This document shows, piece by piece, positions 1 through 64,000 of a DNA stretch of 64,000 nt (its first letter is position 1; each line of letters begins with the position of its first letter). The DNA comes from Pontibacter liquoris (GTDB lineage: Bacteria > Bacteroidota > Bacteroidia > Cytophagales > Hymenobacteraceae). A model generated the notes under the pieces. The model worked only from the letters and a program-made list of their open reading frames with translations, had not been told where the DNA came from and did no database searches. The position numbers and the translations under genes were made by a program. Location of the stretch: the NCBI RefSeq assembly GCF_022758235.1, contig NZ_JALEBG010000002.1, positions 806,001-870,000 on the forward strand, in the 5' to 3' direction.

Positions 1-597
1 AAGCACCTGGTAAAAGGTGGCGGATCGCTGACAGCACTTCCGATCATCGAAACACAGGCCGGTGACGTTTCTGCCTATATCCCAACAAACGTGATCTCGA
101 TCACTGATGGACAGATATTCCTGGAAACAAACCTGTTCAACGCCGGTATCCGTCCTGCCATTAACGTGGGTATCTCGGTATCGCGTGTAGGTGGTAACGC
201 CCAGATCAAGTCGATGAAGAAAGTGGCTGGTACCCTGAAACTGGACCAGGCACAGTTCCGCGAACTCGAAGCGTTTGCCAAGTTTGGCTCTGACCTGGAT
301 GCTGCTACCAAGCTCACTATTGAGCGTGGCCGCCGCAACCTGGAGATCCTGAAGCAGCCGCAGTTCTCGCCGGTACCGGTAGAGGAGCAGGTTGCCATCA
401 TCTACTGCGCTACAAACGGTTTGATGGATGATGTGCCTGTAAACGAGGTAAGAACGTTTGAAAGCGATTTCCTGCGTTCCATGCGTGCACAGCACCAGGA
501 TACCTTAAATGCGCTGCTGGCCGGCAAACTCGACGACGAGACCACAGGTGTTCTCAAGAGAACAGCCCGGGAGCTATCAGCTAAATACAAGAAGTAA
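1..597 (+). CDS. atpA: ATP synthase F1 subunit alpha, 3' part
   Basis: This is the C-terminal 198 codons of the F1 alpha subunit; the reading frame is open from base 1, so the start lies outside the window. The alpha/beta family signature around [14 protein letters not shown] (about residues 45-60 of the fragment) includes the conserved Ser-Arg of the arginine finger that projects into the neighbouring beta-subunit catalytic site. The rest matches the helical C-terminal domain and ends ELSAKYKK. F1 alpha forms the alpha3beta3 head on the cytoplasmic face of the membrane and binds nucleotide without catalysing. The gamma-subunit gene follows 74 bp downstream on the same strand, as in Bacteroidota atp operons. 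The beta and epsilon genes are not in the window. Confidence 0.97.
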
Positions 598-671
598 TTT
601 TAAGTTATGAGTTAGGGGGTAAGGGCCGGTTGGCTTTTACCCTTTAACCAAATGCTCATAGCAGAAAATAT

Positions 672-1565
672 ATGGCAAGTTTAAAAGAGGTTAGAAGCCG
701 CATTACATCCGTATCGTCTACACAGCAGATCACGAAAGCCATGAAAATGGTGTCGGCTGCTAAGCTGCGACGGGCACAGGATAGCATTCTGCGCATGCGC
801 CCTTATGCGCAGCGCCTGGGAGGTATCCTGGCCAATTTGTCGACGCTTACGGAAGGAGCTGTTGAAAATCAGTTCTCACAGGAGCGGGAGCCAAATAAAG
901 TGTTGCTGCTGGTCGTAACCTCTGACCGTGGTCTGGCGGGTGCCTTTAACTCAAACATCGTGAAAACGGTTACCGCCCTGATCAACGATAAGTATAGTCG
1001 CCAGTTTGCAGCAGGCAACGTAACGTTCCTGACCATTGGCAAAAAAGGCTTTGATACGCTGCGCAAGCGCGAAGGCTACAACATCATCGGCGATTATACG
1101 ACTACGTTTGCCAACCTGTCGTTTGATACGGTGCGCCTGGCAGCGGAACGGGCCATGGACGGTTTCGTGAACAGGGAGTTTGACCGGGTGGATATTGTGT
1201 ACAACGAGTTCAAGAACGTTGCTACGCAGATCATCCGTACCGAGCAGTTTCTGCCGATCGAAGAAAAGCAGATCGAACGCAACGGCTCTGCCGCACTGGC
1301 TGCCGACTATACCTTCGAGCCTTCTAAGGAGGAGATCATCCGCGAGCTGATCCCCAAATCGCTGAAGATACAGGTATACAAAGCCGTGCTTGAGTCGAAA
1401 GCATCTGAAGAAGGTGCCCGTATGACAGCCATGGATAAAGCAACTGAAAATGCTGGCGAGCTGCTCAAACAGCTGAAGCTGACGTACAACAGAACGCGTC
1501 AGGCAGCCATTACCAAGGAGATCCTCGAGATCGTGGGTGGTGCCGAAGCGCTGGCTGCTAAGTAA
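672..1565 (+). CDS. atpG: ATP synthase F1 subunit gamma
   Basis: A 297-residue gamma subunit, the central rotor shaft of F1 that couples c-ring rotation to catalysis. The N-terminus has the conserved helix (MASLKEVRSRITSVSSTQQI, then TKAMKMVSAAKLRRAQ) and the C-terminus the matching helix (residues about 262-290: ARMTAMDKATENAGELL, then LTYNRTRQAAITKEILEIVGGAEAL). Both form the coiled coil inside alpha3beta3. Length is normal for the family and the ATG start gives the canonical N-terminus. It lies directly after atpA, and a strong hairpin plus T-tract about 20 bp past the stop suggests that this is the last gene of the transcription unit. Confidence 0.97.
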   Translation: MASLKEVRSRITSVSSTQQITKAMKMVSAAKLRRAQDSILRMRPYAQRLGGILANLSTLTEGAVENQFSQEREPNKVLLLVVTSDRGLAGAFNSNIVKTVTALINDKYSRQFAAGNVTFLTIGKKGFDTLRKREGYNIIGDYTTTFANLSFDTVRLAAERAMDGFVNREFDRVDIVYNEFKNVATQIIRTEQFLPIEEKQIERNGSAALAADYTFEPSKEEIIRELIPKSLKIQVYKAVLESKASEEGARMTAMDKATENAGELLKQLKLTYNRTRQAAITKEILEIVGGAEALAAK

Positions 1566-1583
1566 GCAGTGCAAAATACAGTG

Positions 1584-1624
1584 AAGCAGCGCCCGTCAAC
1601 AGGTGGGCGCTGCTTCTGTTTTTA
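1584..1624 (+). terminator. Rho-independent terminator after atpG
   Basis: An 11-bp perfect stem, AAGCAGCGCCC (1584-1594) with GGGCGCTGCTT (1605-1615), has a 10-nt loop and is followed by CTGTTTTT. It sits 18 bp after the atpG stop and would end the atp transcript. Confidence 0.85.
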
Positions 1625-1711
1625 TACCAAGGGGTAACTGGCAGTGTGTTACCAAATTGCAAAATGTGCAGCTTTCAGCACCTGTTGTTACTATAAAAGT
1701 AGGGTTCTTGT

Positions 1712-1719
1712 TATATTTG
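1712..1719 (+). promoter_or_regulatory. Possible -7 box for the PafA-like gene
   Basis: TATATTTG fits the Bacteroidota -7 consensus TAnnTTTG and lies 21 bp before the ATG at 1741, downstream of the atp terminator. No clear -33 TTTG lies at the usual spacing; the nearest TTG is at 1685-1687. This is a pattern match only. Confidence 0.4.
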
Positions 1720-1740
1720 CTGCAACTGACCTATAAACCA

Positions 1741-3447
1741 ATGAGCAAACCTTCTGTCCTGGGGCGTGGCATCTTTGCAAAAGCGGCTTTTGCCTGCTTT
1801 GCAGCCCTGAGCGCCTGCGTGGGGATCACCCATACCACTACTGTAGAAAAGGAACCGGCTACCATGGCAACAACCGTCATGCAGCGGCCAAAACTCATTG
1901 TAGGCATTGTGGTAGACCAGATGCGCTACGATTACTTGTTCCGCTACTGGAGCAAGTATGGCAACGATGGTTTTAAGAAACTGGTAACGGAAGGGTATAA
2001 CTTCAAGAACAACCATTATACGTATGTGCCAACGTATACCGGCCCTGGCCATGCGTCTGTTTATACGGGCAGCGTGCCCGCGCTGAATGGCATTGTAGGC
2101 AACGACTGGTATAACCGCGCAACCGGCAAGACCATTTACTGCACCGAAGACAATACCGTAAAAACAGTTGGCAGCACCTCTACGGCCGGGCAAATGTCGC
2201 CGGCCAATCTGCTCACTACCACCATTACCGACGAGCTGCGGCTGGCAACAAACATGGGGGCCAAAGTCATTGGCGTCGCGCTGAAAGACAGGGGCTCCAT
2301 CCTGCCGGCCGGCCACCTGGCTAATGGCGCTTATTGGTTCGATTCGCCTTCGGGCAACTGGATCACCAGCACCTATTATGAAAATGACCTGCCTGCTTGG
2401 GTAAAGGAATTTAATGCCCGCAAACTGGCCGATACCTACCTGAGCCAGCCCTGGAACACGCTGCTGCCCATTGCGCAGTATACCGAAAGCACTAGAGACG
2501 ATGCCCCTTGGGAAGGACTGATCGCCGGCGAGAAAAGCCCGGTGTTCCCTCACGATGTACCCGCCCTGCGCGGCAAGGATTACGAACTGATCCGCTCGCT
2601 GCCCGCTGGTAACACCATCACCAAAGACTTTGCACTGGCAGCCCTGAAAGGCGAGAACCTGGGCAAAGGCACACATCCTGACTTCCTGGCCGTTAGCTTT
2701 TCGTCAACCGATTATGTCGGCCACCGCTACGGACCGAATTCCGTAGAGGCGGAAGATGTGTTCCTGCGCCTGGACAAAGAAATTAGCGAGCTGATCGCGG
2801 CGGCTGAAGCGCAGGCCGGCAAAGGCAACGTGCTTTTCTTCCTGACCGCAGACCACGGCGCGGCGCATGTGCCGGCCTTTCTGCAGGAGCACAACATACC
2901 GGCAGGCGTATCCAGTTCGGCTACCATCCGCGACTCGGTGGAGGCTTACCTGGATAAAACCTATGGCAAGGGAGAATGGGTGGAACGCTACATCAACCAG
3001 CAGGTATACCTGAACAGAAAGTTGGCAGATAGCAAAAAGCTGGACCTGGCAGAAGTGCAACAGCGCGTAGCCAGCTATGTGATGCGCTTCCCGGCGGTGG
3101 CCAGCACAGTTACGGCAACGGCCCTGCAGCAAAATAACTGGAGCCAGGGCATGAAGGGCCGGATAGAAAATGGTTATAATGCCCAGCGCTCAGGCGACGT
3201 AATCGTGGTACTGCAACCCGGCTGGTTCGAAGGCTATGGCAGCGGCAAACCCACCGGTACTACCCATGGCTCTTACGCCAACTATGACACCCACGTTCCG
3301 CTGGTATGGTATGGCTGGCGTGTAAAACCGGGCGAAAGCTCTGAAGAAACAGGAATAACCGATATTGCGCCGACCATTGCCTCGTGGCTCTACATACAGG
3401 AGCCGAACGGCAGCGTGGGTAAACCTTTGCAACAATACATGAAATAA
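1741..3447 (+). CDS. PafA-like alkaline phosphatase family lipoprotein
   Basis: A 568-residue alkaline phosphatase superfamily protein of the PafA type, a broad phosphate monoesterase known from Bacteroidota. I place the start at 1741 because MSKPSVLG... gives a short basic N-terminus and a lipobox ending Leu-Ser-Ala-Cys26; an in-frame upstream start at 1603 runs through the atp terminator. Two-metal-site residues are visible: VDQMRYD near residues 61-67, the nucleophile Thr in TYTGPGHAS near 101-109, Asp/His in DYVGHRYGP, TADHGA, and a late His in THGSYANYD. The lipobox predicts a membrane anchor after export. A pyrophosphatase gene follows 48 bp downstream, so both may serve phosphate release. 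I am sure of the family and less sure of the substrate. Confidence 0.9.
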   Translation: MSKPSVLGRGIFAKAAFACFAALSACVGITHTTTVEKEPATMATTVMQRPKLIVGIVVDQMRYDYLFRYWSKYGNDGFKKLVTEGYNFKNNHYTYVPTYTGPGHASVYTGSVPALNGIVGNDWYNRATGKTIYCTEDNTVKTVGSTSTAGQMSPANLLTTTITDELRLATNMGAKVIGVALKDRGSILPAGHLANGAYWFDSPSGNWITSTYYENDLPAWVKEFNARKLADTYLSQPWNTLLPIAQYTESTRDDAPWEGLIAGEKSPVFPHDVPALRGKDYELIRSLPAGNTITKDFALAALKGENLGKGTHPDFLAVSFSSTDYVGHRYGPNSVEAEDVFLRLDKEISELIAAAEAQAGKGNVLFFLTADHGAAHVPAFLQEHNIPAGVSSSATIRDSVEAYLDKTYGKGEWVERYINQQVYLNRKLADSKKLDLAEVQQRVASYVMRFPAVASTVTATALQQNNWSQGMKGRIENGYNAQRSGDVIVVLQPGWFEGYGSGKPTGTTHGSYANYDTHVPLVWYGWRVKPGESSEETGITDIAPTIASWLYIQEPNGSVGKPLQQYMK

Positions 3448-3495
3448 TAAGCGCGCCTGAAGCAGAAACATTGACGGCGCTTTAAAAAAGAAAAA

Positions 3496-4074
3496 ATGAT
3501 GAATTTGGAGAATATGGAGAACAACAATCCATGGCATAGTGTGAGTTTCGGTGAAGAGGCTCCTGAGGTGGTTACGGCTATCATTGAGATCCCGAAAGGA
3601 TCGAAAGCAAAGTATGAACTGGACAAAGACAGCGGCATGTTGAAACTGGACCGGGTACTTTTTTCATCTATCCATTACCCGGCCAACTATGGCTTTATCC
3701 CGCAAACCTACTGCGACGACAAAGACCCGCTTGATATCCTGGTGATCTGCTCGATCGACGTGCAGCCCATGTGCCTGATCAATGCGAAAGTAATTGGCGT
3801 AATGCAGATGATCGACAACAACGAAGAAGACGATAAGATCATCGCGGTAGCCTATAACGACATGTCGGTGCGCCATATCAACGATATTTCGGAGCTGCCG
3901 CCGCACACGCTGCTGGAGATGCGCCGCTTTTTTGAAGATTACAAAAAGCTGGAGCAGAAAGAAGTTATTGTAGAGCAGTTCCTGGGCCGCGAGCACGCCT
4001 ATAAAATCATTCAGGACAGCATCGAACTGTATAACACCACCTTCGGGGAGCCCCGCCAGGTAAAGTCGTTATAA
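3496..4074 (+). CDS. ppa: Inorganic pyrophosphatase, family I
   Basis: A 192-residue soluble Mg-dependent pyrophosphatase that hydrolyses PPi to phosphate and pulls biosynthetic reactions forward. Family I signatures are [17 protein letters not shown] near residues 34-50 (conserved E, K, E), [20 protein letters not shown] near 56-75, and the metal-binding DDKDPLDIL near 74-82. Two tandem ATG codons (3496 and 3499) are both possible starts, and MENNNPWHS a few codons later is a third. It lies just after the PafA-like gene on the same strand and ends before a strong terminator, so the two could be co-transcribed. Confidence 0.95.
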
Positions 4075-4092
4075 GTATAAGTGCTTTTGCCT

Positions 4093-4131
4093 AAAAGCCT
4101 GGCGTGGGGAAAACCTGCGCCAGGCTTTTTT
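4093..4131 (+). terminator. Rho-independent terminator after ppa
   Basis: A perfect 12-bp stem, AAAAGCCTGGCG (4093-4104) with CGCCAGGCTTTT (4118-4129), is followed by more T. It starts 18 bp after the ppa stop. The A-tract on the left arm could let it work in both directions. Confidence 0.85.
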
Positions 4132-4196
4132 GATTTTAAGCAGATAGTTAGAGAACAGTTGAATGGCGGCAGATTTGTTGCGTACTTGCATAGAAG

Positions 4197-5111
4197 ATGG
4201 GGCAGAACAGAAGCATCGGCATCAGCGGGCACAAGCCACACACCGCACCGCACCTCTACACGCTGGTGCGCCGGGTGCTGGGTGCACTGCTGTATAGCAA
4301 TGTCTTTATTTCCTGTTGCGCCTTCAGCCTGACGGTGGAGACGTATAAGCTGGCCAAGCTCCCGGTATCGCTGCCCATGGCGGTATTTGTGTTTCTGGCC
4401 ACCCTGTTTACCTATAACCTGAGCAGCGTGCAAAGTATGGTGCGCCATCCGCTGCAGCCACGCAATAGGCAAAACCCCTCCTGGGCACAGCGGCACAAAC
4501 CGGAAATGGCGTTGCTGGGGCTGGCAAGTATAAGCGCGGCCGCCGGGCTATACCTGGCTTTCGACCTGAACATCAATCGTTGGATCATGCTGCACCTGGC
4601 CGTCATCTCGATCGGCTACACGGTGCCCATTCTGTATAAATCCCGCCAGCGAAGGCCGCTGAGGAGCGTGCCCCTGCTCAAGGTTTTTCTGATCGCGTAT
4701 GTATGGGGCGTGGTTACGGCGCTTTTCCCGCTGCTGGATGCCGGGCTGCAGGTATGGGAACCGCAGGCGCTGCTGCTGTTTGTGCGTCGCTTCTTGTTTA
4801 TCCTGGCCCTGGCGCTGCTCTTCGATATCCGCGATTTTGCCTACGACCAACGCACCAATACGCTTACCATTCCGGGCGTGCTGGGCGTGAAAAGAACCAA
4901 GCTGCTCTCGCTTTTGCTGCTGCTGCTGTACGTGGTTGTTTCGGTGAGCTCCGAAACAGGGCCGGTGCAGCTGGCGCTTATTGCCAGTGCCCTGGGCGCG
5001 GCTGTGGTGGTGGTGTTCTCCTCCGAAAACAAGCCCCGCGTATACTACGCCCTGCTGGCCGATGGGGCCATGCTGCTGCACGCCGGCCTGATCTATCTTA
5101 CCCTGCGCTGA
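4197..5111 (+). CDS. UbiA-like polytopic membrane protein
   Basis: A 304-residue protein with about eight hydrophobic segments spread over its length. The pattern resembles the UbiA prenyltransferase superfamily, which attaches isoprenyl chains to aromatic acceptors in the membrane. The second Asp-rich motif is present as LLFDIRDFAYDQ near residues 218-229. The first motif, normally NDxxDxxxD, is degenerate here: the matching position reads FTYNLSSVQSM near residues 73-83, with no Asp. Catalysis by the normal two-site Mg-diphosphate mechanism is therefore doubtful. The gene overlaps the convergent NAD(P)HX repair gene by 14 bp at its 3' end. The family link is moderate and no substrate can be named. 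Confidence 0.65.
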   Translation: MGQNRSIGISGHKPHTAPHLYTLVRRVLGALLYSNVFISCCAFSLTVETYKLAKLPVSLPMAVFVFLATLFTYNLSSVQSMVRHPLQPRNRQNPSWAQRHKPEMALLGLASISAAAGLYLAFDLNINRWIMLHLAVISIGYTVPILYKSRQRRPLRSVPLLKVFLIAYVWGVVTALFPLLDAGLQVWEPQALLLFVRRFLFILALALLFDIRDFAYDQRTNTLTIPGVLGVKRTKLLSLLLLLLYVVVSVSSETGPVQLALIASALGAAVVVVFSSENKPRVYYALLADGAMLLHAGLIYLTLR

Positions 5112-6618
5112 GGGCTTGCAACTGCAGAAAAGCCGCGGGCAGGTGGTCTATCACGTCAGAGGCGATCATGCCAACATCTCCTACTGTTTTTAGCGCCAGG
5201 TCGCCGGCCAAACCATGCACATACACGCCCAGGCGGCAGGCCTCTTCCAGGGTGTAGTGCTGGGCCACCAGCGCGGTGATGATGCCGGTCAGCACATCGC
5301 CCGTTCCCCCGGTAGCCATGCCCGCATTGCCAGTAGAGTTAAAGTATAAATTCCCATCGGGCGTGCCAATGGCCGTATTGCTTCCTTTCAGCACCACGTA
5401 GCAGGCATATTCCCGGCAAAACTCCAGCATGTCTTGCAGGCGATCATAATCATTGTTGCTTTTGCCCACCAGGCGCTCAAATTCTTTGGGATGCGGCGTA
5501 AAGATCACTTTGTTGCGCGGGAGTTGGGCCTTGAGTTTCTCGCTGCTGCCGATAATGTTGATGGCGTCGGCATCGATCACCAGGTATTGCCCCGAGGTAG
5601 CCAGCAGTTGCCCGATGGCCGTTTTGGTTGCCCGCTCAGTGCCAAGGCCTGGTCCCGAGCCTACCACGTTATACTTGTCCAGGTCCTGGGGCAGATGGGA
5701 GAGGTGCCTGCGGTTTTGATCGACCAGCGTCATGGCTTCGGGCACGGCTGTTTGCAGAATATCATATCCGGCAGCCGGCGTGTGGACGGTGAGCAGGCCC
5801 ACGCCGGCCCGGAGGCAGGAGCGGGAAGCCAACACGCAGGCGCCCATCTTGCCGAAACTACCGGCCAGCAGCAGCGCATGGCCGTACGTGCCCTTGTGCG
5901 AGAAGCGCTTGCGCGGCTTCAGAAGTTGCTGCACATCTTCCTGCATCGTCAGGTAGTAACGGGTATCCGCCTCCGCTATAAACTTCTCGCTCAGCCCGAT
6001 CGGCACCACATGCCACTCCCCGACAAACGCCTCGTGCTGGGGCAGCAGAAACGCCAGCTTGGGCAACTGGAAACTAATAGTATAGGTTGCCTGGATAACA
6101 GCGCCTTCCTGGGGTGTCTGGCTGTCGGTGTAAAGGCCAGAGGGCAGGTCGATAGCCGTGATGGTAGCGTTGCTTTCGTTCAGGTGGCGGATCAGGGCAG
6201 CATAAAGGCCCGTAACAGGGCGGTTCAGGCCGGTGCCGAACAGTGCATCGATCACACAGGCATGCGGGGGAATATTGGGCAGCTGTTTTTCTTCGGTTAG
6301 CGGCTGTTGCTTTATTTGCTCCGGCAGCCGTGCCCGGTTCGCTTTAAAGTCAGCTGAAGCGCTGGTCGTATCGCCTACCAGGTATACCTGCACCGGATAG
6401 CCCCGCTGGTGCAGCAGGCGAGCCACGGCCAGGCCATCGCCACCATTATTGCCAGGGCCGCAGCACAACAGCACCTCTTGCGTAGGCTGAAACTTGTTCT
6501 CAAACCAGCAGGCAAATGCTTTGGCGGCACGCTCCATCAGGTCTAAAGAGGAAATGCCTTCCTCCCGGATAGTAAAAGCATCGGCTTCGCGGGTCTGGGC
6601 TGCGGACAGGAGTTTCAT
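5098..6618 (-). CDS. nnr: Bifunctional NAD(P)H-hydrate epimerase / ADP-dependent NAD(P)HX dehydratase
   Basis: A 506-residue two-domain metabolite repair enzyme. The N-terminal YjeF_N domain (about 1-215) epimerises R- and S-NAD(P)HX and shows the nucleotide-binding loop CCGPGNNGGDGLAVARLL near residues 52-69. The C-terminal ribokinase-like domain (about 225-500) dehydrates S-NAD(P)HX using ADP; it shows GHALLLAGSFGKMGA near 244-258 and the diagnostic GMATGGTGDVLTGII near 436-450. The domain order matches the common bacterial fusion and the length is normal. It overlaps the convergent UbiA-like gene by 14 bp. The approximately 890-bp region upstream of the start is a repeat cassette. Confidence 0.95.
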   Translation of the reverse strand: MKLLSAAQTREADAFTIREEGISSLDLMERAAKAFACWFENKFQPTQEVLLCCGPGNNGGDGLAVARLLHQRGYPVQVYLVGDTTSASADFKANRARLPEQIKQQPLTEEKQLPNIPPHACVIDALFGTGLNRPVTGLYAALIRHLNESNATITAIDLPSGLYTDSQTPQEGAVIQATYTISFQLPKLAFLLPQHEAFVGEWHVVPIGLSEKFIAEADTRYYLTMQEDVQQLLKPRKRFSHKGTYGHALLLAGSFGKMGACVLASRSCLRAGVGLLTVHTPAAGYDILQTAVPEAMTLVDQNRRHLSHLPQDLDKYNVVGSGPGLGTERATKTAIGQLLATSGQYLVIDADAINIIGSSEKLKAQLPRNKVIFTPHPKEFERLVGKSNNDYDRLQDMLEFCREYACYVVLKGSNTAIGTPDGNLYFNSTGNAGMATGGTGDVLTGIITALVAQHYTLEEACRLGVYVHGLAGDLALKTVGDVGMIASDVIDHLPAAFLQLQALSAG

Positions 6619-6837
6619 GTTGCCGGTTTTAATTTCCTAAATATACTGCTTATGTGGTGTGAAGTTGTTAGAAGGCAAGGAATGGAAGGCGTTGGTGTTG
6701 TTGCGTCCGGCAGGGTGGCGGCTGCAGTATACTCTGCGGCGGGTTATTATAATACTTGTTAGCTGCTTTTCTGATGTTTTGGTAGGATACTTCCGTTTAT
6801 AGTTATGAGTGGCAGTTTGTTGCGCTGTTTTAACCTT

Positions 6838-7441
6838 TGGCTATACTTTGTAGCTAGCTGTATTCCTCAGTCTTATACTTGCCTTGTTTCATTTAAGCAT
6901 TGGTGCGCTCCAAGCCCGCGAGGGCTCGTCCTTGCGTTTCGCGCTGTGGCGTGAAGCTGCTCCTCGCTGGCGCTGCGGGCTGCCTTTCAGGCACCGCAAC
7001 ACACCAAGGCGCTCAACCCAAGGACTGGGATCTGTTCGATAGCTGTTGTTTATATTTTAGTTAAAGTATAGGAAGTACAAGGGTTGAATGCCTTTGGTTT
7101 GCAACTTAAACCTAGTCCCCCTTTGAAGGGGGTAGGGGGATGTTATCACCTAAACCAGCCTGCCTATACTATAACTAAAGTATACTTGTACTCTTACCAC
7201 CAATAACTTTAAACAAACTGTCATTTCGACGATAGGAGAAATCTGAAACATAACATATCCATTCAGATCTCTCCTTGCGTCGAGATGACAGAAGGGAAGT
7301 GAGTTTCTCTTTTCTAACCTGCATAGAACCCTAACCGCTTATACTTCCCCAGTTGTAACTACAAACTCCCCTCCTTAGACTAGTGAGAACGCGAGTTCGA
7401 AGCCAGCGTTCGTAGCTCTGAGGGGCAGGGGTGGTTGGACC
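6838..7441 (+). repeat. Composite modular intergenic element, copy A
   Basis: The modules in order are: (1) a leader with TATACTT units (6842, 6886); (2) a GC-rich core, 6902-7047, beginning GCGCTCCAAGCCCGCG and ending GGATCTGTTCGATAGCT; (3) CCCCCTTTGAAGGGGGTAGG, 7117-7136; (4) a long hairpin, 7218-7291, with TCATTTCGACG at one end and CGTCGAGATGACAG at the other; (5) a CCCCTCC...GAGGGGCAGGGGTGG module ending GGTTGGACCC (7367-7441). Copies B (30.65-31.21 kb) and C (40.25-41.05 kb, reversed) carry the same modules in the same order with substitutions. No open reading frame is conserved between copies, so it is read as a non-coding element. Confidence 0.85.
7218..7291. repeat. Long-hairpin repeat, TCATTTCGACG family, copy 1
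   Basis: An inverted repeat: CTGTCATTTCGACG, an imperfect GAGAAATCTGA arm, a 12-nt centre, TCAGATCTCTCC, then CGTCGAGATGACAG. A closely related copy is at 40363-40435, a half copy at about 45706-45731, and a variant with different arms at 53199-53270. It behaves like a small REP-type or MITE-type element, with no coding capacity. Confidence 0.8.
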
Positions 7442-7457
7442 CGGACTGAAACCAAAC

Positions 7458-7491
7458 AAAAAGGCAGAAAGCTTTTCAGCCTTCTGCCTTT
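7458..7491 (-). terminator. Terminator of the serine dehydratase gene
   Basis: Reading the minus strand, AAAGGCAGAAGGCT and AGCTTTCTGCCTTT pair around GAAA with one mismatch, followed by TTTGTTTGG. It starts about 20 bp past the stop of the gene ending at 7512. Confidence 0.75.
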
Positions 7492-7511
7492 ATACGTTAC
7501 AAGATCATCCG

Positions 7512-8417
7512 CTATTCTGCGTCTTCATCCGGCAGGATCTCCACGTCCTGCACCAGCACGAAGTTCTCTATTTCGCGGGCTTTAGGCGTGTTGGCCAGCC
7601 CGCCTTCGGCGGTCTCTTTATACTTGCGCTCCATGCTTTCGCCTACCTCGCCAAGGGCCGCCACGCACTGGTCCACCGGAATGACCGCGTTTACACCGGC
7701 AATAGCCATTTGCGCTGAGGAGAAAGCAATGGCTGCCGCACTGGCATTGCGTACGATGCAGGGCACTTCCACCAGGCCGGCTACCGGATCGCACACCAGG
7801 CCCAGCATACACTGGATGGTAATGGCTACGGCCGTGAAGACTTGGTCGGTGTTGCCGCCCAGGCAATAAACGATGGCACCGGCTGCCATGGCGGCGGCAC
7901 TGCCGGTTTCGGCCTGGCAGCCGCCCACAGCGCCGGCCAGCGACGCATTCTGCTCAATAATCAGCGCAATACCGGCTGCTACCAGCAAACCTTCGTGAAT
8001 GCTGCGGTCTTCGAGGCCGTGCAGTTCCTGCAGCGTGGTGAGCGTGCCCGGCAGAATGCCCGAAGCTCCCGCCGTAGGCGCAGCCACCACGCGGCCCATG
8101 CAAGAGTTTACCTCCTTGGCGCCCAGCGCCCGCGCTACCAGCAACTGAAACGCCGGAGCGAGCACTGTAACCGGCGATTTGGCTACTTTTTTGGCGCTGT
8201 TGTTCACCATGCCCGAGCGGGACCGCATGTCTTCGGTCAGGCCCGTGTGCACGGCGTCTTTCATCACCTCGTAAGCCCGGGCAATATTTTCCCAGATAAA
8301 CTCCTCGGTGCGGCCTTTCTGTTCTATTTCGTATGTTAAAACGGGCTGGTAGAGCGGCTCGCCTGTTTCGGCGCAGTAGGCTTCCCAACTTTTAAAGTCA
8401 TTGAATAATAAGGACAT
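7512..8417 (-). CDS. sdaAA: L-serine dehydratase, iron-sulfur-dependent, alpha subunit
   Basis: A 301-residue alpha-type subunit of the [4Fe-4S] L-serine dehydratase, which deaminates L-serine to pyruvate and ammonia in the cytosol. Family landmarks are SGMVNNSAKK near residues 68-77, the Cys in NSCMGRVVAAPTAGASGILP near 103-122, CMLGLVCDPVAGLVEVPC near 206-223 (three further Cys, the cluster ligands of this family), and the following IVRNASAAAIA. In two-subunit systems this protein needs a beta subunit; no sdaAB gene lies in the window, so it must be elsewhere. The downstream terminator and upstream gap suggest a single-gene unit. Confidence 0.92.
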   Translation of the reverse strand: MSLLFNDFKSWEAYCAETGEPLYQPVLTYEIEQKGRTEEFIWENIARAYEVMKDAVHTGLTEDMRSRSGMVNNSAKKVAKSPVTVLAPAFQLLVARALGAKEVNSCMGRVVAAPTAGASGILPGTLTTLQELHGLEDRSIHEGLLVAAGIALIIEQNASLAGAVGGCQAETGSAAAMAAGAIVYCLGGNTDQVFTAVAITIQCMLGLVCDPVAGLVEVPCIVRNASAAAIAFSSAQMAIAGVNAVIPVDQCVAALGEVGESMERKYKETAEGGLANTPKAREIENFVLVQDVEILPDEDAE

Positions 8418-8624
8418 AGTCTTAGTTTATAACCCATCCGGCACGCGAAGCGCCAGGGGGCATTAAAGATAAATCAATTTTAAGAATTCAGCCAGTGCTG
8501 CTTTTAAGATAACGAAACTTGTCATCGGAATTGTTCTATCCCGGACAAGTATAAATTAATGGGATTAACCAATTGCAGCCGGGTCCGTTTCCTCAGAAAC
8601 AGATCAGTTTATACCTTATCGCTT

Positions 8625-8909
8625 ATGAAAACCAACAACAAACGCATTGCCCTGCGGGTGCATGGCAACGTACACGGCGTGTTCTTTAGAGCCAGCACCC
8701 AGGAAAAAGCCCGGGAACTGGGCCTGACCGGTTTTGTGCAGAATGAGCCTAACGGCACCGTGTACATGGAAGCCGAAGGAGACCCGCTGGCCCTGGAAAT
8801 GCTCGAAGCCTGGGCACATGTGGGCCCTGAACACGCCACTGTAAAGAAAGTAGAGGTAGAAGAAAAACCGGACCTGGCAGGCTATACCTCGTTTGAGCAG
8901 CGGCGGTAG
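8625..8909 (+). CDS. acyP: Acylphosphatase
   Basis: A 94-residue protein, the normal size for acylphosphatases, which hydrolyse carboxyl-phosphate bonds such as acetyl phosphate and 1,3-bisphosphoglycerate. The catalytic Arg is in HGVFFRAST near residues 18-26 and the catalytic Asn in LTGFVQNEPNGTV near 34-46. The start at 8625 gives the standard short N-terminus before RIALRVHGNVHG; an in-frame upstream start at 8559 would add 22 non-conserved residues. It is divergent from the serine dehydratase gene and appears monocistronic. Confidence 0.93.
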   Translation: MKTNNKRIALRVHGNVHGVFFRASTQEKARELGLTGFVQNEPNGTVYMEAEGDPLALEMLEAWAHVGPEHATVKKVEVEEKPDLAGYTSFEQRR

Positions 8910-9289
8910 CGAAGTAGCCATAACTTGTTTGTCTCTGACGCAAGTGTCCGCTTGTGCCTGCTGCCTGGCCCGCACAGCAGGCTCTTATACTTTCTTTGTT
9001 GTCTTCTCCAGGCTTTTTATACTATCTGAATGGGCTGGGTAAAGTATAAAATGCGGAAAGTTTAAGGCACAAGCGGACGCTCGCACCAGGGGAGTCGGTC
9101 CCAGGCTTCTCCCGAAACTCAGAAGTGCAGCCCTACCTTGGATAGGCTCATATTCCTTAACCGGCGCTGAAGTAAGTATAACCGGCCGCTAAATCGTTCA
9201 TTACAACCCGCATGCTATTGGAAAATAATTTTTTATACTATATTTAGTATATATTCAGAAACCATTAGCGTATGATCTCGCACAAAAGC
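8910..9289. other. Gene-free region with an inverted repeat of GTCCGCTTGTGCC
   Basis: No gene is seen in these 380 bp. GTCCGCTTGTGCC at 8946-8958 is matched in inverse by GGCACAAGCGGAC at 9066-9078, about 107 bp apart; the same core forms a tight hairpin at 27011-27032. Three AAGTATA-type heptamers lie between or beside the arms. The last 60 bp are AT-rich and probably hold the promoter of the ThuA-fusion gene, but no clear TAnnTTTG box is seen. Confidence 0.65.
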
Positions 9290-12200
9290 ATGAAACAAAG
9301 CGGCTTATCTGTTCTTTTTCTCTTCCTTTTTGCCTTGCTCTTCAGCAGCTGCCAGGACGACAAAACACCGAAGATCCTGGTGTTTAGCAAAACCAAAGGG
9401 TATCATCACGCCTCCATTCCAAAAGGCATTGCGGCCATTCAGAAGATAGGAGAGCAGGAAGGCTACCGCGTGGACACCACCACCGATGCCAGCATTTTCC
9501 GCGATGAGAATCTGAAGAAATACCGTTCGGTTGTGTTTCTGAGTACCACCGGCAACGTGCTGAACGGCGACCAGCAGGTAGCCCTCGAACGTTACGTGCA
9601 GGCGGGCGGTGGCTTTGTAGGCATCCATGCTGCGGCCGATACCGAATACGACTGGCCGTGGTATAACAAGCTGGTCGGCGCTTATTTCCTGAGCCACCCC
9701 CAAAACCCCAATGTGCTTAAAGCGACGGTGGAAGTAACCGACACGGCCTTTGCGGCAACAGCCGGTTTGCCCCAGCGCTGGGAGCGCACCGACGAATGGT
9801 ATAACTATAAAAATATCTATCCGGACCTGAAGGTGGTGGCCGTGCTGGACGAAGACACCTACGACGGTGGCGAGAACGGGGAAAATCATCCCACAGCCTG
9901 GTACCACGACTTTGATGGCGGGCGTGCCTTTTATACCGGAGGCGGCCATACGGACGAAAGCTTTAGCGAACCCCTGTTCCTGAAGCATCTGGCGGGCGGT
10001 ATCCGCTATGCCATGGGCGACAGCACGGCCGTGCTGGATTACTCAAAAGCTTATGCGGTAAAAGTGCCCGAAGAGAACCGCTTTACCAAGGTCATCCTCT
10101 CAAACGATTTAAATGAACCGATGGAGCTGGCTGTGGCACCTGATGGCCGTGTGTTCTTTATCGAGCGAAGCGGCAACCTGTATCAGTACGATCCGGCTAC
10201 AAAACAAACCAAAGTAGCGCACCGGTTTGCCGTATTGCCCGAGCCTGACCGGGTGCATGGCAATGGCCTGCTGGGTATCACTGTAGACCCCGATTTTAAA
10301 ACCAACAACTACCTCTACCTCTATTACACGCCTGACGGCCAACCAATCGAACAGCTGTCGCAGTATGTTTCACGGTTCACGATCTCCAAAGATGGTGCAC
10401 TGGACCTCAAATCAGAAAAAGTGGTGCTTAAAGTGCCCATCGATTTGGAGGTAAGCGCCCACACCGGCGGCTCGCTGGCCTGGGACAAAGACAAGAACCT
10501 TTACATTTCTACCGGCGATAACACCGTTCCGTTCGAGTCGAGCGGTTATGCGCCAATTGATGAAACGCCGGGCCGCAAAACCTTCGATGCCCAGCGCTCT
10601 TCCGGTAACACCAATGATCTAAGGGGCAAGATCCTGCGCATCCACCCCGAGCCGGACGGCACTTATACGATTCCGGAAGGTAATTTATTTGCGAAAGGCA
10701 CGGCACAAACCCGCCCGGAGATTTACGTGATGGGCTGCCGCAACCCGTACCGCATCTCTGTTGACCAGAAGACCTCTATTGTATACTGGGGCGAGATCGG
10801 ACCTGACGCCGGTGAAGATGGCAAGCAGGGCCCGCGCGGGTATGATGAGTTTAACCAGGCCAAAAAAGCCGGCAACTATGGCTGGCCATACTTTGTAGGC
10901 AACAGCAAACCCTACCACGACTATGATTTTGCCAGCAAAACCGTAGGCGAACTGGCCAACCCGAAGGCGCCTGTCAATACCTCGCCCAACAACACGGGCC
11001 TGAAGCAGCTGCCACCCGTACAAAATGCCATGGTCTGGTATCCGTATAATGCCTCGGAAGAATTCCCCGACCTAGGCGAAGGTGGCCGTTGTGCCATGGG
11101 TGGCCCGGTGTATCATTACCAGGAAGCCCTGAACTCGAAAGTAAAGCTGCCGGCATACTACGACAAGGCCCTGTTTGCCTACGACTGGATGCGCAACTGG
11201 GTGTATGCGCTGCGCCTGGACGAAAACCAGCAGTATAAACGCATGGAGCCCTTTATGCCGGTAACCGGTGATTTTAAGCGCCCCGTAGATATGGAGATCG
11301 GGCCGGATGGCGCCATGTATATGCTGGAATATGGCTCCGTTTACGGCGTGGATAACCCCGATGCACGCCTGGTGCGCATCGAATTCAATGCTGAGAACCG
11401 TGCCCCGGTGGCACAGATCAGTGTGGAAGATTCTATCGGGCAGGCACCGCTTAAAGTGGCTTTCAGCAACAAGAGCTTCGACTTTGACGAAGATGATAAG
11501 CTTACGTATGAGTGGCGCTTTGAAGGAAACAAAGTAGGATCGACGGAGGCCAACCCAAGCTATACTTTCCAAAAGAACGGCGTGTATAAAGCCATCCTGA
11601 AAGTAACCGACCCGTCCGGCAAAACAGACCGCGACACCTTCGAAATAAAAGTAGGCAACACGCTGCCGAAAGTGGCGATCAGTACGCCCGATAACAGCAC
11701 CTTCTTTTTCGACAATGCCAACCTGCGCTACAACGTGGCGATTCAGGACAAGGAAGACCCGGCTATTGCCGCCGACAGGATGCTGGTAACCCTGACCTAT
11801 ATTCCGAAAGTGAAAGATCAGCAGGCCTCGGCCGGGCACCAGGACTTGAAAGCTGCCCCCGTAAACCTGGGCAAAGCGCTGATGGAAAGCAGTGACTGCA
11901 AAGCCTGCCACCAGATCGATAAGAAATCGGTTGGGCCCGCCTTTATGCTGGTATCCCAGAAGTATAAAGGCCAGCCAAACGAAGTAGCCCGCCTGGCTAA
12001 CAAGGTGATTACCGGCGGTGGCGGCGTTTGGGGAGAACATGCCATGAATGCCCACCCGCAGTTATCGCGCGAGGAGGCAACCGAAATAGTAAAGTATGTG
12101 CTCTCGCTCTCGGAGCAGCCTGCCAACCAGCGCCTGCCGCAGCAGGGAAGTGTGGCCCTGAAGGAGCATATGGCCAAAGGCGGCCAGGGTCGCTATGTAT

Positions 12201-12643
12201 TGCAGGCTTCGTATACCGATAACGGCGGTGCCATTGTGCCGCTCACCGGCACCGATGCGCTGGTACTGCGGCCGGCACGAGTGCTGGCCGCACAAGCCGA
12301 TGTTTTACGGAACATAGAGCGCCATGAAAACCAGCTGGGCGCCATTCACAATAGATCATACTTTGTGCTGAAGAACATCGACTTGCGGGGCATCCGTACG
12401 CTGGCGTACCGGTACTCGTCCAAAGACAAGGATGCTACCCTGGAGGTGCACACCGGCTCCGCCAAAGGACCTGTAATAAGCACGCTGCACTACAAGGCTA
12501 CCGGCAACTGGGATACCTATAACGTGGTATCGGCACCGGTTACCGCCCCTGACGGCAAAAATGACCTGTACTTTGTGATCAAAAAAGAGCAGGAGCCCAA
12601 CCAGCATTTATTTAACCTGGACTGGATAGAATTTAAACGATAG
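9290..12643 (+). CDS. ThuA / glucose-dehydrogenase-like / PKD / cytochrome c fusion lipoprotein
   Basis: A 1117-residue exported multidomain protein. I choose the ATG at 9290 (an in-frame ATG is at 9272) because it gives MKQSGLS, a hydrophobic stretch and a lipobox ending Phe-Ser-Ser-Cys. Domains in order: ThuA-like (about 28-250; KILVFSKTKGYHHASI, GGGFVGIHAAADTE); soluble PQQ-glucose-dehydrogenase-like propeller (about 260-700; HGNGLLGITVDPDF, GCRNPYRISVD); PKD (about 702-790); class I cytochrome c (about 855-945; heme motif CKACH near 868-872, candidate distal Met in GEHAMNAHPQ); and a C-terminal CBM6-like beta domain (about 990-1117). This architecture suggests periplasmic oxidation of a sugar with electrons passed to its own heme. 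The DUF1080 gene follows 112 bp downstream. Domain calls are firm; substrate and cofactor are not known. Confidence 0.88.
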   Translation: MKQSGLSVLFLFLFALLFSSCQDDKTPKILVFSKTKGYHHASIPKGIAAIQKIGEQEGYRVDTTTDASIFRDENLKKYRSVVFLSTTGNVLNGDQQVALERYVQAGGGFVGIHAAADTEYDWPWYNKLVGAYFLSHPQNPNVLKATVEVTDTAFAATAGLPQRWERTDEWYNYKNIYPDLKVVAVLDEDTYDGGENGENHPTAWYHDFDGGRAFYTGGGHTDESFSEPLFLKHLAGGIRYAMGDSTAVLDYSKAYAVKVPEENRFTKVILSNDLNEPMELAVAPDGRVFFIERSGNLYQYDPATKQTKVAHRFAVLPEPDRVHGNGLLGITVDPDFKTNNYLYLYYTPDGQPIEQLSQYVSRFTISKDGALDLKSEKVVLKVPIDLEVSAHTGGSLAWDKDKNLYISTGDNTVPFESSGYAPIDETPGRKTFDAQRSSGNTNDLRGKILRIHPEPDGTYTIPEGNLFAKGTAQTRPEIYVMGCRNPYRISVDQKTSIVYWGEIGPDAGEDGKQGPRGYDEFNQAKKAGNYGWPYFVGNSKPYHDYDFASKTVGELANPKAPVNTSPNNTGLKQLPPVQNAMVWYPYNASEEFPDLGEGGRCAMGGPVYHYQEALNSKVKLPAYYDKALFAYDWMRNWVYALRLDENQQYKRMEPFMPVTGDFKRPVDMEIGPDGAMYMLEYGSVYGVDNPDARLVRIEFNAENRAPVAQISVEDSIGQAPLKVAFSNKSFDFDEDDKLTYEWRFEGNKVGSTEANPSYTFQKNGVYKAILKVTDPSGKTDRDTFEIKVGNTLPKVAISTPDNSTFFFDNANLRYNVAIQDKEDPAIAADRMLVTLTYIPKVKDQQASAGHQDLKAAPVNLGKALMESSDCKACHQIDKKSVGPAFMLVSQKYKGQPNEVARLANKVITGGGGVWGEHAMNAHPQLSREEATEIVKYVLSLSEQPANQRLPQQGSVALKEHMAKGGQGRYVLQASYTDNGGAIVPLTGTDALVLRPARVLAAQADVLRNIERHENQLGAIHNRSYFVLKNIDLRGIRTLAYRYSSKDKDATLEVHTGSAKGPVISTLHYKATGNWDTYNVVSAPVTAPDGKNDLYFVIKKEQEPNQHLFNLDWIEFKR

Positions 12644-12649
12644 AAACAA

Positions 12650-12686
12650 GGTATAGGGCGCTTTCCAGAAAAAGGCGTCCTATACC
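12650..12686 (+). terminator. Possible terminator after the ThuA-fusion gene
   Basis: GGTATAGGGCGC and GGCGTCCTATACC form an imperfect 11-12 bp stem around TTTCCAGAAAAA, followed by TTATATT. The tail is weak, so read-through into the DUF1080 gene is likely. Confidence 0.45.
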
Positions 12687-12755
12687 TTATATTACCACGC
12701 TGCCCTGAAAGTATAAATACCAGACCCGTATAAATCAAACCTTACCGGAGAAGAA

Positions 12756-13613
12756 ATGAAGCTAAGAATGTTCCTCAGTACCTGCCTGGCATTGGCGTGC
12801 CTGTCCTGCTCCACCCAACAGCAACAAAACGCACAAGACGACGATGGTTGGGTGAAGCTTTTTAACGGCAAGGACCTGAATGATTGGGAGGTAAAGATCA
12901 AGGACCATGCGCTGAACGAGAACTTCGGGAACACGTTTCGGGTGGAAAACGGGAATTTAGCGGTCCGCTACGACGGGTATAAAAACTTTGATGAGCAGTT
13001 CGGCCACTTGTTCTATAAAAAGAAGTTTTCGGATTACCTGCTGGTGATGGAGTACCGCTTTACGGGCGAGCAGGCCACCGGCGGCCCCGAATGGGCCTAC
13101 CGGAACAGCGGCGCGATGCTGCACTGCCAGCCGGCCGCCACGATGGGCCTTGCCCAGGACTTCCCGATCTCGCTGGAGGCGCAGCTGCTGGGAGGCAACG
13201 GCAAAGACCCCCGAAGCACGGCCAACCTGTGTACGCCCGGCACCAACGTGATGCTGCAGGATACCCTCTTTACCCCCCATTGCATCGATTCCAGCTCTAA
13301 AACCTACGCCGGCGACCGCTGGGTACGCGTGGAAGCGCTCGTGCTTGGGGATTCCATCATCAAGCATATTGTGGAAGGCGATACGGTGCTGGTCTATACC
13401 AAGCCGCAGATTGGGGGAGGCAATGTGAGCAACTATGACCCGGCCATCAAAAAGGATGGGCAGCCCTTAACAGAAGGCTATATCGCGCTGCAAAGCGAAA
13501 GCCACCCGGTGGAGTTCCGGAAAGTAGAGCTCTTTAACCTGGAGAAGTATAGAAATGATCCGCAGCAGCTGAAGCAGGTATTGCATCAATTGCAAAAACG
13601 CAAAGATCATTAA
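12756..13613 (+). CDS. DUF1080 (3-keto-disaccharide hydrolase family) lipoprotein
   Basis: A 285-residue protein. Residues 1-20 form a lipoprotein signal ending Leu-Ser-Cys. The rest is one DUF1080 concanavalin-like domain: GWVKLFNGKDLNDWEVKI near 30-47 and EWAYRNSGAMLHCQ near 112-125 are typical of the family. Characterised relatives hydrolyse or cleave 3-keto-glycosides after an oxidoreductase has made the 3-keto sugar. Its position behind a ThuA/dehydrogenase fusion and facing two TIM-barrel isomerase genes fits that pathway. The lipobox places it in the periplasm or on a membrane. The family is firm; activity on 3-keto sugars is inferred from relatives and context. Confidence 0.88.
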   Translation: MKLRMFLSTCLALACLSCSTQQQQNAQDDDGWVKLFNGKDLNDWEVKIKDHALNENFGNTFRVENGNLAVRYDGYKNFDEQFGHLFYKKKFSDYLLVMEYRFTGEQATGGPEWAYRNSGAMLHCQPAATMGLAQDFPISLEAQLLGGNGKDPRSTANLCTPGTNVMLQDTLFTPHCIDSSSKTYAGDRWVRVEALVLGDSIIKHIVEGDTVLVYTKPQIGGGNVSNYDPAIKKDGQPLTEGYIALQSESHPVEFRKVELFNLEKYRNDPQQLKQVLHQLQKRKDH

Positions 13614-13806
13614 CAGCTTTCAACGCTGCAGCAGTTGCTTTCCCGGGCAAGTATAAGGTGCAAACGTCAAACCACTTCAGGTATAACATCCTCATCAAAG
13701 AAGAACTGCGAAGGACAACCATTCAAATTCATCCAAGGCCTTATACTTTGATAAGGTTATTGCATCCTATACTTCGTTTCCTGCTCTTCCCGGCGCTACG
13801 ATACCT

Positions 13807-14730
13807 TTATGCCTGGCTGAAGCTGTCTGCCTCGCGGTAAGCTTTGATGAGCGCGAGCTCTCCGGCCTTGCCTTCTTTGGCTTTCCCGTGTTCCATACCC
13901 ATAATGCCTTTGTACCCTTTCTCGTGGACGTGTTTGAACACGTTTCTGAAGTTGATCTCGCCTGTGGAGGGTTCGTTGCGGCCCGGATTGTCGCCAATCT
14001 GGATGTAGGCAATCTCATCCCAGCAGCGGTCCAGGTTGGCGATCAGGTTGCCTTCGTTGCGCTGCATGTGGTAAATGTCGTAAAGGATCTTGCAGGAGGG
14101 GCTGTTGACGGCCTTGCACAGGTTATAAGTCTGGTCTGAGTTGCGGAGAAAAAGGTCGGGTGTGTCGCTCAGCGGCTCGAGCACCATCACCAACCCATGC
14201 GGCTCAAAAATGGCAGCTGCCTGACGCAAGGCATCTGTAATATTAGCTGTCTGGATGCCCATGGGCAGGTTGCGCTCATAAAAGCCGGGCACCACCGTCA
14301 TCCATTTGGCATTGCAGCGTTTGGCTACGTCCACGGCTTTGCGGCAGGTGCTCAGAAATTTGTCTTTGAACTCCTGCTTGCCCGTAGCCAGCGATGTTTT
14401 CCAGTTATCGCCGCCATCGATCACAAACACGCCCATCTGCATGCCCAGTTTCCCGAGCAGCTCGCCTATGCGCTGCTGCTCTGCGGCAGGCCTGTTCAGC
14501 ATGCCATTATCCTCCAGAGAGCGGAAGCCCTGTTCGTGCATAAACCGGATCTGGTCCAGGAAATCCTTGCCGGCATGGTTGGCAAACATCCCCTCGTGCG
14601 GGGCATAATTGAGGTTGAATGGCTTCCCTGCTTTCTTAGCGGCAGGTGTGTTGGCTGCAATCGCCGCAGCACCGCTTGCCAAGGCTACGCCGGCCAAAAG
14701 GCTGCTCTTCAAAAATTCGCTTCTACGCAT
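13807..14730 (-). CDS. Exported TIM-barrel sugar isomerase/epimerase (xylose-isomerase-like)
   Basis: A 307-residue protein. Its N-terminus, MRRSEFLKSSLLAGVALASG, is a twin-arginine-type signal followed by an Ala-rich stretch, so it should be folded with metal and exported. The remainder is an AP-endonuclease-2 / hydroxypyruvate-isomerase-type barrel: MVLEPLSDTPDLFL near 197-210, KILYDIYHMQRNEGNL near 231-246 and MGMEHGKAKEGKAG near 281-294 carry the usual metal-binding Glu, Asp and His. A second paralogue lies immediately upstream and shares LLYDIYHMQ-type sequence. The tail-to-tail neighbour is the DUF1080 gene, 193 bp away. It probably isomerises or cleaves a keto sugar, but the substrate cannot be read from sequence. 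Confidence 0.85.
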   Translation of the reverse strand: MRRSEFLKSSLLAGVALASGAAAIAANTPAAKKAGKPFNLNYAPHEGMFANHAGKDFLDQIRFMHEQGFRSLEDNGMLNRPAAEQQRIGELLGKLGMQMGVFVIDGGDNWKTSLATGKQEFKDKFLSTCRKAVDVAKRCNAKWMTVVPGFYERNLPMGIQTANITDALRQAAAIFEPHGLVMVLEPLSDTPDLFLRNSDQTYNLCKAVNSPSCKILYDIYHMQRNEGNLIANLDRCWDEIAYIQIGDNPGRNEPSTGEINFRNVFKHVHEKGYKGIMGMEHGKAKEGKAGELALIKAYREADSFSQA

Positions 14731-14745
14731 CTTGTTCCCAGGCTA

Positions 14746-14791
14746 AAAAGCTGCAGCAATACCAGGTATACCTGTTACTGCTGCAGCTTTT
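14746..14791 (-). terminator. Hairpin terminator between the two isomerase genes
   Basis: A perfect 13-bp stem, AAAAGCTGCAGCA (14746-14758) with TGCTGCAGCTTTT (14779-14791), is followed on the minus strand by TAGCC. It lies about 30 bp past the stop of the upstream isomerase gene and 15 bp before the start of the next, so it may reduce but not abolish read-through. Confidence 0.65.
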
Positions 14792-14821
14792 GATTATACT
14801 TCATTTAAGTGCTGGTGCTGT

Positions 14822-15706
14822 TTATACATCACAGATCATCACGCTTTCCTGCAGCGATACAAGCGGCGTTTTGGACTTCGGAATAAATTCCTGGGCCACA
14901 TAGCCTTTGTAGCCTGTGTCCACAATGGCCTGCATAATAGCCGGATAGTATAGCTCCTGGGTGTTGTCGATCTCGTTTCGGCCGGGCACGCCACCGGTAT
15001 GGTAATGCGAGATATAGGGGTGGTTTTCCTGGATTGTCCGGATCACGTCGCCTTCCATGATCTGCATGTGGTAAATGTCATAAAGCAGCTTAAAGCGGTC
15101 CGATCCCACCATTTTCGCCAGCTCCACGCCCCACTTGGTATGATCGCACATGTAATCCTTGTGGTTCACTTTGCTGTTGAGCAGCTCCATCGACAGCGTT
15201 ACCTTGTGCTTTTCGGCCGTCTTCATCAGGCGCTTCAGGCCTTTGGCGCAGTTGGCCATGCCCTGCTCATCGCTCATGCCGTTGCGGTTGCCCGAAAAGC
15301 AGATCAGGTTGTTGAGGCCGGCCTTGGCCACCTTCGGGATCATCGCCTCATAGCGGGCCACCAGTTCGTCGTGGAACTTGGGGTCGTTAAATCCTTCGGT
15401 CAGGCTCTTTTCCGCTCCCCAGGCCATGGCGCAGGTCAGGTCATACTTCTTCAGCGTAGGCCAGTCGTCGGGCCCCAGCAGCTCTATGGACGAAAGGCCC
15501 ATTCCCTTGGCTGCTTTGCAGAGGTCCTCGAGCGGAATATCGTTGTAGCACCACTTGCAAACCGAGTGGTTGATCCGGCCTTTGAGTTTTACTTCCTTCA
15601 TTTCAGCAGCTCTTAGTTGTTCGGGCAACAACATAGCCGTGGCGAGCACAGCGGCCCCTCCTGCCATGTTCCGGAGTGCGGTGCGCCGCGTATAGCGATT
15701 TTCCAT
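14822..15706 (-). CDS. Exported TIM-barrel isomerase, hydroxypyruvate-isomerase-like
   Basis: A 294-residue protein with a Tat-like N-terminus (MENRYTRRTALRNMAGGAA, then a hydrophobic run). The body resembles hydroxypyruvate isomerase: RINHSVCKWCYNDIPLEDLC near residues 44-63, VTLSMELLNSKVNHKDYMC near 169-187, FKLLYDIYHMQIMEGDVI near 204-221, IGHYHTGG-type IsHYHTGGVPGR near 231-242 and GYVAQEFIPKSKTP near 270-283. The conserved Glu, Asp, His and Glu form the divalent-metal site. It is a distant paralogue of the downstream gene and is preceded by the dehydrogenase-cytochrome gene 50 bp away, suggesting one transcription unit. The real substrate may be a keto sugar instead of hydroxypyruvate. 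Confidence 0.85.
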   Translation of the reverse strand: MENRYTRRTALRNMAGGAAVLATAMLLPEQLRAAEMKEVKLKGRINHSVCKWCYNDIPLEDLCKAAKGMGLSSIELLGPDDWPTLKKYDLTCAMAWGAEKSLTEGFNDPKFHDELVARYEAMIPKVAKAGLNNLICFSGNRNGMSDEQGMANCAKGLKRLMKTAEKHKVTLSMELLNSKVNHKDYMCDHTKWGVELAKMVGSDRFKLLYDIYHMQIMEGDVIRTIQENHPYISHYHTGGVPGRNEIDNTQELYYPAIMQAIVDTGYKGYVAQEFIPKSKTPLVSLQESVMICDV

Positions 15707-15756
15707 TTTAATTTTCCTTTTAAAGTGTAAGCTACAAGTTTTTTTCAGATGTCCGC

Positions 15757-18700
15757 TTATTTGCTGGCAACCGCTTTAGTGGCCGGCTTTTTAAGCGAAT
15801 ACAGGTACTCCACCAAATCTACCAGCTGCTGCTCCGACATACCTTGCTGCAGGTTGGCAGGCATAATAGAGTGCTCCATCTGCGTTTTAGAAGCTATTTT
15901 GGCTTTCTCGTAGCGGTTCTTTATGCCACCCGGGCTAACCAGCTCAATAGCGTCTTCTGTCTCGCTGGCGATAATGCCGGCTACTTCGCTGCCATCTTTC
16001 AGCTTCAGCAGGTACCCTTCATAACCAAAGCTGATGCCGGCATCCGGGTGCAGGATGGACACATACAGGGCGTCTTTGGTGAGCTTGCTGCCGATCTGGG
16101 TCAGGGCCGGGCCAAAGGCAGTACCTTCTTTGCCGGCCTGGTGGCACACGCTGCAGGTTTGCAGGAATACCTGCTTGCCTTTTACCTCAGAGCCCGGGCG
16201 CATGGCCAGTTCACTGATCGGCGGCAATGGCTTGCCATCTGTGGCATTGGCCGGCTTCAGATACCGCAGGGCTTCGTCGCGGATGCCCGTGCGCATGGCA
16301 CCGGCCAGCGCTACCGATGCCGTTGGCTTCAGCTCTTCGGGTAGTTTGCCGTCCCGCACCACGTTCATCAGCCGTTCTTCGCCGCTCCAGCCTGTGCCCA
16401 GCGCCTTTACGGCTACTTTCCGAATGGCCATGTCGCCTGACTTATCCATCATAACCGACTGGATCAGGTCCAAAGATTCGTTGCTGCCTACGCGGCTCAA
16501 TGATCGGAGCACCGCGGTTGCTTCGCCTTCTTTCTTACTGCTGATTGATTTTTTCAGCAGGGGCGTTCCGCCTGCGTTCAGCAGCAACCGGGTTGCCTCC
16601 ACGCCCAGGCTGCTGTCGGGGTGGGCTAGTGCCAGCTGCAGCAGTTCTTCGTTCTGGTTGCGGAGCTTATAGCGGCTCACAAGGTCCACAAACTCCTGCG
16701 TTCCTTTCAGCTCAGCCAGGGTACGGTCCAAGGCAGCTTTTGCTTTGGGTGATTTTTGCAGGCTCTCGGGGGTAAGGTGGTTCAGGGCAATCTTCGATAC
16801 TTCAGCTTTGTGCGGTCCCTGGTCGTCGAGCAGGGTTAGCAGTGTTTGCTCTTTAGCCGGGTCATCTATAAAATCGAACGCCCTGAAATACTTTGCCCGG
16901 TCTGCGGACGAGGTGCCGCCGTTGGTGATGTTTTTGGCAAGGTATGGCAGCGCGAGTCCGGTTCTGGAACGCCAGATAATATCCTGGCTGGCTTTGTCTG
17001 CCAACGCGTTACCGGCTTTCTGCTGATAAGCTTTAAAGAACGTGTCCCACTGCTCGTCGGCGCCGATGCCTAAGGCTTCCAGGTACCAGCGGTCTTTGCC
17101 ATCATACTGCTGCGCCAACTGCACCCAAATGGCCGGCGCCTCCGCCGACTTGTTATGGCGCAAGGCAATGGCTGCTTCGCGGCGTACCTGCGGGCTCTTG
17201 TCGTTTACCAGTTGCTTTACATACGGGATGATATCTTTAGCTTCCTGGCGGGCGATCCGCAGGCCGGTAATACGCATGTCCGGTTTCTTATCTTTCAGGG
17301 CCTGTTGGATGTAGGTGTCGCTTTTACCGTCGATCTTGGCCAGCAGCCACAGGGCTCTTGCCCGCATGCGCTCGTTATCCGATTTCCAGAGTTGCTGAAG
17401 GGCTGGTTCCGCTTTAGCGCCCCAGGTGTGTAGTTTGTCCCAGGCCAGGTAGCGCGTAGCCAGGTTTGGGCTCTGCAATGCTTTCACGGCTCCTTCCGGC
17501 GAGGTCAGGTCCAGCTTGGGCGTTTTGTAAGGTGTTGCCGGCGGAGCGATCCGGTAAATTCGTCCGCGATTCATGTCGGCCATTTGGTGGCCACCCACAC
17601 CCGGATCATACCAATCAGCCACGAAAATAGAACCGTCCGGGGCTACGCTCAGGTCGGAGGGGCGGAACCACTGGTCGCGTACGCCTTCTACCAGCGGCAC
17701 GATGCGGGCTTTATACCCGGCGCCGTCCTTTGTTACCGGGTACGCTCTCACCACATTGGGGCCGGCATCGGTATGGATCATCTGGTTGCGGTATACTTCG
17801 GGGAGCAGGTTGCCTTCGTAGATCACCATGCCAGTAGGCGAACCGGCGCCCGTTTGCAGCAGGTTGGGTATACTTCCGGGGTCGTTCAGGTGCCAGTGCT
17901 GTTTAGGGATCTCGGTTTCCATGTTGGTGCGACGCGACCGCCAGCCGGCGCCGGTCATTTCATCCGTATACCCATAGTTGCCGAACTCCATCACATAGTT
18001 GATGCGCACACCCTGGTTGCCATCGTCGTCGTTGTCGGACTGCCACAGCGTGCCGTAAGAGTCCACAGCGGCCTCGTAGTTGTTGCGGAAGTTGTGCGCC
18101 AGCACTTCAAACTCGGTGCCGTCCGGGTTCACCCTGAAAACCATACCCTGGCGGTAAGGCTTGCCGCTGTTGTTTACCGTTTTGCCATCCTTGTCCACCA
18201 CCGGCTTTCCGTTGCGGTCCATGATTTGCTTGCCTTCGTTGCCGAAGTTGAAGTATAACTTGCCGTCCGGCCCAAAGGTGAACGAGTGGATGGCGTGGTC
18301 GTGCTGCACGCCGCCTAAGCCCGAGTAAAGCACTTCCTTTTTATCGGCCACATCATCGCCGTTGGTATCGGTAAACATAAACACGTTCGGGCTGCTGGAT
18401 ACGATCACTTTGTTGCCCAGTACGGCCACACCTAGGGCGGCATTGATGTCGGTGCCCTGGTAAAACACCTTAGCGGTATCGGCGCGGCCATCATTGTTTA
18501 GGTCTTCCAATATAAGGATGCGGTCGCCTTCTGCCCGTTTCGGATTGGTAGGGTTAATCTCCGGGCGGTAATTGTATGCCTCGCACACCCACACGCGGCC
18601 TTTGGCGTCCACGTCCATGTTGGTAGGGTTGCCCATCATGGGCTCAGAGGCAAAGAGTTTTACCTGCAGGCCTTCGGCCGCTTTCAGACCCAGTTCTGCG

Positions 18701-18858
18701 TTCTCCGGCAGCCTTTTCTGCGCTTCGGTCAGCTTGTCGTATGCGGCATCCCGCTCAGCTTCAGATTGTTCTTTTGTAGCTGTTTGCTGCGAGTTGTTGC
18801 AAGCTGGTAAGGCCAGCACACTCAGCAGGACAGCCACTGAAAGTATATTCCTTTTCAT
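15757..18858 (-). CDS. PVC-type dehydrogenase / HEAT / cytochrome c lipoprotein
   Basis: A 1033-residue exported protein. Residues 1-20 are a lipoprotein signal ending Leu-Pro-Ala-Cys. A beta-propeller of the membrane-bound dehydrogenase family covers about 55-440 (VCEAYNYRPE, FTFGPDGKLYFNFGNEG, VAPDGSIFVADWYDPGVGGHQ). HEAT-like alpha repeats follow (about 455-850). A class I cytochrome c closes the protein, with CSVCH near residues 903-907 and a candidate axial Met in HSIMPANLQQG. The design parallels the ThuA fusion 3 kb away: propeller oxidoreductase plus own heme. It heads a three-gene minus-strand run with the two isomerases, downstream of SusC/SusD. Quinone or an outer cytochrome could be the acceptor; this is not shown. 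Confidence 0.88.
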   Translation of the reverse strand: MKRNILSVAVLLSVLALPACNNSQQTATKEQSEAERDAAYDKLTEAQKRLPENAELGLKAAEGLQVKLFASEPMMGNPTNMDVDAKGRVWVCEAYNYRPEINPTNPKRAEGDRILILEDLNNDGRADTAKVFYQGTDINAALGVAVLGNKVIVSSSPNVFMFTDTNGDDVADKKEVLYSGLGGVQHDHAIHSFTFGPDGKLYFNFGNEGKQIMDRNGKPVVDKDGKTVNNSGKPYRQGMVFRVNPDGTEFEVLAHNFRNNYEAAVDSYGTLWQSDNDDDGNQGVRINYVMEFGNYGYTDEMTGAGWRSRRTNMETEIPKQHWHLNDPGSIPNLLQTGAGSPTGMVIYEGNLLPEVYRNQMIHTDAGPNVVRAYPVTKDGAGYKARIVPLVEGVRDQWFRPSDLSVAPDGSIFVADWYDPGVGGHQMADMNRGRIYRIAPPATPYKTPKLDLTSPEGAVKALQSPNLATRYLAWDKLHTWGAKAEPALQQLWKSDNERMRARALWLLAKIDGKSDTYIQQALKDKKPDMRITGLRIARQEAKDIIPYVKQLVNDKSPQVRREAAIALRHNKSAEAPAIWVQLAQQYDGKDRWYLEALGIGADEQWDTFFKAYQQKAGNALADKASQDIIWRSRTGLALPYLAKNITNGGTSSADRAKYFRAFDFIDDPAKEQTLLTLLDDQGPHKAEVSKIALNHLTPESLQKSPKAKAALDRTLAELKGTQEFVDLVSRYKLRNQNEELLQLALAHPDSSLGVEATRLLLNAGGTPLLKKSISSKKEGEATAVLRSLSRVGSNESLDLIQSVMMDKSGDMAIRKVAVKALGTGWSGEERLMNVVRDGKLPEELKPTASVALAGAMRTGIRDEALRYLKPANATDGKPLPPISELAMRPGSEVKGKQVFLQTCSVCHQAGKEGTAFGPALTQIGSKLTKDALYVSILHPDAGISFGYEGYLLKLKDGSEVAGIIASETEDAIELVSPGGIKNRYEKAKIASKTQMEHSIMPANLQQGMSEQQLVDLVEYLYSLKKPATKAVASK

Positions 18859-19153
18859 GGAAGTAAGTGTTATGGTTCAGTAATTCGATGTCTTATTTTG
18901 CTACAGGCTGCATTGCTGGCCCGTTATTTTCTGCTCCTGTAGGGAAAGCATGCTCTTTTAAGCGTCCGCTATACTATAAAATGTTTTACCTGCCTGTAAT
19001 ACAGCATTCTAAGAGAAGTAAGTCTACCTGAAAAGAGGACCAGGACAGTACAAACGCTTGTCTCTTTTAGGTCAATTATATCATCTAAATAAAAGGATAA
19101 AGACAAGGGAGCCGGTAGCAGGAGCGGCTCTCTTGTCTTTTCTCAGGTTGAGC
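18859..19153. other. Spacer between the dehydrogenase gene and susD
   Basis: These 295 bp contain no gene. The end next to susD carries the terminator at 19099-19140. The rest could hold a promoter for the dehydrogenase-isomerase run, but I see no clear TAnnTTTG box on the minus strand. Confidence 0.6.
19099..19140 (-). terminator. Terminator after susD
   Basis: AAAGACAAGGGAGCCG (19099-19114) pairs with CGGCTCTCTTGTCTTT (19125-19140) with one mismatch, around a 10-nt loop. On the minus strand it is followed by ATCCTTTTATTT. It separates susCD from the dehydrogenase gene. Confidence 0.75.
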
Positions 19154-20941
19154 TTAATACAGCGGGTTTTGGATCAGCTTCGTGTTTCTGTTCATTTCAT
19201 CCAGCTCGATTGGCAGGAAGTAAAACCGCGGATTCCATTCCCTGTCCTGTATCTTGATCTTAGAATAAGTGCGGTTGGAGATGGCACCATTGGCAGCCAT
19301 GTTTCCGGTAACGCTTACACCGGTGGCATTTTCATAAGCCTTCTCCCCGATCATCCAGCGGCGAACATCAAAGAAACGCTGTTCTTCATAGGCTAGCTCT
19401 ACGCTACGTTCGTTTCTGTAACGCTCCAGCAAGGCCTGGCCGCTTTCTGTTACAGGTGGCATGCCGGCCCTGGCTCTTACCTGGTTGATGTAGGTGCGGG
19501 CTTCTTCCTCCTGGCCCAGGCCTAGGCAAGCTTCGGCATAGTTCAGCAATATCTCGGCATAGCGGAATCTGCGGAAAGGCAGCGTCTGCTTGTTATACTG
19601 ATGGTCTACCTTGGGATCAATAAACTTGCGCAGGTAATACCCGGTATAGGAGCCGTTCCAATCTTCGATCGGTCCTTTGCGGGTATCCAGGCCCGGCACC
19701 ACCGTGCCATCCGGCTTTTTATAAGAGCCCACCTGCACAATGCCCAGCGGGTCTGCGGCCTGCACATCTGCCGGACGCGGGCGCCATTGGGCACCTTCAT
19801 ACAGGATGCTGGCGTAAAAGCGGGGGTCGCGGTTCTCATACGGGCTGGCTTTATGGGCCGGGTTATCCCAGCTGAATTTAGTACCGTCGCTCATTTCATA
19901 CCTGTCCACCAGCTGCCCTATCGGAGAGCTCTCGCCCCAGTTATGCCAGCCATTCGGGCCTGTAAACAAGCCGGGGTTCGGCGCATCCCAGTTTCCGTTG
20001 CGCAGGTTGTCGTTAAACTGCAGGAAGATGTCTTCGGAGTTGCCATTGTTCAGGAAGATGTTGGCATAATTGGCCGTTGCTTCTTCCGGGGTGGAGGGGC
20101 TGGCTGCGCCATACAGGCTATACATGCCCAGGTCCATCACCGCTTTGGCAGCATCCTTGGCGGCCTGCCAGCGGGCGTTGCGGTCGCCGCCGGTATAGCC
20201 TACCAGTTCCGGGTTGCTATAGCCAGCTGCCCACGACGCATTGGTGTTATGCAGGTCGCTGGCGGCATATAACAGTACCCGCGATTTCAGTGCCAGGGCC
20301 GCTCCCTGGGTTGCACGCGCTTTATCGCCGGAAGGAGACAACAAGGCCGCCGCTTTATCGCACTCTGACGCGACGAAGGAAATAATTTCTTCATACGAAT
20401 TGCGCGGAGCCGTAAAGTCGTCGTTGAGGGTGTAGGTTTTGGTGATCAGGGGCACACCGCCGTACAGGGCAGCCAGGCGATGATAGAAGTACGCTCTCAG
20501 GAAGGTTACCTCGCCGATCAACTGGTCTTTCTGCGACTGCACCTCAAAAGGAACGTCCTCTATTTTCTCCATGAACAGGTTACAGGCCCGGATATTTTTA
20601 TAGGTGCTGTTCCAGGTCATATACCGCTCATGCGACACCCAGAAGCCGGGTCCGAAAACGGCCAGGTAGCTGGGTGTGATCTGGCTCTTGGTTACGTTCT
20701 CGGTTTCCCAGCCAGCGTTAAACTGCGCCTCGTCTACCAGGTTGGCCAGCATAATGGTATGGAATGGGCTTGGTATGCCCAGGTAAATGTTGTTTACAAA
20801 GGTCTCTACCAGGGCAGGGTCCTGCCAGACCGCGGCATCAGAGTAGCTTTCTAAGGGCGTTTGCTCCAGGATGTCCGGATCGCAGGAAGTAGTGCCTGCC
20901 AGTGCCAAAGCGATAAGGATGGGATATATTCTCTTTTTCAT
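19154..20941 (-). CDS. RagB/SusD family nutrient-binding outer membrane lipoprotein
   Basis: A 595-residue SusD-family protein, the surface glycan-binding lid of a SusC transporter. A lipoprotein signal ends at Cys20 (LAGTTSC, then DPDILEQTPLESYSD, the typical SusD start). The middle carries TPR-like helices with the usual LRAYFYHRLAALYGGVPL near residues 149-166, and the C-terminus has RRFRYAEILLNYAEAC near 452-467, YINQVRARAGMP and the ending FYFLPIELDEMNRN. It follows susC by 9 bp and is surely co-transcribed. The ligand is unknown; the neighbouring genes suggest an oxidisable glycoside. Confidence 0.94.
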   Translation of the reverse strand: MKKRIYPILIALALAGTTSCDPDILEQTPLESYSDAAVWQDPALVETFVNNIYLGIPSPFHTIMLANLVDEAQFNAGWETENVTKSQITPSYLAVFGPGFWVSHERYMTWNSTYKNIRACNLFMEKIEDVPFEVQSQKDQLIGEVTFLRAYFYHRLAALYGGVPLITKTYTLNDDFTAPRNSYEEIISFVASECDKAAALLSPSGDKARATQGAALALKSRVLLYAASDLHNTNASWAAGYSNPELVGYTGGDRNARWQAAKDAAKAVMDLGMYSLYGAASPSTPEEATANYANIFLNNGNSEDIFLQFNDNLRNGNWDAPNPGLFTGPNGWHNWGESSPIGQLVDRYEMSDGTKFSWDNPAHKASPYENRDPRFYASILYEGAQWRPRPADVQAADPLGIVQVGSYKKPDGTVVPGLDTRKGPIEDWNGSYTGYYLRKFIDPKVDHQYNKQTLPFRRFRYAEILLNYAEACLGLGQEEEARTYINQVRARAGMPPVTESGQALLERYRNERSVELAYEEQRFFDVRRWMIGEKAYENATGVSVTGNMAANGAISNRTYSKIKIQDREWNPRFYFLPIELDEMNRNTKLIQNPLY

Positions 20942-20950
20942 GATTCTTAC

Positions 20951-23900
20951 TTAAAAGGTAACTGATAGACCACCATTCACAATTTTCTGCAGCGGATACC
21001 CTTGGCCGGAGCCGGAGCCTAGTTCCGGATCAAAGTCTTTGTAATCCGGGCTGTAGGTCAGGAAGTTGTAGGCGTTCACATACACGCGCAGCTTCTGGAT
21101 GCCCCACTTCTGAGTAAACTCCGGCAGGCTGTAGCCGAGCTCCACATTCTTCAGGCGGATGTAATCTGTTTTGTGCAGCCAGTAGGTATTGCGCTGGCTC
21201 ACCCAGTATTCGTTGCTGCGGTTAAAGGCGCGCGGGCCCGAGGCGTTCGGGTTCTGCTCTGTCCAGCGGTTATCATAGAAGCTCTGCAGGAAGTTTCCGA
21301 TCTCGCCGGACTCTGTGCTGATGTAGTTCACGGCACCGGCTGCTCCCTGGATGAGCATGGAAAAGTCGAAGCCTTTGTAGCCCAGGCGAGCCGTGATACC
21401 GCCGGTTAGGGTCGGCGTGTTGCTCTTGTCGTTCCGAACCTTATCGTTGGCATCGATCAACCCATCGTTGTTCACATCTTCAAAGATAATGTCGCCGGGG
21501 CGTGCGCCGGACATGTGCGGGTAGGCGTCCACGGCGGCCTGGTCTGCAAAAATGCCGATAGCCTGGTAGTACAAGTCGTTATCCGGGTTGTAAGGGTCTG
21601 TCGGGATTGGGCGCCCGGTGGTAAGCTGGTAGTCAGGGCGGCCCGGGGTTTCGTCCCAGAAGATGATCCTGTTCTTGGCATAGCCGCCGTTAAAGCCTAC
21701 TTCATAAGTGAAGTCATTGCCTATCGCGTTGTCATAGATCACGCTGAAATCGAATCCTCTGTTGCCGGATTTACCAATGTTTTCCGGAGGCAGCGTCATA
21801 CCGGTAGAAGCCGGAATAGAAGCATTTCTGCGCCACAGAATATTAGAGCGCAGGTTATCGAAGTAATCGAAGGTAACCGAAAGGTGGTTGTTGAGCAGCT
21901 CGGCATCAAAGCCAACGTTGCGCTGTATGGCTGACTCCCAGGTGGTGTTTTCGTTGGGCACTCGGGTCTCAAATAAGGCTGGATTAAACTTTGTTCCTCC
22001 ATCCGTAACAAATGATGATCCGGGATCTGCCAGATCAAGCGTAGCCAGGTAAGCATATTCTACTAAAGCCCCTTCAAAGTACACTTGATCCCAACCCGTC
22101 TGGCCCCACGAGCCTCTTAACTTGAAGAAATTCACGGCACTTAAATTGTCTTTCCAGAAGTTTTCCTCTGACACCACATAGCCTAAGGATACGCCCGGGA
22201 AGAAGCCGAATTTATTGCCTTTTTCGAAGATGTAAGAGCCCTGGTAGCGCCATACAAACTCTGCCAGGTACTTTTCCTTATAGCCATAGTTTACCCTGCC
22301 GAAATAATTGAGGCGGGCATTTGGAGCACCAGTACCGTTATTTGTTAAGTACTGATCGGTAGCGCCGGCAAACATCTGATCGAGGACAGAGGAGGTGAAA
22401 TTGCGGCGGTGAGCGCTGAACTTGTCCAGGCCGCCGGTTATTCTTTCCACACCGGCCAAAAAGTTTACGGAATGCGCGTCTCCAAACGTGCGGTCATAGT
22501 TTAAGAGCCCGTTGAGCAGGATGCGCTGGTTGTCCTCCATCTCTTCTGTCAGGGCGGGGCTGTCGAAGCCTTTTTTGCCCTTGATCAGCACCGGCTGGCC
22601 GCTGGCGTCGCGGGTGCCATCCCAGGAGTATAAGTACCAGGGCGTTTGCCAGAGCTTGCGGAAACGGAAGCCCTTGTCTATAGCGGCATTGCTGGTAACC
22701 GAGAGGCCCTGCACCCACGGGATGATCACATTCAGCTTGAAGTTGGAGTTAACTACATAGTTTTTGGTTCTGTCGTAGCCGGTTGCCTTGGTGCTTACCA
22801 CCACCGGGTTATCGCCATACTCAATATCGGGACCGGGCGTGCCGTCGGGCCAGTAGGCAGGCAGGTTGGGTTTGCCCCGCATCACCATCCGGAAGATGCC
22901 ACCAGCTCCGCGGGTGGGAAAGTTGCGGTCTTCCATGCGGCCTGACAAATCTACCGCCAGGCTGATGTTCTTGGAGATGTTGCCATCCAGGTTAGAGCGG
23001 AAATCATACTGGTTATACTTGGTGCCACTGTTGAAGTAATACCCGTCCTGTGTTCTGGAGGTAAGGGCTACATAGTAGCGCATGTTCTCGCTGCCACCGG
23101 AAATAGAGACGTTGCCTTGGTTCTGACCAGACCACGGCTTGATCACTTCCTTAAACCATTCCGTATCCGGGTGGCCCCAGGGATCGGAACCATCCCGAAA
23201 CTGCTGGATATCTTCGGGGGTGAAGCGGGCTGGGTTGCCCGCATACAGGTCGATTTCATTTAGTATGGTGGCGTATTCCGCTGCGTTGGCCATATCGGGG
23301 AGCCGGGTAGGGCGGCCATAGCCCTGGTTAAACGAAGCAGTGATAGTAGGCTTGCCCACTTTGCCGCGTTTGGTGGTAACCAGTATCACGCCGTTTGCAG
23401 CCTGCGCGCCATAAATAGCCGCAGAGGCATCTTTCAGCACTGATACGCTTTCGATGGTATTGGGGTCCAGCCTTTCCAACGAACGGCCCGGAACGCCGTC
23501 TACCACGATCAGGGGGTCTGAGCTGCCAAACGAGTTGATGCCCCGGATGCGGAGCCTGGCCCCATCATAGCCTGGCTCACCGCTGGAGCCTACGGCCGTT
23601 AAGCCCGGCAAGCGACCCGCCAGGCTGTTGGTCACGTTCAGGGCAGGTGTTTGCGTTATTTCGTCGCCTTTTACCGCTGTTACCGATCCGGTCAGGGTCG
23701 CTTTTTTCTGCGTGCCATACCCTACCACCACTACTTCATCCAGCGCTTTGGCATCGGTGTTCAGTTGCACGTTAATGGTGGAGCGGTTGTTAATAGGCAC
23801 TTCCTGCGACTGGTAGCCTATAAATGAGAAGATGAGAGTGCCGCTGCCATCCGGCACGTTGATAATATATGCGCCGTCGGCTCCTGTCGGGGCAGCCGTT

Positions 23901-24067
23901 GGCGTTCCTTTCAGCAGCACTGTTACGCCTGGCAGAGCCATGCCGCTTTCATCAGTCACTTTTCCCTGCACCGAGATGTTTCCCTGGGCAAGCGCCATTA
24001 CAACAGAGGCAAAGAAAAGAGGAAATACCAGGAAGTATCTCAGTTCTTTAGGTAAATAGTGTTGCAT
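20951..24067 (-). CDS. SusC/RagA family TonB-linked outer membrane transporter
   Basis: A 1038-residue TonB-dependent transporter. Signal peptide about 1-28; carboxypeptidase-regulatory-like domain about 32-108 (GKVTDESGMALPGVTVLLKG); SusC signature and plug from about 112 (LDEVVVVGYGTQKKATLTGS), with IRGINSFGSSDPLIVVDGVP near 173-192 typical of plug domains; the beta-barrel runs to the final VNGGLSVTF. The TonB box and motifs match SusC, not siderophore receptors. It is the first gene of susC-susD and imports an oligosaccharide or glycoside into the periplasm, where the exported dehydrogenases, DUF1080 protein and isomerases would act. No sigma/anti-sigma or hybrid two-component regulator gene is adjacent. 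Confidence 0.95.
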   Translation of the reverse strand: MQHYLPKELRYFLVFPLFFASVVMALAQGNISVQGKVTDESGMALPGVTVLLKGTPTAAPTGADGAYIINVPDGSGTLIFSFIGYQSQEVPINNRSTINVQLNTDAKALDEVVVVGYGTQKKATLTGSVTAVKGDEITQTPALNVTNSLAGRLPGLTAVGSSGEPGYDGARLRIRGINSFGSSDPLIVVDGVPGRSLERLDPNTIESVSVLKDASAAIYGAQAANGVILVTTKRGKVGKPTITASFNQGYGRPTRLPDMANAAEYATILNEIDLYAGNPARFTPEDIQQFRDGSDPWGHPDTEWFKEVIKPWSGQNQGNVSISGGSENMRYYVALTSRTQDGYYFNSGTKYNQYDFRSNLDGNISKNISLAVDLSGRMEDRNFPTRGAGGIFRMVMRGKPNLPAYWPDGTPGPDIEYGDNPVVVSTKATGYDRTKNYVVNSNFKLNVIIPWVQGLSVTSNAAIDKGFRFRKLWQTPWYLYSWDGTRDASGQPVLIKGKKGFDSPALTEEMEDNQRILLNGLLNYDRTFGDAHSVNFLAGVERITGGLDKFSAHRRNFTSSVLDQMFAGATDQYLTNNGTGAPNARLNYFGRVNYGYKEKYLAEFVWRYQGSYIFEKGNKFGFFPGVSLGYVVSEENFWKDNLSAVNFFKLRGSWGQTGWDQVYFEGALVEYAYLATLDLADPGSSFVTDGGTKFNPALFETRVPNENTTWESAIQRNVGFDAELLNNHLSVTFDYFDNLRSNILWRRNASIPASTGMTLPPENIGKSGNRGFDFSVIYDNAIGNDFTYEVGFNGGYAKNRIIFWDETPGRPDYQLTTGRPIPTDPYNPDNDLYYQAIGIFADQAAVDAYPHMSGARPGDIIFEDVNNDGLIDANDKVRNDKSNTPTLTGGITARLGYKGFDFSMLIQGAAGAVNYISTESGEIGNFLQSFYDNRWTEQNPNASGPRAFNRSNEYWVSQRNTYWLHKTDYIRLKNVELGYSLPEFTQKWGIQKLRVYVNAYNFLTYSPDYKDFDPELGSGSGQGYPLQKIVNGGLSVTF

Positions 24068-24839
24068 AGATCACATATTTAAAGGTTAAAAAATGAATAA
24101 GAAGCGTTGTAAATCCGTCAATTTCCGCTGTTGCCTCTAAGGCACAGTATTATCCCACCGGAGCAAGGAAAACCCTGTTCCGGTGCAACCCGATAACTTG
24201 TCAATCGCCGCTGAAGGGCAGATCATACTAAAGTAAAAGGAGCAGTTGCTCTGGAAATACCTTTTGATAACAGGGCCGCTTTAAAAGAGGACTTGTATCA
24301 GGCGTGTAGAAATTCTGAAAGGAGATATCGTATACTTTGTATTCTTATATCGGTATCCTGAAAATATGATTTTGATCAAGGGAGGTAATCTCTATGCGTA
24401 ACTCCCCGCTTAGATAGTTTATACTTTGTTAAAAGTAGTTTATCTATATTAAAAAAGCAATACGTAACTGCTTCTAATAAGTGAGGACTTACTTTAAATA
24501 AATTTTCAAGCGGCTTGCCGGTTCATCTTGCAGTTGCTAAAATACTTACGCTGTCAGGTCTGCTGGCCCGCAGCCAGGCGCAGGCTGCCGGTTTCTGCAA
24601 GGCTTGTTTAAACCTGCTTTTTTAAGTCCTGATGCCTTCTTCTGAAAGTATAAATGCCTGGGCTATGTGTTCGGGGGGAGCGGGCTCCTGCGGATTGAAT
24701 TCCATTAAGTAGCACGCAGGAGGTTGCCTTTGGATGAAGCAATATTCTTAGGCCAGCTGGTTAAGGCAATGCTTTCTGTTATGGCGGGTGTTTGCATTAA
24801 TTTTACGTTCTTGTGTTTTCCTTAGCAACTCCCCGGACC
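24068..24839. other. Long divergent spacer upstream of susC
   Basis: No gene or repeat cassette is recognised in these 772 bp. A small hairpin, CACCGGA (24156-24162) with TCCGGTG (24179-24185), lies about 90 bp before the susC start and would be in its 5' leader. The stretch 24300-24520 is AT-rich and could hold the susC promoter. AAGTATA heptamers occur at about 24330, 24420 and 24646. Confidence 0.6.
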
Positions 24840-25460
24840 ATGCGCGAAAAGGCGATCCAGTATGCATTCTTTTTTTCCGGCCTGCTCTTGTTTGGCCTGG
24901 GCAACGCCATTGCCGTGAAAGTAAAATACCTGGGCCTGCACCCCTGGGAGGTGCTGAACGTGGCGCTTTTTCAGAAATTCGGCTACAGCATTGGTACCTG
25001 GAGCACACTAACCGGCTTGCTGCTGATCTCGGTTTCGTGGTTTGTGAACCGGAAGTATGTCAACATCGGCACCTTTCTTAACGCGCTGCTCATCGGCCCT
25101 ATCATGGACTTTTTCCTGTGGCTGGGGGTGCTGCCCGAGGCATCGCATACCAGCTTAGATTATGTGCAGCTGGCCTGTGCCATCGTGGTGGTAGGCGTTG
25201 CCGGCGGCTTGTATGTGGCGGGCGGTATTGGCGCTGGCCCGCGCGACGGGTTTATGCTTTCCTTATCCGACCGCACCAAACTTTCCGTTAGCAAGGCGCG
25301 CATCCTGGTCGAGTCGGTGGTGATCTGCGTGGGCCTGCTGCTTGGCGGGCCGGTTTTTATTGCCACTTTCTTTTACTCCTTCATTCAGAGCCCCATTTTC
25401 CAGGTCATGCTCAAATTCTTTGGCAGGCTCCGCGTTTCGCTCACAGAAGAAAAGCTGTAA
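24840..25460 (+). CDS. YczE/YyaS-type integral membrane protein
   Basis: A 206-residue protein with about five or six transmembrane segments. It has the family pattern of a first helix (AFFFSGLLLFGLGNAIAVK), a LGLHPWEVLN loop near residues 32-41 and the conserved GGIGAGPRDGFMLSLSD near 132-148, which is typical of YczE-like proteins of unknown function. The ATG at 24840 is preferred over a GTG at 24813 because it places a charged MREK before the first helix. Only 20 bp separate its stop from the convergent NHL-protein gene. Function is not known. Confidence 0.8.
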   Translation: MREKAIQYAFFFSGLLLFGLGNAIAVKVKYLGLHPWEVLNVALFQKFGYSIGTWSTLTGLLLISVSWFVNRKYVNIGTFLNALLIGPIMDFFLWLGVLPEASHTSLDYVQLACAIVVVGVAGGLYVAGGIGAGPRDGFMLSLSDRTKLSVSKARILVESVVICVGLLLGGPVFIATFFYSFIQSPIFQVMLKFFGRLRVSLTEEKL

Positions 25461-25480
25461 CTATAAGTATAAGGCTGGGG

Positions 25481-26908
25481 TCAGCTTTCTTTCGGAAGTA
25501 TAACGGGCACCTCGGTTTTCTCGCCAGTGCTGATATCAATTTTAAAAAGCTGGTGGCTGTTGGTGCTGGTTACCCATAGCTGCCCCTGCAGAAAGATAAT
25601 GTCGTTGGGTTCGCTCAGGCCGTCGGCCAGCGTGCGCACGCGGTGGCGGCTAATATCCAGTATTTTGATCTTTCCGTTATAAGTGTCGGCAATAAACACG
25701 TCGCTGTCGATGATCTCCAGCCCCACGCAATGCTGCAACAGTGCATCGTCCACGTGGCCGTCCACATCACCGAATTCGAATAACCCATGGCCCAATGGCG
25801 TGAGTACCATCCCTGTTTCGAGGTTAACCGTCCGGATAGCGCTGGCTTCGGCATCGGCTACATACAGCACCTGCCCTCTGTGCGCCAGGCCGCTGGGCTG
25901 GTTAAAAGCCGCTTCCAGCAAGGGGCCATCGGTCAGGGCTTCGCGGCCACTGCCGGCAAAGCGGTATACCTGCTCGGTCGTTAGATCCATGCGCAGCAGC
26001 TGGTGGTTGCCGGCACTGGCAATGTACATGCTGTTGCCAAGTATAAGCAGGTCCCAGGGGCTGTTGGGGTTTACAGGCTCCTCGCGTTTATCGTCCATAA
26101 AATAGTACCCCATCTCGCCGGTGCCGGCTGCCGTGCTCACCTGCTGCTGCGCCAGGTCTACTTTTCGGATCGCATTGTTCTTGGCATCGGCCACATATAG
26201 TGTAGTACCGTGCAGGGCCAGGCCGTGCGGCTCGTAAAAGGATGCTTCTGTGTAGCTGCCGTTCGTAAAGCCCTGCCGGCCACTGCCGATCACCTCCAGT
26301 ACCTGCCCCTGTTGGTTTAACTTCAGGATGCGGTTGTGGCCGCTGTCGGAGAGGTAAATGTTGCCTTCAGGGTCGCTGATGAGCTTGGAAGGGAAGTATA
26401 AGGCAGAAGTTGCCGGTTGCGCCACGTGAAACCGCAATGGCTCCCGGTGCAGGGTCTCGGCAAAATCCTCTGTCATTTTTTGGATGTAGGGCTGCACCGT
26501 CTGGTAAACGCCTTCGCCGGCATGCTGGCCTACTACTTTGCCATTCGGGTCTATCAGCACCAGCGTAGGCCATGCCCGCACGCCATACTGGTTCCACAGC
26601 TTAAAGTCGGCATCGTTCACCACCGGGTGTTCGATCCCGAACTTTCGGATTGCCTGCCTGACGGTGTCGTTCTGCTTCTCGGCATCAAACTTAGCCGAAT
26701 GGATGCCGATTACCACCAGGACATCGGCATACTCCTCTTCCAACCGTTTCAGGTCGGGCACAATGTGCTGGCAGTTGATGCAGCCAAAAGTCCAGAAATC
26801 CAGCAGCACAATTTTGCCCCGGAGATCTTTGATGGACCAGGAGCGGTCGGTGTTGAGCCAGCCATAATTGGTGGATAGTTCTGGGGCGTTTACGCGTCCG
26901 GTGAGCAT
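25481..26908 (-). CDS. Thioredoxin-like / NHL-repeat protein (NHLRC2-like)
   Basis: A 475-residue soluble protein with no signal peptide. Residues about 1-150 form a thioredoxin-like domain with the redox motif as FWTFGCINCQHIVPDLKRLE near 37-56 (CxxC as Cys-Ile-Asn-Cys) and the cis-Pro region RAWPTLVLIDPNG near 113-125. Residues about 160-470 are NHL beta-propeller repeats (GNIYLSDSGHNRILKLNQQG; DVFIADTYNGKIKILD). The combination matches NHLRC2, a protein conserved from bacteria to animals whose biochemical role is unresolved. The lack of an export signal suggests a cytosolic role, unlike TlpA-type thioredoxins. Confidence 0.87.
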   Translation of the reverse strand: MLTGRVNAPELSTNYGWLNTDRSWSIKDLRGKIVLLDFWTFGCINCQHIVPDLKRLEEEYADVLVVIGIHSAKFDAEKQNDTVRQAIRKFGIEHPVVNDADFKLWNQYGVRAWPTLVLIDPNGKVVGQHAGEGVYQTVQPYIQKMTEDFAETLHREPLRFHVAQPATSALYFPSKLISDPEGNIYLSDSGHNRILKLNQQGQVLEVIGSGRQGFTNGSYTEASFYEPHGLALHGTTLYVADAKNNAIRKVDLAQQQVSTAAGTGEMGYYFMDDKREEPVNPNSPWDLLILGNSMYIASAGNHQLLRMDLTTEQVYRFAGSGREALTDGPLLEAAFNQPSGLAHRGQVLYVADAEASAIRTVNLETGMVLTPLGHGLFEFGDVDGHVDDALLQHCVGLEIIDSDVFIADTYNGKIKILDISRHRVRTLADGLSEPNDIIFLQGQLWVTSTNSHQLFKIDISTGEKTEVPVILPKES

Positions 26909-27258
26909 GGTATCGGTTCGTTTCGTGTTTGGTGGGGTGCTTTAAGAGGTACCGGTTTAAGAGGCGTTTTGTTGTGGGAAGTTGCAGCCGGTAGCGCAAA
27001 ATGCACCCGAGGCACAAGCGGGTGCTTGTGCCATAAAAGGGAATATAAAGGGAAAGATTTAAGGAGCAGGAGCGGAAACATAAAGTCTAAAACCTTTATC
27101 TTTAGCTCTAAAGCAGTAGTGCCTAAGAAGCTGTTGCATAGCTCCTGGTACAAGCATGCACTTGTGCTTTCTTTTTCGGGGCGGGAGGCGATAGCAGTAT
27201 CGGTGGTCTGCCTTTAGATCCGTAATGCTCTTTAAACTTTGAGAACGCGATAAATCCT
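26909..27258. other. Spacer with a GGCACAAGC hairpin
   Basis: These 350 bp contain no gene. GGCACAAGC (27011-27019) and GCTTGTGCC (27024-27032) form a tight 9-bp hairpin with a GGGT loop; the same core occurs as a spaced inverted repeat near 8.95 and 9.07 kb. The region is divergent and must hold promoters for both flanking genes, which I cannot place. Confidence 0.6.
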
Positions 27259-27819
27259 ATGCTCCGCACCCTCCTCCAGCAAGTCCCCTACTTCACGCCC
27301 GACGATATCGACGCTTTTGAGCTGTTGTGGCAAAAGCGGGTGCAGCTGCGCCGGTATGATTTCCTGATCCGGCAGGGGCAGGTGGAGCAGGGGTTATACC
27401 TGGTGACCAGCGGGGCCTTGCGCATTTACTACCCGTTGCCCGACGAGGAGATCTGCGTGGGCTTTGGCTATCCTAACACCCTGCTGGTTTCTTTTCCGTC
27501 GTTTGTGGATGCCTCGCCCTCGGCCTATTATATCCAGGCGCTGAAAAAGAGTGAGCTGCTGGGCATCAGCAAGCAGGATTTTGTGCAGCTGATGGAGCGC
27601 AGGCCCAACATCCGGCGCTTCTGGTACCAGGAGCTGGAGAAGGCGCTGGTGGGTAAGATCGAGCGTGAGGTAGACCTGCTGCTACCCGAGCCGGAGCAGC
27701 GCCTGCAGCGCGTGTGGCAGCGCAGCCCGCACCTGTTCCAGCACATCCCTAAAAAGTACATTGCCTCGTACCTGCGCATGTCGCCTGAAACGCTGAGCCG
27801 GCTGAAGTATAAATCTTGA
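27259..27819 (+). CDS. Crp/Fnr family transcriptional regulator
   Basis: A 186-residue regulator. The N-terminal cyclic-nucleotide-binding-like beta-roll (about 20-120) contains YDFLIRQGQVEQGLYLVTSG near 33-52. The C-terminal part is a short winged helix with the recognition-helix region HIPKKYIASYLRMSPETLSRLK near 162-183. There is no Cys-rich N-terminus, so it does not sense oxygen with a classical Fnr cluster, and the effector is unknown. An Fnr/Crp-type palindrome overlaps its stop codon and lies just upstream of the DinB gene's promoter box, which points to that gene as a target. Confidence 0.9.
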   Translation: MLRTLLQQVPYFTPDDIDAFELLWQKRVQLRRYDFLIRQGQVEQGLYLVTSGALRIYYPLPDEEICVGFGYPNTLLVSFPSFVDASPSAYYIQALKKSELLGISKQDFVQLMERRPNIRRFWYQELEKALVGKIEREVDLLLPEPEQRLQRVWQRSPHLFQHIPKKYIASYLRMSPETLSRLKYKS

Positions 27820-27829
27820 TCCGCGTCAA
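27816..27829 (+). promoter_or_regulatory. Candidate Crp/Fnr-type operator
   Basis: TTGATCCGCGTCAA is a near-perfect dyad of the TTGAT-N4-ATCAA class bound by Crp/Fnr-family regulators. Its first bases overlap the TGA stop of the adjacent regulator gene. It is centred about 34 bp upstream of the -7 box at 27853-27860, a position from which a Crp-type protein could activate. Confidence 0.6.
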
Positions 27830-27852
27830 GGATTGGGAAGCGTAAACAGCTG

Positions 27853-27860
27853 TATATTTG
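27853..27860 (+). promoter_or_regulatory. Promoter of the DinB-family gene
   Basis: TATATTTG matches the Bacteroidota -7 box TAnnTTTG; a TTG at 27833-27835 could serve as the -33 element with 17 bp between. The first in-frame ATG is at 27880, giving a short leader. Confidence 0.55.
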
Positions 27861-27879
27861 GCGTATATCCTCTAAAACT

Positions 27880-28443
27880 ATGGAATTTATGAACACACTG
27901 GCACAGCTTTCCCAAACCACCAAAGGCCTTTACGATACCGTAGCCGCCGAATTCGCTCCGCTCGACCTGAGCAGCCTCAACTTCAAGCCCGGCCCTGAGA
28001 GCTGGAGCATCCTGGAGTGCCTCGAACACCTGAACCGCTACAGCCGCTACTACAACCCGGCCCTGGCCAACGCCATTGCCCAAAATTCCGGTAGCCCCAC
28101 GGTGCCCCATATCAGCTACAGCTGGCTCGGCAAAAAATCACTGGAGATGGTGCAGCCGCAGCTCCTGAAAAAGCACAAAACCGTAAAGCACATGAACCCC
28201 AACAACAGCCCGCTGAACCGCGCCACGCTAGAGGAGTTTCTGCAGCACCAGACAGAGCTGCTGCGCCTGCTGGAGGAGGCCAAAAAAGCCAACCTCCATA
28301 AAAAAGCCGTGCCGGTGGAGTTTCTGAAGCTGCTGAAGCTGCGGATAGGCGAGGCGCTGGAGTTTGTAGTGGCGCACCAGGAGCGGCACGTGCAGCAGGC
28401 CCTGCGGGTAAAGCAGTTGCTGACCAGGCAGGCGGCAGCATGA
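27880..28443 (+). CDS. DinB-family four-helix metal-binding protein
   Basis: A 187-residue DinB-like helical protein. The conserved start region ESWSILECLEHLNRYSRYY near residues 46-64 includes the first metal His, and VVAHQERHVQQALRVKQLL near 163-181 supplies the two later His in the HxxxH arrangement. Members of this superfamily include thiol S-transferases that use bacillithiol or mycothiol, as well as proteins of unknown role. A YtxJ bacillithiol-system protein is encoded elsewhere in the window, so bacillithiol use is possible. A second ATG at 27889 could also be the start. The gene follows the Crp/Fnr regulator by 60 bp. Confidence 0.82.
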   Translation: MEFMNTLAQLSQTTKGLYDTVAAEFAPLDLSSLNFKPGPESWSILECLEHLNRYSRYYNPALANAIAQNSGSPTVPHISYSWLGKKSLEMVQPQLLKKHKTVKHMNPNNSPLNRATLEEFLQHQTELLRLLEEAKKANLHKKAVPVEFLKLLKLRIGEALEFVVAHQERHVQQALRVKQLLTRQAAA

Positions 28444-28655
28444 GTATAAACCGATACATCTCCCACTTCTCGCCCATACTTGCTTTCTGCTGCTAAAGGT
28501 AAAAGCATGACCCCGTCGGATGCTTGCGCCATACTTTGGCGTAAGGTCTTGCAGTGCGTGTACCTGTCCCGAAGTATTTCAGAGGCGCCAGTAAGCGGCG
28601 GAGCCACGGTATATCTCGTAAAATATCGTAAATTTGCCTAAACAGCTGCAAGACA

Positions 28656-29147
28656 ATGGCAGAAACCTATACTTCGGACTTCGGAACCATCCTGCTCTTT
28701 CTGGTAGGCGGGACTATCTTTGTGTTGCTTGGCTTGTTTACGGCCAGACTGATCCGCCCCAGCCGGCCGAACGAGGAGAAGCTCACCACTTATGAAAGTG
28801 GGGAGGAGCCGATCGGTAATGCCTGGGTGCAGTTTAACCCGCGCTTTTACGTGGTGGCGCTTATCTTCATCATTTTTGATGTGGAGCTTGCCTTCCTGTT
28901 TCCGTGGGCAACCGTGTTTGGGCGAAGAGATCTGATCGAAGCCACAGACGGGGCGTGGGGCTGGTTTGCACTCATCGAGATGGTGGTTTTTATCGGCATT
29001 CTGGTACTTGGGCTGGCGTACGCCTGGGCCAAAGGGCACTTAGACTGGATAAAACCTAAGCCGGTGCTGCCGCAGAGCCGCTCCAGAATCCCGATGGAGG
29101 TATACGAGCAACTGAATGCCCGGCAGGAGGCAAAACAGGAAGTATAG
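28656..29147 (+). CDS. nuoA: NADH-quinone oxidoreductase subunit A
   Basis: A 163-residue membrane subunit of complex I, normal in pattern but with a longer C-terminal tail than the usual 120-140 residues. Three transmembrane segments are visible (about 10-32, 68-88, 103-125). The conserved loop [20 protein letters not shown] near 47-66 and the acidic [11 protein letters not shown] near 76-86 are diagnostic. A possible -7 box, TAAATTTG, lies at 28629-28636. nuoB and nuoC follow on the same strand. Confidence 0.95.
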
Positions 29148-29238
29148 CAGGGATGGAAGAAAGACAAAAGAAGAACGAGGAAGTATAATGCTTCATACCT
29201 CCTCATTCGTGATTCGGAATTCATAATTCGTAATTAAA

Positions 29239-29787
29239 TTGGATAAGACAGGAGAAGGCGGTGTAGTGGTCACCAAACTGGACGATCTGCTCAACTGGGC
29301 GCGGCTCACCTCGCTGTTCCCGATGGGCTTTGGTTTGGCTTGCTGCGCCATCGAGATGATGGGCGCGTATGCCTCGGGTTATGACCTGGACCGCTTCGGC
29401 ATTATTCCGCGCGCTTCGCCCAGGCAGTCGGATGTGATGATTGTGGCCGGCACGGTTACCTTTAAGATGGCCGACCGCGTGCGCCGCCTCTACGAACAGA
29501 TGCCCGAGCCGCGCTACGTGATCTCGATGGGAAGCTGCTCTAACTGTGGCGGCCCGTACTGGGAGCACGGCTACCACGTGGTGAAAGGCGTGGACCGGAT
29601 CATACCGGTGGATGTATACGTACCGGGCTGCCCACCCAGACCGGAGGCGCTAATCGGGGGCTTTCTGCAGCTGCAGGAAATCATCCGCAAGGAAACGGTT
29701 CGCGCGCCCAGAGCCGTGCAGCAGCTCATGGCCAAACGCGCGCAGCAAGGCCAGCCGGTAGCCGATGCCGATAAGCAGGTTTCCTGA
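29239..29787 (+). CDS. nuoB: NADH-quinone oxidoreductase subunit B, TTG start
   Basis: A 182-residue subunit that carries the N2 [4Fe-4S] cluster next to the quinone site. Ligand-bearing motifs are [12 protein letters not shown] near residues 32-43, [16 protein letters not shown] near 94-109 and [11 protein letters not shown] near 128-138. No ATG is available: an in-frame TAA at 29224 closes the frame upstream, and the first Met codon lies inside the conserved part, so the start must be TTG at 29239 or the GTG at 29266. The preceding 30 bp resemble the ATTACGAATT-type repeat seen near 47.49 kb. Confidence 0.94.
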
Positions 29788-29830
29788 TTCATTCACATAG
29801 TCACTCAATCACTCATTCAAAATTAAAGGC

Positions 29831-30433
29831 GTGCAGTTCGAAGAGCTTAAGCAGTTTATAGTGGCGCAGTTTGGCCCTGAGGTGATACTTGCCGAGAAGG
29901 CGGATGCCCTGCAACCGTACCTGGTGCTCCAGCCAGGTCGCCTGGCCGAGGTATGCCTGGCCCTGCACGACAACGAATTGACCTACTTCGATTTTCTTTC
30001 CTGCCTCACTGGCATCGACAACGGGCCTGAGGCCGGCACGATGGAGGTGGCGTATACCTTATACTCCATCCCCTATAACCATCGCCTCACGCTGAAGGTG
30101 CAGGTGCCCCGCAACACCACGCCCGAGCTGCCCATGCCCGAAGTTCCGACTGTCAGCCACATCTGGCGCACCGCCGACTGGCACGAGCGGGAGGTGTTCG
30201 ACATGTTCGGCATCTACTTTAAAGACCACCCGGATATGCGCCGCATCCTTTGCGCCGCCGACTGGCAGGGCCACCCGCTGCGCAAAGATTACCAGCTGCA
30301 GGATTACTACCACGGCATCAAAGTGCCTTTCGACCGGCACAATGCATTCAACGGCTTTAAAGGTGAGCCGCAGTGGCTGACCTCGGAGCCGACGCCTTTT
30401 TCGGATAAGCGCGAGAAACCAGAGCCAGAGTAG
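29831..30433 (+). CDS. nuoC: NADH-quinone oxidoreductase subunit C, GTG start
   Basis: A 200-residue NuoC (30-kDa subunit) of the peripheral arm of complex I. The family signature is HEREVFDMFGIYFKDHPDMR near residues 117-136, followed by RILCAADWQGHPLRKDYQ. The start is GTG at 29831 with no ATG nearby. In most Bacteroidota nuoD follows directly; here the next 930 bp are repeats and the next plus-strand gene is nuoD more than 5 kb away. Confidence 0.94.
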   Translation: MQFEELKQFIVAQFGPEVILAEKADALQPYLVLQPGRLAEVCLALHDNELTYFDFLSCLTGIDNGPEAGTMEVAYTLYSIPYNHRLTLKVQVPRNTTPELPMPEVPTVSHIWRTADWHEREVFDMFGIYFKDHPDMRRILCAADWQGHPLRKDYQLQDYYHGIKVPFDRHNAFNGFKGEPQWLTSEPTPFSDKREKPEPE

Positions 30434-30649
30434 TACCGGGTCCAACCACCTCTGCCCCTCCTTGGCTAAGGAGGGGAGCCTGACTTATTGAAGTTTCTGC
30501 TGATTTCCTGTAGCCCAGCATCTAAGTGAATAAAGTTAATATTGTTTGCGAAGCGAAGGGCATTGACTCCGAGCTCTTGTAAACTGCTGCGGATTCCCTT
30601 ATACACATACTTACTCTTTATCAGCTGCATTCATTCTTTCATTCGATAT

Positions 30650-31210
30650 AAGCTATACTTGCTAGCTACTTTTATTCCGCAGTTTTATACTTGCCTTGTT
30701 TCATCTTTTGCTTTGGAGCGCTCCAAGCCCGCGGGGGCTCGTCCTTGCGTTGAGCGCTGTGGCGTGAAGCTGCTCCTCGCAGATGCTGCGGGCTGCCGCA
30801 TGCGCGGCACCGCAACACACCAAGGCGCTCTACCCGAGAACTGGGATCAATTCGATAGCTACTGCCTTTGCTAATGGAAACCCCTGTAGGGACAGGTCGC
30901 GACCTGTCCGCAATACGGCAGCCGCTATGAAAGGATAGCCGGAAGTATAGCAGTAGCAGAAAGTCCCCCTTTGAAGGGGGTAGGGGGATGTTATCACCTG
31001 AACTATGCTGGTTATACTTGTCTCTGGTAAAACAGCCCTCTTTCCCTTTTGTCACCCTGAAAGGATCTTGTGAGCAAGCTAATGAAGCCAAAACAACAAC
31101 ACTCATACTTCACCAACAGTAATTACAGACTCCCCTCCTTAAACTAGCGAGAACGCGAGTTCGAAGCTAGCGAGCGTAGCTCTGAGGGGCCAGGGGTGGT
31201 TGGACCCGGC
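30650..31210 (+). repeat. Composite modular intergenic element, copy B
   Basis: The order is the same as in copy A: TATACTT leader (30655, 30686); GC-rich core 30715-30860, starting GGAGCGCTCCAAGCCCGCGG and ending TTCGATAGCTACTG; the CCCCCTTTGAAGGGGGTAGG module at 30963-30982; a TCACCCTGAAAGGATCTTG module at 31054-31072 (shared with copy C but not A); and the CTCCCCTCCTT...GAGGGGCCAGGGGTGG module ending GGTTGGACCC at about 31131-31206 (with the same GAGAACGCGAGTTCGAAGC insert as copy A). The TCATTTCGACG hairpin is missing here. Confidence 0.85.
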
Positions 31211-31314
31211 ATTGCACCGCTTATACTTCATTAAGAACCAACAGCCGAACTCCTTCCCATATTCAGTAGCAGGGCACTCTATATAAGGGGTAGGCCACAT
31301 CACCTGGTAAACAA

Positions 31315-31346
31315 AAAGGCCGCCAGTTATACTTCCGGCGGCCTTT
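31315..31346 (-). terminator. Terminator of the prohibitin-like gene
   Basis: AAAGGCCGCC (31315-31324) pairs with GGCGGCCTTT (31337-31346) around a 12-nt loop that itself contains TTATACTT. On the minus strand TTGTTTACC follows. It lies 20 bp past the stop at 31367. Confidence 0.82.
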
Positions 31347-31366
31347 GGTTTATACCTGGCTATAGA

Positions 31367-32158
31367 TTACTCCACATTCTTAAAAAACGTGGGCGAGTTG
31401 CCGTAGAGCGGGGTGCGGCCGTCCCATTTCTCAATGAACTGCTGCTGAATGAGCAGCGACGTGAGGGTGCGCTGGCGCAGCTCGTTGGCGCGGGCTTCGG
31501 CCTCTGCTTCTACTATCTTTTTACGGGCCTGGGCTTCGGCTACTTTCAGCTCGTTTTCTACCTGCATGGCCTGCTGCACGGCTTTGTTTTTGAGGTTCAC
31601 GGCCTGCACAATTACATCGGGGTATTGCAGGCCGCTGGTCATCTGCTCCAGGGCGAAGCCTTCTTTGCGCAGTGCATCGCCAAGCGCCTGCTGCACTTTG
31701 TCCTCAAAACTCTGGCGGTTAGAGATGATGCTGTCAGTGCTGTACTGGTTAAACTGGATGCGGAATGCGTCGCGGGTATAGTTGTAGAGCGTGGTTTCGG
31801 TGATCTGGTTTATCTCTTTGCGGTATTTGCTGAAGATCTGCGGACTTTGCCCGGCAATTACCCTAAACGAGAGCGTCGGGTCTACAGTGAAAACCGAGCC
31901 GTCTTTGGCATTTACGGTAAAAGGCGCATAGTCTACGGTCTGCACGAAAGTGGGGAACTGGAACACTTCTTCGGTAAGGGGGTTGTACCACACGCGCCCT
32001 GTTACCAGACTTACGTCCTGCACGCCTTTGTCGGAGCCGTAGAGTTTTACCAGGATGCCTTCGTGGCCGGCGTCGATGCGGGTACAGGAGGTGATGGCGG
32101 TAGCGGAAAAGGCAAGGAGCAGGAGGACGGCAACGGTCCAGGTTAAGGTTCGGTTCAT
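31367..32158 (-). CDS. Prohibitin/SPFH-family lipoprotein
   Basis: A 263-residue band-7 (SPFH) domain protein. The N-terminus is a hydrophobic segment ending SATAITSC, a lipobox, so the protein should be lipid-anchored after export. The SPFH domain covers about 28-215 (DAGHEGILVKLYGSDKG; FTVDPTLSFRV), and the C-terminal half is an Ala/Glu-rich coiled coil (KVAEAQARKKIVEAEAEARA near 207-226). Family members form large membrane rings that scaffold proteases or lipid domains. Its ATG overlaps the stop of the upstream small-protein gene as TGATG, so the two are translationally coupled. Confidence 0.87.
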   Translation of the reverse strand: MNRTLTWTVAVLLLLAFSATAITSCTRIDAGHEGILVKLYGSDKGVQDVSLVTGRVWYNPLTEEVFQFPTFVQTVDYAPFTVNAKDGSVFTVDPTLSFRVIAGQSPQIFSKYRKEINQITETTLYNYTRDAFRIQFNQYSTDSIISNRQSFEDKVQQALGDALRKEGFALEQMTSGLQYPDVIVQAVNLKNKAVQQAMQVENELKVAEAQARKKIVEAEAEARANELRQRTLTSLLIQQQFIEKWDGRTPLYGNSPTFFKNVE

Positions 32159-32346
32159 CAGGTGTTCAGTTTGGTAAGGGAAAAACGAATGACAAAGAAA
32201 TTGATAAGTATAAGGAGAGTCAGCAGTACGAAGCCAAGTATAACCGAGGCATCGGAAGGCTGGCGGATAAGCGTGGCCACTTCAGTATAGGCAAACACAT
32301 CTGCCAGGAGCAGCAGGCCAAGCAGCAGCAGGTAAAGGGGTTTCAT
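32158..32346 (-). CDS. Small two-helix membrane protein coupled to the prohibitin-like gene
   Basis: A 62-residue protein made almost entirely of two hydrophobic segments (about 3-24 and 35-55) joined by EVATLIRQPSDASV. I do not recognise a family. It is judged real because its stop overlaps the prohibitin-like start by one base (TGATG) and its N-terminus MKPLY is a normal membrane-insertion start. It may be a membrane partner of the SPFH protein. Confidence 0.65.
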   Translation of the reverse strand: MKPLYLLLLGLLLLADVFAYTEVATLIRQPSDASVILGFVLLTLLILINFFVIRFSLTKLNT

Positions 32347-32639
32347 GGCGATGGTTTTTAGCCGTTTGTAAAGGCAATATATAGAAAATTTTCTATTCTA
32401 ACTTGTCTTAAACCCAATTGCTGAGAAGAGCTGAGAAGAAACAAGTATGGCCGGATTGGCAGGCGTGGCTGCTTTTGCTATTTAAGTATGATCCTTTGCG
32501 GAGCTTTTGCCAGTGCGGGTTTCAGCCAGGCCGGAGAGGTAGAGCAGGCGGAAGTATGCGCTGCAAGTATTATTTGAACGGAGCCTTGCTTTAGAAGAAT
32601 TGTACTCTTGAGAGGACCGCAGGAGTGTTTCCACCAGCT

Positions 32640-33602
32640 TTAAGCCAGCGTTAGGACCACATTGCCAATTTTCTGCCCTGTCTCCACATACCTGTAAGCT
32701 TCCACGATCTGCTCTAAGGTATAACTCCGGTCCAGCACCGGCTTAAACTCCTTTTGCGCTACCAGTTGCCCGAGGAACTCTACATCGGCTTTGCTGATGG
32801 TTGGAATCGGGAACATCACCTTTTTGCCCTTCCGCAGTGGCGTGAGCAGTGCCAGGTAAACATTCTCCCAGTTTTTGCCAAGCTCGGTAGAGATATAAAT
32901 CCCGTTCTCGGTCAGCACCGGTTTGCAGTGCCCAAAGGAGGTTTTGCCAACGGCATCCAGCACCAGGTCATACTTGCGGCCTGCCCGGGCATAATCTTCC
33001 TGCGTGTAATCGATCACCACATCAGCCCCCAGGGACTTGACAAGCGGAACACGTTGAGTATGGCAAACAGCCGTTACGTGCGCCCCGAAATGTTTGAGCA
33101 GCTGCACTGCCGCCGAGCCGATAGCGCCCGTTGCCCCATACACCAGCACCGCTTGCCCGGCAGTTACGTTTGCTGCCCGGATGTGGCCTAGCGCATAGTG
33201 GGCACCTTCGGTGATCGGGGCCGCTTCTTCGTAGGTCAGGCCTTCGGGCATGGTCGTAAAGGCGTCGTTTTCCACTAATGTCATGTACTGGCCATGTCCG
33301 CCGCACTTCTTGTCGTTATAGCCGAACACATTTTCCCCGACTTTTACAGATTGCACGGCCTTGCCCACTGCTTCTACCTGGCCGGCAAACTCACAACCCA
33401 GCGTTTGGTAATTGGGCCGGAGCAGGCCGCTCCAGAACCTCGAAATGAAATATTCGGCACTCCGGAACCCGCTGTCGGTGCGGTTAACCGTCGAGGCGTA
33501 GACCCGCACCAGCACTTCATTGTCTTTGGGCTTTGGCTTGGCAACTTCCTGTATACTGACCACTTCGGGAGGTCCGTACCGGGTATGTACTGCTGCTTTC
33601 AT
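32640..33602 (-). CDS. NAD(P)-dependent alcohol dehydrogenase / quinone oxidoreductase-like
   Basis: A 320-residue medium-chain dehydrogenase/reductase. GroES-like N-terminal domain about 1-120 (VLVRVYASTVNRTDSGFRS; GCEFAGQVEAVGKAVQSVKV); Rossmann domain about 125-260 with the nucleotide motif VYGATGAIGSAAVQLLKHFG near 148-167. The structural and catalytic zinc ligands of true alcohol dehydrogenases are not evident, which fits the quinone-reductase-like branch of NADPH-dependent enzymes. It is part of the opposite-strand block that separates nuoC from nuoD, with no obvious operon partner. Confidence 0.87.
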   Translation of the reverse strand: MKAAVHTRYGPPEVVSIQEVAKPKPKDNEVLVRVYASTVNRTDSGFRSAEYFISRFWSGLLRPNYQTLGCEFAGQVEAVGKAVQSVKVGENVFGYNDKKCGGHGQYMTLVENDAFTTMPEGLTYEEAAPITEGAHYALGHIRAANVTAGQAVLVYGATGAIGSAAVQLLKHFGAHVTAVCHTQRVPLVKSLGADVVIDYTQEDYARAGRKYDLVLDAVGKTSFGHCKPVLTENGIYISTELGKNWENVYLALLTPLRKGKKVMFPIPTISKADVEFLGQLVAQKEFKPVLDRSYTLEQIVEAYRYVETGQKIGNVVLTLA

Positions 33603-33717
33603 GCGTGTAAGGGCTTATACTTTATACTTGTTGCCAGCGCATAGGCTAGGAGCAGAAAGTAAAATTGCAAGCGCGAGCTTGAAGCTCCTGCCTTGCCATT
33701 ATCTTCTTATATGAGAT

Positions 33718-33824
33718 AGCACGTTTGTTGGCCTCTTGCTGGCACGAGTTTGTAGCTTGTGTGTGGGTACTGTCTTTTAAAATGGCTTGAAGTATGAGCT
33801 TCAAGTTTGTACTGGCGCGAGCTG
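33718..33824. repeat. REP-like inverted repeat downstream of the MutS-like gene
   Basis: TGGCACGAGTTTGTAGCTTG (from about 33736) and, inverted, CTTGAAGTATGAGCTTCAAG with TACTGGCGCGAGC (33787-33822) form the two ends of an imperfect hairpin with GGGTACTGTC near its middle. A related copy lies at about 35215-35297, on the other side of the MutS-like gene. The inner arm encodes the last seven or so codons and the stop of that gene. Confidence 0.65.
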
Positions 33825-35159
33825 GCTTTCACCCTGCACAATTTCTTCAATGATCTCGAGTATCTTCTCATTCTTTACTATTGTGAGCCCGACTCTTTCT
33901 GAAGATATCCCGTCCTTTAGTTTATAACTGTAGACCGGCGTATCACCTTCGAGTATTGATTCCAGCTGCTTAAAGGTGATATTCTGCAACTTTACCAACT
34001 CCTGACAAACTTCTACAATATGAGTAGAAATGAAGAAGAGGGATGATCTTATTTCTGCAAACTTCGATGTGATCAATAGCGTGGCATCAAAGGCATCCTT
34101 GACATTGGTTCCTCTGAAAAGCTCATCGAAGATCACAAAGACCTTCTTCTTCTCTTTTATCTTCAGCGCAATCTCCTTCACCCTTCTTACTTCGCTGTAG
34201 TAGTGGCTGTAGCCTTTATAAATGCTGTCAGAGATGTTTATGGTGGAGTATAGTCCGCTAAAAACGGACGTCTCCATAGCGCTTGCCGGTACAGGAAAAC
34301 CAATGTGTGCAAGGAATATACATAGCCCCACTGTTTTTAAAAAAGTAGACTTCCCAGCCATGTTAGCCCCTGAAACAAAGCACAAGTTGCTGTTCTCATT
34401 TAATGCAATGCTGTTCAGGACCGGCTCCTCCAAAAGCGGATGGAAAAGGTTTTCAATTCTTAGCAGGGGCTTTGGAGACGCGCTAATTTTAGCAAAGGAG
34501 AGACCTTTGTTTCGCGCTATTTCAGCCACAGAAGCAAAGGCATCCAGCAGGTCGGTTAGTTTCAGCAAATTACTTATTCTTTCCTTCTCCTGCTTTCTGA
34601 TAAGCCCGTCTAAACGGCTTACATGTCGGAAAGTAACCTGCTTAAGGTTAGGCTTAAGAAAGCTGTTGAATTCGGGAGCATTTTGTACCGCTTCAACCTC
34701 CTCTTTAAGTTGAATAAAAAAGGGAGGCAGATCATACTTTGCTAAGGAGTCGACAATATTGGAAAGATTCAGCAGATGATCCCTTAAAAACTCAACGCCC
34801 CTGGCTATAAGGTTATATTCGTTGCTTACCTGTAGTTGGTTATTTAGCCAATGCGCACAGGAATCAATAAAATTGTCCCGCAAAACAGGTATGTTCAGGT
34901 TCAGATAAAGCTCTATAGCATAGAGCTTTTTTCTATCCAGCTCAAAACAAAAGCTGTTATCAAGTATAAACTTTATGGCTGAGACCCTGTATTCTAGCTG
35001 GTCTACATTATCAGTGGGCGTTCTCATTAGGTGCTCTAAGGCATCACTCCCACCTCGTGTTGTAGTCCGGTCATAAAACCCCAACACTGAAACATCGCCC
35101 ATTATCAATGGAAAAATATTTAAGTCTGTTTCTGTTTGTAAGTCTAGTCCGAAGCTCAT
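33801..35159 (-). CDS. MutS-related ATPase (MutS domain III/V type)
   Basis: A 452-residue protein corresponding to the helical lever/clamp and ATPase domains of MutS, without the mismatch-recognition and connector domains. Walker A is GANMAGKSTFLKTVG near residues 264-278; the dimer-interface region is YSTINISDSIYKGYSHY; Walker B is KVFVIFDELFRGTNVKDAFD near 341-360; FISTHIVEV is the signalling His motif. Such short MutS-like proteins are common in Bacteroidota, with unproven function; absence of domain I argues against mismatch recognition. The gene is visibly AT-richer than its neighbours and is bracketed by related REP-like repeats, one of which supplies its C-terminus (SQLAPVQT). Confidence 0.85.
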   Translation of the reverse strand: MSFGLDLQTETDLNIFPLIMGDVSVLGFYDRTTTRGGSDALEHLMRTPTDNVDQLEYRVSAIKFILDNSFCFELDRKKLYAIELYLNLNIPVLRDNFIDSCAHWLNNQLQVSNEYNLIARGVEFLRDHLLNLSNIVDSLAKYDLPPFFIQLKEEVEAVQNAPEFNSFLKPNLKQVTFRHVSRLDGLIRKQEKERISNLLKLTDLLDAFASVAEIARNKGLSFAKISASPKPLLRIENLFHPLLEEPVLNSIALNENSNLCFVSGANMAGKSTFLKTVGLCIFLAHIGFPVPASAMETSVFSGLYSTINISDSIYKGYSHYYSEVRRVKEIALKIKEKKKVFVIFDELFRGTNVKDAFDATLLITSKFAEIRSSLFFISTHIVEVCQELVKLQNITFKQLESILEGDTPVYSYKLKDGISSERVGLTIVKNEKILEIIEEIVQGESQLAPVQT

Positions 35160-35570
35160 TAGCCTGTATATGTTGGATGTATTGTAACAGCAAACAGTAC
35201 TACAACTCCTCCTTCTGGCGCGAGCTTGTAGTTTGGGTCCCGGTACTACTAATTTGCAAAGGGACAGAAGTACGAGCTACAAGCTCGCACTAGCGAGGTA
35301 TGGAGTAATCTCTCTTGTGTCATATGGCCTTCTAACATTTTAATAGTTTTTGCTTTGTAGGCTTATTTTATTAGATCATTGAACTAAAGAATAATCATCT
35401 ATTTATAAATACTTTAACTAAGATAGTATAATTAAAATATAGTAAAAATTTAAATTATTTTAATCGTACCTAGATCTCTGTTTTGAAAACTCAACTAACA
35501 AAACTCCATAATTCCCTCCTTTTTCCGACCTTTGCCGAACAGGCAACTTTTTAACTTTTTAACTCACCCC
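35160..35570. other. AT-rich spacer before nuoD
   Basis: No gene is seen. The first 140 bp hold the REP-like inverted repeat; 35300-35530 is very AT-rich with runs such as TAAAATATAGTAAAAATTTA. The nuoD promoter should lie here but no unique box can be chosen. Confidence 0.6.
35215..35297. repeat. REP-like inverted repeat upstream of the MutS-like gene
   Basis: TGGCGCGAGCTTGTAG (about 35216-35231) is matched in inverse by CTACAAGCTCGCAC (35276-35289), with GGGTCCCGGTACT and AGTACGAG in the arms. It shares the outer GGC-CGAG-TTGTAG and inner GGTACT elements with the repeat at about 33.74-33.82 kb. Confidence 0.75.
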
Positions 35571-36779
35571 GTGTCATCTACCCTCTACAAAAACTACCTG
35601 CTGCAGTCGGAGCCCAACAAGTTCAGCCTGGATACCTTGCGGGCGGGCGAGATGATCGTGAACATGGGGCCGCAGCACCCGAGCACGCACGGCGTACTGC
35701 GCCTGGAAGTGGTCACCGACGGCGAGATCATTCAGGAGGTAGCGCCGCATATCGGGTACCTGCACCGCTGCTTCGAGAAGCACGCCGAAAGTATGGCTTA
35801 CAACCAGACCCTGCCCTACGTGGACCGCATGGACTACCTGGCGGCCATGAATTCGGAGCATGTCTGGTGCATGGGCCTGGAAAAGCTGCTGGGCATCACC
35901 GACCAGATTCCCAAGCGCGTGGAGTACATCCGGGTGCTGGTAACGGAGCTCAACCGCATTGCCTCGCACTTTGTAGCTATCGGCACCTACGCCATCGACA
36001 TCGGGGCGTTTACGCCGTTTCTGTGGCTGCTCCGCGACCGCGAGCACATCCAGCGCCTGCTGGAGTGGGTGTGTGGCGCGCGCATGCTCTACAACTATAT
36101 CTGGGTGGGCGGTTTATACTATGACTTACCGATCGGCTTCGAGGAGCGCTGCCGCGAGTTTATCAATTACCTCGGCCCGAAGCTGGATGAGCTCGATACC
36201 ATCCTTTTAGAGAACAAGATCTTTATCGACCGAACGGCCAATGTAGGCGTGCTGCCGCTGGATGTGGCCATCAACTACGGCTGCTCGGGCCCCATGCTGC
36301 GCGGCTCCGGCCTGAAGTATGACCTGCGCCGCATAGATGGCTACAGCGTGTACCCCGAGCTGGACTTTGACGTGCCGATGGGACAGGGGCTGGCCGGCAC
36401 CACCGGCGACTGCTGGGACCGCAACTATGTGCGCGCCCTCGAGTGCCGCGAATCGGTTAAGATCATCAACCAATGCCTCGACCGCCTCACCGCTGATTAC
36501 AAACGCACCCCCGATTTTGACCCACAAGCAGCCTGCCCCAAGAAGCTGCGCATGACGGGCACGCAGGAGCTATACTTTCGGGGCGAAACCCCGCGCGGCG
36601 AGCTGGGCTATTTCTTCCGGACTACCGACCGCTCGGACGTGCCGTTCCGGGCAAAAGGCCGTGCGCCGAGCTTTGTGAATTTGTCGGTGCTGCCCGAGAT
36701 CAGCCGCGGTTGCATGGTGGCCGACCTGATCGCGATTGTAGGCTCAGTGGATATTGTGCTGGGCGAAGTAGACCGGTAA
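35571..36779 (+). CDS. nuoD: NADH-quinone oxidoreductase subunit D, GTG start
   Basis: A 402-residue NuoD (49-kDa subunit), which with NuoB lines the quinone pocket. Diagnostic stretches are [16 protein letters not shown] near residues 29-44, [15 protein letters not shown] near 60-74, [12 protein letters not shown] near 79-90 and the C-terminal [24 protein letters not shown] choose GTG at 35571 ([11 protein letters not shown]); an upstream in-frame TTG at 35532 would add a non-conserved extension across T-rich DNA. It is separated from nuoABC by over 5 kb and no other nuo gene follows, so the remaining subunits are encoded elsewhere. Confidence 0.95.
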
Positions 36780-36923
36780 GGCCGGGTGGCAGGCAAAGTA
36801 TAGGAGGCCGGAACAAGTACGCGGCTTTGAACACTTTGTAAGACGCATCTAAAACCTAAGCTACTTTGCTGCGTTATTTTAAACTGAAATAATTGATCTG
36901 ACGCACTTAAAGAGCCTTATACT

Positions 36924-37745
36924 TTGAAAATAACCAACATCATAATTGCACAGTTCCTGTGGTGCACCGTGCTGTTTGTCCCTGCACAGGCACAGGTCGT
37001 GCCTAAGCACCCCGCCACCGATACCGCGCATGTGCTGCCTGCCGACACCGTGCTGCCCGGCCAGAAACACCCATTTACGGAAAGCCAGCGCCTGGAGGGC
37101 AGCAACAAACGCTACCTTCTGCGGGCAGTGCTTCCGGCAGCGGCCTTGATGGGCGCGGGCGTTTATACGATCCAGGGCAACGGCTTTTATAGCAGCTTCG
37201 ATGCCCGCGACGCCCGCAACAGGCAAACTCCCAATTTCAGCACCAAAATAGACGATTACCTGTTCTTTACGCCTATTGTGGGGCTGTATGCATTTGACCT
37301 TTTCTCGTCGCAAAACCGCCACGACATCCGCCGCCAGACCGGGCTGCTGCTTGCCTCGGGCCTGCTGACCTCGGCTATTGTATGGCCTGTAAAAAACATC
37401 ACAAACATCGACCGGCCCAACGGCGACCCAACCGCATTTCCGTCGGGGCACACGGCTTACGCCTTCACCATCGCCACGCTCGTAGACAAAGAGTTCCGGC
37501 ACAAAAGCCCCTGGATCAGCGTGGGCAGCTATGCCGTAGCCAGCGCCACGGGCGTGATGCGGGTGCTCAACAACGAGCACTGGATGGCCGATGTGCTGGC
37601 CGGTGCCGGCGTGGGCATTCTTTCGGTGAACACAGTTTACTGGCTCAATGATAAGCTGGCGAAGAACAAAGGCTACAACACTACCGCCATACCGGTGGTG
37701 CTGCCCACCGGGCAACCGGGCATGGCCATTATGGTGCAGTTTTAA
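36924..37745 (+). CDS. Exported PAP2-family phosphatase, TTG start
   Basis: A 273-residue type-2 phosphatidic-acid-phosphatase-like protein. A signal peptide is visible (MKITNIIIAQFLWCTVLFVP, then AQAQ). The only start giving this Met-Lys N-terminus is TTG at 36924, inside the sequence TTATACTTTG. The three PAP2 motifs are KNITNIDRP near 156-164, FPSGHTAY near 172-179 and GVMRVLNNEHWMADVLAG near 212-229, providing Lys/Arg, His and Arg-His-Asp for phosphomonoester hydrolysis. It probably dephosphorylates an isoprenoid or lipid phosphate outside the inner membrane. The DUF5686 gene follows on the same strand. Confidence 0.9.
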   Translation: MKITNIIIAQFLWCTVLFVPAQAQVVPKHPATDTAHVLPADTVLPGQKHPFTESQRLEGSNKRYLLRAVLPAAALMGAGVYTIQGNGFYSSFDARDARNRQTPNFSTKIDDYLFFTPIVGLYAFDLFSSQNRHDIRRQTGLLLASGLLTSAIVWPVKNITNIDRPNGDPTAFPSGHTAYAFTIATLVDKEFRHKSPWISVGSYAVASATGVMRVLNNEHWMADVLAGAGVGILSVNTVYWLNDKLAKNKGYNTTAIPVVLPTGQPGMAIMVQF

Positions 37746-37767
37746 CAGAACAGACAACTCAAACGAA

Positions 37768-37801
37768 AGGCGTTTTCCCGGGCGGGTTAGCGCCTTTTTT
37801 T
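37768..37801 (+). terminator. Weak hairpin terminator after the PAP2 gene
   Basis: AAAGGCG and CGCCTTT pair around TTTTCCCGGGCGGGTTAG, followed by a run of T. The loop is long and the stem short, so termination may be partial. Confidence 0.5.
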
Positions 37802-37813
37802 TATCTTTACCAG

Positions 37814-40210
37814 ATGCCATACTTCCGGATCCTGCTCTGCTTATACTTCTGCCTGGTTACGCTGGCTGCCACGGCACAGGTGCACGCCCTGCAAGGCACC
37901 GTGCGCGATGCCCGGACCAACGAAAAGCTGGCGTTTGTCAGCATTGTGGCCAATGAGGGCGAAACAGGCACGACCACTAACCTGGAAGGATTTTACCAGC
38001 TGCGGCACAACCGGCCCATCACTAACCTGCGCTTCAGCTATGTGGGTTACCAGCCGCAAACGCTTGTGCCGGATTCTACGGGCGTACTGGATGTGTCCCT
38101 GCAGCCGGCGGTGGCGCAACTGCGGGAAGTGGTGGTGCGGGGCACCGGTCAGAATCCGGCCCACCGCATTATTAGGCTAGCCACGCAAAACCGACGGCGC
38201 AACGACAGCCGCAACTTGCCCCAGTTCACCTATCGCACCTACAACAAGTTTATACTTACTGCCACCCCTGCCCGTGAGCTGCACCTGAGTGATACCCTGC
38301 AGCTCTCGCCCAAAGATTCGTCTTACCTGAAAATGCAGAAACTGCTGGCGCGGCAGCACCTTTTCATGGCCGAAAGCATCACCGACTTTGCCTTCCGGCA
38401 GCCGGACCTGCGCAAAGAAACGATCCTGGCTACACGCGTATCGGGTTTGCAGCAGCCCAGCTTTGGCATAGTGGCCGCCGAGGCCCGTGACTTTTCGGTG
38501 TACGACGACATGCCCGTCTTCTTTGGCAAGCGCTACCTCAGCCCCCTAAGTCCGGGCAGCACCCGCAAGTATAACTTTGTGTTGCAGGAAGCCCCCGTTA
38601 CAGGCCAGGATACCACGTTTATCATCTCGTTTGAGCCCCAGAAAGGGAAGAATTTTGACGGGCTGAAAGGCGTCCTCTACATCAGCAGTAATGGCTGGGC
38701 GGTGCAGAATGTACTAGCCCGCTCAGCCACCGACAACGACCAGCGGGGCCTGAAGCTGCAGCAGCAGTTTGCCCAGGTAGGGATGAAGCACCAGTGGTTC
38801 CCCACCGAGCTGGACGTGGAGATCACCGTTCCGCAGCTGGAGCTGCGGGGCCACCAGCCTTATGGCCACATCCGCACCTACATCACCAACATCAACCTAA
38901 ATCCCGGCCTGCAGAAATCCGATTTTAGTGTAGTGGCGCTGCAGCAAACGCCAACGGCCGCCCACCAGCCGGAGGCATTCTGGAACCAGCAGCGGCCGGA
39001 CTCCCTTAACCGCCTGGAGCTGCGCACCTACCAGCGCCTGGACAGCGTAGGCAAAGCCGACAAACTGGACCGCACCATCCGCACTATGGAATTCCTGACG
39101 AGCAAACAGCTGCCGCTAGGCCCGTTGAGCCTGGACCTGAACCGCCTGCTGCGCGTGGGCAACTTTGAGGGGCTGCGGCTGGGTGCTGGCCTGCACACCA
39201 ACAGCCGGCTTTCGGAGCGTTTCAGTTTGGGCGGCTACTGGGGCTATGGCTTTAAAGACAATGCAGCCAAGTATGGCGCCGATGCTTCGCTTATTCTGCA
39301 TAAACCTTCGGAACTGACCCTGAAAACCACATACTTTGAGGACCTGCTGGAGCCGGGTGGCCGCCGCCTGCCTTTTAAACAGCCCGGCTTGCTGCTCCAG
39401 GACCTGCGTTGGGCGCTACTTCCTTACCTGGATTATACGACCCATTACAGCGCTTCCCTTTCAGGCCGCGTGCAACGCTACCTGCAGGTGCAAACTACCC
39501 TGCGCCGCGAAGAGCGCCGCCCTACGCTGGCAGCCGCTGCAGGCACCTATACCCTGGCAGAAGGCGTGGTCAGTATCCGCTATGCGTATGGGGAGCAGTA
39601 CATGGAGCAGTTTCATCAGCGCATGGCCCTGCCCACCGAGTACCCGGTGCTGTGGCTGCAGTATACCCGCGGCTTTGACGGGCTGCTGCAGGGCGACTAT
39701 GGCTATAACAAGTATGAGGCGCGGGTGGAGGCCGCTTTCCGCCATCGCACGTTCGGGCAGAGCCGCCTCACCTTTGCGGGTGGCTACGTGGCCGGCACTG
39801 CGCCGCTGGTAACGCTCTTTAACGGCTACGGCAGCTACGATCCGGAACATACAGTATATGCGGGCGATGGCTTTGAGACTATGCTGCCCTTCACTTTTTT
39901 CTCCGACCGCTACGCCGCCCTGTTTCTGCAGCAGGATTTCGGCAAGCGCCTGTTCCGTACAAAACTGTTCCACCCTGACCTGGTTGCGGTTACCAACATC
40001 GGCTGGGGCGACCTGAAACAACCGCTGCCTGAGCTACCTTACAAGACCATGCGCAAAGGCTATTACGAGTCGGGGTTGCTGCTTAATAACATCCTGCAAA
40101 CGACATTCTCCGGCATTGGTATTGGTGCCTTTTACCGCTATGGCCCGTACGCTGCCCAAGCCCCGAAAAACAACATCAAGCTGAAGCTAACGGCCACGCT
40201 GGCGTTTTAG
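37814..40210 (+). CDS. DUF5686 / carboxypeptidase-regulatory-like outer membrane protein
   Basis: A 798-residue exported protein. Signal peptide about 1-21 (ending AATAQ). Carboxypeptidase-regulatory-like beta domain about 24-105 (LQGTVRDARTNEKLAFVSIV; NLRFSYVGYQPQTL), then a large domain matching DUF5686, with AHRIIRLATQNRRRNDSRN near 117-135, and a C-terminal half rich in alternating beta strands (FSLGGYWGYGFKDNAAKYGA; NNIKLKLTATLAF at the end), which suggests an outer-membrane barrel. Family members are widespread in Bacteroidota with no assigned role. No SusD or TonB-box feature accompanies it. The following 1.07 kb hold repeats. Confidence 0.85.
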   Translation: MPYFRILLCLYFCLVTLAATAQVHALQGTVRDARTNEKLAFVSIVANEGETGTTTNLEGFYQLRHNRPITNLRFSYVGYQPQTLVPDSTGVLDVSLQPAVAQLREVVVRGTGQNPAHRIIRLATQNRRRNDSRNLPQFTYRTYNKFILTATPARELHLSDTLQLSPKDSSYLKMQKLLARQHLFMAESITDFAFRQPDLRKETILATRVSGLQQPSFGIVAAEARDFSVYDDMPVFFGKRYLSPLSPGSTRKYNFVLQEAPVTGQDTTFIISFEPQKGKNFDGLKGVLYISSNGWAVQNVLARSATDNDQRGLKLQQQFAQVGMKHQWFPTELDVEITVPQLELRGHQPYGHIRTYITNINLNPGLQKSDFSVVALQQTPTAAHQPEAFWNQQRPDSLNRLELRTYQRLDSVGKADKLDRTIRTMEFLTSKQLPLGPLSLDLNRLLRVGNFEGLRLGAGLHTNSRLSERFSLGGYWGYGFKDNAAKYGADASLILHKPSELTLKTTYFEDLLEPGGRRLPFKQPGLLLQDLRWALLPYLDYTTHYSASLSGRVQRYLQVQTTLRREERRPTLAAAAGTYTLAEGVVSIRYAYGEQYMEQFHQRMALPTEYPVLWLQYTRGFDGLLQGDYGYNKYEARVEAAFRHRTFGQSRLTFAGGYVAGTAPLVTLFNGYGSYDPEHTVYAGDGFETMLPFTFFSDRYAALFLQQDFGKRLFRTKLFHPDLVAVTNIGWGDLKQPLPELPYKTMRKGYYESGLLLNNILQTTFSGIGIGAFYRYGPYAAQAPKNNIKLKLTATLAF

Positions 40211-40362
40211 GTAGTGGTTCTTTCTGAAGTATAGGCGGTGCAGTACCTGGTCCAACCACCCCTGGCCCCTCCTTATCCAAGGAGGGGAGCTTGTAGTTAC
40301 TGCTGGAGAAGTATAAGCGGTGTAGATTCTATGCAGGAGAGAAATAAGTTACTTCTTCCCTG

Positions 40363-40435
40363 CTGTCATCTCGACACTAGGAGAGATCTGGGTAATATGT
40401 TATGTTTCAGATTTCTCCTAGCGTCGAAATGACAG
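40363..40435. repeat. Long-hairpin repeat, TCATTTCGACG family, copy 2
   Basis: CTGTCATCTCGAC and GTCGAAATGACAG close an imperfect hairpin whose arms hold GGAGAGATCTG and CAGATTTCTCC. It is about 80 percent similar by eye to the copy at 7218-7291 and lies in the same module position. Confidence 0.8.
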
Positions 40436-40896
40436 CTTAGTTTAGGTTATTGCCTGAGAGAACACAAGTATACTTGGGCTGAAGTATAAGCGCTGTAATT
40501 CTGGTTTGATTAGCTTGCTCCCAAGATCCTCTCAGGATGACAAAAGGGAAAGAGGGGTGGAGAGGGTTTTATACTTGAGCCAAAGTATAAGCAGCATCTC
40601 AGGTCAAGCAAGTCATCCCCCTACCCCCTTCAAAGGGGGACTTGGTTTAAGTTGCAAAGCAAAAGCTTTAATTCTTTCCCTTCCTATACTTAAGCCCAAG
40701 TATAAATACTTAAGCCCAAGTATAAACAGTAGCTATCGAACTGATCCCAGTTCTTGGGTTGAGCGCCTCGAGAGTTTCCGGTGACGAACGAAAGTGAGGC
40801 AGCCCGAGGTACGAGGGCAGGAAACGAAAGCAGCGCGATGCCCAAGGACGAGCCCCCGCGGGCTTGGAGCGCTCCAAAGTATAAGGTGAAACAAGG

Positions 40897-41055
40897 CAAG
40901 TATAAAATGCGGAATACAGCTCACTAACAAGTATAGCTGGAATATTATACTTGCAGATCTGCAGCTAGCAAGTATAACCACAACATTCGACAGCCACTAC
41001 CAAGTATAGCCAGAACATCCAGCAACCGCTAGCAAGTATAATACACAACAGGTGT
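40897..41055 (+). repeat. Degenerate tandem array of ~32-bp CAAGTATA units
   Basis: Units begin at 40897, 40928, 40969, 41001 and 41033, spaced 31, 41, 32 and 32 bp. Each starts CAAGTATA and most end CTAA, CTAC or CTAG. Units at 40969 and 41001 are similar throughout (AACCACAACATTCGACAGCC against AGCCAGAACATCCAGCAACC). The 41-bp unit holds an inverted TATACTTG at 40946. The leaders of copies A and B contain one comparable 31-32 bp unit each (CAAGTATAAnACTGnGGAAT..., on the minus strand). Confidence 0.75.
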
Positions 41056-41278
41056 TAGCCGGCACCCGGCCTCCTTGCTGCGCTACAAGAAGCGGCGCAA
41101 CCCAGCGGAAAGAAACGTTGAACTAAACTTACAGGTGCGGCTGTTGCTTTTTTCAGGAGCCGCTCCCTGCCTGCACAGAATTTATACCTGCCAAAGCGTA
41201 TGACATTCAGAACTTTGTGCGTTATTTTGTCCATGGCTTCCGCAGGAGCGCCACATCTACTTAGCTGAACATCGTTTC

Positions 41279-42454
41279 ATGAAAAAATTCTTTTGGTGGT
41301 GCGCCGGAGCCGACGACACTATTCTGGGAAAATGCTCTAAATCAGAGCATATCAAGTATGCCGGCATTGGGGCGACCGTGCTGTTTACGGGGCTGCTGGC
41401 CAGCATTTCGGGTGGCTATGCCCTCTACACGGTCTTCGACTCGGCTTTGCTGGCGCTGGTGTTCGGCTTGTTCTGGGGAGCCGTTATCTTTAACCTCGAC
41501 CGTTTTATTGTTTCCACGCTGCGCAAGGAAGGCCGGTTCTGGAAAGAGCTGTTGCTGGTAACACCGCGTATATTGCTGGCTCTGGTGCTGGCCGTGGTGA
41601 TCTCCAAGCCGCTGGAGCTGAAAATATTTGACAAGGAGATACAGGCTATTCTGCAGGAAAAACAGGCCGAGTTGGCCATTCAGCACAAGGCGCTGGTGAG
41701 CAAACAGTTTACGGAAGTGGATTCGCTGAAAACCGAGATTGCCGGCATACAAGCCGGGGTAGCCGCCAAGCAGCAGGAGCGCAACAAACTATACGATGCC
41801 TTGGCCGCCGAAGCCGACGGTACCGGTGGCACCGGCAAAGTGGGCAAAGGCCCCATTTTTGAAGAAAAGAAACGACAGTACGACAAAGTAGACGAAGAGC
41901 TGAAACTGCTGCAGGCAGGTGCCCTGGACCAGGTAAAGTTGCGGGAGCAACGCATTGCAGATCTGATGAAGCAGTACGATGCCACGGTGGCCAGGGGGCA
42001 GGAGAGCTTTCTGCACTACGATGGCCTGATGGCGCGTGTAAATGCCCTGGACAAGCTGCCCTGGCTGCCCGTGTTCTTTATCACGCTGTTGTTTATCTGC
42101 CTGGAAACGGCACCCATCTTTACCAAGCTTATCTCCAGCAAAGGGCCATACGACGATATTCTGAAAGGCGTGGAGCACGAGCGGACCACGCAGGAAATGC
42201 AGCGGGTGGCCGAGCGCCAGCAGCAGTACGATACCCGCCAGGCCGTGGCCGATGCCAAGTTTGCAGCCCGCAAAGAGTATGAAACCGAAGCCAAGCGCGA
42301 GGAAGAGCGCCTGAAATCGGATGCCCACCTGGAGGTGGTGCGCGAGTCGGCTTCTGTCTGGAAAGAGCGCAAGCTGGTGGATGTGCACCGCAGCCCCAGT
42401 ACGGCCGCCGATATCCTGAACGACAACGAAGAAAACGGCTACTACAAATGGTAA
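41279..42454 (+). CDS. DUF4407 membrane protein with coiled coil
   Basis: A 391-residue protein of the DUF4407 family, common in Bacteroidota and without known function. Transmembrane segments are at about 32-52, 56-74, 88-108 and 258-280. Between them, residues about 118-250 form a long charged coiled coil (EIQAILQEKQAELAIQHKAL), with a Gly-rich interruption (DGTGGTGKVGKG) near 180-191. A second charged helix, about 290-365, follows. The layout suggests a membrane-anchored stalk projecting from one face. It lies immediately downstream of the CAAGTATA unit array. Confidence 0.83.
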   Translation: MKKFFWWCAGADDTILGKCSKSEHIKYAGIGATVLFTGLLASISGGYALYTVFDSALLALVFGLFWGAVIFNLDRFIVSTLRKEGRFWKELLLVTPRILLALVLAVVISKPLELKIFDKEIQAILQEKQAELAIQHKALVSKQFTEVDSLKTEIAGIQAGVAAKQQERNKLYDALAAEADGTGGTGKVGKGPIFEEKKRQYDKVDEELKLLQAGALDQVKLREQRIADLMKQYDATVARGQESFLHYDGLMARVNALDKLPWLPVFFITLLFICLETAPIFTKLISSKGPYDDILKGVEHERTTQEMQRVAERQQQYDTRQAVADAKFAARKEYETEAKREEERLKSDAHLEVVRESASVWKERKLVDVHRSPSTAADILNDNEENGYYKW

Positions 42455-42490
42455 TGCGGTTTTAGGCCCGATCTTATAACGTATACTTCA

Positions 42491-42526
42491 CCACCGGCCG
42501 GGCCTGCAAACCCGGCCGGTGGTTTT
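42491..42526 (+). terminator. Terminator after the DUF4407 gene
   Basis: A perfect 12-bp GC-rich stem, CCACCGGCCGGG (42491-42502) with CCCGGCCGGTGG (42511-42522), is followed by TTTTATG. It is 37 bp past the stop. Confidence 0.85.
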
Positions 42527-42620
42527 ATGTTTCCGGGCGATGCGTATACTTTTTGGCCAATTGCTAGGCGATACTTTGCCGGAAATCGTACCTTGTGGCA
42601 TAATCTAAAACTGAATCTCC

Positions 42621-43877
42621 ATGATCGTTTCTAAAATGGCCCAGAACCTGATCGGCTCCGAAATTATAAAGGTAGCCGGCGAGGTAAACGCTATGATAGC
42701 CCGTGGCGAGCCTATATGCAATCTCACCATCGGCGATTTTAATCCCGCCATCTTCCCGATTCCCAAAGAGCTGGAAAACCAGATCAAGCTGGCCTACGAC
42801 CAGGGGCATACCAACTACCCGCCTGCAAACGGCGTGGCGGTGTTAAGAAAAGCGGTAGCTGCTTTTACAAAGGAAAGGCTGGGCTTGTCGTACCCTGAAA
42901 ATGACATTCTGGTGGCCGGCGGCTCCCGTCCGCTCATCTACTCCACGTACTTAACACTGGTTGATCCAGGCGATAAAGTGGTATTCCCGACGCCTTCGTG
43001 GAATAACAACCACTACTGCCACTTGTCGGGTGCTGTGCCGGTGATGGTGGAAACCCGTCCGGAAAACAACTTTATGCCGACTGCCGCCGATGTGGCGCCA
43101 CACCTGAAAGGGGCTACGCTGCTGGCTTTGTGCTCGCCGCTGAACCCCACAGGTACCATGTTCTCTAAAAAAGACCTGGAGGAGATCTGCGACCTGGTGC
43201 TGGAAGAAAACAGCCGCCGCTCGGAAGGCGAGAAGCCCCTGTACCTGCTCTACGATCAGATCTACTGGATGCTGACCTTTGGCACCGCCGAGCATTATGA
43301 CCCGGTAAGCCTGCGGCCTGCCCTGCGCGAGTATGTGGTGTATATCGATGGCACGTCCAAGTGCTTTGCTGCCACCGGCGTGCGGGTAGGATATGCGTTT
43401 GGCCCTGCCAGCGTAATGGACCGCATGAAAGCCATACTTGGCCACATTGGTGCCTGGGCACCCAAAGCCGAGCAAATGGCCACAGCCGCTTTCCTGAATC
43501 AGCCGCAGGAGGTAAATAACTTTATGGATACGTATAAGCCCAAGGTGCAGCGCAGCCTGGATGTGCTCTACCAGGGATTTCAGCAGCTGAAGGCCGATGG
43601 CTTTAACGTGGATGCCATTGTGCCGATGGGCGCTATCTACCTCTCGGTTAAAATAGACCTGGCCGGCAAAAAAACACCGCAAGGTAACGTGCTGCAAACA
43701 AGCCAGGACGTTACGTTTTATGTGCTGCAGGAAGCCAAGCTGGCGGTGGTGCCGTTCTCTGCCTTCGGCTCGGACCGCAGTCTGAACTGGTTCCGCTTGT
43801 CGGTAGGAGGAGCCACGCTGGAAGATATCCAGGACTCGCTGGGAAGGTTGCGCAATGCGTTGCAGCAGCTATCCTAA
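42621..43877 (+). CDS. PLP-dependent class I/II aminotransferase
   Basis: A 418-residue fold-type I aminotransferase. The N-terminus includes EPICNLTIGDFNPAIFPIP near residues 30-48; TNYPPANGVAVLRKAV near 64-79 and CSPLNPTGTMFSKKDLEEIC near 173-192 are typical. The PLP Lys is in YIDGTSKCFAATGVRVGYAF near 236-255 and the carboxylate-binding Arg in LNWFRLSVGG near 391-400. It resembles aspartate or branched-chain type aminotransferases, but substrate cannot be fixed. It is separated by terminators from both neighbours, yet stands next to an AsnC-type regulator and an asparagine synthetase, so an aspartate/asparagine link is possible. Confidence 0.9.
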   Translation: MIVSKMAQNLIGSEIIKVAGEVNAMIARGEPICNLTIGDFNPAIFPIPKELENQIKLAYDQGHTNYPPANGVAVLRKAVAAFTKERLGLSYPENDILVAGGSRPLIYSTYLTLVDPGDKVVFPTPSWNNNHYCHLSGAVPVMVETRPENNFMPTAADVAPHLKGATLLALCSPLNPTGTMFSKKDLEEICDLVLEENSRRSEGEKPLYLLYDQIYWMLTFGTAEHYDPVSLRPALREYVVYIDGTSKCFAATGVRVGYAFGPASVMDRMKAILGHIGAWAPKAEQMATAAFLNQPQEVNNFMDTYKPKVQRSLDVLYQGFQQLKADGFNVDAIVPMGAIYLSVKIDLAGKKTPQGNVLQTSQDVTFYVLQEAKLAVVPFSAFGSDRSLNWFRLSVGGATLEDIQDSLGRLRNALQQLS

Positions 43878-43921
43878 GTATACCGGATACCTTGTTGTAA
43901 AAGGAAAGACAGATTTTATGT

Positions 43922-43954
43922 AAAACGCCACGGCAGCTTTGCCGTGGCGTTTTT
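43922..43954. terminator. Bidirectional terminator between the aminotransferase and asnC-type genes
   Basis: AAAACGCCACGGC (43922-43934) pairs with GCCGTGGCGTTTT (43941-43953) around AGCTTT, with T on the plus side and A on the other. It serves both converging genes. Confidence 0.85.
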
Positions 43955-43957
43955 GTT

Positions 43958-44413
43958 TCAGATCGTGATCTGGCGGCTTATACTTTCTTCCAGCGAGATC
44001 AGGGTTTCGGTGCGCTGCACGCCGTCGATGGCCTGCAGTTTCTCGTTAAGCACTTCGCGCAGGTGTTTGGTATCGCGGCAAATGATCTTGGCAAACATGC
44101 TGTAAGAGCCCGTGGTATAGTGCAGCTCTACAATTTCCGGTATCTGCTGCATCTGTGCCACGGCATCCTTGTACTCGGAGCCTTTTTCCAGAAACACGCC
44201 GATAAAGGCACACACATCGTAGCCCACCGCCGAAGGGTTTATCAGCAGCTGCGCCCCTTTTACAACACCCATTTCATTCAGCTTTTTCATCCGAACATGA
44301 ATGGTACCGCCCGACACATTGAGCTCTTTGGCGATATCGGTGTAAGCACGGGTCACATCCTGCATAAGTAAATGCAAAATCTGCCGGTCAAGATTATCAA
44401 TTTCGTAACTCAT
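43958..44413 (-). CDS. Lrp/AsnC family transcriptional regulator
   Basis: A 151-residue regulator with an N-terminal helix-turn-helix (about 5-60; LDRQILHLLMQDVTRAYTDI, then AKELNVSGGTIHVRMKKL) and a C-terminal RAM effector-binding domain (about 70-145; VCAFIGVFLEKG, VELHYTTGSYSMFAKIICRD). These proteins form octamers that bind amino acids. It is transcribed divergently from an asparagine-synthetase-like gene across 165 bp with matching dyad sites, the arrangement of AsnC with asnA in other bacteria. Asparagine is therefore the likeliest effector, by inference. Confidence 0.93.
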   Translation of the reverse strand: MSYEIDNLDRQILHLLMQDVTRAYTDIAKELNVSGGTIHVRMKKLNEMGVVKGAQLLINPSAVGYDVCAFIGVFLEKGSEYKDAVAQMQQIPEIVELHYTTGSYSMFAKIICRDTKHLREVLNEKLQAIDGVQRTETLISLEESISRQITI

Positions 44414-44438
44414 ACGTCCCTATACTTTCAGTTTTTAA

Positions 44439-44454
44439 CAAAGTTACAAAGTTA
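44439..44454 (-). promoter_or_regulatory. Tandem -7 boxes for the AsnC-type gene
   Basis: On the minus strand TAACTTTG occurs twice in direct succession (44454-44447 and 44446-44439), each matching TAnnTTTG. Transcription would begin about 20 bp before the ATG at 44413. Confidence 0.55.
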
Positions 44455-44466
44455 ATTGCTTTCAGT

Positions 44467-44510
44467 TGAAAAATTATCAAACAAGTAAAATATTTATTGA
44501 TAAATTTTCA
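44467..44510. promoter_or_regulatory. Dyad operator in the AsnC-type / asparagine synthetase divergent region
   Basis: TGAAAAATTATCA (44467-44479) and TGATAAATTTTCA (44498-44510) form an inverted repeat with 18 bp between arms. The inner heptamers TTATCAA and TTGATAA recur a third time at 44534-44540, overlapping the -7 box of the synthetase gene. Several spaced copies fit the DNA wrapping of Lrp/AsnC octamers. Confidence 0.65.
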
Positions 44511-44528
44511 AAAATAAAGAACATGTTT

Positions 44529-44536
44529 TAACTTTG
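44529..44536 (+). promoter_or_regulatory. -7 box of the asparagine-synthetase-like gene
   Basis: TAACTTTG matches TAnnTTTG and its end overlaps the third TTGATAA heptamer (44534-44540), so a regulator bound there would compete with RNA polymerase. The ATG is 42 bp downstream. Confidence 0.5.
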
Positions 44537-44578
44537 ATAAGTATTAAAGCTAAATATTTTACCAAATTTACAAAAAAC

Positions 44579-45532
44579 ATGGAGCTATCAACTCTCGAAG
44601 AAACTACAACGCTGGAAACAACGTTGGGCCACCTGCGCCGCCCCTTGCTGCCCAAAGTGCTGCAGGTGCAGCAAGGCATTGTGCGCGCTGTCCACGATTT
44701 TATGTTTAAAAAAGGACTGACGCAGCTCATGCCGCTGATGCTCTCGCCTATTACTGACCCGCTGAACCACGGGGTGGTAGATGCCACGATCGGGTATGCC
44801 GACCGGCACTGGAGCCTGACCAAGTCGATGATCTTTCATAAGCAACTGGCCCTGCTCAACCCGGCGCTTCAAAGCCTCTACATCGTGTCGCCGAACGTGC
44901 GCCTGGAGTTTTCCGACCGTGCTGGTACGGGCCGCCATCTGTTCGAGTTCACGCAGATCGATTTTGAGTTTAAAGACAAAGACCGCTTTTATGTGATGGA
45001 GTTTATGGAGGAGCTGGTAAATGCCGTGTTTGCCCGCCTGAACGCTGAAATTCCGGAGGTGCTGCTTGAGCTCCGTGGCGAGTTGCTGCCGCAGTATGAG
45101 CAATGGCCCGTGTACCGCACCGAGAAACTGGAAGCTGCCCTGGGCCCGGATTATGAGCGGATCAAATCAGAGGAAGCGACCACACCGTTCTGGCTGCTGA
45201 ACCACACCCGCGAGTTTTACGACAAGGAAGACCCTGCCAAACCGGGCACCTACCTGAACTATGACCTGATCTGGCCGGATGGATTTGGCGAAGGCTTGTC
45301 GGGAGCGGAGCGGGAGCACGAGTACCACCAGATACGCAAGCGCATGGCCCAGGTAGGCACCAGCCAGGAGATCTTTAAGCACTACCTGGAAGTGGCCCGG
45401 GAAGAAGGCCTGCCCCGCACAGCCGGCGCTGGCTTTGGAGTGGAGCGCATGACGCGCTTTATCTGCCGCCTGAAAGACGTGGACGAAGTAACGGTGTTTT
45501 CGCGCAAGCCCTATGCAGCCTCCCTGTTTTAA
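44579..45532 (+). CDS. AsnRS-like asparagine synthetase (class II aaRS paralogue)
   Basis: A 317-residue protein consisting of a class II aminoacyl-tRNA-synthetase catalytic core of the AspRS/AsnRS type, with no anticodon-binding domain. Motif 2 region is LEFSDRAGTGRHLFEFTQID near residues 116-135; GLSGAEREHEYHQIRKR near 238-254 matches the GSQRE-type loop of AsnRS; motif 3 is GAGFGVERMTRFICRLKDV near 282-300 followed by TVFSRKPYA. In archaea and some bacteria such truncated AsnRS relatives make asparagine from aspartate and ammonia with ATP. The divergent AsnC-type regulator supports that role. The start at 44579 gives MELSTLEE; an upstream in-frame start (44534) would overlap the promoter box. 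Confidence 0.82.
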   Translation: MELSTLEETTTLETTLGHLRRPLLPKVLQVQQGIVRAVHDFMFKKGLTQLMPLMLSPITDPLNHGVVDATIGYADRHWSLTKSMIFHKQLALLNPALQSLYIVSPNVRLEFSDRAGTGRHLFEFTQIDFEFKDKDRFYVMEFMEELVNAVFARLNAEIPEVLLELRGELLPQYEQWPVYRTEKLEAALGPDYERIKSEEATTPFWLLNHTREFYDKEDPAKPGTYLNYDLIWPDGFGEGLSGAEREHEYHQIRKRMAQVGTSQEIFKHYLEVAREEGLPRTAGAGFGVERMTRFICRLKDVDEVTVFSRKPYAASLF

Positions 45533-45586
45533 AGGATAAGGTATGGATGACGACAATAGCGGTAATCCCGCCCCGGATGTAATATA

Positions 45587-45619
45587 AAACGGCCTGCTAA
45601 AGTATAGCAGGCCGTTTTT
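45587..45619 (+). terminator. Terminator after the asparagine-synthetase-like gene
   Basis: AAACGGCCTGCT (45587-45598) pairs with AGCAGGCCGTTT (45606-45617) around AAAGTAT, followed by TTGTTTT. The loop carries the AAGTAT core found all over the window. Confidence 0.85.
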
Positions 45620-46021
45620 GTTTTACGGCTTCTGATAAATCCAGCCATGTTATGGAACCTACCCCTAACCCCTCCGGGGAGGGGAATCAGGCTGATGCTG
45701 TTTTGTCATCTCGACGTTAGGGGAGATCTGCTACAACCAGGTATAAACCTGGCTTGCGCACATTGGCGTTTGCTATCAAGCGTTCGCTCTTCGGGATCTG
45801 CAATCCCATTTCCGGGTGCCGTTATGAAATGGATAGTATGGGAATGCAGCGGCTTAACAGTTATACTTCCGGATTACAAATCCGAAAGAGCATTGGTGCT
45901 GCAGACAAAGAAAGGATAGCAGATTCCGCACTACCGTTCGAAAGGATAAGAGATATGAAATGACAACAGGTATAAAAGCCAAAGCCTGCTGTGCTGCAGG
46001 CTTTGGCTAAAAATCATACGT
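45620..46021. repeat. Non-coding region with hairpin fragments and a REP pair
   Basis: No gene is seen. ACCCCTAACCCCTCC/GGGGAGGGG (45660-45690) and a half copy of the TCATCTCGACG hairpin (45706-45731) repeat modules of the composite element. GCTCTTCGGGATCTGCAATCC (45785-45805) and the inverse partner TTCCGGATTACAAATCCGAAAGAGC (core 45866-45892) look like two REP sequences facing each other about 65 bp apart. Confidence 0.65.
45977..46008 (-). terminator. Terminator of the lutB gene
   Basis: AGCCAAAGCCTGC (45977-45989) pairs perfectly with GCAGGCTTTGGCT (45996-46008) around TGTGCT; the minus strand continues TTTATACC. It starts 13 bp past the stop at 46022. Confidence 0.8.
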
Positions 46022-47395
46022 CTATTTTTCCCGCTCCTTCCAGAGCTGGTTAAACGACTTTTTAGGCACATGCAGCGGTTCGCGGCGTTTGCTCCAGGTA
46101 TCTTTCAGCACCCATTTCAGCACAAAGTTCTTTAGGCTGGCCGGCGCCATGTTCAGCAGGGAGCGGCTCTTCATGGCTTTTAGCCAGAACTTGAACGCTG
46201 TTTTTTCCTGGTTGTCGGCCAGGCCTTCGTCCACGCTCTGCTTGCGGTTTAGCAGCAGCAGGTTGTGGAGGTTGATCTTAACGGGGCACACCGACGTGCA
46301 GGCGCCGCACAGGGAACTGGCAAAGCTCAGGTGCTTGTTTTCGGCCATACCCTCGTAATGCGGCGTGATCACCGAGCCGATCGGGCCGCTGTAGGTGCTC
46401 TCGTAGGTATGGCCGCCGATGTTTTTATAAACCGGGCACACGTTGAGGCAGGCTCCGCAGCGGATGCAGTTCAGCGCCTCGCGTTTTTCGGGCAGCGCCA
46501 GCAGATCGGTGCGGCCGTTGTCGAGCAGGATCACATACATTTCCTCAGGGCCGTCCTTCTCGTTGGGCTGGCGCGGGCCGCTCAGGATGGTGTTGTATAC
46601 TGTAACCTGCTGGCCGGTACCGCTGGTGCTGAGCAGGGGCCAGAACAAGTCCAGGTCCATCACCGAAGGAAGCATCTTTTCGATGCCCACAATAGCGATA
46701 TGCGTTTTGGGGAAAGTGGTGCTCAGGCGGGCGTTGCCTTCGTTTTCGGTAATGGCAATGCCACCGATATCGGCCAGCAGAAAGTTGCCGCCCGTTACGC
46801 CTACTTCTGCGGAGGTATACTTGCTGCGCAGCAGCTTGCGCGCTGTGAGCACCAGTTGCTGCGCATCGTCGGTAGGTTGTATGCCCAGCTTGCGCACAAA
46901 CAGATCGGCAATATCCTTTTTAGACATGTGCATGGCCGGCGTTACAATGTGGTAGGGCCTTTGCTCGGCCAGCTGCACAATGTATTCTCCCAAGTCGGTT
47001 TCCACCACATCCAGGCCGTTCTTTTCCAGGTAGGTGTTCAGGTGGATCTCCTCGGTGCTCATCGACTTGGATTTGACTACCGAGCGGGCGCGTTTGCGCT
47101 TCATGATCTCGCCAACCTCTTTCAGGGCCTCCTGGGCATCGCGCGCCCAGATCACCTTGCCGCCACGGGCCGTAAAGTTGGCCTCAAACTCCATCAGGTA
47201 CTTATCCAGGTTGTTGATGGTGTTGGTTTTGATAAAAGAGCCCCGTTCCCGGGCCAGTTCATGGTCGGTATACTGGGTAAGGCCCCGCTGCACAGCGGCG
47301 TTATACTTGCCGATGTTATACTTGATGGTAGCGCGGTGGCTCTGGTCAAATGCCTTTGTTTCGGCGTCCTGCAGAAACTGTTTTAATTTGCTCAT
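46022..47395 (-). CDS. lutB: LutB-type lactate-utilisation iron-sulfur protein
   Basis: A 457-residue protein. An LUD domain covers about 55-300 (RSVVKSKSMSTEEIHLNTYL near 112-131). Two ferredoxin-type clusters follow: CIRCGACLNVCPVYKNIGG near 312-330 and CGACTSVCPVKINLHNLL near 361-378. A C-terminal tail (RSLLNMAPASLKNFVLKWVL) follows. In the LutABC complex this subunit carries electrons from L-lactate oxidation to pyruvate. The start at 47395 (MSKLKQFLQ) is preferred over an in-frame start 24 codons upstream that lies in the terminator of the preceding gene. lutA and lutC are not in the window, so the complex is encoded in more than one place. Confidence 0.9.
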   Translation of the reverse strand: MSKLKQFLQDAETKAFDQSHRATIKYNIGKYNAAVQRGLTQYTDHELARERGSFIKTNTINNLDKYLMEFEANFTARGGKVIWARDAQEALKEVGEIMKRKRARSVVKSKSMSTEEIHLNTYLEKNGLDVVETDLGEYIVQLAEQRPYHIVTPAMHMSKKDIADLFVRKLGIQPTDDAQQLVLTARKLLRSKYTSAEVGVTGGNFLLADIGGIAITENEGNARLSTTFPKTHIAIVGIEKMLPSVMDLDLFWPLLSTSGTGQQVTVYNTILSGPRQPNEKDGPEEMYVILLDNGRTDLLALPEKREALNCIRCGACLNVCPVYKNIGGHTYESTYSGPIGSVITPHYEGMAENKHLSFASSLCGACTSVCPVKINLHNLLLLNRKQSVDEGLADNQEKTAFKFWLKAMKSRSLLNMAPASLKNFVLKWVLKDTWSKRREPLHVPKKSFNQLWKEREK

Positions 47396-47456
47396 ACTGT
47401 CTCCCTTACGATCTTCCTTGCTGGTTGGTGTGCCAGGAAGTGCTGGATAAAAGAAA

Positions 47457-47479
47457 AACACCCTCAAAGGTAGGGTGTT
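47457..47479 (-). terminator. Terminator after the M28 peptidase gene
   Basis: AACACCCT and AGGGTGTT pair around CAAAGGT; on the minus strand TTTCTTTTATCC follows. It lies between the peptidase stop (47602) and lutB. Confidence 0.6.
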
Positions 47480-47489
47480 CTTCTTAATG

Positions 47490-47600
47490 TATTACGAATT
47501 ACGAATTACGAATTTTCAGCCTTAAGCTCTCACCTATACTTCATAACTCCATTGCCTGCTTTCTTATTGCCAACTCGTGACTCAGAATTCAGAACTCATA
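47490..47600. repeat. ATTACGAATT tandem and related short repeats
   Basis: ATTACGAATTACGAATTACG occurs at about 47491, a direct repeat of ATTACGA. ACTCGTGACTCAGAATTCAG and AACTCATAACT follow at 47574-47600. Similar strings precede nuoB (ATTCGTGATTCGGAATTCAT at about 29204) and the marR-type gene (ATAATTACGAATTG at about 53050). Confidence 0.55.
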
Positions 47601-47601
47601 A

Positions 47602-49248
47602 CTATTTCTTATTGCTATCTACCACAATGCGGTTGTCGCGGTTGGCCAGTTCCCATGCCACGTGGAACGCCAGGCGGGCAACTTTCTGGGCGCTCTCGAA
47701 GTTGATCTTCTCTACCTCGTCGCTCGGCTTGTGGTAATCGGCATGCACGCCGTTGAAATAGAAAACGATCGGAATACCTTTTTTGGCAAAGTTGTAATGG
47801 TCGGAGCGGTAGTAGAAGCGGTTCGGATCGTTCTCGTCGTTAAATTTATAGTCGAGTTTCAGGTGCGTATACTTCTCGTTCATCTGCGTGTTGATCTGGT
47901 CGAGCTCCGAAGAGAGCTTATCCGCTCCGATCACATAGATGTAATTGCTGTCGTTGGTTTTCTCGTGGTCAAAGTCCATGCGGCCGATCATGTCGATGTT
48001 CACGTCAGCTACGGTGTTGGCCAGTGGGAACACGGGGTTCTCGGAGTAATACTCAGAGCCCAGCAATCCTTTTTCCTCACCGGTTACGGTCATAAACAGC
48101 ATGCTGCGGCGCGGGCCGTAGCCGTCTTTTTTGGCCTGGGCAAACGCTTCCGAAACCTCCAGCACGGCCACTGTACCAGAGCCGTCGTCGTTCGCGCCGT
48201 TAAAGATCTGGTCGCCTGTCAGGGTCGAGTCCACGCCTACGTGATCGTAATGAGCAGTCACCACCACGATCTCATCTTTCTTGTCGGTGCCTTCAATAAA
48301 GCCCAGCACGTTCTCCGTTGAAAGCGGCTCTGCAATGCGCTCGGTTCTTACCTTCACGTCTTTGGCCACAGCAAAGGTGCCCGCAGCCGGCTTACCTGTT
48401 TTAGCTACAGAGGCCGGGTAGGCCAGCAGCTTTTCGGGGGTAGTACCCAGCAGGGCGGCGCCCGCTACCGGCGAAATGAACATGGTGGCAGCGTTTGTCT
48501 GCGTGCCGGTGTTCTTCATGCCGATGGAAGGGCGGGAGGCGTACGACTTGTAGCGCTGCGTGAGGGTATTAAATTCATCTGCGCTGGTGCCGGTAATAAT
48601 GAGCACAGATTTGGCGCCGTGGTCGGTGGCCGCTTTGCGCTTGCTGCGGTAATCGTTGCCCCAGTCAGAGGCTTTGTCAGTGCCGCTCAGAATATAGTTT
48701 CCGCTGGCGTCTTTTGGCTCACCGGCGAGCACCACCACCATTTTGCCGGTTACATCTTTGCCTGCGTAGTCGTTAAACTTCGGGTCGTCGATGCCATAGC
48801 CGGCAAACACGATATCAGCTGCCTGCTCGTCCTGGTACGGGGTGCTGCCCAGTACAAAGAAATCCTGCAGCATCAGGAATTTGGCTTTGCCTACCAGCAT
48901 GTAGCCATTGCCCCATCTGGTTTTCTCCAGGTCGAAGGACTGGTAATAGGGGTTGCTGCCAGTCTTTACCGGACCTGCCAAGCCATCTTTGCGGAACTGC
49001 GTGGCAATGTACTCGGCAGCCATCTTCTGTCCTTTAGAGCCGGTATCGCGGCCCATGTACTCGTCGGAAGCAATAATGTGCAGGTGCTTGGACAGATCTG
49101 CGGCCGTAATGGTCTGGGCATACTTAGCAGACACTTCCTCTAATTTGGCCGCATCGGTTACAGGGCCTTTGGGTGTTTTGGATGCTGTGGCACAGCCGGC
49201 TGTCATCGCGGCCAGCAGCACATAGGCATACATGTAGTTGTACTTCAT
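47602..49248 (-). CDS. M28-family zinc aminopeptidase lipoprotein
   Basis: A 548-residue exported metallopeptidase. The signal ends at a lipobox, MTAGC19. A protease-associated-like insert spans about 130-290, and the M28 catalytic domain about 310-530. Two-zinc-site residues are visible: VVVTAHYDHVG near 339-349 (His, Asp-His), FNGANDDGSGTVAVLEV near 359-375 (bridging Asp), MTVTGEEKGLLGSEYY near 394-409 (catalytic Glu-Glu), ADVNIDMIGRMD near 424-435 (Asp) and ADYHKPSDE near 508-516 (His). It probably degrades peptides in the periplasm or at the surface. Confidence 0.92.
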   Translation of the reverse strand: MKYNYMYAYVLLAAMTAGCATASKTPKGPVTDAAKLEEVSAKYAQTITAADLSKHLHIIASDEYMGRDTGSKGQKMAAEYIATQFRKDGLAGPVKTGSNPYYQSFDLEKTRWGNGYMLVGKAKFLMLQDFFVLGSTPYQDEQAADIVFAGYGIDDPKFNDYAGKDVTGKMVVVLAGEPKDASGNYILSGTDKASDWGNDYRSKRKAATDHGAKSVLIITGTSADEFNTLTQRYKSYASRPSIGMKNTGTQTNAATMFISPVAGAALLGTTPEKLLAYPASVAKTGKPAAGTFAVAKDVKVRTERIAEPLSTENVLGFIEGTDKKDEIVVVTAHYDHVGVDSTLTGDQIFNGANDDGSGTVAVLEVSEAFAQAKKDGYGPRRSMLFMTVTGEEKGLLGSEYYSENPVFPLANTVADVNIDMIGRMDFDHEKTNDSNYIYVIGADKLSSELDQINTQMNEKYTHLKLDYKFNDENDPNRFYYRSDHYNFAKKGIPIVFYFNGVHADYHKPSDEVEKINFESAQKVARLAFHVAWELANRDNRIVVDSNKK

Positions 49249-49781
49249 TGTTTTAAGGTAAGGTTAGTATAGGTTAGGTTTTAAGGTAATGCTATTTGTT
49301 TCGTTGTATTAGGTGCTTCCATGCCTTAGATGCTTTGCCCGCTTTTCGCCTCGCCGGCGGGCCCTACTTTTCTCCTTGATGAGAAAAGTAGGCAAAAGAA
49401 TCAAGACAATTCGAAACTCGCTGAACGCTCAAACATCGAATCGTCAAAGGCGCACTTGGCTGAAGTGTTCGCTTCGTAGCCTCTAAGTATAAATCTTTAC
49501 TCCTGCTTTCATCCCTGGCGCGAATCTCCGGATTCGTGTCTTTGGATAAGGTGAAGTCTCTGACTTCACTGGCCTGCAAGGCCAAATAGAACCCCCAAGT
49601 AAGCCAGTATAGGCCGTTGGGAATGGCGGTCTTTCCTTTTTCTGCCAGCCCAAACCGGACACGAGTACGTACCTGCAGTAGCATATTAAACGCTCACTTC
49701 TCCCTCAGTCAAATTCCCCTCTTCGGAGGGGCTAGGGGTGGGTTAATGTGTAATAGCACAGCTAACACCGGGTTATCTCGC
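49249..49781. repeat. Non-coding region rich in small hairpins
   Basis: No gene is seen in 533 bp. CTACTTTTCTC (49364-49374) and GAGAAAAGTAG (49381-49391) form a perfect 11-bp hairpin within a longer GGGCCC...CAAAAGAATCAAGAC element. Three smaller hairpins follow closely: GAATC/GATTC at about 49522-49535, GTGAAGT/ACTTCAC at about 49551-49569, and GGCC/GGCC at about 49571-49584. TCCCCTCTTCGGAGGGGCTAG (49708-49735) is a further copy of the CCCCTCC module. Confidence 0.65.
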
Positions 49782-50267
49782 CTACAGCTTTTGGATCAGG
49801 ACGGTGGCAAAGGCTGCTACGCCTTCTTTTTTACCTACAAAGCCCAGGTGTTCTGTGGTGGTGGCTTTTATGGAGATGTCGTGCTCCGGAATGCCCATTA
49901 CCTCGGCCAGACAGCTTTTCATGGCCGGAATGTGCGGGTTTACCTTGGGCTCCTGCAAGCAGATGGTCGAGTCGATGTTGCCGATCTCGTAGCCTTCTCT
50001 CGAAAGCAGGTGTACCACTTCTCTCAGCAGGATCTTGCTGTCGATGCCTTTATACTTGGGGTCATTGTCGGAAAAATGGAAACCGATGTCGCGCAGGTTG
50101 GCTGCACCCAGCAGGGCATCGCAGATCACGTGGATGAGCACATCAGCATCGGAATGGCCCAGGGCGCCGTGCGTGTGCGGAATTTTGATGCCGCCCAGCC
50201 AGAAGTCCAGTCCTTCCTGCAACTGGTGCACATCGTAGCCAAAGCCGGTTCGTATTTTCAGTTTCAT
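49782..50267 (-). CDS. ispF: 2-C-methyl-D-erythritol 2,4-cyclodiphosphate synthase
   Basis: A 161-residue enzyme of the MEP isoprenoid pathway that cyclises CDP-ME 2-phosphate, releasing CMP. The Zn site is GYDVHQL near residues 8-14 (Asp, His) with a third His in GHSDADVLIHVICDALLGAA near 37-56; KATTTEHLGFVGKKEGVAAF near 134-153 is the substrate-binding signature. The start at 50267 is set by the conserved MKLKIRTGFGYD; an in-frame upstream ATG at 50399 would add 44 non-family residues. No other MEP-pathway gene is adjacent. Confidence 0.96.
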   Translation of the reverse strand: MKLKIRTGFGYDVHQLQEGLDFWLGGIKIPHTHGALGHSDADVLIHVICDALLGAANLRDIGFHFSDNDPKYKGIDSKILLREVVHLLSREGYEIGNIDSTICLQEPKVNPHIPAMKSCLAEVMGIPEHDISIKATTTEHLGFVGKKEGVAAFATVLIQKL

Positions 50268-50424
50268 AATTACCTGGTTCGTAATTTCAATACCTGTAGC
50301 GCCGGCGCCACAAGTATAAAAGGTAAAAGTAACGAAAATGCGCTGAACTGGAAGATGCGGTTTCTTTTTTTGATGTTCTTCGTTCCGGGATGGGTGCAAT
50401 TGGGGAGCTTGCTTATAAAAAAAA

Positions 50425-50453
50425 ACAGCCGGTCCCCTTGCGGCGACCGGCTG
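50425..50453. terminator. Bidirectional terminator downstream of the OYE gene
   Basis: ACAGCCGGTC (50425-50434) pairs with GACCGGCTGT (50445-50454) around CCCTTGCGGC, flanked by nine A on one side and eight T on the other. On the minus strand it ends the old-yellow-enzyme gene. Confidence 0.85.
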
Positions 50454-50485
50454 TTTTTTTGAGTGATGTGTAAAAGCAGCGTTGC

Positions 50486-51586
50486 CTATACTTCTAACTC
50501 CGCAAGCGAAGGGTAATCGATGTAGCCTTTGGTGCCAGGGGCATAAAAGGTGTTTTTGTCGGGTTGCTGCAGTGCGGCGTTCTGCGCAAAGCGCTCCGGC
50601 AGGTCCGGGTTGGAGATGAACGGTACGCCGAAAGCCACCATATCTGCCTCGCCATCAGCAATTACTTTATTTCCTTTTTCCTGCGTAAAGCCGGCATTAA
50701 TGATCAGGTTGCCTTTGTAGATAGGGCGGTAGCGCTTTGCAATATTCGGTTCGGCAAATGGCACCTCGCTTACATCGCTGAATGGCTCTGACAGGTGCAG
50801 GTAAGCCAGATTGTAGTCGTTGAGCTTTTCAATGATATAGTCGTATGTCGGGATAGTCTCCTCGTTCAGGGTAATGCCAAAACCGCCATGCAGGCTTGGG
50901 TTCAGGCGCACTCCTACTTTCTCTACCGGCATCACTTCTTTAATCGCATCCAGCACCTCGAACAGGATGCGGGCGCGGTTCTCCCGCGAGCCGCCATACT
51001 CGTCGGTGCGGCTGTTGGAGGAAGTCACGAAGAACTGATGGAGCAGGTAACCGTTCGAAGAATGTACTTCTACCCCATCGAAATCAGCCGCCATAGCATT
51101 TTCAGCTGCCTGCTTAAAGTCCTGTACGATCTGCTTTATCTCCGGCACGGTCAGCTCGCGCGGCGTTACCGTGTCTTTAAAGCCTTGTGGCGTATACGCT
51201 TTGTCGTTCGGGTTAATGGCCGAGGGCGCCACCGGCAGCGCACCGTCATGGAAATCGGGGTGCGACATGCGGCCCACGTGCCACAACTGAATAAAGATCT
51301 TACCGCCTTCGTCGTGCACGGCTTTGGTTATTTTCTTCCAGCCTGCTACCTGCTCAGGGCTATAGATGCCGGGCGTGTTGATGTAGCCAACGGCCTGCTT
51401 CGAGATCTGGGAGCCTTCTGTAATGATCAGGCCGGCACCGGCACGCTGTGTGTAGTACGTCACCATGATGTCGTTGGGCACGTTACCTTCGTTATCTGCC
51501 CGGCTGCGCGTCATAGGGGCCATCACTACCCGGTTCTTCAGCTCCAGATCGTGTAATTTTATAGGTTTTAAAAGTGCTTGTGTCAT
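50486..51586 (-). CDS. Old yellow enzyme family alkene reductase
   Basis: A 366-residue FMN-binding TIM-barrel oxidoreductase of the NemA/OYE type, which uses NAD(P)H to reduce activated C=C bonds, quinones or nitro compounds. Family landmarks are NRVVMAPMTRSRADNEGN near residues 18-35, GLIITEGSQISKQAVGY near 53-69, FIQLWHVGRMSHPD near 96-109, DGVEVHSSNGYLLHQF near 174-189 (His and Asn bind the substrate carbonyl or nitro group) and the phosphate loop near 295-320. It follows the aldo-keto reductase gene by 122 bp on the same strand and probably belongs to the MarR-controlled group. Confidence 0.92.
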   Translation of the reverse strand: MTQALLKPIKLHDLELKNRVVMAPMTRSRADNEGNVPNDIMVTYYTQRAGAGLIITEGSQISKQAVGYINTPGIYSPEQVAGWKKITKAVHDEGGKIFIQLWHVGRMSHPDFHDGALPVAPSAINPNDKAYTPQGFKDTVTPRELTVPEIKQIVQDFKQAAENAMAADFDGVEVHSSNGYLLHQFFVTSSNSRTDEYGGSRENRARILFEVLDAIKEVMPVEKVGVRLNPSLHGGFGITLNEETIPTYDYIIEKLNDYNLAYLHLSEPFSDVSEVPFAEPNIAKRYRPIYKGNLIINAGFTQEKGNKVIADGEADMVAFGVPFISNPDLPERFAQNAALQQPDKNTFYAPGTKGYIDYPSLAELEV

Positions 51587-51708
51587 TTTTGAGTTAAAGA
51601 GTTATAAAATTAAAAAGTTAAAAAGGTAGGGAGGTGTAAAGTATAAGCTTCTGCACACCTTTTTCCTCTGGTATTCACTCATTCAAAATTCAATTATTCA
51701 AAATTATT

Positions 51709-52527
51709 TTAGTCCCAGGCGGGGGCGAACGATGGGTTGATGAGGCGTGTGTTTGCCTGCTTCAGCTGGTTTATCTGCTGCATCTCTTCCGGTGTCAGTT
51801 CAAAATCGAAGATGCTGAAGTTGGAGCGTATGTGCGCCTCATTGGCGCTTCGGGGGATGGCTAGCACGTTGTCCTGCTGCATTAGCCAGCGCAGCGTTAC
51901 CTGTATTTCGTTCTTGTTATACTTGTCGGCAATGCTTTTCAGCACGGGGTTGCCCAGCACCTTGCCCTGTGCCACGGGGCTGTAGGCAGTTAGCGTAAGG
52001 TTGTGGTCCTGCAAGTAAGTATAAAGCTTGTCCTGGTTCAGGAAGGGATGATACTCTACCTGGTTGGTGATGATGCCCGCGCCTGTGGCCAGCACTTTGT
52101 CGAGCAGGGCCGTGGGGTGGTTGCTCACGCCGATATACCGGGTATAACCTTTTTGCTGCGCCTTCATCAGCTCCTCCATGTACTCCTCCACCGGCACCTC
52201 GGCATTTGGCCAATGGATCAGCAGCAGGTCCACTGCGTCGGTCTGCAGCTTTTGCAGGCTCTCTGTTACCGAAGGCATGAACGTCTTAGCACCTAAATTG
52301 GCAGGCAGCACTTTCGTGGTCAGGAACACCTGGTCACGTGGAACATCGGCCTCCCGGATGGCGCGGCCCACACTTTCCTCGTTTTTATACATCTGCGCTG
52401 TGTCGATGTGGCGGTACCCCTCGCTCAGCGCAGCTTTTACCACGGTATAAGCTGTGGCATCGGCTAGTTGAAATGTGCCGAACCCGAGGGCAGGTATAGT
52501 GGCTTCTTTTATTTTGATGTTTTTCAT
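51709..52527 (-). CDS. Aldo/keto reductase
   Basis: A 272-residue NADPH-dependent aldo-keto reductase. The catalytic tetrad is Asp42 and Tyr47 in HIDTAQMYKNEE, Lys72 in LTTKVLP and His105 in LLLIHWPN. NADPH-site residues lie in IPRSANEAHIRSNFSIFDFE near 225-244. It reduces small carbonyls such as methylglyoxal or lipid-derived aldehydes in characterised relatives. A perfect 18-bp palindrome 24 bp upstream of its ATG is shared with the promoter region of the next gene, encoding a MarR-type regulator, so it is a probable target of that regulator. Confidence 0.92.
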   Translation of the reverse strand: MKNIKIKEATIPALGFGTFQLADATAYTVVKAALSEGYRHIDTAQMYKNEESVGRAIREADVPRDQVFLTTKVLPANLGAKTFMPSVTESLQKLQTDAVDLLLIHWPNAEVPVEEYMEELMKAQQKGYTRYIGVSNHPTALLDKVLATGAGIITNQVEYHPFLNQDKLYTYLQDHNLTLTAYSPVAQGKVLGNPVLKSIADKYNKNEIQVTLRWLMQQDNVLAIPRSANEAHIRSNFSIFDFELTPEEMQQINQLKQANTRLINPSFAPAWD

Positions 52528-52550
52528 CGTTTCTTTTTAGGTTTATACAT

Positions 52551-52568
52551 TACTTGTATATACAAGTA
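52551..52568. promoter_or_regulatory. MarR-type operator upstream of the aldo-keto reductase gene
   Basis: TACTTGTATATACAAGTA is an 18-bp perfect palindrome between the marR-type stop (52585) and the reductase start (52527). Its 12-bp core TTGTATATACAA recurs upstream of the marR-type gene. Confidence 0.75.
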
Positions 52569-52584
52569 TAGGAGTAAAAAAATA

Positions 52585-53034
52585 TCAGCCGCGCAGCTTG
52601 TCCAGCATACGGCTGACCAGCACGGCCTCTTCCTGGTTCAGGTTGTGGAACTGCTTGTAGAGCTGGGCCGAAGCCTCGTCCACTTCCTGCATTTTCCGGA
52701 TACCTTTTTCAGTGAGGCGCACTTCGATCATGCGGCGGTTGGCCTGGCAGATGTCGCGGGTGGCGTAGCCTTTTTCAATTAGCTTATCGATCAGGCGCGT
52801 CACATTTGAACTGCGGTCTACCATGCGGCACTGGATGTCGCCGAAGCAAACCGGCTCGGGGTGTTGCCCGCGCAGGATGCCCAGTACATTGTGCTGCTGC
52901 AGCGTAAGGCCATGGCGGCGAAAGAAAGGCATCACCTGCTGGTTCACCCAGTTGTTAGTAAACAACAGGTTCACAAGCAAGCGACGGTAATCGTCCTTAA
53001 ACTCCTTCTGCTTTATTTCGTCTTCTATCCGCAT
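52585..53034 (-). CDS. MarR family transcriptional regulator
   Basis: A 149-residue winged-helix regulator. The recognition region is PVCFGDIQCRMVDRSSNVTR near 61-80, then LIDKLIEKGYATRDICQANR, then the wing RMIEVRLTEKG, the standard MarR layout. There is no Cys in the N-terminal helix as in OhrR, though Cys residues occur near 63, 69 and 96. The start at 53034 gives MRIEDEIKQKEF; the in-frame start at 53079 would lie inside the operator. It is followed by reductase genes of the kind that detoxify electrophiles, so the inducer is probably a reactive phenolic, quinone or aldehyde. That is inference. Confidence 0.92.
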   Translation of the reverse strand: MRIEDEIKQKEFKDDYRRLLVNLLFTNNWVNQQVMPFFRRHGLTLQQHNVLGILRGQHPEPVCFGDIQCRMVDRSSNVTRLIDKLIEKGYATRDICQANRRMIEVRLTEKGIRKMQEVDEASAQLYKQFHNLNQEEAVLVSRMLDKLRG

Positions 53035-53067
53035 ACTTAAACCGGGCACATAATTACGAATTGTTAT

Positions 53068-53079
53068 TTGTATATACAA
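53068..53079. promoter_or_regulatory. MarR-type operator upstream of the marR-type gene
   Basis: TTGTATATACAA, a 12-bp perfect palindrome extended to TTTGTATATACAAGTAT, lies 34-45 bp before the regulator's ATG. With the identical core at 52551-52568 it indicates autoregulation. Confidence 0.75.
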
Positions 53080-53198
53080 GTATTAAGTGGATTTGGTTGC
53101 CTCATACTTGTAAGAAGGAACTGGATAAGTAGCGTAAGCGACGGAGAATGCCCTCCCGGTAGGGGGCCGGTTTATACTTCATACAGTGGAAGGTGCCC

Positions 53199-53270
53199 TT
53201 TCGAACAAAGTGAGAAAGCTGGGTGTGATCCTAAGAATGAATTTATTCGGATTTCTCACTTTGTTCGAAA
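53199..53270. repeat. Perfect-armed hairpin repeat
   Basis: TTTCGAACAAAGTGAGAAA (53199-53217) and its exact reverse complement TTTCTCACTTTGTTCGAAA (53252-53270) are separated by 34 bp. The element is followed by TGACAGAAGG like the TCATTTCGACG family and has the same size (about 72 bp) but different arms. Confidence 0.85.
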
Positions 53271-53328
53271 TGACAGAAGGACTTTGTCCGTGCTTTATAC
53301 TTAGCAAAAAACAAGCCTGTGCCCGTAG

Positions 53329-54594
53329 TTATACTTCCGCTTCTGCTGCTACCGCCTTCTTCTCGGCTTTATACAGCAGGGTAGAGCAGTTGTTGGGGTT
53401 CAGCACTTCCTGGGCGCAGCGCCGGATATCGGCCGGGGTAACGGCCTGCAGCTTTTCGCCTTCGGTATTTACGAAGTTGGCATCGCCGAGCAGCTTGCCG
53501 TATGCCAGGTTCATGGCGCGGTTCAGTAGTTCGATCTCCGAGAAAACGATGCTGGCCTCGGCCTGGTTTTTTACCTTATTCAGCTCTTCCTCGTCTACTA
53601 GCTGGTCCATCAGCTCCTGGTTAATAGCCTCGATAGCGGCATTAGCCTGCTCCAGCGTAACGCCTTCGTTTAGCTTTCCCTGGATGATGAGCAGGCCTGC
53701 TTCGATAGAACCCGATACGGAAGCCGAGATGGAGTTGAACAGCTTCTGCTCTTTTACCAGCTGATCATACAAGCGGCTCGACTTGCCCCGGCCCAGTATA
53801 TCTGAGATCAGATCTACGGCATAATAATCAGCTTCGGTGCGGGCGGGCATGTGGTAGGCTTTGTAGATGGCGCTCAGGGGCACGTCGGCGCTTACCTCCA
53901 GGGTGCGCGGCTCAGTTTGGCGCGGCTCTTTGGCAATGTTGCGGTTATACTTGTGGCCGGCCGGAATGGGCCCGAACCATTTTTCCGTCAGTTCCTTTGC
54001 CCGCTCAAACGTTACGTTGCCGGCTACCACCAGCACGGCGTTGCTGGGCGAGTAGTGCTTGCGGTGAAAAGCCTTCACAATGTCCATGGTCGCCTCTTCG
54101 ATATGAGCGATCTCCTTGCCGATAGTGGCCCATTTGTAGGGGTGCTCTTTGTAAGCCAGCGGGCGCAGCTTCAGCCATACATCGCCATAAGGTTGGTTGA
54201 GGTAGGTTTGCTTAAACTCTTCTACCACCACTTTGCGCTGCACTTCCAGGCCGTTTTCGCTGAAAGCCAGGTCCAGCATGCGGTCCGACTCCAGCCAGAA
54301 ACCGGTTTCGATGTTCTGGGCTGGCAGCGAGAGGTAATAATTGGTGATATCGGGGCTGGTAAAGGCGTTATTCTCGCCCCCCACGCGCTGCAGGGGCTCG
54401 TCGTAAACAGGTATGTGCTTGGAACCGCTGAACATCAGGTGCTCAAACAAATGGGCAAAGCCCGTGTGGCTTTCTTCTTCATCGCGCGAGCCCACATTAT
54501 ACAGCACATTAAGCACCGCCATCGGGCTGGTGTGGTCTTCGTGCACAATTACCTGCAGGCCGTTATCAAGGGTAAATTCTTTGAATTGTATCAT
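53329..54594 (-). CDS. M16-family zinc peptidase (pitrilysin type)
   Basis: A 421-residue single-unit M16 peptidase with no signal peptide. The inverted zinc motif HxxEH is HTGFAHLFEHLMFSGSKH near residues 41-58, and the third ligand Glu lies in RKVVVEEFKQTYL near 119-131. The C-terminal domain (about 180-410) carries the YYAVDLISDILGRGKSSRLY signature near 254-273. In many Bacteroidota two M16 genes lie together, one lacking the zinc motif; here only the active type is present. It is divergent from the E1 dehydrogenase gene. Confidence 0.93.
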   Translation of the reverse strand: MIQFKEFTLDNGLQVIVHEDHTSPMAVLNVLYNVGSRDEEESHTGFAHLFEHLMFSGSKHIPVYDEPLQRVGGENNAFTSPDITNYYLSLPAQNIETGFWLESDRMLDLAFSENGLEVQRKVVVEEFKQTYLNQPYGDVWLKLRPLAYKEHPYKWATIGKEIAHIEEATMDIVKAFHRKHYSPSNAVLVVAGNVTFERAKELTEKWFGPIPAGHKYNRNIAKEPRQTEPRTLEVSADVPLSAIYKAYHMPARTEADYYAVDLISDILGRGKSSRLYDQLVKEQKLFNSISASVSGSIEAGLLIIQGKLNEGVTLEQANAAIEAINQELMDQLVDEEELNKVKNQAEASIVFSEIELLNRAMNLAYGKLLGDANFVNTEGEKLQAVTPADIRRCAQEVLNPNNCSTLLYKAEKKAVAAEAEV

Positions 54595-54610
54595 GGTTTC
54601 TGTAAGACGT

Positions 54611-54762
54611 TAGGTTTTAGACACTAGACTTTAGACGAAAAAGAGTAAAGTGCAAGCATACAACTACTTTCAATGGTAAAGCGCGATTTGCTCTTAAGGG
54701 ACACTCCCGGGTTATAAACTTAAGTCTTGTGTCTAAAGTCTAACATCTAGTGTCTAGGTTTA
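54611..54762. repeat. Inverted repeat of TAGACACTAGACTTTAGAC type
   Basis: TAGGTTTTAGACACTAGACTTTAGAC (54611-54636) and the inverse, GTCTAAAGTC...CTAGTGTCTAGG (54731-54758), lie at the ends of a 152-bp segment between divergent genes. The right arm has an insertion of about 5 bp. It looks like a short non-autonomous element or REP pair. Confidence 0.7.
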
Positions 54763-54851
54763 AACAAATGTATAAATTAGCAAGGATATATTTCAGGGCT
54801 TCGGCTAAACCATTAACTTGCCCAACTATAACGAAGTTTTCCTTTTCAGAG

Positions 54852-56831
54852 ATGAACTACAATCGCAAAGACTATACCGACGACGAACTTTTAACCTTAT
54901 ACAAGGCCATTCTGAAGCCTCGCCTGATCGAGGAGCGCATGCTGGTGCTGCTGCGCCAGGGCAAGGTAACCAAGTGGTTTTCCGGCATCGGGCAGGAGGC
55001 TATTTCGGTGGGCTCGGCTATGGCCCTGGATAAAGACGAATACATTTTGCCGCTGCACCGCAACCTGGGCGTGTTTACCAGCCGCGATATTCCGCTGGGA
55101 CGCTTATTTGCGCAGTTCCAAGGCAAGCCCAGCGGCTTTACCAAAGGCCGCGACCGCTCCTTCCACTTCGGTACTAACGAGCACCACATTGTGGGTATGA
55201 TCTCGCACCTGGGCCCGCAGCTGGCCGTGGCCGATGGCATTGCGCTGGCCGACCTGCTGGAAAACAAAGAGAAAGTAACGCTGGTGTTCAGCGGCGATGG
55301 CGGCGCCTCGGAAGGGGATTTCCATGAAGCCCTGAACGTGGCAGCCGTATGGGGGCTGCCGGTTATTTTCATGATCGAGAACAACGGCTATGGCCTTTCT
55401 ACGCCCAGCAGCGAGCAATTCAAATTCAGGCATTTTATCGACAAAGGACCTGCTTACGGCATGGATGCGCTGCAGATAGACGGCAACAACGTGCTGGAAG
55501 TATACGACACGGTGCGGCAGGCGGCAGCCAGTATCCGCAAGAACCCCCGCCCGATGCTCATCGAGGCGATCACGTTCCGGATGCGGGGCCACGAGGAGGC
55601 CAGCGGCACCAAGTATGTGCCGCAGGAGCTGTTCGAGAAATGGGCCAAAAAAGATCCGGTAGAGAACTTTGAGCGTTACCTGCTCGACGAGCTGGTGCTG
55701 ACGCAGAAAGGCATGGAAAGTATAAAAGAGGAGCTGAAAGCCGAGATCGAAGCCGGCCTGCAGGAAGCCTTTGCTCAGCCTATGCCGCAGGCCAGCCAGG
55801 AGCAGGAATTGAATGATATGTACCAGCCTTTTGACCAGGAAGTGATCCAGCCTGCCTCCGGTGCCAAAACGGAGCGGCGCTTTGTCGATGCCATCTCTGA
55901 TGCCCTCCGCCAAAGTATGGAACGCTACCCGGATCTGGTGCTAATGGGCCAGGATGTGGCCGAGTATGGCGGCGTGTTTAAGATTACAGAAGGCTTTGTA
56001 GCCAAATTTGGCAAAGACCGCATCCGCAACACGCCTTTATGCGAGTCGGCTATACTTGGCGTGGGCCTGGGCATGTCGGTGCGTGGAATGAAGAGCATTG
56101 TAGAGATGCAGTTTGCCGACTTTGTGACCAGCGGCTTTAACCAGATCGTGAATAACCTGGCCAAAAGCCATTACCGCTGGGGCCAGAATGCCGATGTGGT
56201 GGTACGCATGCCCACCGGCGCAGGCACTGCAGCCGGGCCGTTTCACTCGCAGAGCAACGAAGCCTGGTTTTTCCATACGCCGGGTCTGAAGGTGGTGTAT
56301 CCTTCCTCGCCTTACGATGCCAAAGGTTTGCTGAACGCCGCTATCGAAGACCCTAACCCGGTGATGTATTTTGAACATAAGCTGCTCTACCGCTCCATTG
56401 CGCAGGATATTCCGGACGATTATTATACCATCGAAATAGGCAAAGCCCATACCGTGACCGAAGGCACCGACCTGACCATTATCACTTACGGCATGGGTGT
56501 GCACTGGGCCAAACAACTGCAGCAGGAGCTAACGGATGCCAGCTTAGAAATACTGGACCTGCGGTCGCTGCTGCCCTGGGACAAAGAGGCCGTGCGCGCT
56601 GCCGTAGCTAAAACGGGCCGTGTGCTGATCGTGCATGAAGACACCCTGACAGGCGGCATAGGCGGCGAGATTGCCGCCTGGATCAGCGAGCATTGTTTTG
56701 AACTGCTGGATGCTCCTGTGGCCCGCGTAGCCAGCCTGGATACGGCCGTGCCGTTTGCGCCGCCCCTGGAGCAGGAATTCCTGCCAAAGCAGCGCCTGCG
56801 CGAAAAGGTGGAAGCTATGCTGAATTACTAG
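54852..56831 (+). CDS. 2-oxoacid (branched-chain type) dehydrogenase E1, fused alpha and beta
   Basis: A 659-residue fusion of E1 alpha (about 10-325) and E1 beta (about 338-659), a known Bacteroidota arrangement. The thiamine-diphosphate motif is GDGGASEGDFHEALN near residues 146-160 with the closing ENNGYGLSTPSSEQF near 176-190. Beta starts TERRFVDAISDALRQ near 337 and carries MGQDVAEYGGVFKITEGF, GRMPTGAGTAAGPFHSQ-like VRMPTGAGTAAGPFHSQSNE, and a C-terminal transketolase domain. It decarboxylates a 2-oxoacid, probably branched-chain, and passes the acyl group to lipoyl-E2. The ATG at 54852 (MNYNRKDYTDDEL) is preferred over an in-frame start at 54750 inside the repeat. E2/E3 genes are not here, but lipA is 3.4 kb downstream. 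Confidence 0.92.
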   Translation: MNYNRKDYTDDELLTLYKAILKPRLIEERMLVLLRQGKVTKWFSGIGQEAISVGSAMALDKDEYILPLHRNLGVFTSRDIPLGRLFAQFQGKPSGFTKGRDRSFHFGTNEHHIVGMISHLGPQLAVADGIALADLLENKEKVTLVFSGDGGASEGDFHEALNVAAVWGLPVIFMIENNGYGLSTPSSEQFKFRHFIDKGPAYGMDALQIDGNNVLEVYDTVRQAAASIRKNPRPMLIEAITFRMRGHEEASGTKYVPQELFEKWAKKDPVENFERYLLDELVLTQKGMESIKEELKAEIEAGLQEAFAQPMPQASQEQELNDMYQPFDQEVIQPASGAKTERRFVDAISDALRQSMERYPDLVLMGQDVAEYGGVFKITEGFVAKFGKDRIRNTPLCESAILGVGLGMSVRGMKSIVEMQFADFVTSGFNQIVNNLAKSHYRWGQNADVVVRMPTGAGTAAGPFHSQSNEAWFFHTPGLKVVYPSSPYDAKGLLNAAIEDPNPVMYFEHKLLYRSIAQDIPDDYYTIEIGKAHTVTEGTDLTIITYGMGVHWAKQLQQELTDASLEILDLRSLLPWDKEAVRAAVAKTGRVLIVHEDTLTGGIGGEIAAWISEHCFELLDAPVARVASLDTAVPFAPPLEQEFLPKQRLREKVEAMLNY

Positions 56832-56970
56832 AGATTTATAAGAGACAGGGAAAGTGTTGCCCATGCAGCGGTTGCTTTAAAAAGCAGGTATACACCATTA
56901 TACTTTAACCGTATGTGTACACACTTTCCCGTCTTCTTCGTTCAGGTATAAACGCTAACCCGGTAACGCC

Positions 56971-57186
56971 ATGCGCCTCCTTCGCTTATCCAGCTTTTTT
57001 ATACTTAGTATTTTCCTGCTAGCGGGCACTGGTTGCCAGCGCAAAGGCATCATACCTTGCCCCAAGCAAAATGGCAAAAATGTTATGGTAAAAAGCAAAG
57101 GAGCGGGCAGCCTGGAGGCCATCAGCGTGCCCACCGATAAGAACGGGCGCGTGAAAAAGCACCGCAAACTACTCGGCCTCTTTTAA
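56971..57186 (+). CDS. Small predicted lipoprotein
   Basis: A 71-residue protein. Residues 1-22 are a hydrophobic signal ending in a lipobox, LAGTGC22. The mature part is basic, with CPKQNGKNVMVKSKGAG and a Lys/Arg-rich end. I do not recognise a family, although the PCPK...RVKKHRKLLGLF pattern looks designed for export. The next gene, also a short basic exported protein, follows by 29 bp on the same strand, suggesting a unit. Confidence 0.65.
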   Translation: MRLLRLSSFFILSIFLLAGTGCQRKGIIPCPKQNGKNVMVKSKGAGSLEAISVPTDKNGRVKKHRKLLGLF

Positions 57187-57215
57187 GTATAACCACTAAT
57201 GCGCTGCTGTAACTG

Positions 57216-57566
57216 ATGTTGAAGACCGATGCAAGGCTTTGGAAGAGAAGCGGGTTCCTGCTGTGCCTGCTGGCGTTACTGGCATTTTCGGCCCTGCCGG
57301 CTTTTGCCCAGATAAGCCCTGAAAGCAAGGAGCAGCAACGAAAAGAGCAGAAGCGGTTTTTAAAAGAAGCGGCCAAAACCGAATCCGTTTACAAGGACAC
57401 GCACCTCAACACGGATACGTATACCTTTAAAAAAGGCGAGGCCGGGCGCATCAACGCAAAAAACAACCGCGCTGCGTACCTGTTCGATGAGAACGGGAAA
57501 CCCATCAAAAAGAAGAAGCTGTTTGAGAAAAAGCGCAGGCAGCCGAAAAAGAAACGAATCGATTAA
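57216..57566 (+). CDS. Small basic exported protein, unknown family
   Basis: A 116-residue protein. A signal peptide is clear: a basic start, LLCLLALLAFSALPAFA, and a cleavage site before QISPE near residue 32. The mature chain of about 84 residues is highly charged (KEQQRKEQKRFLKEAAKTES) and ends in a Lys/Arg run (KKKKLFEKKRRQPKKKRID). No enzyme motif is seen. The gene lies between the small lipoprotein gene and ytxJ with gaps of 29 and 18 bp, so the three may be one operon. Confidence 0.68.
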   Translation: MLKTDARLWKRSGFLLCLLALLAFSALPAFAQISPESKEQQRKEQKRFLKEAAKTESVYKDTHLNTDTYTFKKGEAGRINAKNNRAAYLFDENGKPIKKKKLFEKKRRQPKKKRID

Positions 57567-57584
57567 CCGCAAAGAAGAAAGACT

Positions 57585-57926
57585 ATGAACTGGCACCCGC
57601 TTACAAGCACCGAACAGTTAGACGAGATATTAGAGGAATCGAAAAACACCCCCGTGGTGATCTTTAAGCACAGCACCTCCTGTTCTATCAGCGCCACGGC
57701 CAAAAGCCGCCTGGAGCGCCAGTGGGATGGCGCCAGCCTCGACCACGTGAAACCCTATTACCTGGATTTGCTCCGCTACCGGCCTGTGTCTAACGAGGTA
57801 GCCGAAATGCTGCACGTGCACCACGAGTCGCCGCAGCTGTTGCTGGTGCAGGATGGCGTGTGCACTTACGATGTGTCGCATATGGGCATCGGGGTGGATG
57901 CCCTTAAAAAGAAAATAACAGCCTAG
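57585..57926 (+). CDS. ytxJ: Bacillithiol-system redox protein YtxJ
   Basis: A 113-residue thioredoxin-fold protein without signal peptide. The active-site region is VVIFKHSTSCSISATAKSRL near residues 24-43, with a single Cys typical of monothiol YtxJ-type bacilliredoxin-like proteins, and the cis-Pro region is HHESPQLLLVQDG near 79-91. Family members occur in genomes that make bacillithiol and are thought to handle protein-bacillithiol mixed disulfides. It is the last of three closely spaced plus-strand genes and faces the OsmC gene. Confidence 0.87.
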   Translation: MNWHPLTSTEQLDEILEESKNTPVVIFKHSTSCSISATAKSRLERQWDGASLDHVKPYYLDLLRYRPVSNEVAEMLHVHHESPQLLLVQDGVCTYDVSHMGIGVDALKKKITA

Positions 57927-57944
57927 CAGCAGTTTATACTTGCC

Positions 57945-57996
57945 GTAGCCCTCACCTGCGCCCTCTCCTGTTTTTAAGAGAGGGCTGAGGTAGGGA
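57945..57996. repeat. GAGAGGGC hairpin between convergent genes
   Basis: AGCCCTCACCTGCGCCCTCTC and GAGAGGGCTGAGGTAGGG surround CTGTTTTTAA, forming an imperfect hairpin (CCCTCTC with GAGAGGG at its core). It is a variant of the CCCTCC/GGAGGG modules seen elsewhere and could terminate both ytxJ and osmC. Confidence 0.6.
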
Positions 57997-58000
57997 AAAC

Positions 58001-58408
58001 TTAGTACCGGAACGAAATGGTTTGCTTCACGTCGGGGTGCAGGCTCAGGGCCACCGGGCAGGTGCGCGCTGCATTCTCCAGCATGGCTCTTTCTTTATCG
58101 GTATAGGTTTTGCCGGCCGGCATGGTAAAGTCCAGCACTACTTCGGCAATGCGCCGGGGCTCTGCCGCCATGATCTTGGTCACCTCGATCTCCATGCCTT
58201 CGATGTCGATGTTGGAACGGTTGGCCAGGATGCCCATGATGGTCATCATGCAGCTGCCCAGCGCCGCACTTACCAGGTCGGTGGGCGAGAAAGCCTCGCC
58301 TTTTCCGTTGTTATCTACCGGGGCATCGGTAATAATGGTGTTGCCCGAAGCCAGGTGCTGCGCCGCGGTGCGCAGCTGGCCTTTGTATATACTTTTAATG
58401 GTTGCCAT
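58001..58408 (-). CDS. OsmC family protein
   Basis: A 135-residue OsmC/Ohr-fold protein. The two conserved redox Cys are in AALGSCMMTIMGILANRSN near residues 48-66 and ENAARTCPVALSLHPDV near 110-126, the arrangement used for reduction of organic hydroperoxides by thiols. The Arg and Glu partners of true Ohr proteins are not obvious, so it sits in the general OsmC/YhfA branch. Neighbouring ytxJ supports a thiol-redox theme. Confidence 0.9.
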   Translation of the reverse strand: MATIKSIYKGQLRTAAQHLASGNTIITDAPVDNNGKGEAFSPTDLVSAALGSCMMTIMGILANRSNIDIEGMEIEVTKIMAAEPRRIAEVVLDFTMPAGKTYTDKERAMLENAARTCPVALSLHPDVKQTISFRY

Positions 58409-58479
58409 GTGCCTTAACTATAGTTTGTATTACCCGTAAATTTAGTTACTTTTAATCAATCTCTAAATCAAATAAAAGG

Positions 58480-59214
58480 GTGGTCAGATACCTCGCACTT
58501 GTCCTTGCTCTAGCCTTTGGCCTGGCGCTGCCTGCAGCTGCCCAATCAGATGAAGATGAGTCGTTTGAGAATGAGTTGAGCTACGGCGTCAACTTCAACT
58601 CCAACGGCGGTTTGGTGGGCGGCGCGTTTATCCGCTCGGCCTTTTTTATGAACGAGCACATGTACCAGTTCGGTGGCCTGGAAGTGGTAGAGGTAAAGCA
58701 CCCCAAAGAGAACCGCCTCTATAGCCCCGAAACAGGTGACTTTTTTATAGCCGGCAAGCAGAACTACCTGTTTGTGGTGCGCCCGCATTATGGCCGTGAG
58801 CTGGTGCTGTTCCGGAAAGCAGCCGAATCCGGGGTGCAGGTAAATGCCGTGGGCGCTATTGGCCCTTCCATTGGGTTGCTGGTGCCCTACTATATCCGCT
58901 ACAACTATGGCGGGCCGGGCATGGAAGATGTCCGCACCGAGCAGTACGACCCGACCCGACACACCAACATCGACCAGATACAAGGTAACGTGAATTTCCT
59001 GCAGGGCCTGGGCGAATCCAAGGTAAACATTGGGGCGCATGTAAAAGCAGGCCTCAGCTTTGAGTATGGCCGTTACAAAGAAAGCATTACCGGCATCGAA
59101 GTGGGCTTTGCTCTGGAAGCCTATACCAAAGACCTCATCATAATCCCGCAGGCCGACAACAGCAGCATCTTCCCCTCGGTGTATCTGAACCTGTACTACG
59201 GCCGCCGCAAGTAA
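58480..59214 (+). CDS. Predicted outer-membrane beta-barrel protein, GTG start
   Basis: A 244-residue protein. A signal peptide is clear (MVRYLALVLALAFGLALPAA, cleavage after AQ). The start is GTG at 58480; no ATG precedes the signal. The mature part has many alternating strands (SYGVNFNSNGGLVGGAFIRS; VYLNLYYGRRK at the end), consistent with a small barrel or lipid-binding outer membrane protein. I do not recognise a named family beyond general Bacteroidota conserved hypothetical proteins. It precedes lipA by 116 bp. Confidence 0.72.
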   Translation: MVRYLALVLALAFGLALPAAAQSDEDESFENELSYGVNFNSNGGLVGGAFIRSAFFMNEHMYQFGGLEVVEVKHPKENRLYSPETGDFFIAGKQNYLFVVRPHYGRELVLFRKAAESGVQVNAVGAIGPSIGLLVPYYIRYNYGGPGMEDVRTEQYDPTRHTNIDQIQGNVNFLQGLGESKVNIGAHVKAGLSFEYGRYKESITGIEVGFALEAYTKDLIIIPQADNSSIFPSVYLNLYYGRRK

Positions 59215-59317
59215 GCTCCTGGTCCGAACAAATCAGGGACGGACGTTGTTAGCATGATGCCCCGCAGCTTTGCATGTAAAACTTAGTTAAAGGGTAATGT
59301 CTTACGTCATAACTCCG

Positions 59318-59325
59318 TATCTTTG
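59318..59325 (+). promoter_or_regulatory. -7 box immediately before lipA
   Basis: TATCTTTG fits TAnnTTTG and ends 5 bp before the lipA ATG (59331). Transcription from it would give a leaderless or nearly leaderless mRNA. The -33 element is not clear. Confidence 0.5.
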
Positions 59326-59330
59326 CAACC

Positions 59331-60242
59331 ATGGACGAATTAATAACACTTCCGGTGATACAACCCAACGCTATGCCCGAGGGGCTAAACGCGCTGGGAC
59401 AGCCACGCAAGCCGAACTGGCTGCGGGTAAAACTGCCGGTTGGGAAGGAATATGCCAAAGTTCGGAGCATTGTAGACGAATATAAACTGCACACCATCTG
59501 CGAAAGCGGCAACTGCCCCAACATGGGCGAGTGCTGGGGTGCAGGCACTGCTACGTTCATGATTTTAGGTAACGTGTGCACCCGGAGCTGCTCGTTCTGT
59601 GCAGTGGCTACCGGCCGCCCCAACGAATACGACGAGGATGAGCCGCGCCGTGTGGCCGAGGCAATACAGCTGATGGGCGTAAAGCATGCCGTTATCACAT
59701 CCGTGAACCGCGATGAACTGAAAGACCGGGGCGCTGCCATCTGGCACGAAACCGTGAAGCAGGTAAAATTGCTGTCGCCTTCCACAACCATCGAAACCCT
59801 TATTCCTGATGTGAAAGCCAACTGGGATGCCCTGATCACGATGATCTCGCCGGGCCAGGAGGTAGTATCGCACAACATGGAAACCGTAAAAGAGCTCTAC
59901 CGCCGGGTACGCCCGCAGGCCAAGTATGAGCGTAGCCTGGAGCAGACGCGCCGCACCAAAGAATATGGTAAGCGCACCAAAACAGGCATTATGCTGGGCC
60001 TTGGTGAAACCCGCGACCAGGTATACCAGGCCATGGACGACCTGGCTGCTAACGGTTGCGATATTTTAACCTTAGGTCAGTACCTGCAGCCAACAAAACT
60101 ACACATCGAAGTGGCCGAGTTCATTCATCCCGATCTGTTCGCGCATTACGGAGAAGAAGGCTTGAAACGCGGAATCAAGTATGTGGAGTCCGGGCCCCTG
60201 GTTCGTTCTTCTTACCATGCCGAACGCCACGTGCACGTATAA
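59331..60242 (+). CDS. lipA: Lipoyl synthase
   Basis: A 303-residue radical-SAM enzyme that inserts two sulfurs into octanoyl-E2 or octanoyl-H-protein. Both clusters are visible: [20 protein letters not shown] near residues 57-76 binds the auxiliary [4Fe-4S] cluster that donates sulfur, and [15 protein letters not shown] near 83-97 is the radical-SAM CxxxCxx[19 protein letters not shown] and the final [12 protein letters not shown] (with the conserved Arg-Ser-Ser-Tyr ligand region) are typical. It matures lipoyl groups used by the E1/E2-type dehydrogenases, one of whose E1 genes is encoded just upstream in the window. lipB is not seen. Confidence 0.97.
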
Positions 60243-60266
60243 GCGAGTGAGGCTTAAAGAATTACC

Positions 60267-60301
60267 AGCCCTGCACCATTACCGGTGGCAGGGCTTTTTT
60301 T
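60267..60301 (+). terminator. Terminator after lipA
   Basis: AGCCCTGCACC (60267-60277) and GGTGGCAGGGCT (60284-60295) pair with one bulge around ATTACC, followed by seven T. Confidence 0.85.
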
Positions 60302-60668
60302 GCTGCCCAAAGGCTAAAAGAGCATGGCTGAAAGTTGGCCCTTTGCCCTTTGTTTTTTCAGGCTAACAACAGTGGGTTGTATAAGTATAGGAACAAAATA
60401 TATAAAAATAATTTTAATAAAGTTTTACGAATTTATACTACACTTGAGCGCTGAAAAGTAGCTTTGTAGGGCAAAAAGGCCTGTTTTGCCTCAATCCAGG
60501 GATATGGCTTATTAAATATATTTCACATTTATTATATATAATCATATTATTTTTTGAATTAACAACAACTTTTCTAGGATTTTAGAGTAAATGCAATTGT
60601 TCAATATATATAGGCGATCCTATCTATCTATATTCCTCTAAGCAAATATTTTATTCTAAAATACCTCT
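60302..60668. other. AT-rich leader region of the T9SS surface protein gene
   Basis: No gene is seen. The DNA is markedly AT-rich (runs such as TATAAAAATAATTTTAAT and TTTATTATATATAATC). TAGCTTTG at 60459-60466 fits the -7 consensus with a TTG at 60443-60445 upstream; if used, it gives a leader of about 200 nt, long enough for regulatory structure. Confidence 0.5.
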
Positions 60669-63524
60669 ATGAATCGAGTTCTACTGTTAATTTGTCTCTT
60701 TCTGACAGCCAGCACCCTTAGCTTTGCGCAGTCAGATCCAACACTAGGGCAAGCCAGCGAGTTTGCTGTTCTGGCAGCGACAACTGTAAACAATACCGGC
60801 ACAACCGGGGTATCGGGCAGGCTTGGAATTGCCCCCGGAACCACAGTGAATGATGCCGGCACCCTACTGGTTTCGCACACCCCGATGCACTTGGGCACCG
60901 ACTTGGCCATACAGGCGCAGGCAGATGCTCAAAAGGCCTATGATTTTCTAAAGGGCCGGCCGGTAACCGGCACGCTACCCAACAACATGGGTGGCTTTAT
61001 GGTAACGCCCGGCGTTTACAGAATTGATGGCGATGCCGCGCTTAACGGCATCCTGCGGCTGGATGGTGCCGGCAACATCGATGGCATCTTTATCTTTGTG
61101 ATCTCCGGTAAATTTACTTCTGGCCAGCCGCTGCCGCCTACACCCAGCACAGGCTTGCTGCTGCAAAACGGCGCACAGGCAAAGAACGTGTACTGGGTAG
61201 TAGAAGGCGATGTGACCCTAGGCGGTTCCACGCTATTGCAGGGCACAATCATATCAAACGGCAACATCGACCTGGGGATGGGCGTGGGCCTAATCGGCCG
61301 GGCTATTTCTCTGAAAGGCAGCGTAACCCTGAATACCAACAACATCTTTCTGCCTACTGTGGTAACCAATGACCTGAGCATCGAGAAGAAAGCGGTGGCA
61401 GGCGATTATACCGTTGGCTCTACCGTTACCTATGTGATCAAGACCAAGAACAGCGGTCCAAACGATGCGTCAAACGTGGTGGTAACAGAAGACTTCCCGC
61501 TAGATGGCCTGGAGTTCATAAGCGTGGTGGCAGAGAAAGGCGAAGTAAGACTCGATACCGATGGCAAGTATAGATGGTATGTGGGCGACCTGAAAAACGG
61601 CGAAGAAGCTTCCTTAACCGTGACCTTTAAAATACTGGCAGCCGGTACCATCAACAACCGGGTAACAATTATTGCCAAGGACCCGGATCCGGACCCGACC
61701 GACAACGAAGGAGAAGCACCGGTGGCGGTACCTTGTGCCAAGCCAACTCTGGAACTGACAGGCGAAAGCAGCTTCTGCACGCCCCTGCTTAACACAACCT
61801 ACACGGTAACCAAAGTGCCCGATGCCGTGTCGTATACCTTTGATCTGCCTGTAGGCTGGACAAAAGTATCGCAGACAGATAACACCATCACCGTGAATGC
61901 GCCTGTATCAGGCACTATTAAAGCCACTGTTAAGAACGTGTGCGGCGAAACTGCTACCATAGAAAAACAGGTACAACTGCTACCCGCCTTAGGCACAACA
62001 ACCATAGACGGCGCCGCTGCAACCTGCCAGGACACCCAGCAGCTTGTTTACAGAGCGGGTAGCGCAGGCGCTGATGCCTATGCCTGGACCGCGACCGGCG
62101 ATGTGACTATCGTGGGCAGCACGACCGCTGATACGGTGGTTGTAAATGTAGGTGCCGCAGGAGGCAGCCTGAAGCTGGTAGCCAGCAACAACTGCTTTAC
62201 AGCAACAGCCCTTAAAACAATCACCACTACCGCCAAACCCGCTGCGCCGGCCGCCATAACCGGCAATGCAGATGTTTGCGCAGGCACTAACGCCACGTTT
62301 ACAGTAGCCGATGTAACAGGCGCTACCGGGTATACCTGGACGGTGCCGGCTGGCTGGACGATCGTGAGCGGTCAGGGTACCGGCACGCTGGTAGTAAAGG
62401 CAAGCGATGCCGCCGGCAACATAACCGTAACCGCCGACAACAACTGCGGCAGCAGCGCCGCCACAACCATGGCCCTTACTGCTTCCGCCAAACCAACGAA
62501 ACCTGTAATTACCGGTGACGCAGCCAGCTGCGCAGGCACTACCCTTACCTATAGCGTGGCCGATGTGGCCGACGCAACCGGCTATACCTGGTCTGTACCA
62601 ACCGGCTGGACGATTAAAAAGGGCCAGAACACCACCACCATAGAGGTGGAAGTAGGCAGCACCGCCGGTGATGTGAAAGTGGTAGTGGCAAACAAATGCG
62701 GCGATAGCGAAGCAGGCAGTCTGGCTGTGAAAGGCCTGACGGCACCGGCAACACCGGCTGCCATTACCGGCACCGCAGCCGTTTGCGCTAGCTCCGAAGC
62801 CCTGACCTATACCTTTGCAAACGCCGAGAACGGCGCGGTGTATACCTGGGCAGTGCCGGCCGGCTGGACGATCGTAAGCGGCCAGGGTACCGGTACCATC
62901 ACAGTGAATGCCGGAACAGCCGGTGGTACCATCAGCGTATCGGGCACCAACACCTGCGGCACCAGCGGCACTGCCACTACAGAGGTAACAATCACCACGC
63001 CTCCGGCAGCGCCTGGTCCTATCCGGGATAAGAGCAACGTTTGTGATGGCCTGGTGTATACGATCGATGCCGTGTCTGGCGCTACTTCGTACACCTGGAC
63101 CGTGTCAACAGGCTTTACCATCATCGAAGGACAGGGCACGACCAGCATCAAAGTAAAAGCCAGCCAGCCAACTGCCTCCGGCGAGGTAACGGTGGTCGCC
63201 AACAACGGCACCTGCGGCAGCGCAGTAGCTACTGCTACCATGGATGCCGCGCTTGCCGATGGCCAGCTAAACTTCCCGAAAGCCTTCAGCCCGAACAATG
63301 ATGGTCGCAACGATACCTGGGAGATCAGCAACCTGCTCAAGTTCCCGGATAACGAAGTGCTGATCTTTAACCGCTGGGGCTCTGAAGTATACAGAAAGAA
63401 GAGCTACCAGAACGACTGGAACGGTAACAAGCTGGAAGCCGGCACCTACTTCTACAAAGTGCGTGTGAAGCTTTGCAACGGCGTCGATAAAGAGTTTACC
63501 GGGTATGTGGCCATCTTCCGATAA
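60669..63524 (+). CDS. DUF3494 (ice-binding-like) adhesin with T9SS type-B sorting domain
   Basis: A 951-residue surface protein. Signal peptide about 1-20 (ending LSFAQ). DUF3494 ice-binding-type beta-solenoid domain about 22-235 (SEFAVLAATTVNNTGTTGVS; GDAALNGILRLDGAGNIDG). DUF11-like beta domain about 240-360 (YVIKTKNSGPNDASNVVVTE). Six PKD/Ig-like repeats of about 85 residues, about 364-865, each with GYTWTVPAGWTI-type cores; the codons of the third and fifth are nearly identical. The C-terminal gliding-motility-type domain, about 868-951, has FPKAFSPNNDGRNDTWEI and ends KEFTGYVAIFR, the type-B T9SS signal. PorP/SprF follows 33 bp downstream. DUF3494 proteins bind ice in some species and act as adhesins in others. 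Confidence 0.9.
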   Translation: MNRVLLLICLFLTASTLSFAQSDPTLGQASEFAVLAATTVNNTGTTGVSGRLGIAPGTTVNDAGTLLVSHTPMHLGTDLAIQAQADAQKAYDFLKGRPVTGTLPNNMGGFMVTPGVYRIDGDAALNGILRLDGAGNIDGIFIFVISGKFTSGQPLPPTPSTGLLLQNGAQAKNVYWVVEGDVTLGGSTLLQGTIISNGNIDLGMGVGLIGRAISLKGSVTLNTNNIFLPTVVTNDLSIEKKAVAGDYTVGSTVTYVIKTKNSGPNDASNVVVTEDFPLDGLEFISVVAEKGEVRLDTDGKYRWYVGDLKNGEEASLTVTFKILAAGTINNRVTIIAKDPDPDPTDNEGEAPVAVPCAKPTLELTGESSFCTPLLNTTYTVTKVPDAVSYTFDLPVGWTKVSQTDNTITVNAPVSGTIKATVKNVCGETATIEKQVQLLPALGTTTIDGAAATCQDTQQLVYRAGSAGADAYAWTATGDVTIVGSTTADTVVVNVGAAGGSLKLVASNNCFTATALKTITTTAKPAAPAAITGNADVCAGTNATFTVADVTGATGYTWTVPAGWTIVSGQGTGTLVVKASDAAGNITVTADNNCGSSAATTMALTASAKPTKPVITGDAASCAGTTLTYSVADVADATGYTWSVPTGWTIKKGQNTTTIEVEVGSTAGDVKVVVANKCGDSEAGSLAVKGLTAPATPAAITGTAAVCASSEALTYTFANAENGAVYTWAVPAGWTIVSGQGTGTITVNAGTAGGTISVSGTNTCGTSGTATTEVTITTPPAAPGPIRDKSNVCDGLVYTIDAVSGATSYTWTVSTGFTIIEGQGTTSIKVKASQPTASGEVTVVANNGTCGSAVATATMDAALADGQLNFPKAFSPNNDGRNDTWEISNLLKFPDNEVLIFNRWGSEVYRKKSYQNDWNGNKLEAGTYFYKVRVKLCNGVDKEFTGYVAIFR

Positions 63525-63557
63525 GGCATCCTGAAAATATAGAAACCCAAAAACACC

Positions 63558-64000
63558 ATGAGAATAGTTTATACGCTGCTGGCCCTACTGCTTGCGTTCA
63601 CGGCTAGTGCCCAGCAAAACCCCCAGTACTCGCAGTACATTTTTAACAGCATGAACCTGAACCCGGCATACACCGGTAGCAAGAACATGCTCAACCTGAA
63701 CCTCTTTCACCGCTCGCAGTGGACGGGGCTGGATGGAGCTCCCTCCACGCAGGCTGCCAGCCTGGACGGCCTGGCAGCAGGCGACCGCCTGGGCCTGGGC
63801 CTGGGGCTTACCCGCGATGAGATCGGCCCCCAGAGCACCCTGTCTGCCTATGCCAACGTAGCCGTAAAGCTGCAGGTAAGCGCGGCCGGCGTGCTGAGCC
63901 TGGGCGTGGCGCCAGGGCTGGTGCAAACCACCTTTGATGGTACCGAGCTGGGAATCTCCGATGACCCTGCCATCCCGTCCGGAAAAGACACCAACATCAA
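63558..64000 (+). CDS. PorP/SprF family T9SS outer membrane protein, 5' part
   Basis: The frame from ATG 63558 stays open to the window edge (147 codons). It starts MRIVYTLLALLLAFTASAQ, a signal peptide, and continues NPQYSQYIFNSMNLNPAYTG, the hallmark of PorP/SprF proteins. These form a barrel that holds type-B sorting-domain cargo at the surface and are usually encoded next to that cargo, as here (gap 33 bp, same strand). The gene is cut by the window end. Confidence 0.93.
   Translation, partial: MRIVYTLLALLLAFTASAQQNPQYSQYIFNSMNLNPAYTGSKNMLNLNLFHRSQWTGLDGAPSTQAASLDGLAAGDRLGLGLGLTRDEIGPQSTLSAYANVAVKLQVSAAGVLSLGVAPGLVQTTFDGTELGISDDPAIPSGKDTNI

Follow-up and report, generated by a model that had tools for sequence, protein, structure and literature searches.

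Most structured RNAs of bacteria are present once or a few times per genome, whereas repeats of high copy number are mostly simple hairpins. In Neisseria, intergenic mosaic elements (RS/dRS3 arrays) are found alongside DNA uptake sequences; HEARO/omega-RNA elements are multi-copy, multi-branched, structured RNA-like repeats, often devoid of an ORF. REP sequences are described as lying mostly downstream of genes, where the neighboring genes are tandem or convergent (PMC3733652), and dRS3 units have been assigned to the CGTC-1 repeats (PMC3733652). The repeat analyzed here, from Pontibacter liquoris, resembles BIME/REP elements in being intergenic, in occurring in tens to hundreds of copies as a mosaic of palindromes and spacer motifs, in lying mostly between tandem or convergent genes, downstream of genes, and in forming species-specific families. 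It differs from them in that its core is a multi-branched covarying fold of ~135 nt rather than a 20-40 nt hairpin, has one polarity (208 of 212 modules) instead of alternating orientations, and shows neither a defining GTAG/CGTC-tagged REP unit nor a link to a RAYT gene. The core repeat fails several features of REP membership. With the Neisserial RS/dRS3 arrays it shares the combination of intergenic cassette-like mosaics and a short, very over-represented motif in the same genome; however, no link of the Pontibacter element to prophage integration or phase variation was seen. Like HEARO/omega-RNA elements, the core is multi-copy, multi-branched, RNA-like and without an ORF, but it has no relevant Rfam match, no IscB domain was found, and its own genome has no TnpB.

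The window, a stretch of 64,000 nucleotides, covers positions 806001-870000 of P. liquoris contig C2; the genome measures 4,917,612 bases (4.9 Mb). The first-pass annotation had proposed that three intergenic regions of this window (6838-7441, copy A; 30650-31210, copy B; 40249-41055, copy C, reversed) hold copies of a composite noncoding element with conserved module order. Direct reading of the regions confirmed the three copies and found all of the modules in place, with minor letter differences and one additional module in copy B. All three thus represent a single intergenic mosaic repeat. In the first-read orientation, the order is leader, core, modules; the strand that folds (functional strand) is the reverse of the first-read strand. 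The core with its leader was located with an iterated nhmmer profile, the structured domain with a covariance model (R1), and the modules by direct reading and census.

In copy A, the core with leader extends from 6837 to 7065 (+; nhmmer profile and module census) and the structured domain occupies 6898-7031 on the minus strand (R1 match C2:812898-813031(-), 110.8 bits). The GGG module (GTCCCCCTTTGAAGGGGGTAGGGGGATG, 7115-7142), the TCATTTC inverted-repeat module (7219-7300) and the CCCCTCC...GGTTGGACC module (7364-7445) follow, all on the plus strand. Copy A has GGTGCGCTCC at the site that reads GGAGCGCTCC in copies B and C. In copy B, the core with leader spans 30650-30876 (+) and the structured domain 30711-30847 (-; R1 match C2:836711-836847(-), 97.5 bits). 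Next on the plus strand is the module absent from the first-pass annotation, the GACAGG module at 30880-30962 (GGGACAGGTCGCGACCTGTCC...; the segment reads CTGTAGGGACAGGTCGCGACCTGTCC...), succeeded by the GGG module (30963-30998), the TCATCC module, which reads TCACCCTGAAAGGATCTTG in this copy (31049-31095), and the CCCCTCC...GGTTGGACC module (31128-31210). Copy C is inverted, with the core and leader at 40710-40939 (-) and the structured domain at 40744-40879 (+; R1 match C2:846744-846879(+), 146.2 bits). Its modules, all on the minus strand, are GGG (40605-40640), TCATCC (40501-40543), the TCATTTC inverted repeat (40357-40427) and CCCCTCC...GGTTGGACC (40247-40295). The census also revealed an orphan TCATTTC inverted repeat at 53194-53260 (end approximate; no strand assigned); the corresponding gap of P. 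vulgaris (L135) holds a full core. A second solitary TCATTTC-type inverted repeat is found at 45704 of the window.

Data on the P. liquoris genome come from a 1.26 Mb sample and from all core loci. Full cores number 23 in the 1.26 Mb (iterated profile) and 61 genome-wide (covariance model, 4.9 Mb); each of the 61 loci was fetched and scanned for modules. At least one module lies downstream of the core in 60 of the 61 copies, and 208 of the 212 downstream module matches at these loci have one polarity. Chance is excluded by these core numbers and by the fact that 60 of 61 cores are followed by one or more modules of the common set, with polarity conserved. The element is thus a high-copy intergenic mosaic of short repeated motifs. 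Leader units of ~43 bp, one to several upstream of the core, account for 107 matches of a single polarity. GACAGG always comes first, TCATTTC always after GGG and/or TCATCC, and CCCCTCC last. The most frequent orders are GGG-TCATCC-CCCCTCC (10 loci), GACAGG-TCATCC-GGG-TCATTTC-CCCCTCC (8 loci) and GACAGG-GGG-TCATCC-CCCCTCC (7 loci). The conserved order first proposed therefore holds as to sequence of modules and polarity, but is not absolute, since GGG and TCATCC are found in both relative orders. The opposite possibility, modules occurring independently and in random order, did not materialize, as most module matches adjoin a core: in the 1.26 Mb sample, 19 of 29 GGG, 23 of 31 TCATCC, 22 of 32 TCATTTC, 21 of 27 CCCCTCC, 19 of 20 GACAGG and 35 of 35 leader matches. 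Modules are scarce outside composites in this sample, and some of the orphans are composites without a core. When copy C was compared by BLAST with the genome it comes from, 113 matches were returned, with stretches of core plus modules that align continuously at 69-82% identity; the spacers between modules align between copies as well.

The core is ~210 bp long, and its reverse strand folds into a multi-branched structure of ~135 nt. The fold is made of a ~10 bp helix (P1), a UUGA/GAUG internal loop, a 4-bp GCGC helix and a long covarying arm (P3) that bears two smaller hairpins. A GCC/GGC hairpin lies just 3' of P1, and the conserved 3' flank of the fold contains an ATGAAAC box. The UUGA/GAUG loop, next to the GCGC helix, could form tandem sheared G-A pairs on the reverse strand only. 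Covariation was evaluated at 36 pairs in a 33-sequence alignment of this strand. The score is 0.278, versus 0.130 in shuffled alignments (none of 500 shuffles reaches the observed value) and 0.05-0.07 with slid partners. Since the slid control keeps the relatedness of the sequences, covariation does not result from shared ancestry alone. Changes on both sides of a pair amount to 117 cells at 19 pairs in the same alignment; because these sequences also contributed to deriving the structure, the percentage of paired positions is favored, the both-side changes much less so. Among cores from 17 species-level sets, entire blocks change together: GCCC/GGGC becomes GGCC/GGCC or GTCC/GGAC, and GTCCTTGGG/CCCAAGGAC becomes GTTTTCC/GGAAAAAC. 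The central arm exists as GUGGCGUG/CACACC, GUUUCC/GGAAAC, UGUAGAUUUCC/GGAAAUGUACA or UCUAUUG/CAAUAGA, and comes in two block-subtypes, each retaining a stem.

The annotation had read the element on the other strand; the strand that folds is the reverse one. Columns 12-118 (UG in 21 sequences, UA in 10, CG in 2) and 16-114 (UG in 25, UA in 7, CG in 1) pair only on the reverse strand. Read on this strand, reliable pairs include 48 G-U versus 22 A-C combinations. Predicted stability is higher for the reverse strand in 33 of 33 sequences (mean -56.4 versus -47.6 kcal/mol), and 89% of the P1, P2 and P6 pairs are recovered from it, versus 56% from the other strand. Covariance analysis, proposed along with the original observation, gave a one-strand signal that exceeds the shuffled as well as the slid controls. 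The core is a single-strand structure under selection, and this applies to one strand. RNA and strand-specific single-stranded DNA would both leave the covariation and the G-U (G-T) bias seen. A search with 4227 Rfam covariance models, at gathering and at permissive thresholds (E up to 1-10), produced no relevant match to the core. A palindromic mini-element of ~22 nt, GGGGGTAGGGGCCCTCGATAAAG, interrupts the core in an arm that varies between species (L099:16276-16436, L185:4022-4177, L149:3979-4134, L127:2663-2812 and others).

The same core is present in named records of P. vulgaris, P. mangrovi and P. arcticus. A Pontibacter-only distribution, suggested by DNA searches, was ruled out by covariance-model matches in 69 of 150 genomes of the family, representing four of the six genera sampled; at most 22 candidates were scored per genome in this survey, and under that ceiling seven sampled Pontibacter species gave no core match. 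Other genera of the family have, in full counts, 22 to at least 139 cores per genome. There, P1 has a wholly different sequence in the same layout (GUUUGGCU/AGCCAAAC; GUUUCUGUG/CGCAGAAAC). In one of these genera (G083, contig C2), cores often pair up in inverted orientation at a distance of ~330 nt, in the manner of REP dimers; examples are 4656986(-)/4657329(+) and 326229(-)/326560(+). Among 394 genomes of the class from outside the family, one matches, with a single core-like fold (E 1.4e-13). This fold is at G046 C2:214019-214129 (L276), in a different family of the same order.

Position relative to genes was scored with gene calls based on ORF length only. The first-read 3' side of the element faces the 3' end of a gene in 45 of 61 P. 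liquoris copies (p 3e-5 against a background of 48%, the share among large gaps) and in 61 of 75 copies from relatives (p 2e-9). The first-read 5' side is neutral in this respect, and gaps between divergent genes hold only 7 of the 61 copies. Placement is thus REP-like, mostly downstream of genes and between tandem or convergent ones, and this arrangement puts the folding strand in the direction of transcription out of the gene. A terminator separates the stop codon from the composite in 4 of 19 P. liquoris copies (A, B and two others) by a strict scan that, judged by eye, misses some terminators. Insertion just behind intrinsic terminators was considered and rejected: the same scanner found 36 in 200 control gene ends, hence no enrichment.

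Comparison of 17 syntenic gaps between species showed a core in both species in 6; P. liquoris has modules without a core in 3, and 8 have nothing. All six shared cores have the same relative orientation. A seventh gap with a common core was identified separately (L128), and the locus of copy B has a core in common with two other species (L147, L165). The expected rate of shared gaps is 2-10% (p 1e-6 to 0.004). In the seven shared pairs, identity between orthologues is 61-83%, versus 85-94% with the best paralogue from the same genome. In a tree, 22 P. liquoris cores form two own-only clades that match the two subtypes of the central arm. A given locus has different downstream modules from one species to another. 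This pattern fits concerted evolution, with old loci homogenized species by species, or repeated use of hot spots; re-insertion at hot spots would mimic shared loci with species-specific sequence.

Altogether, this is a real, ordered, genus-wide mosaic repeat built around a new covarying structured core. The reading we favor, and to which we would give about an even chance, is that of a mosaic repeat with a one-strand fold, placed in BIME-like fashion at gene 3' ends, whose old sites have been homogenized within species. Its most likely role would be that of a BIME-like RNA structure in the 3' flank of genes. Core and palindromes behind it would form a hairpin cluster in transcripts running past gene ends, and this cluster would stabilize or stop the 3' ends. 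The copies would reside at old, mostly vertically inherited sites, and recombination among them, by gene conversion or otherwise, would homogenize them within species and carry the neighboring palindromic modules along as ordered blocks. The annotation had offered two ideas, nested insertion of small elements at preferred sites and a multi-hairpin RNA under recombination. The second is the better one and is partly supported: covariation, strand preference, arm subtypes and species-wide homogenization speak for it, with the strand reversed.

A second reading, possible though rather unlikely in our judgment, makes the core a non-autonomous mobile element that moves as single-stranded DNA by means of a Y1/HUH (RAYT-like) transposase and re-inserts at preferred intergenic sites downstream of genes. 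It would explain the high copy number, which varies widely between species, the species-specific sequence clades, the strand polarity and the inverted pairs ~330 nt apart in another genus. Three or more cores are found in 36 of 39 RAYT-positive Pontibacter genomes and in 1 of 7 RAYT-negative ones (Fisher 6e-5, not corrected for phylogeny). However, none of 24 RAYT loci has a core nearby, whereas REP sequences flank their RAYT gene; the four RAYT genes inspected are flanked by other REPs (for example CTTTCGGATTRCAAATCCGAAAGAGC), syntenic loci are shared across species in the same orientation, and no target duplication was recognized. P. liquoris has one intact RAYT-type Y1 transposase gene (C3:347538-348104, or L082:7538-8104; NHLH and YIHENP motifs). 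The repeats that flank this gene are of the GGATTNNGAAATCC type; the core is not among them. A stretch beside it that looked core-like by eye had no notable score with the covariance model. With no core at any of the 24 RAYT loci, this RAYT protein is not supported as the mobilizer of the core.

Another reading centers on the AAGTATA heptamer, which the annotation had noted at module joints. It is not a module signal: AAGTATA is spread genome-wide, coding DNA included. It is the most enriched 7-mer in coding sequence (1120 occurrences in 1.08 Mb, 9.3x expected, in all frames) and in noncoding sequence (795 in 182 kb, 11.4x expected). Composites carry 11.0 occurrences per kb, noncoding DNA as a whole 4.4 per kb. 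Extension to AAGTATAA, with no further consensus, is seen in about half to two thirds of the occurrences. In over half of the Pontibacter sets analyzed, the heptamer ranks first among k-mers; its place is taken or shared by AACTATA in four (G018, G027, G031, G032) and by AGGTATA in nine (G003, G005, G009, G010, G011, G015, G016, G017, G029), and several large-genome species have no such heptamer. Species with AGGTATA are those with 0-3 cores, except G003, which has 10. The longest AAGTATA-free stretches are often AT-rich islands with helicases, relaxase or DNA methylase. Two low-GC examples are C3:374206-391094 and C3:360889-371145 (L083, L084); one island carries helicases, MrfA-like Zn-binding and HATPase proteins, another a relaxase and a C5 DNA methylase.

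AAGTATA is over-represented on both strands, in coding as well as noncoding sequence, and has dialects in relatives, which is the profile of an uptake sequence. Both HIP1 (PMC4390886) and the uptake-sequence dialects (PMC3630211) resemble AAGTATA in being short motifs that greatly exceed expectation whether DNA is coding or not, in forming dialects between related species, and in being absent from foreign-looking islands. The Pontibacter motif differs in being a non-palindromic heptamer, in belonging to Bacteroidota, and in that no methyltransferase or uptake receptor was identified. The literature searched contains no paper on the AAGTATA motif. The only competence or uptake candidate found is a ComEC-type protein. 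Such proteins are common in many bacteria. AAGTATA is possibly a HIP1-like or DNA-uptake motif, a candidate function by analogy. The further proposal, that composites serve as recombination depots in which uptake-biased homologous recombination homogenizes core and modules, appears unlikely to us.

More improbable still is a form of the first of the annotation's ideas, that small independent palindromes nested at AAGTATA-like targets and built the mosaics separately at each locus. The density of AAGTATA in composites is in its favor, as is the GGGGGTAGGGGCCCT mini-element, which lies inside core arms at different points and indicates that small palindromes do insert. Against it are the fixed polarity and order at 60 loci, the spacers that align across copies, and the AAGTATA heptamers themselves, which occur genome-wide and, within the core, stand where relatives have similar sequence of equal length; these same-length near-matches make AAGTATA look gained by substitution, not left by insertion. 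An independently transcribed noncoding RNA gene family, of the omega-RNA (TnpB/IscB guide) or retron type, would suit the compact multi-branched fold with its conserved loops and 3' flank (ATGAAAC box), but is very improbable given the lack of a relevant Rfam match even at E up to 1-10, of any IscB domain (RRXRR) in 46 Pontibacter genomes (a search run without positive control), and of TnpB in all but 6 of these 46 genomes, P. liquoris being among those without it (an IscB/TnpB guide RNA is not supported), and given that the stretch upstream of the fold is occupied by different modules in different copies and species and shows no conserved promoter of its own. One Pontibacter species (G022) has about 20 TnpB-domain matches, and most species have none.

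What sets the repeat apart is a covarying, strand-polar fold of ~135 nt, present at 60 to 140 copies per genome across the family and absent from Rfam. Because its copies evolve together within species, it represents either a large BIME-like repeat of a new kind or a repeated structured RNA, and provides a natural experiment on how intergenic mosaics co-evolve within species. We know of no earlier uptake-sequence system in Bacteroidota. Should the composites indeed be depots for uptake-biased recombination, this would be the first such system known in Bacteroidota and would directly explain the concerted evolution of the copies. AAGTATA and its dialects, if they act as an uptake or repair signal, would open DNA exchange in Bacteroidota to direct test.
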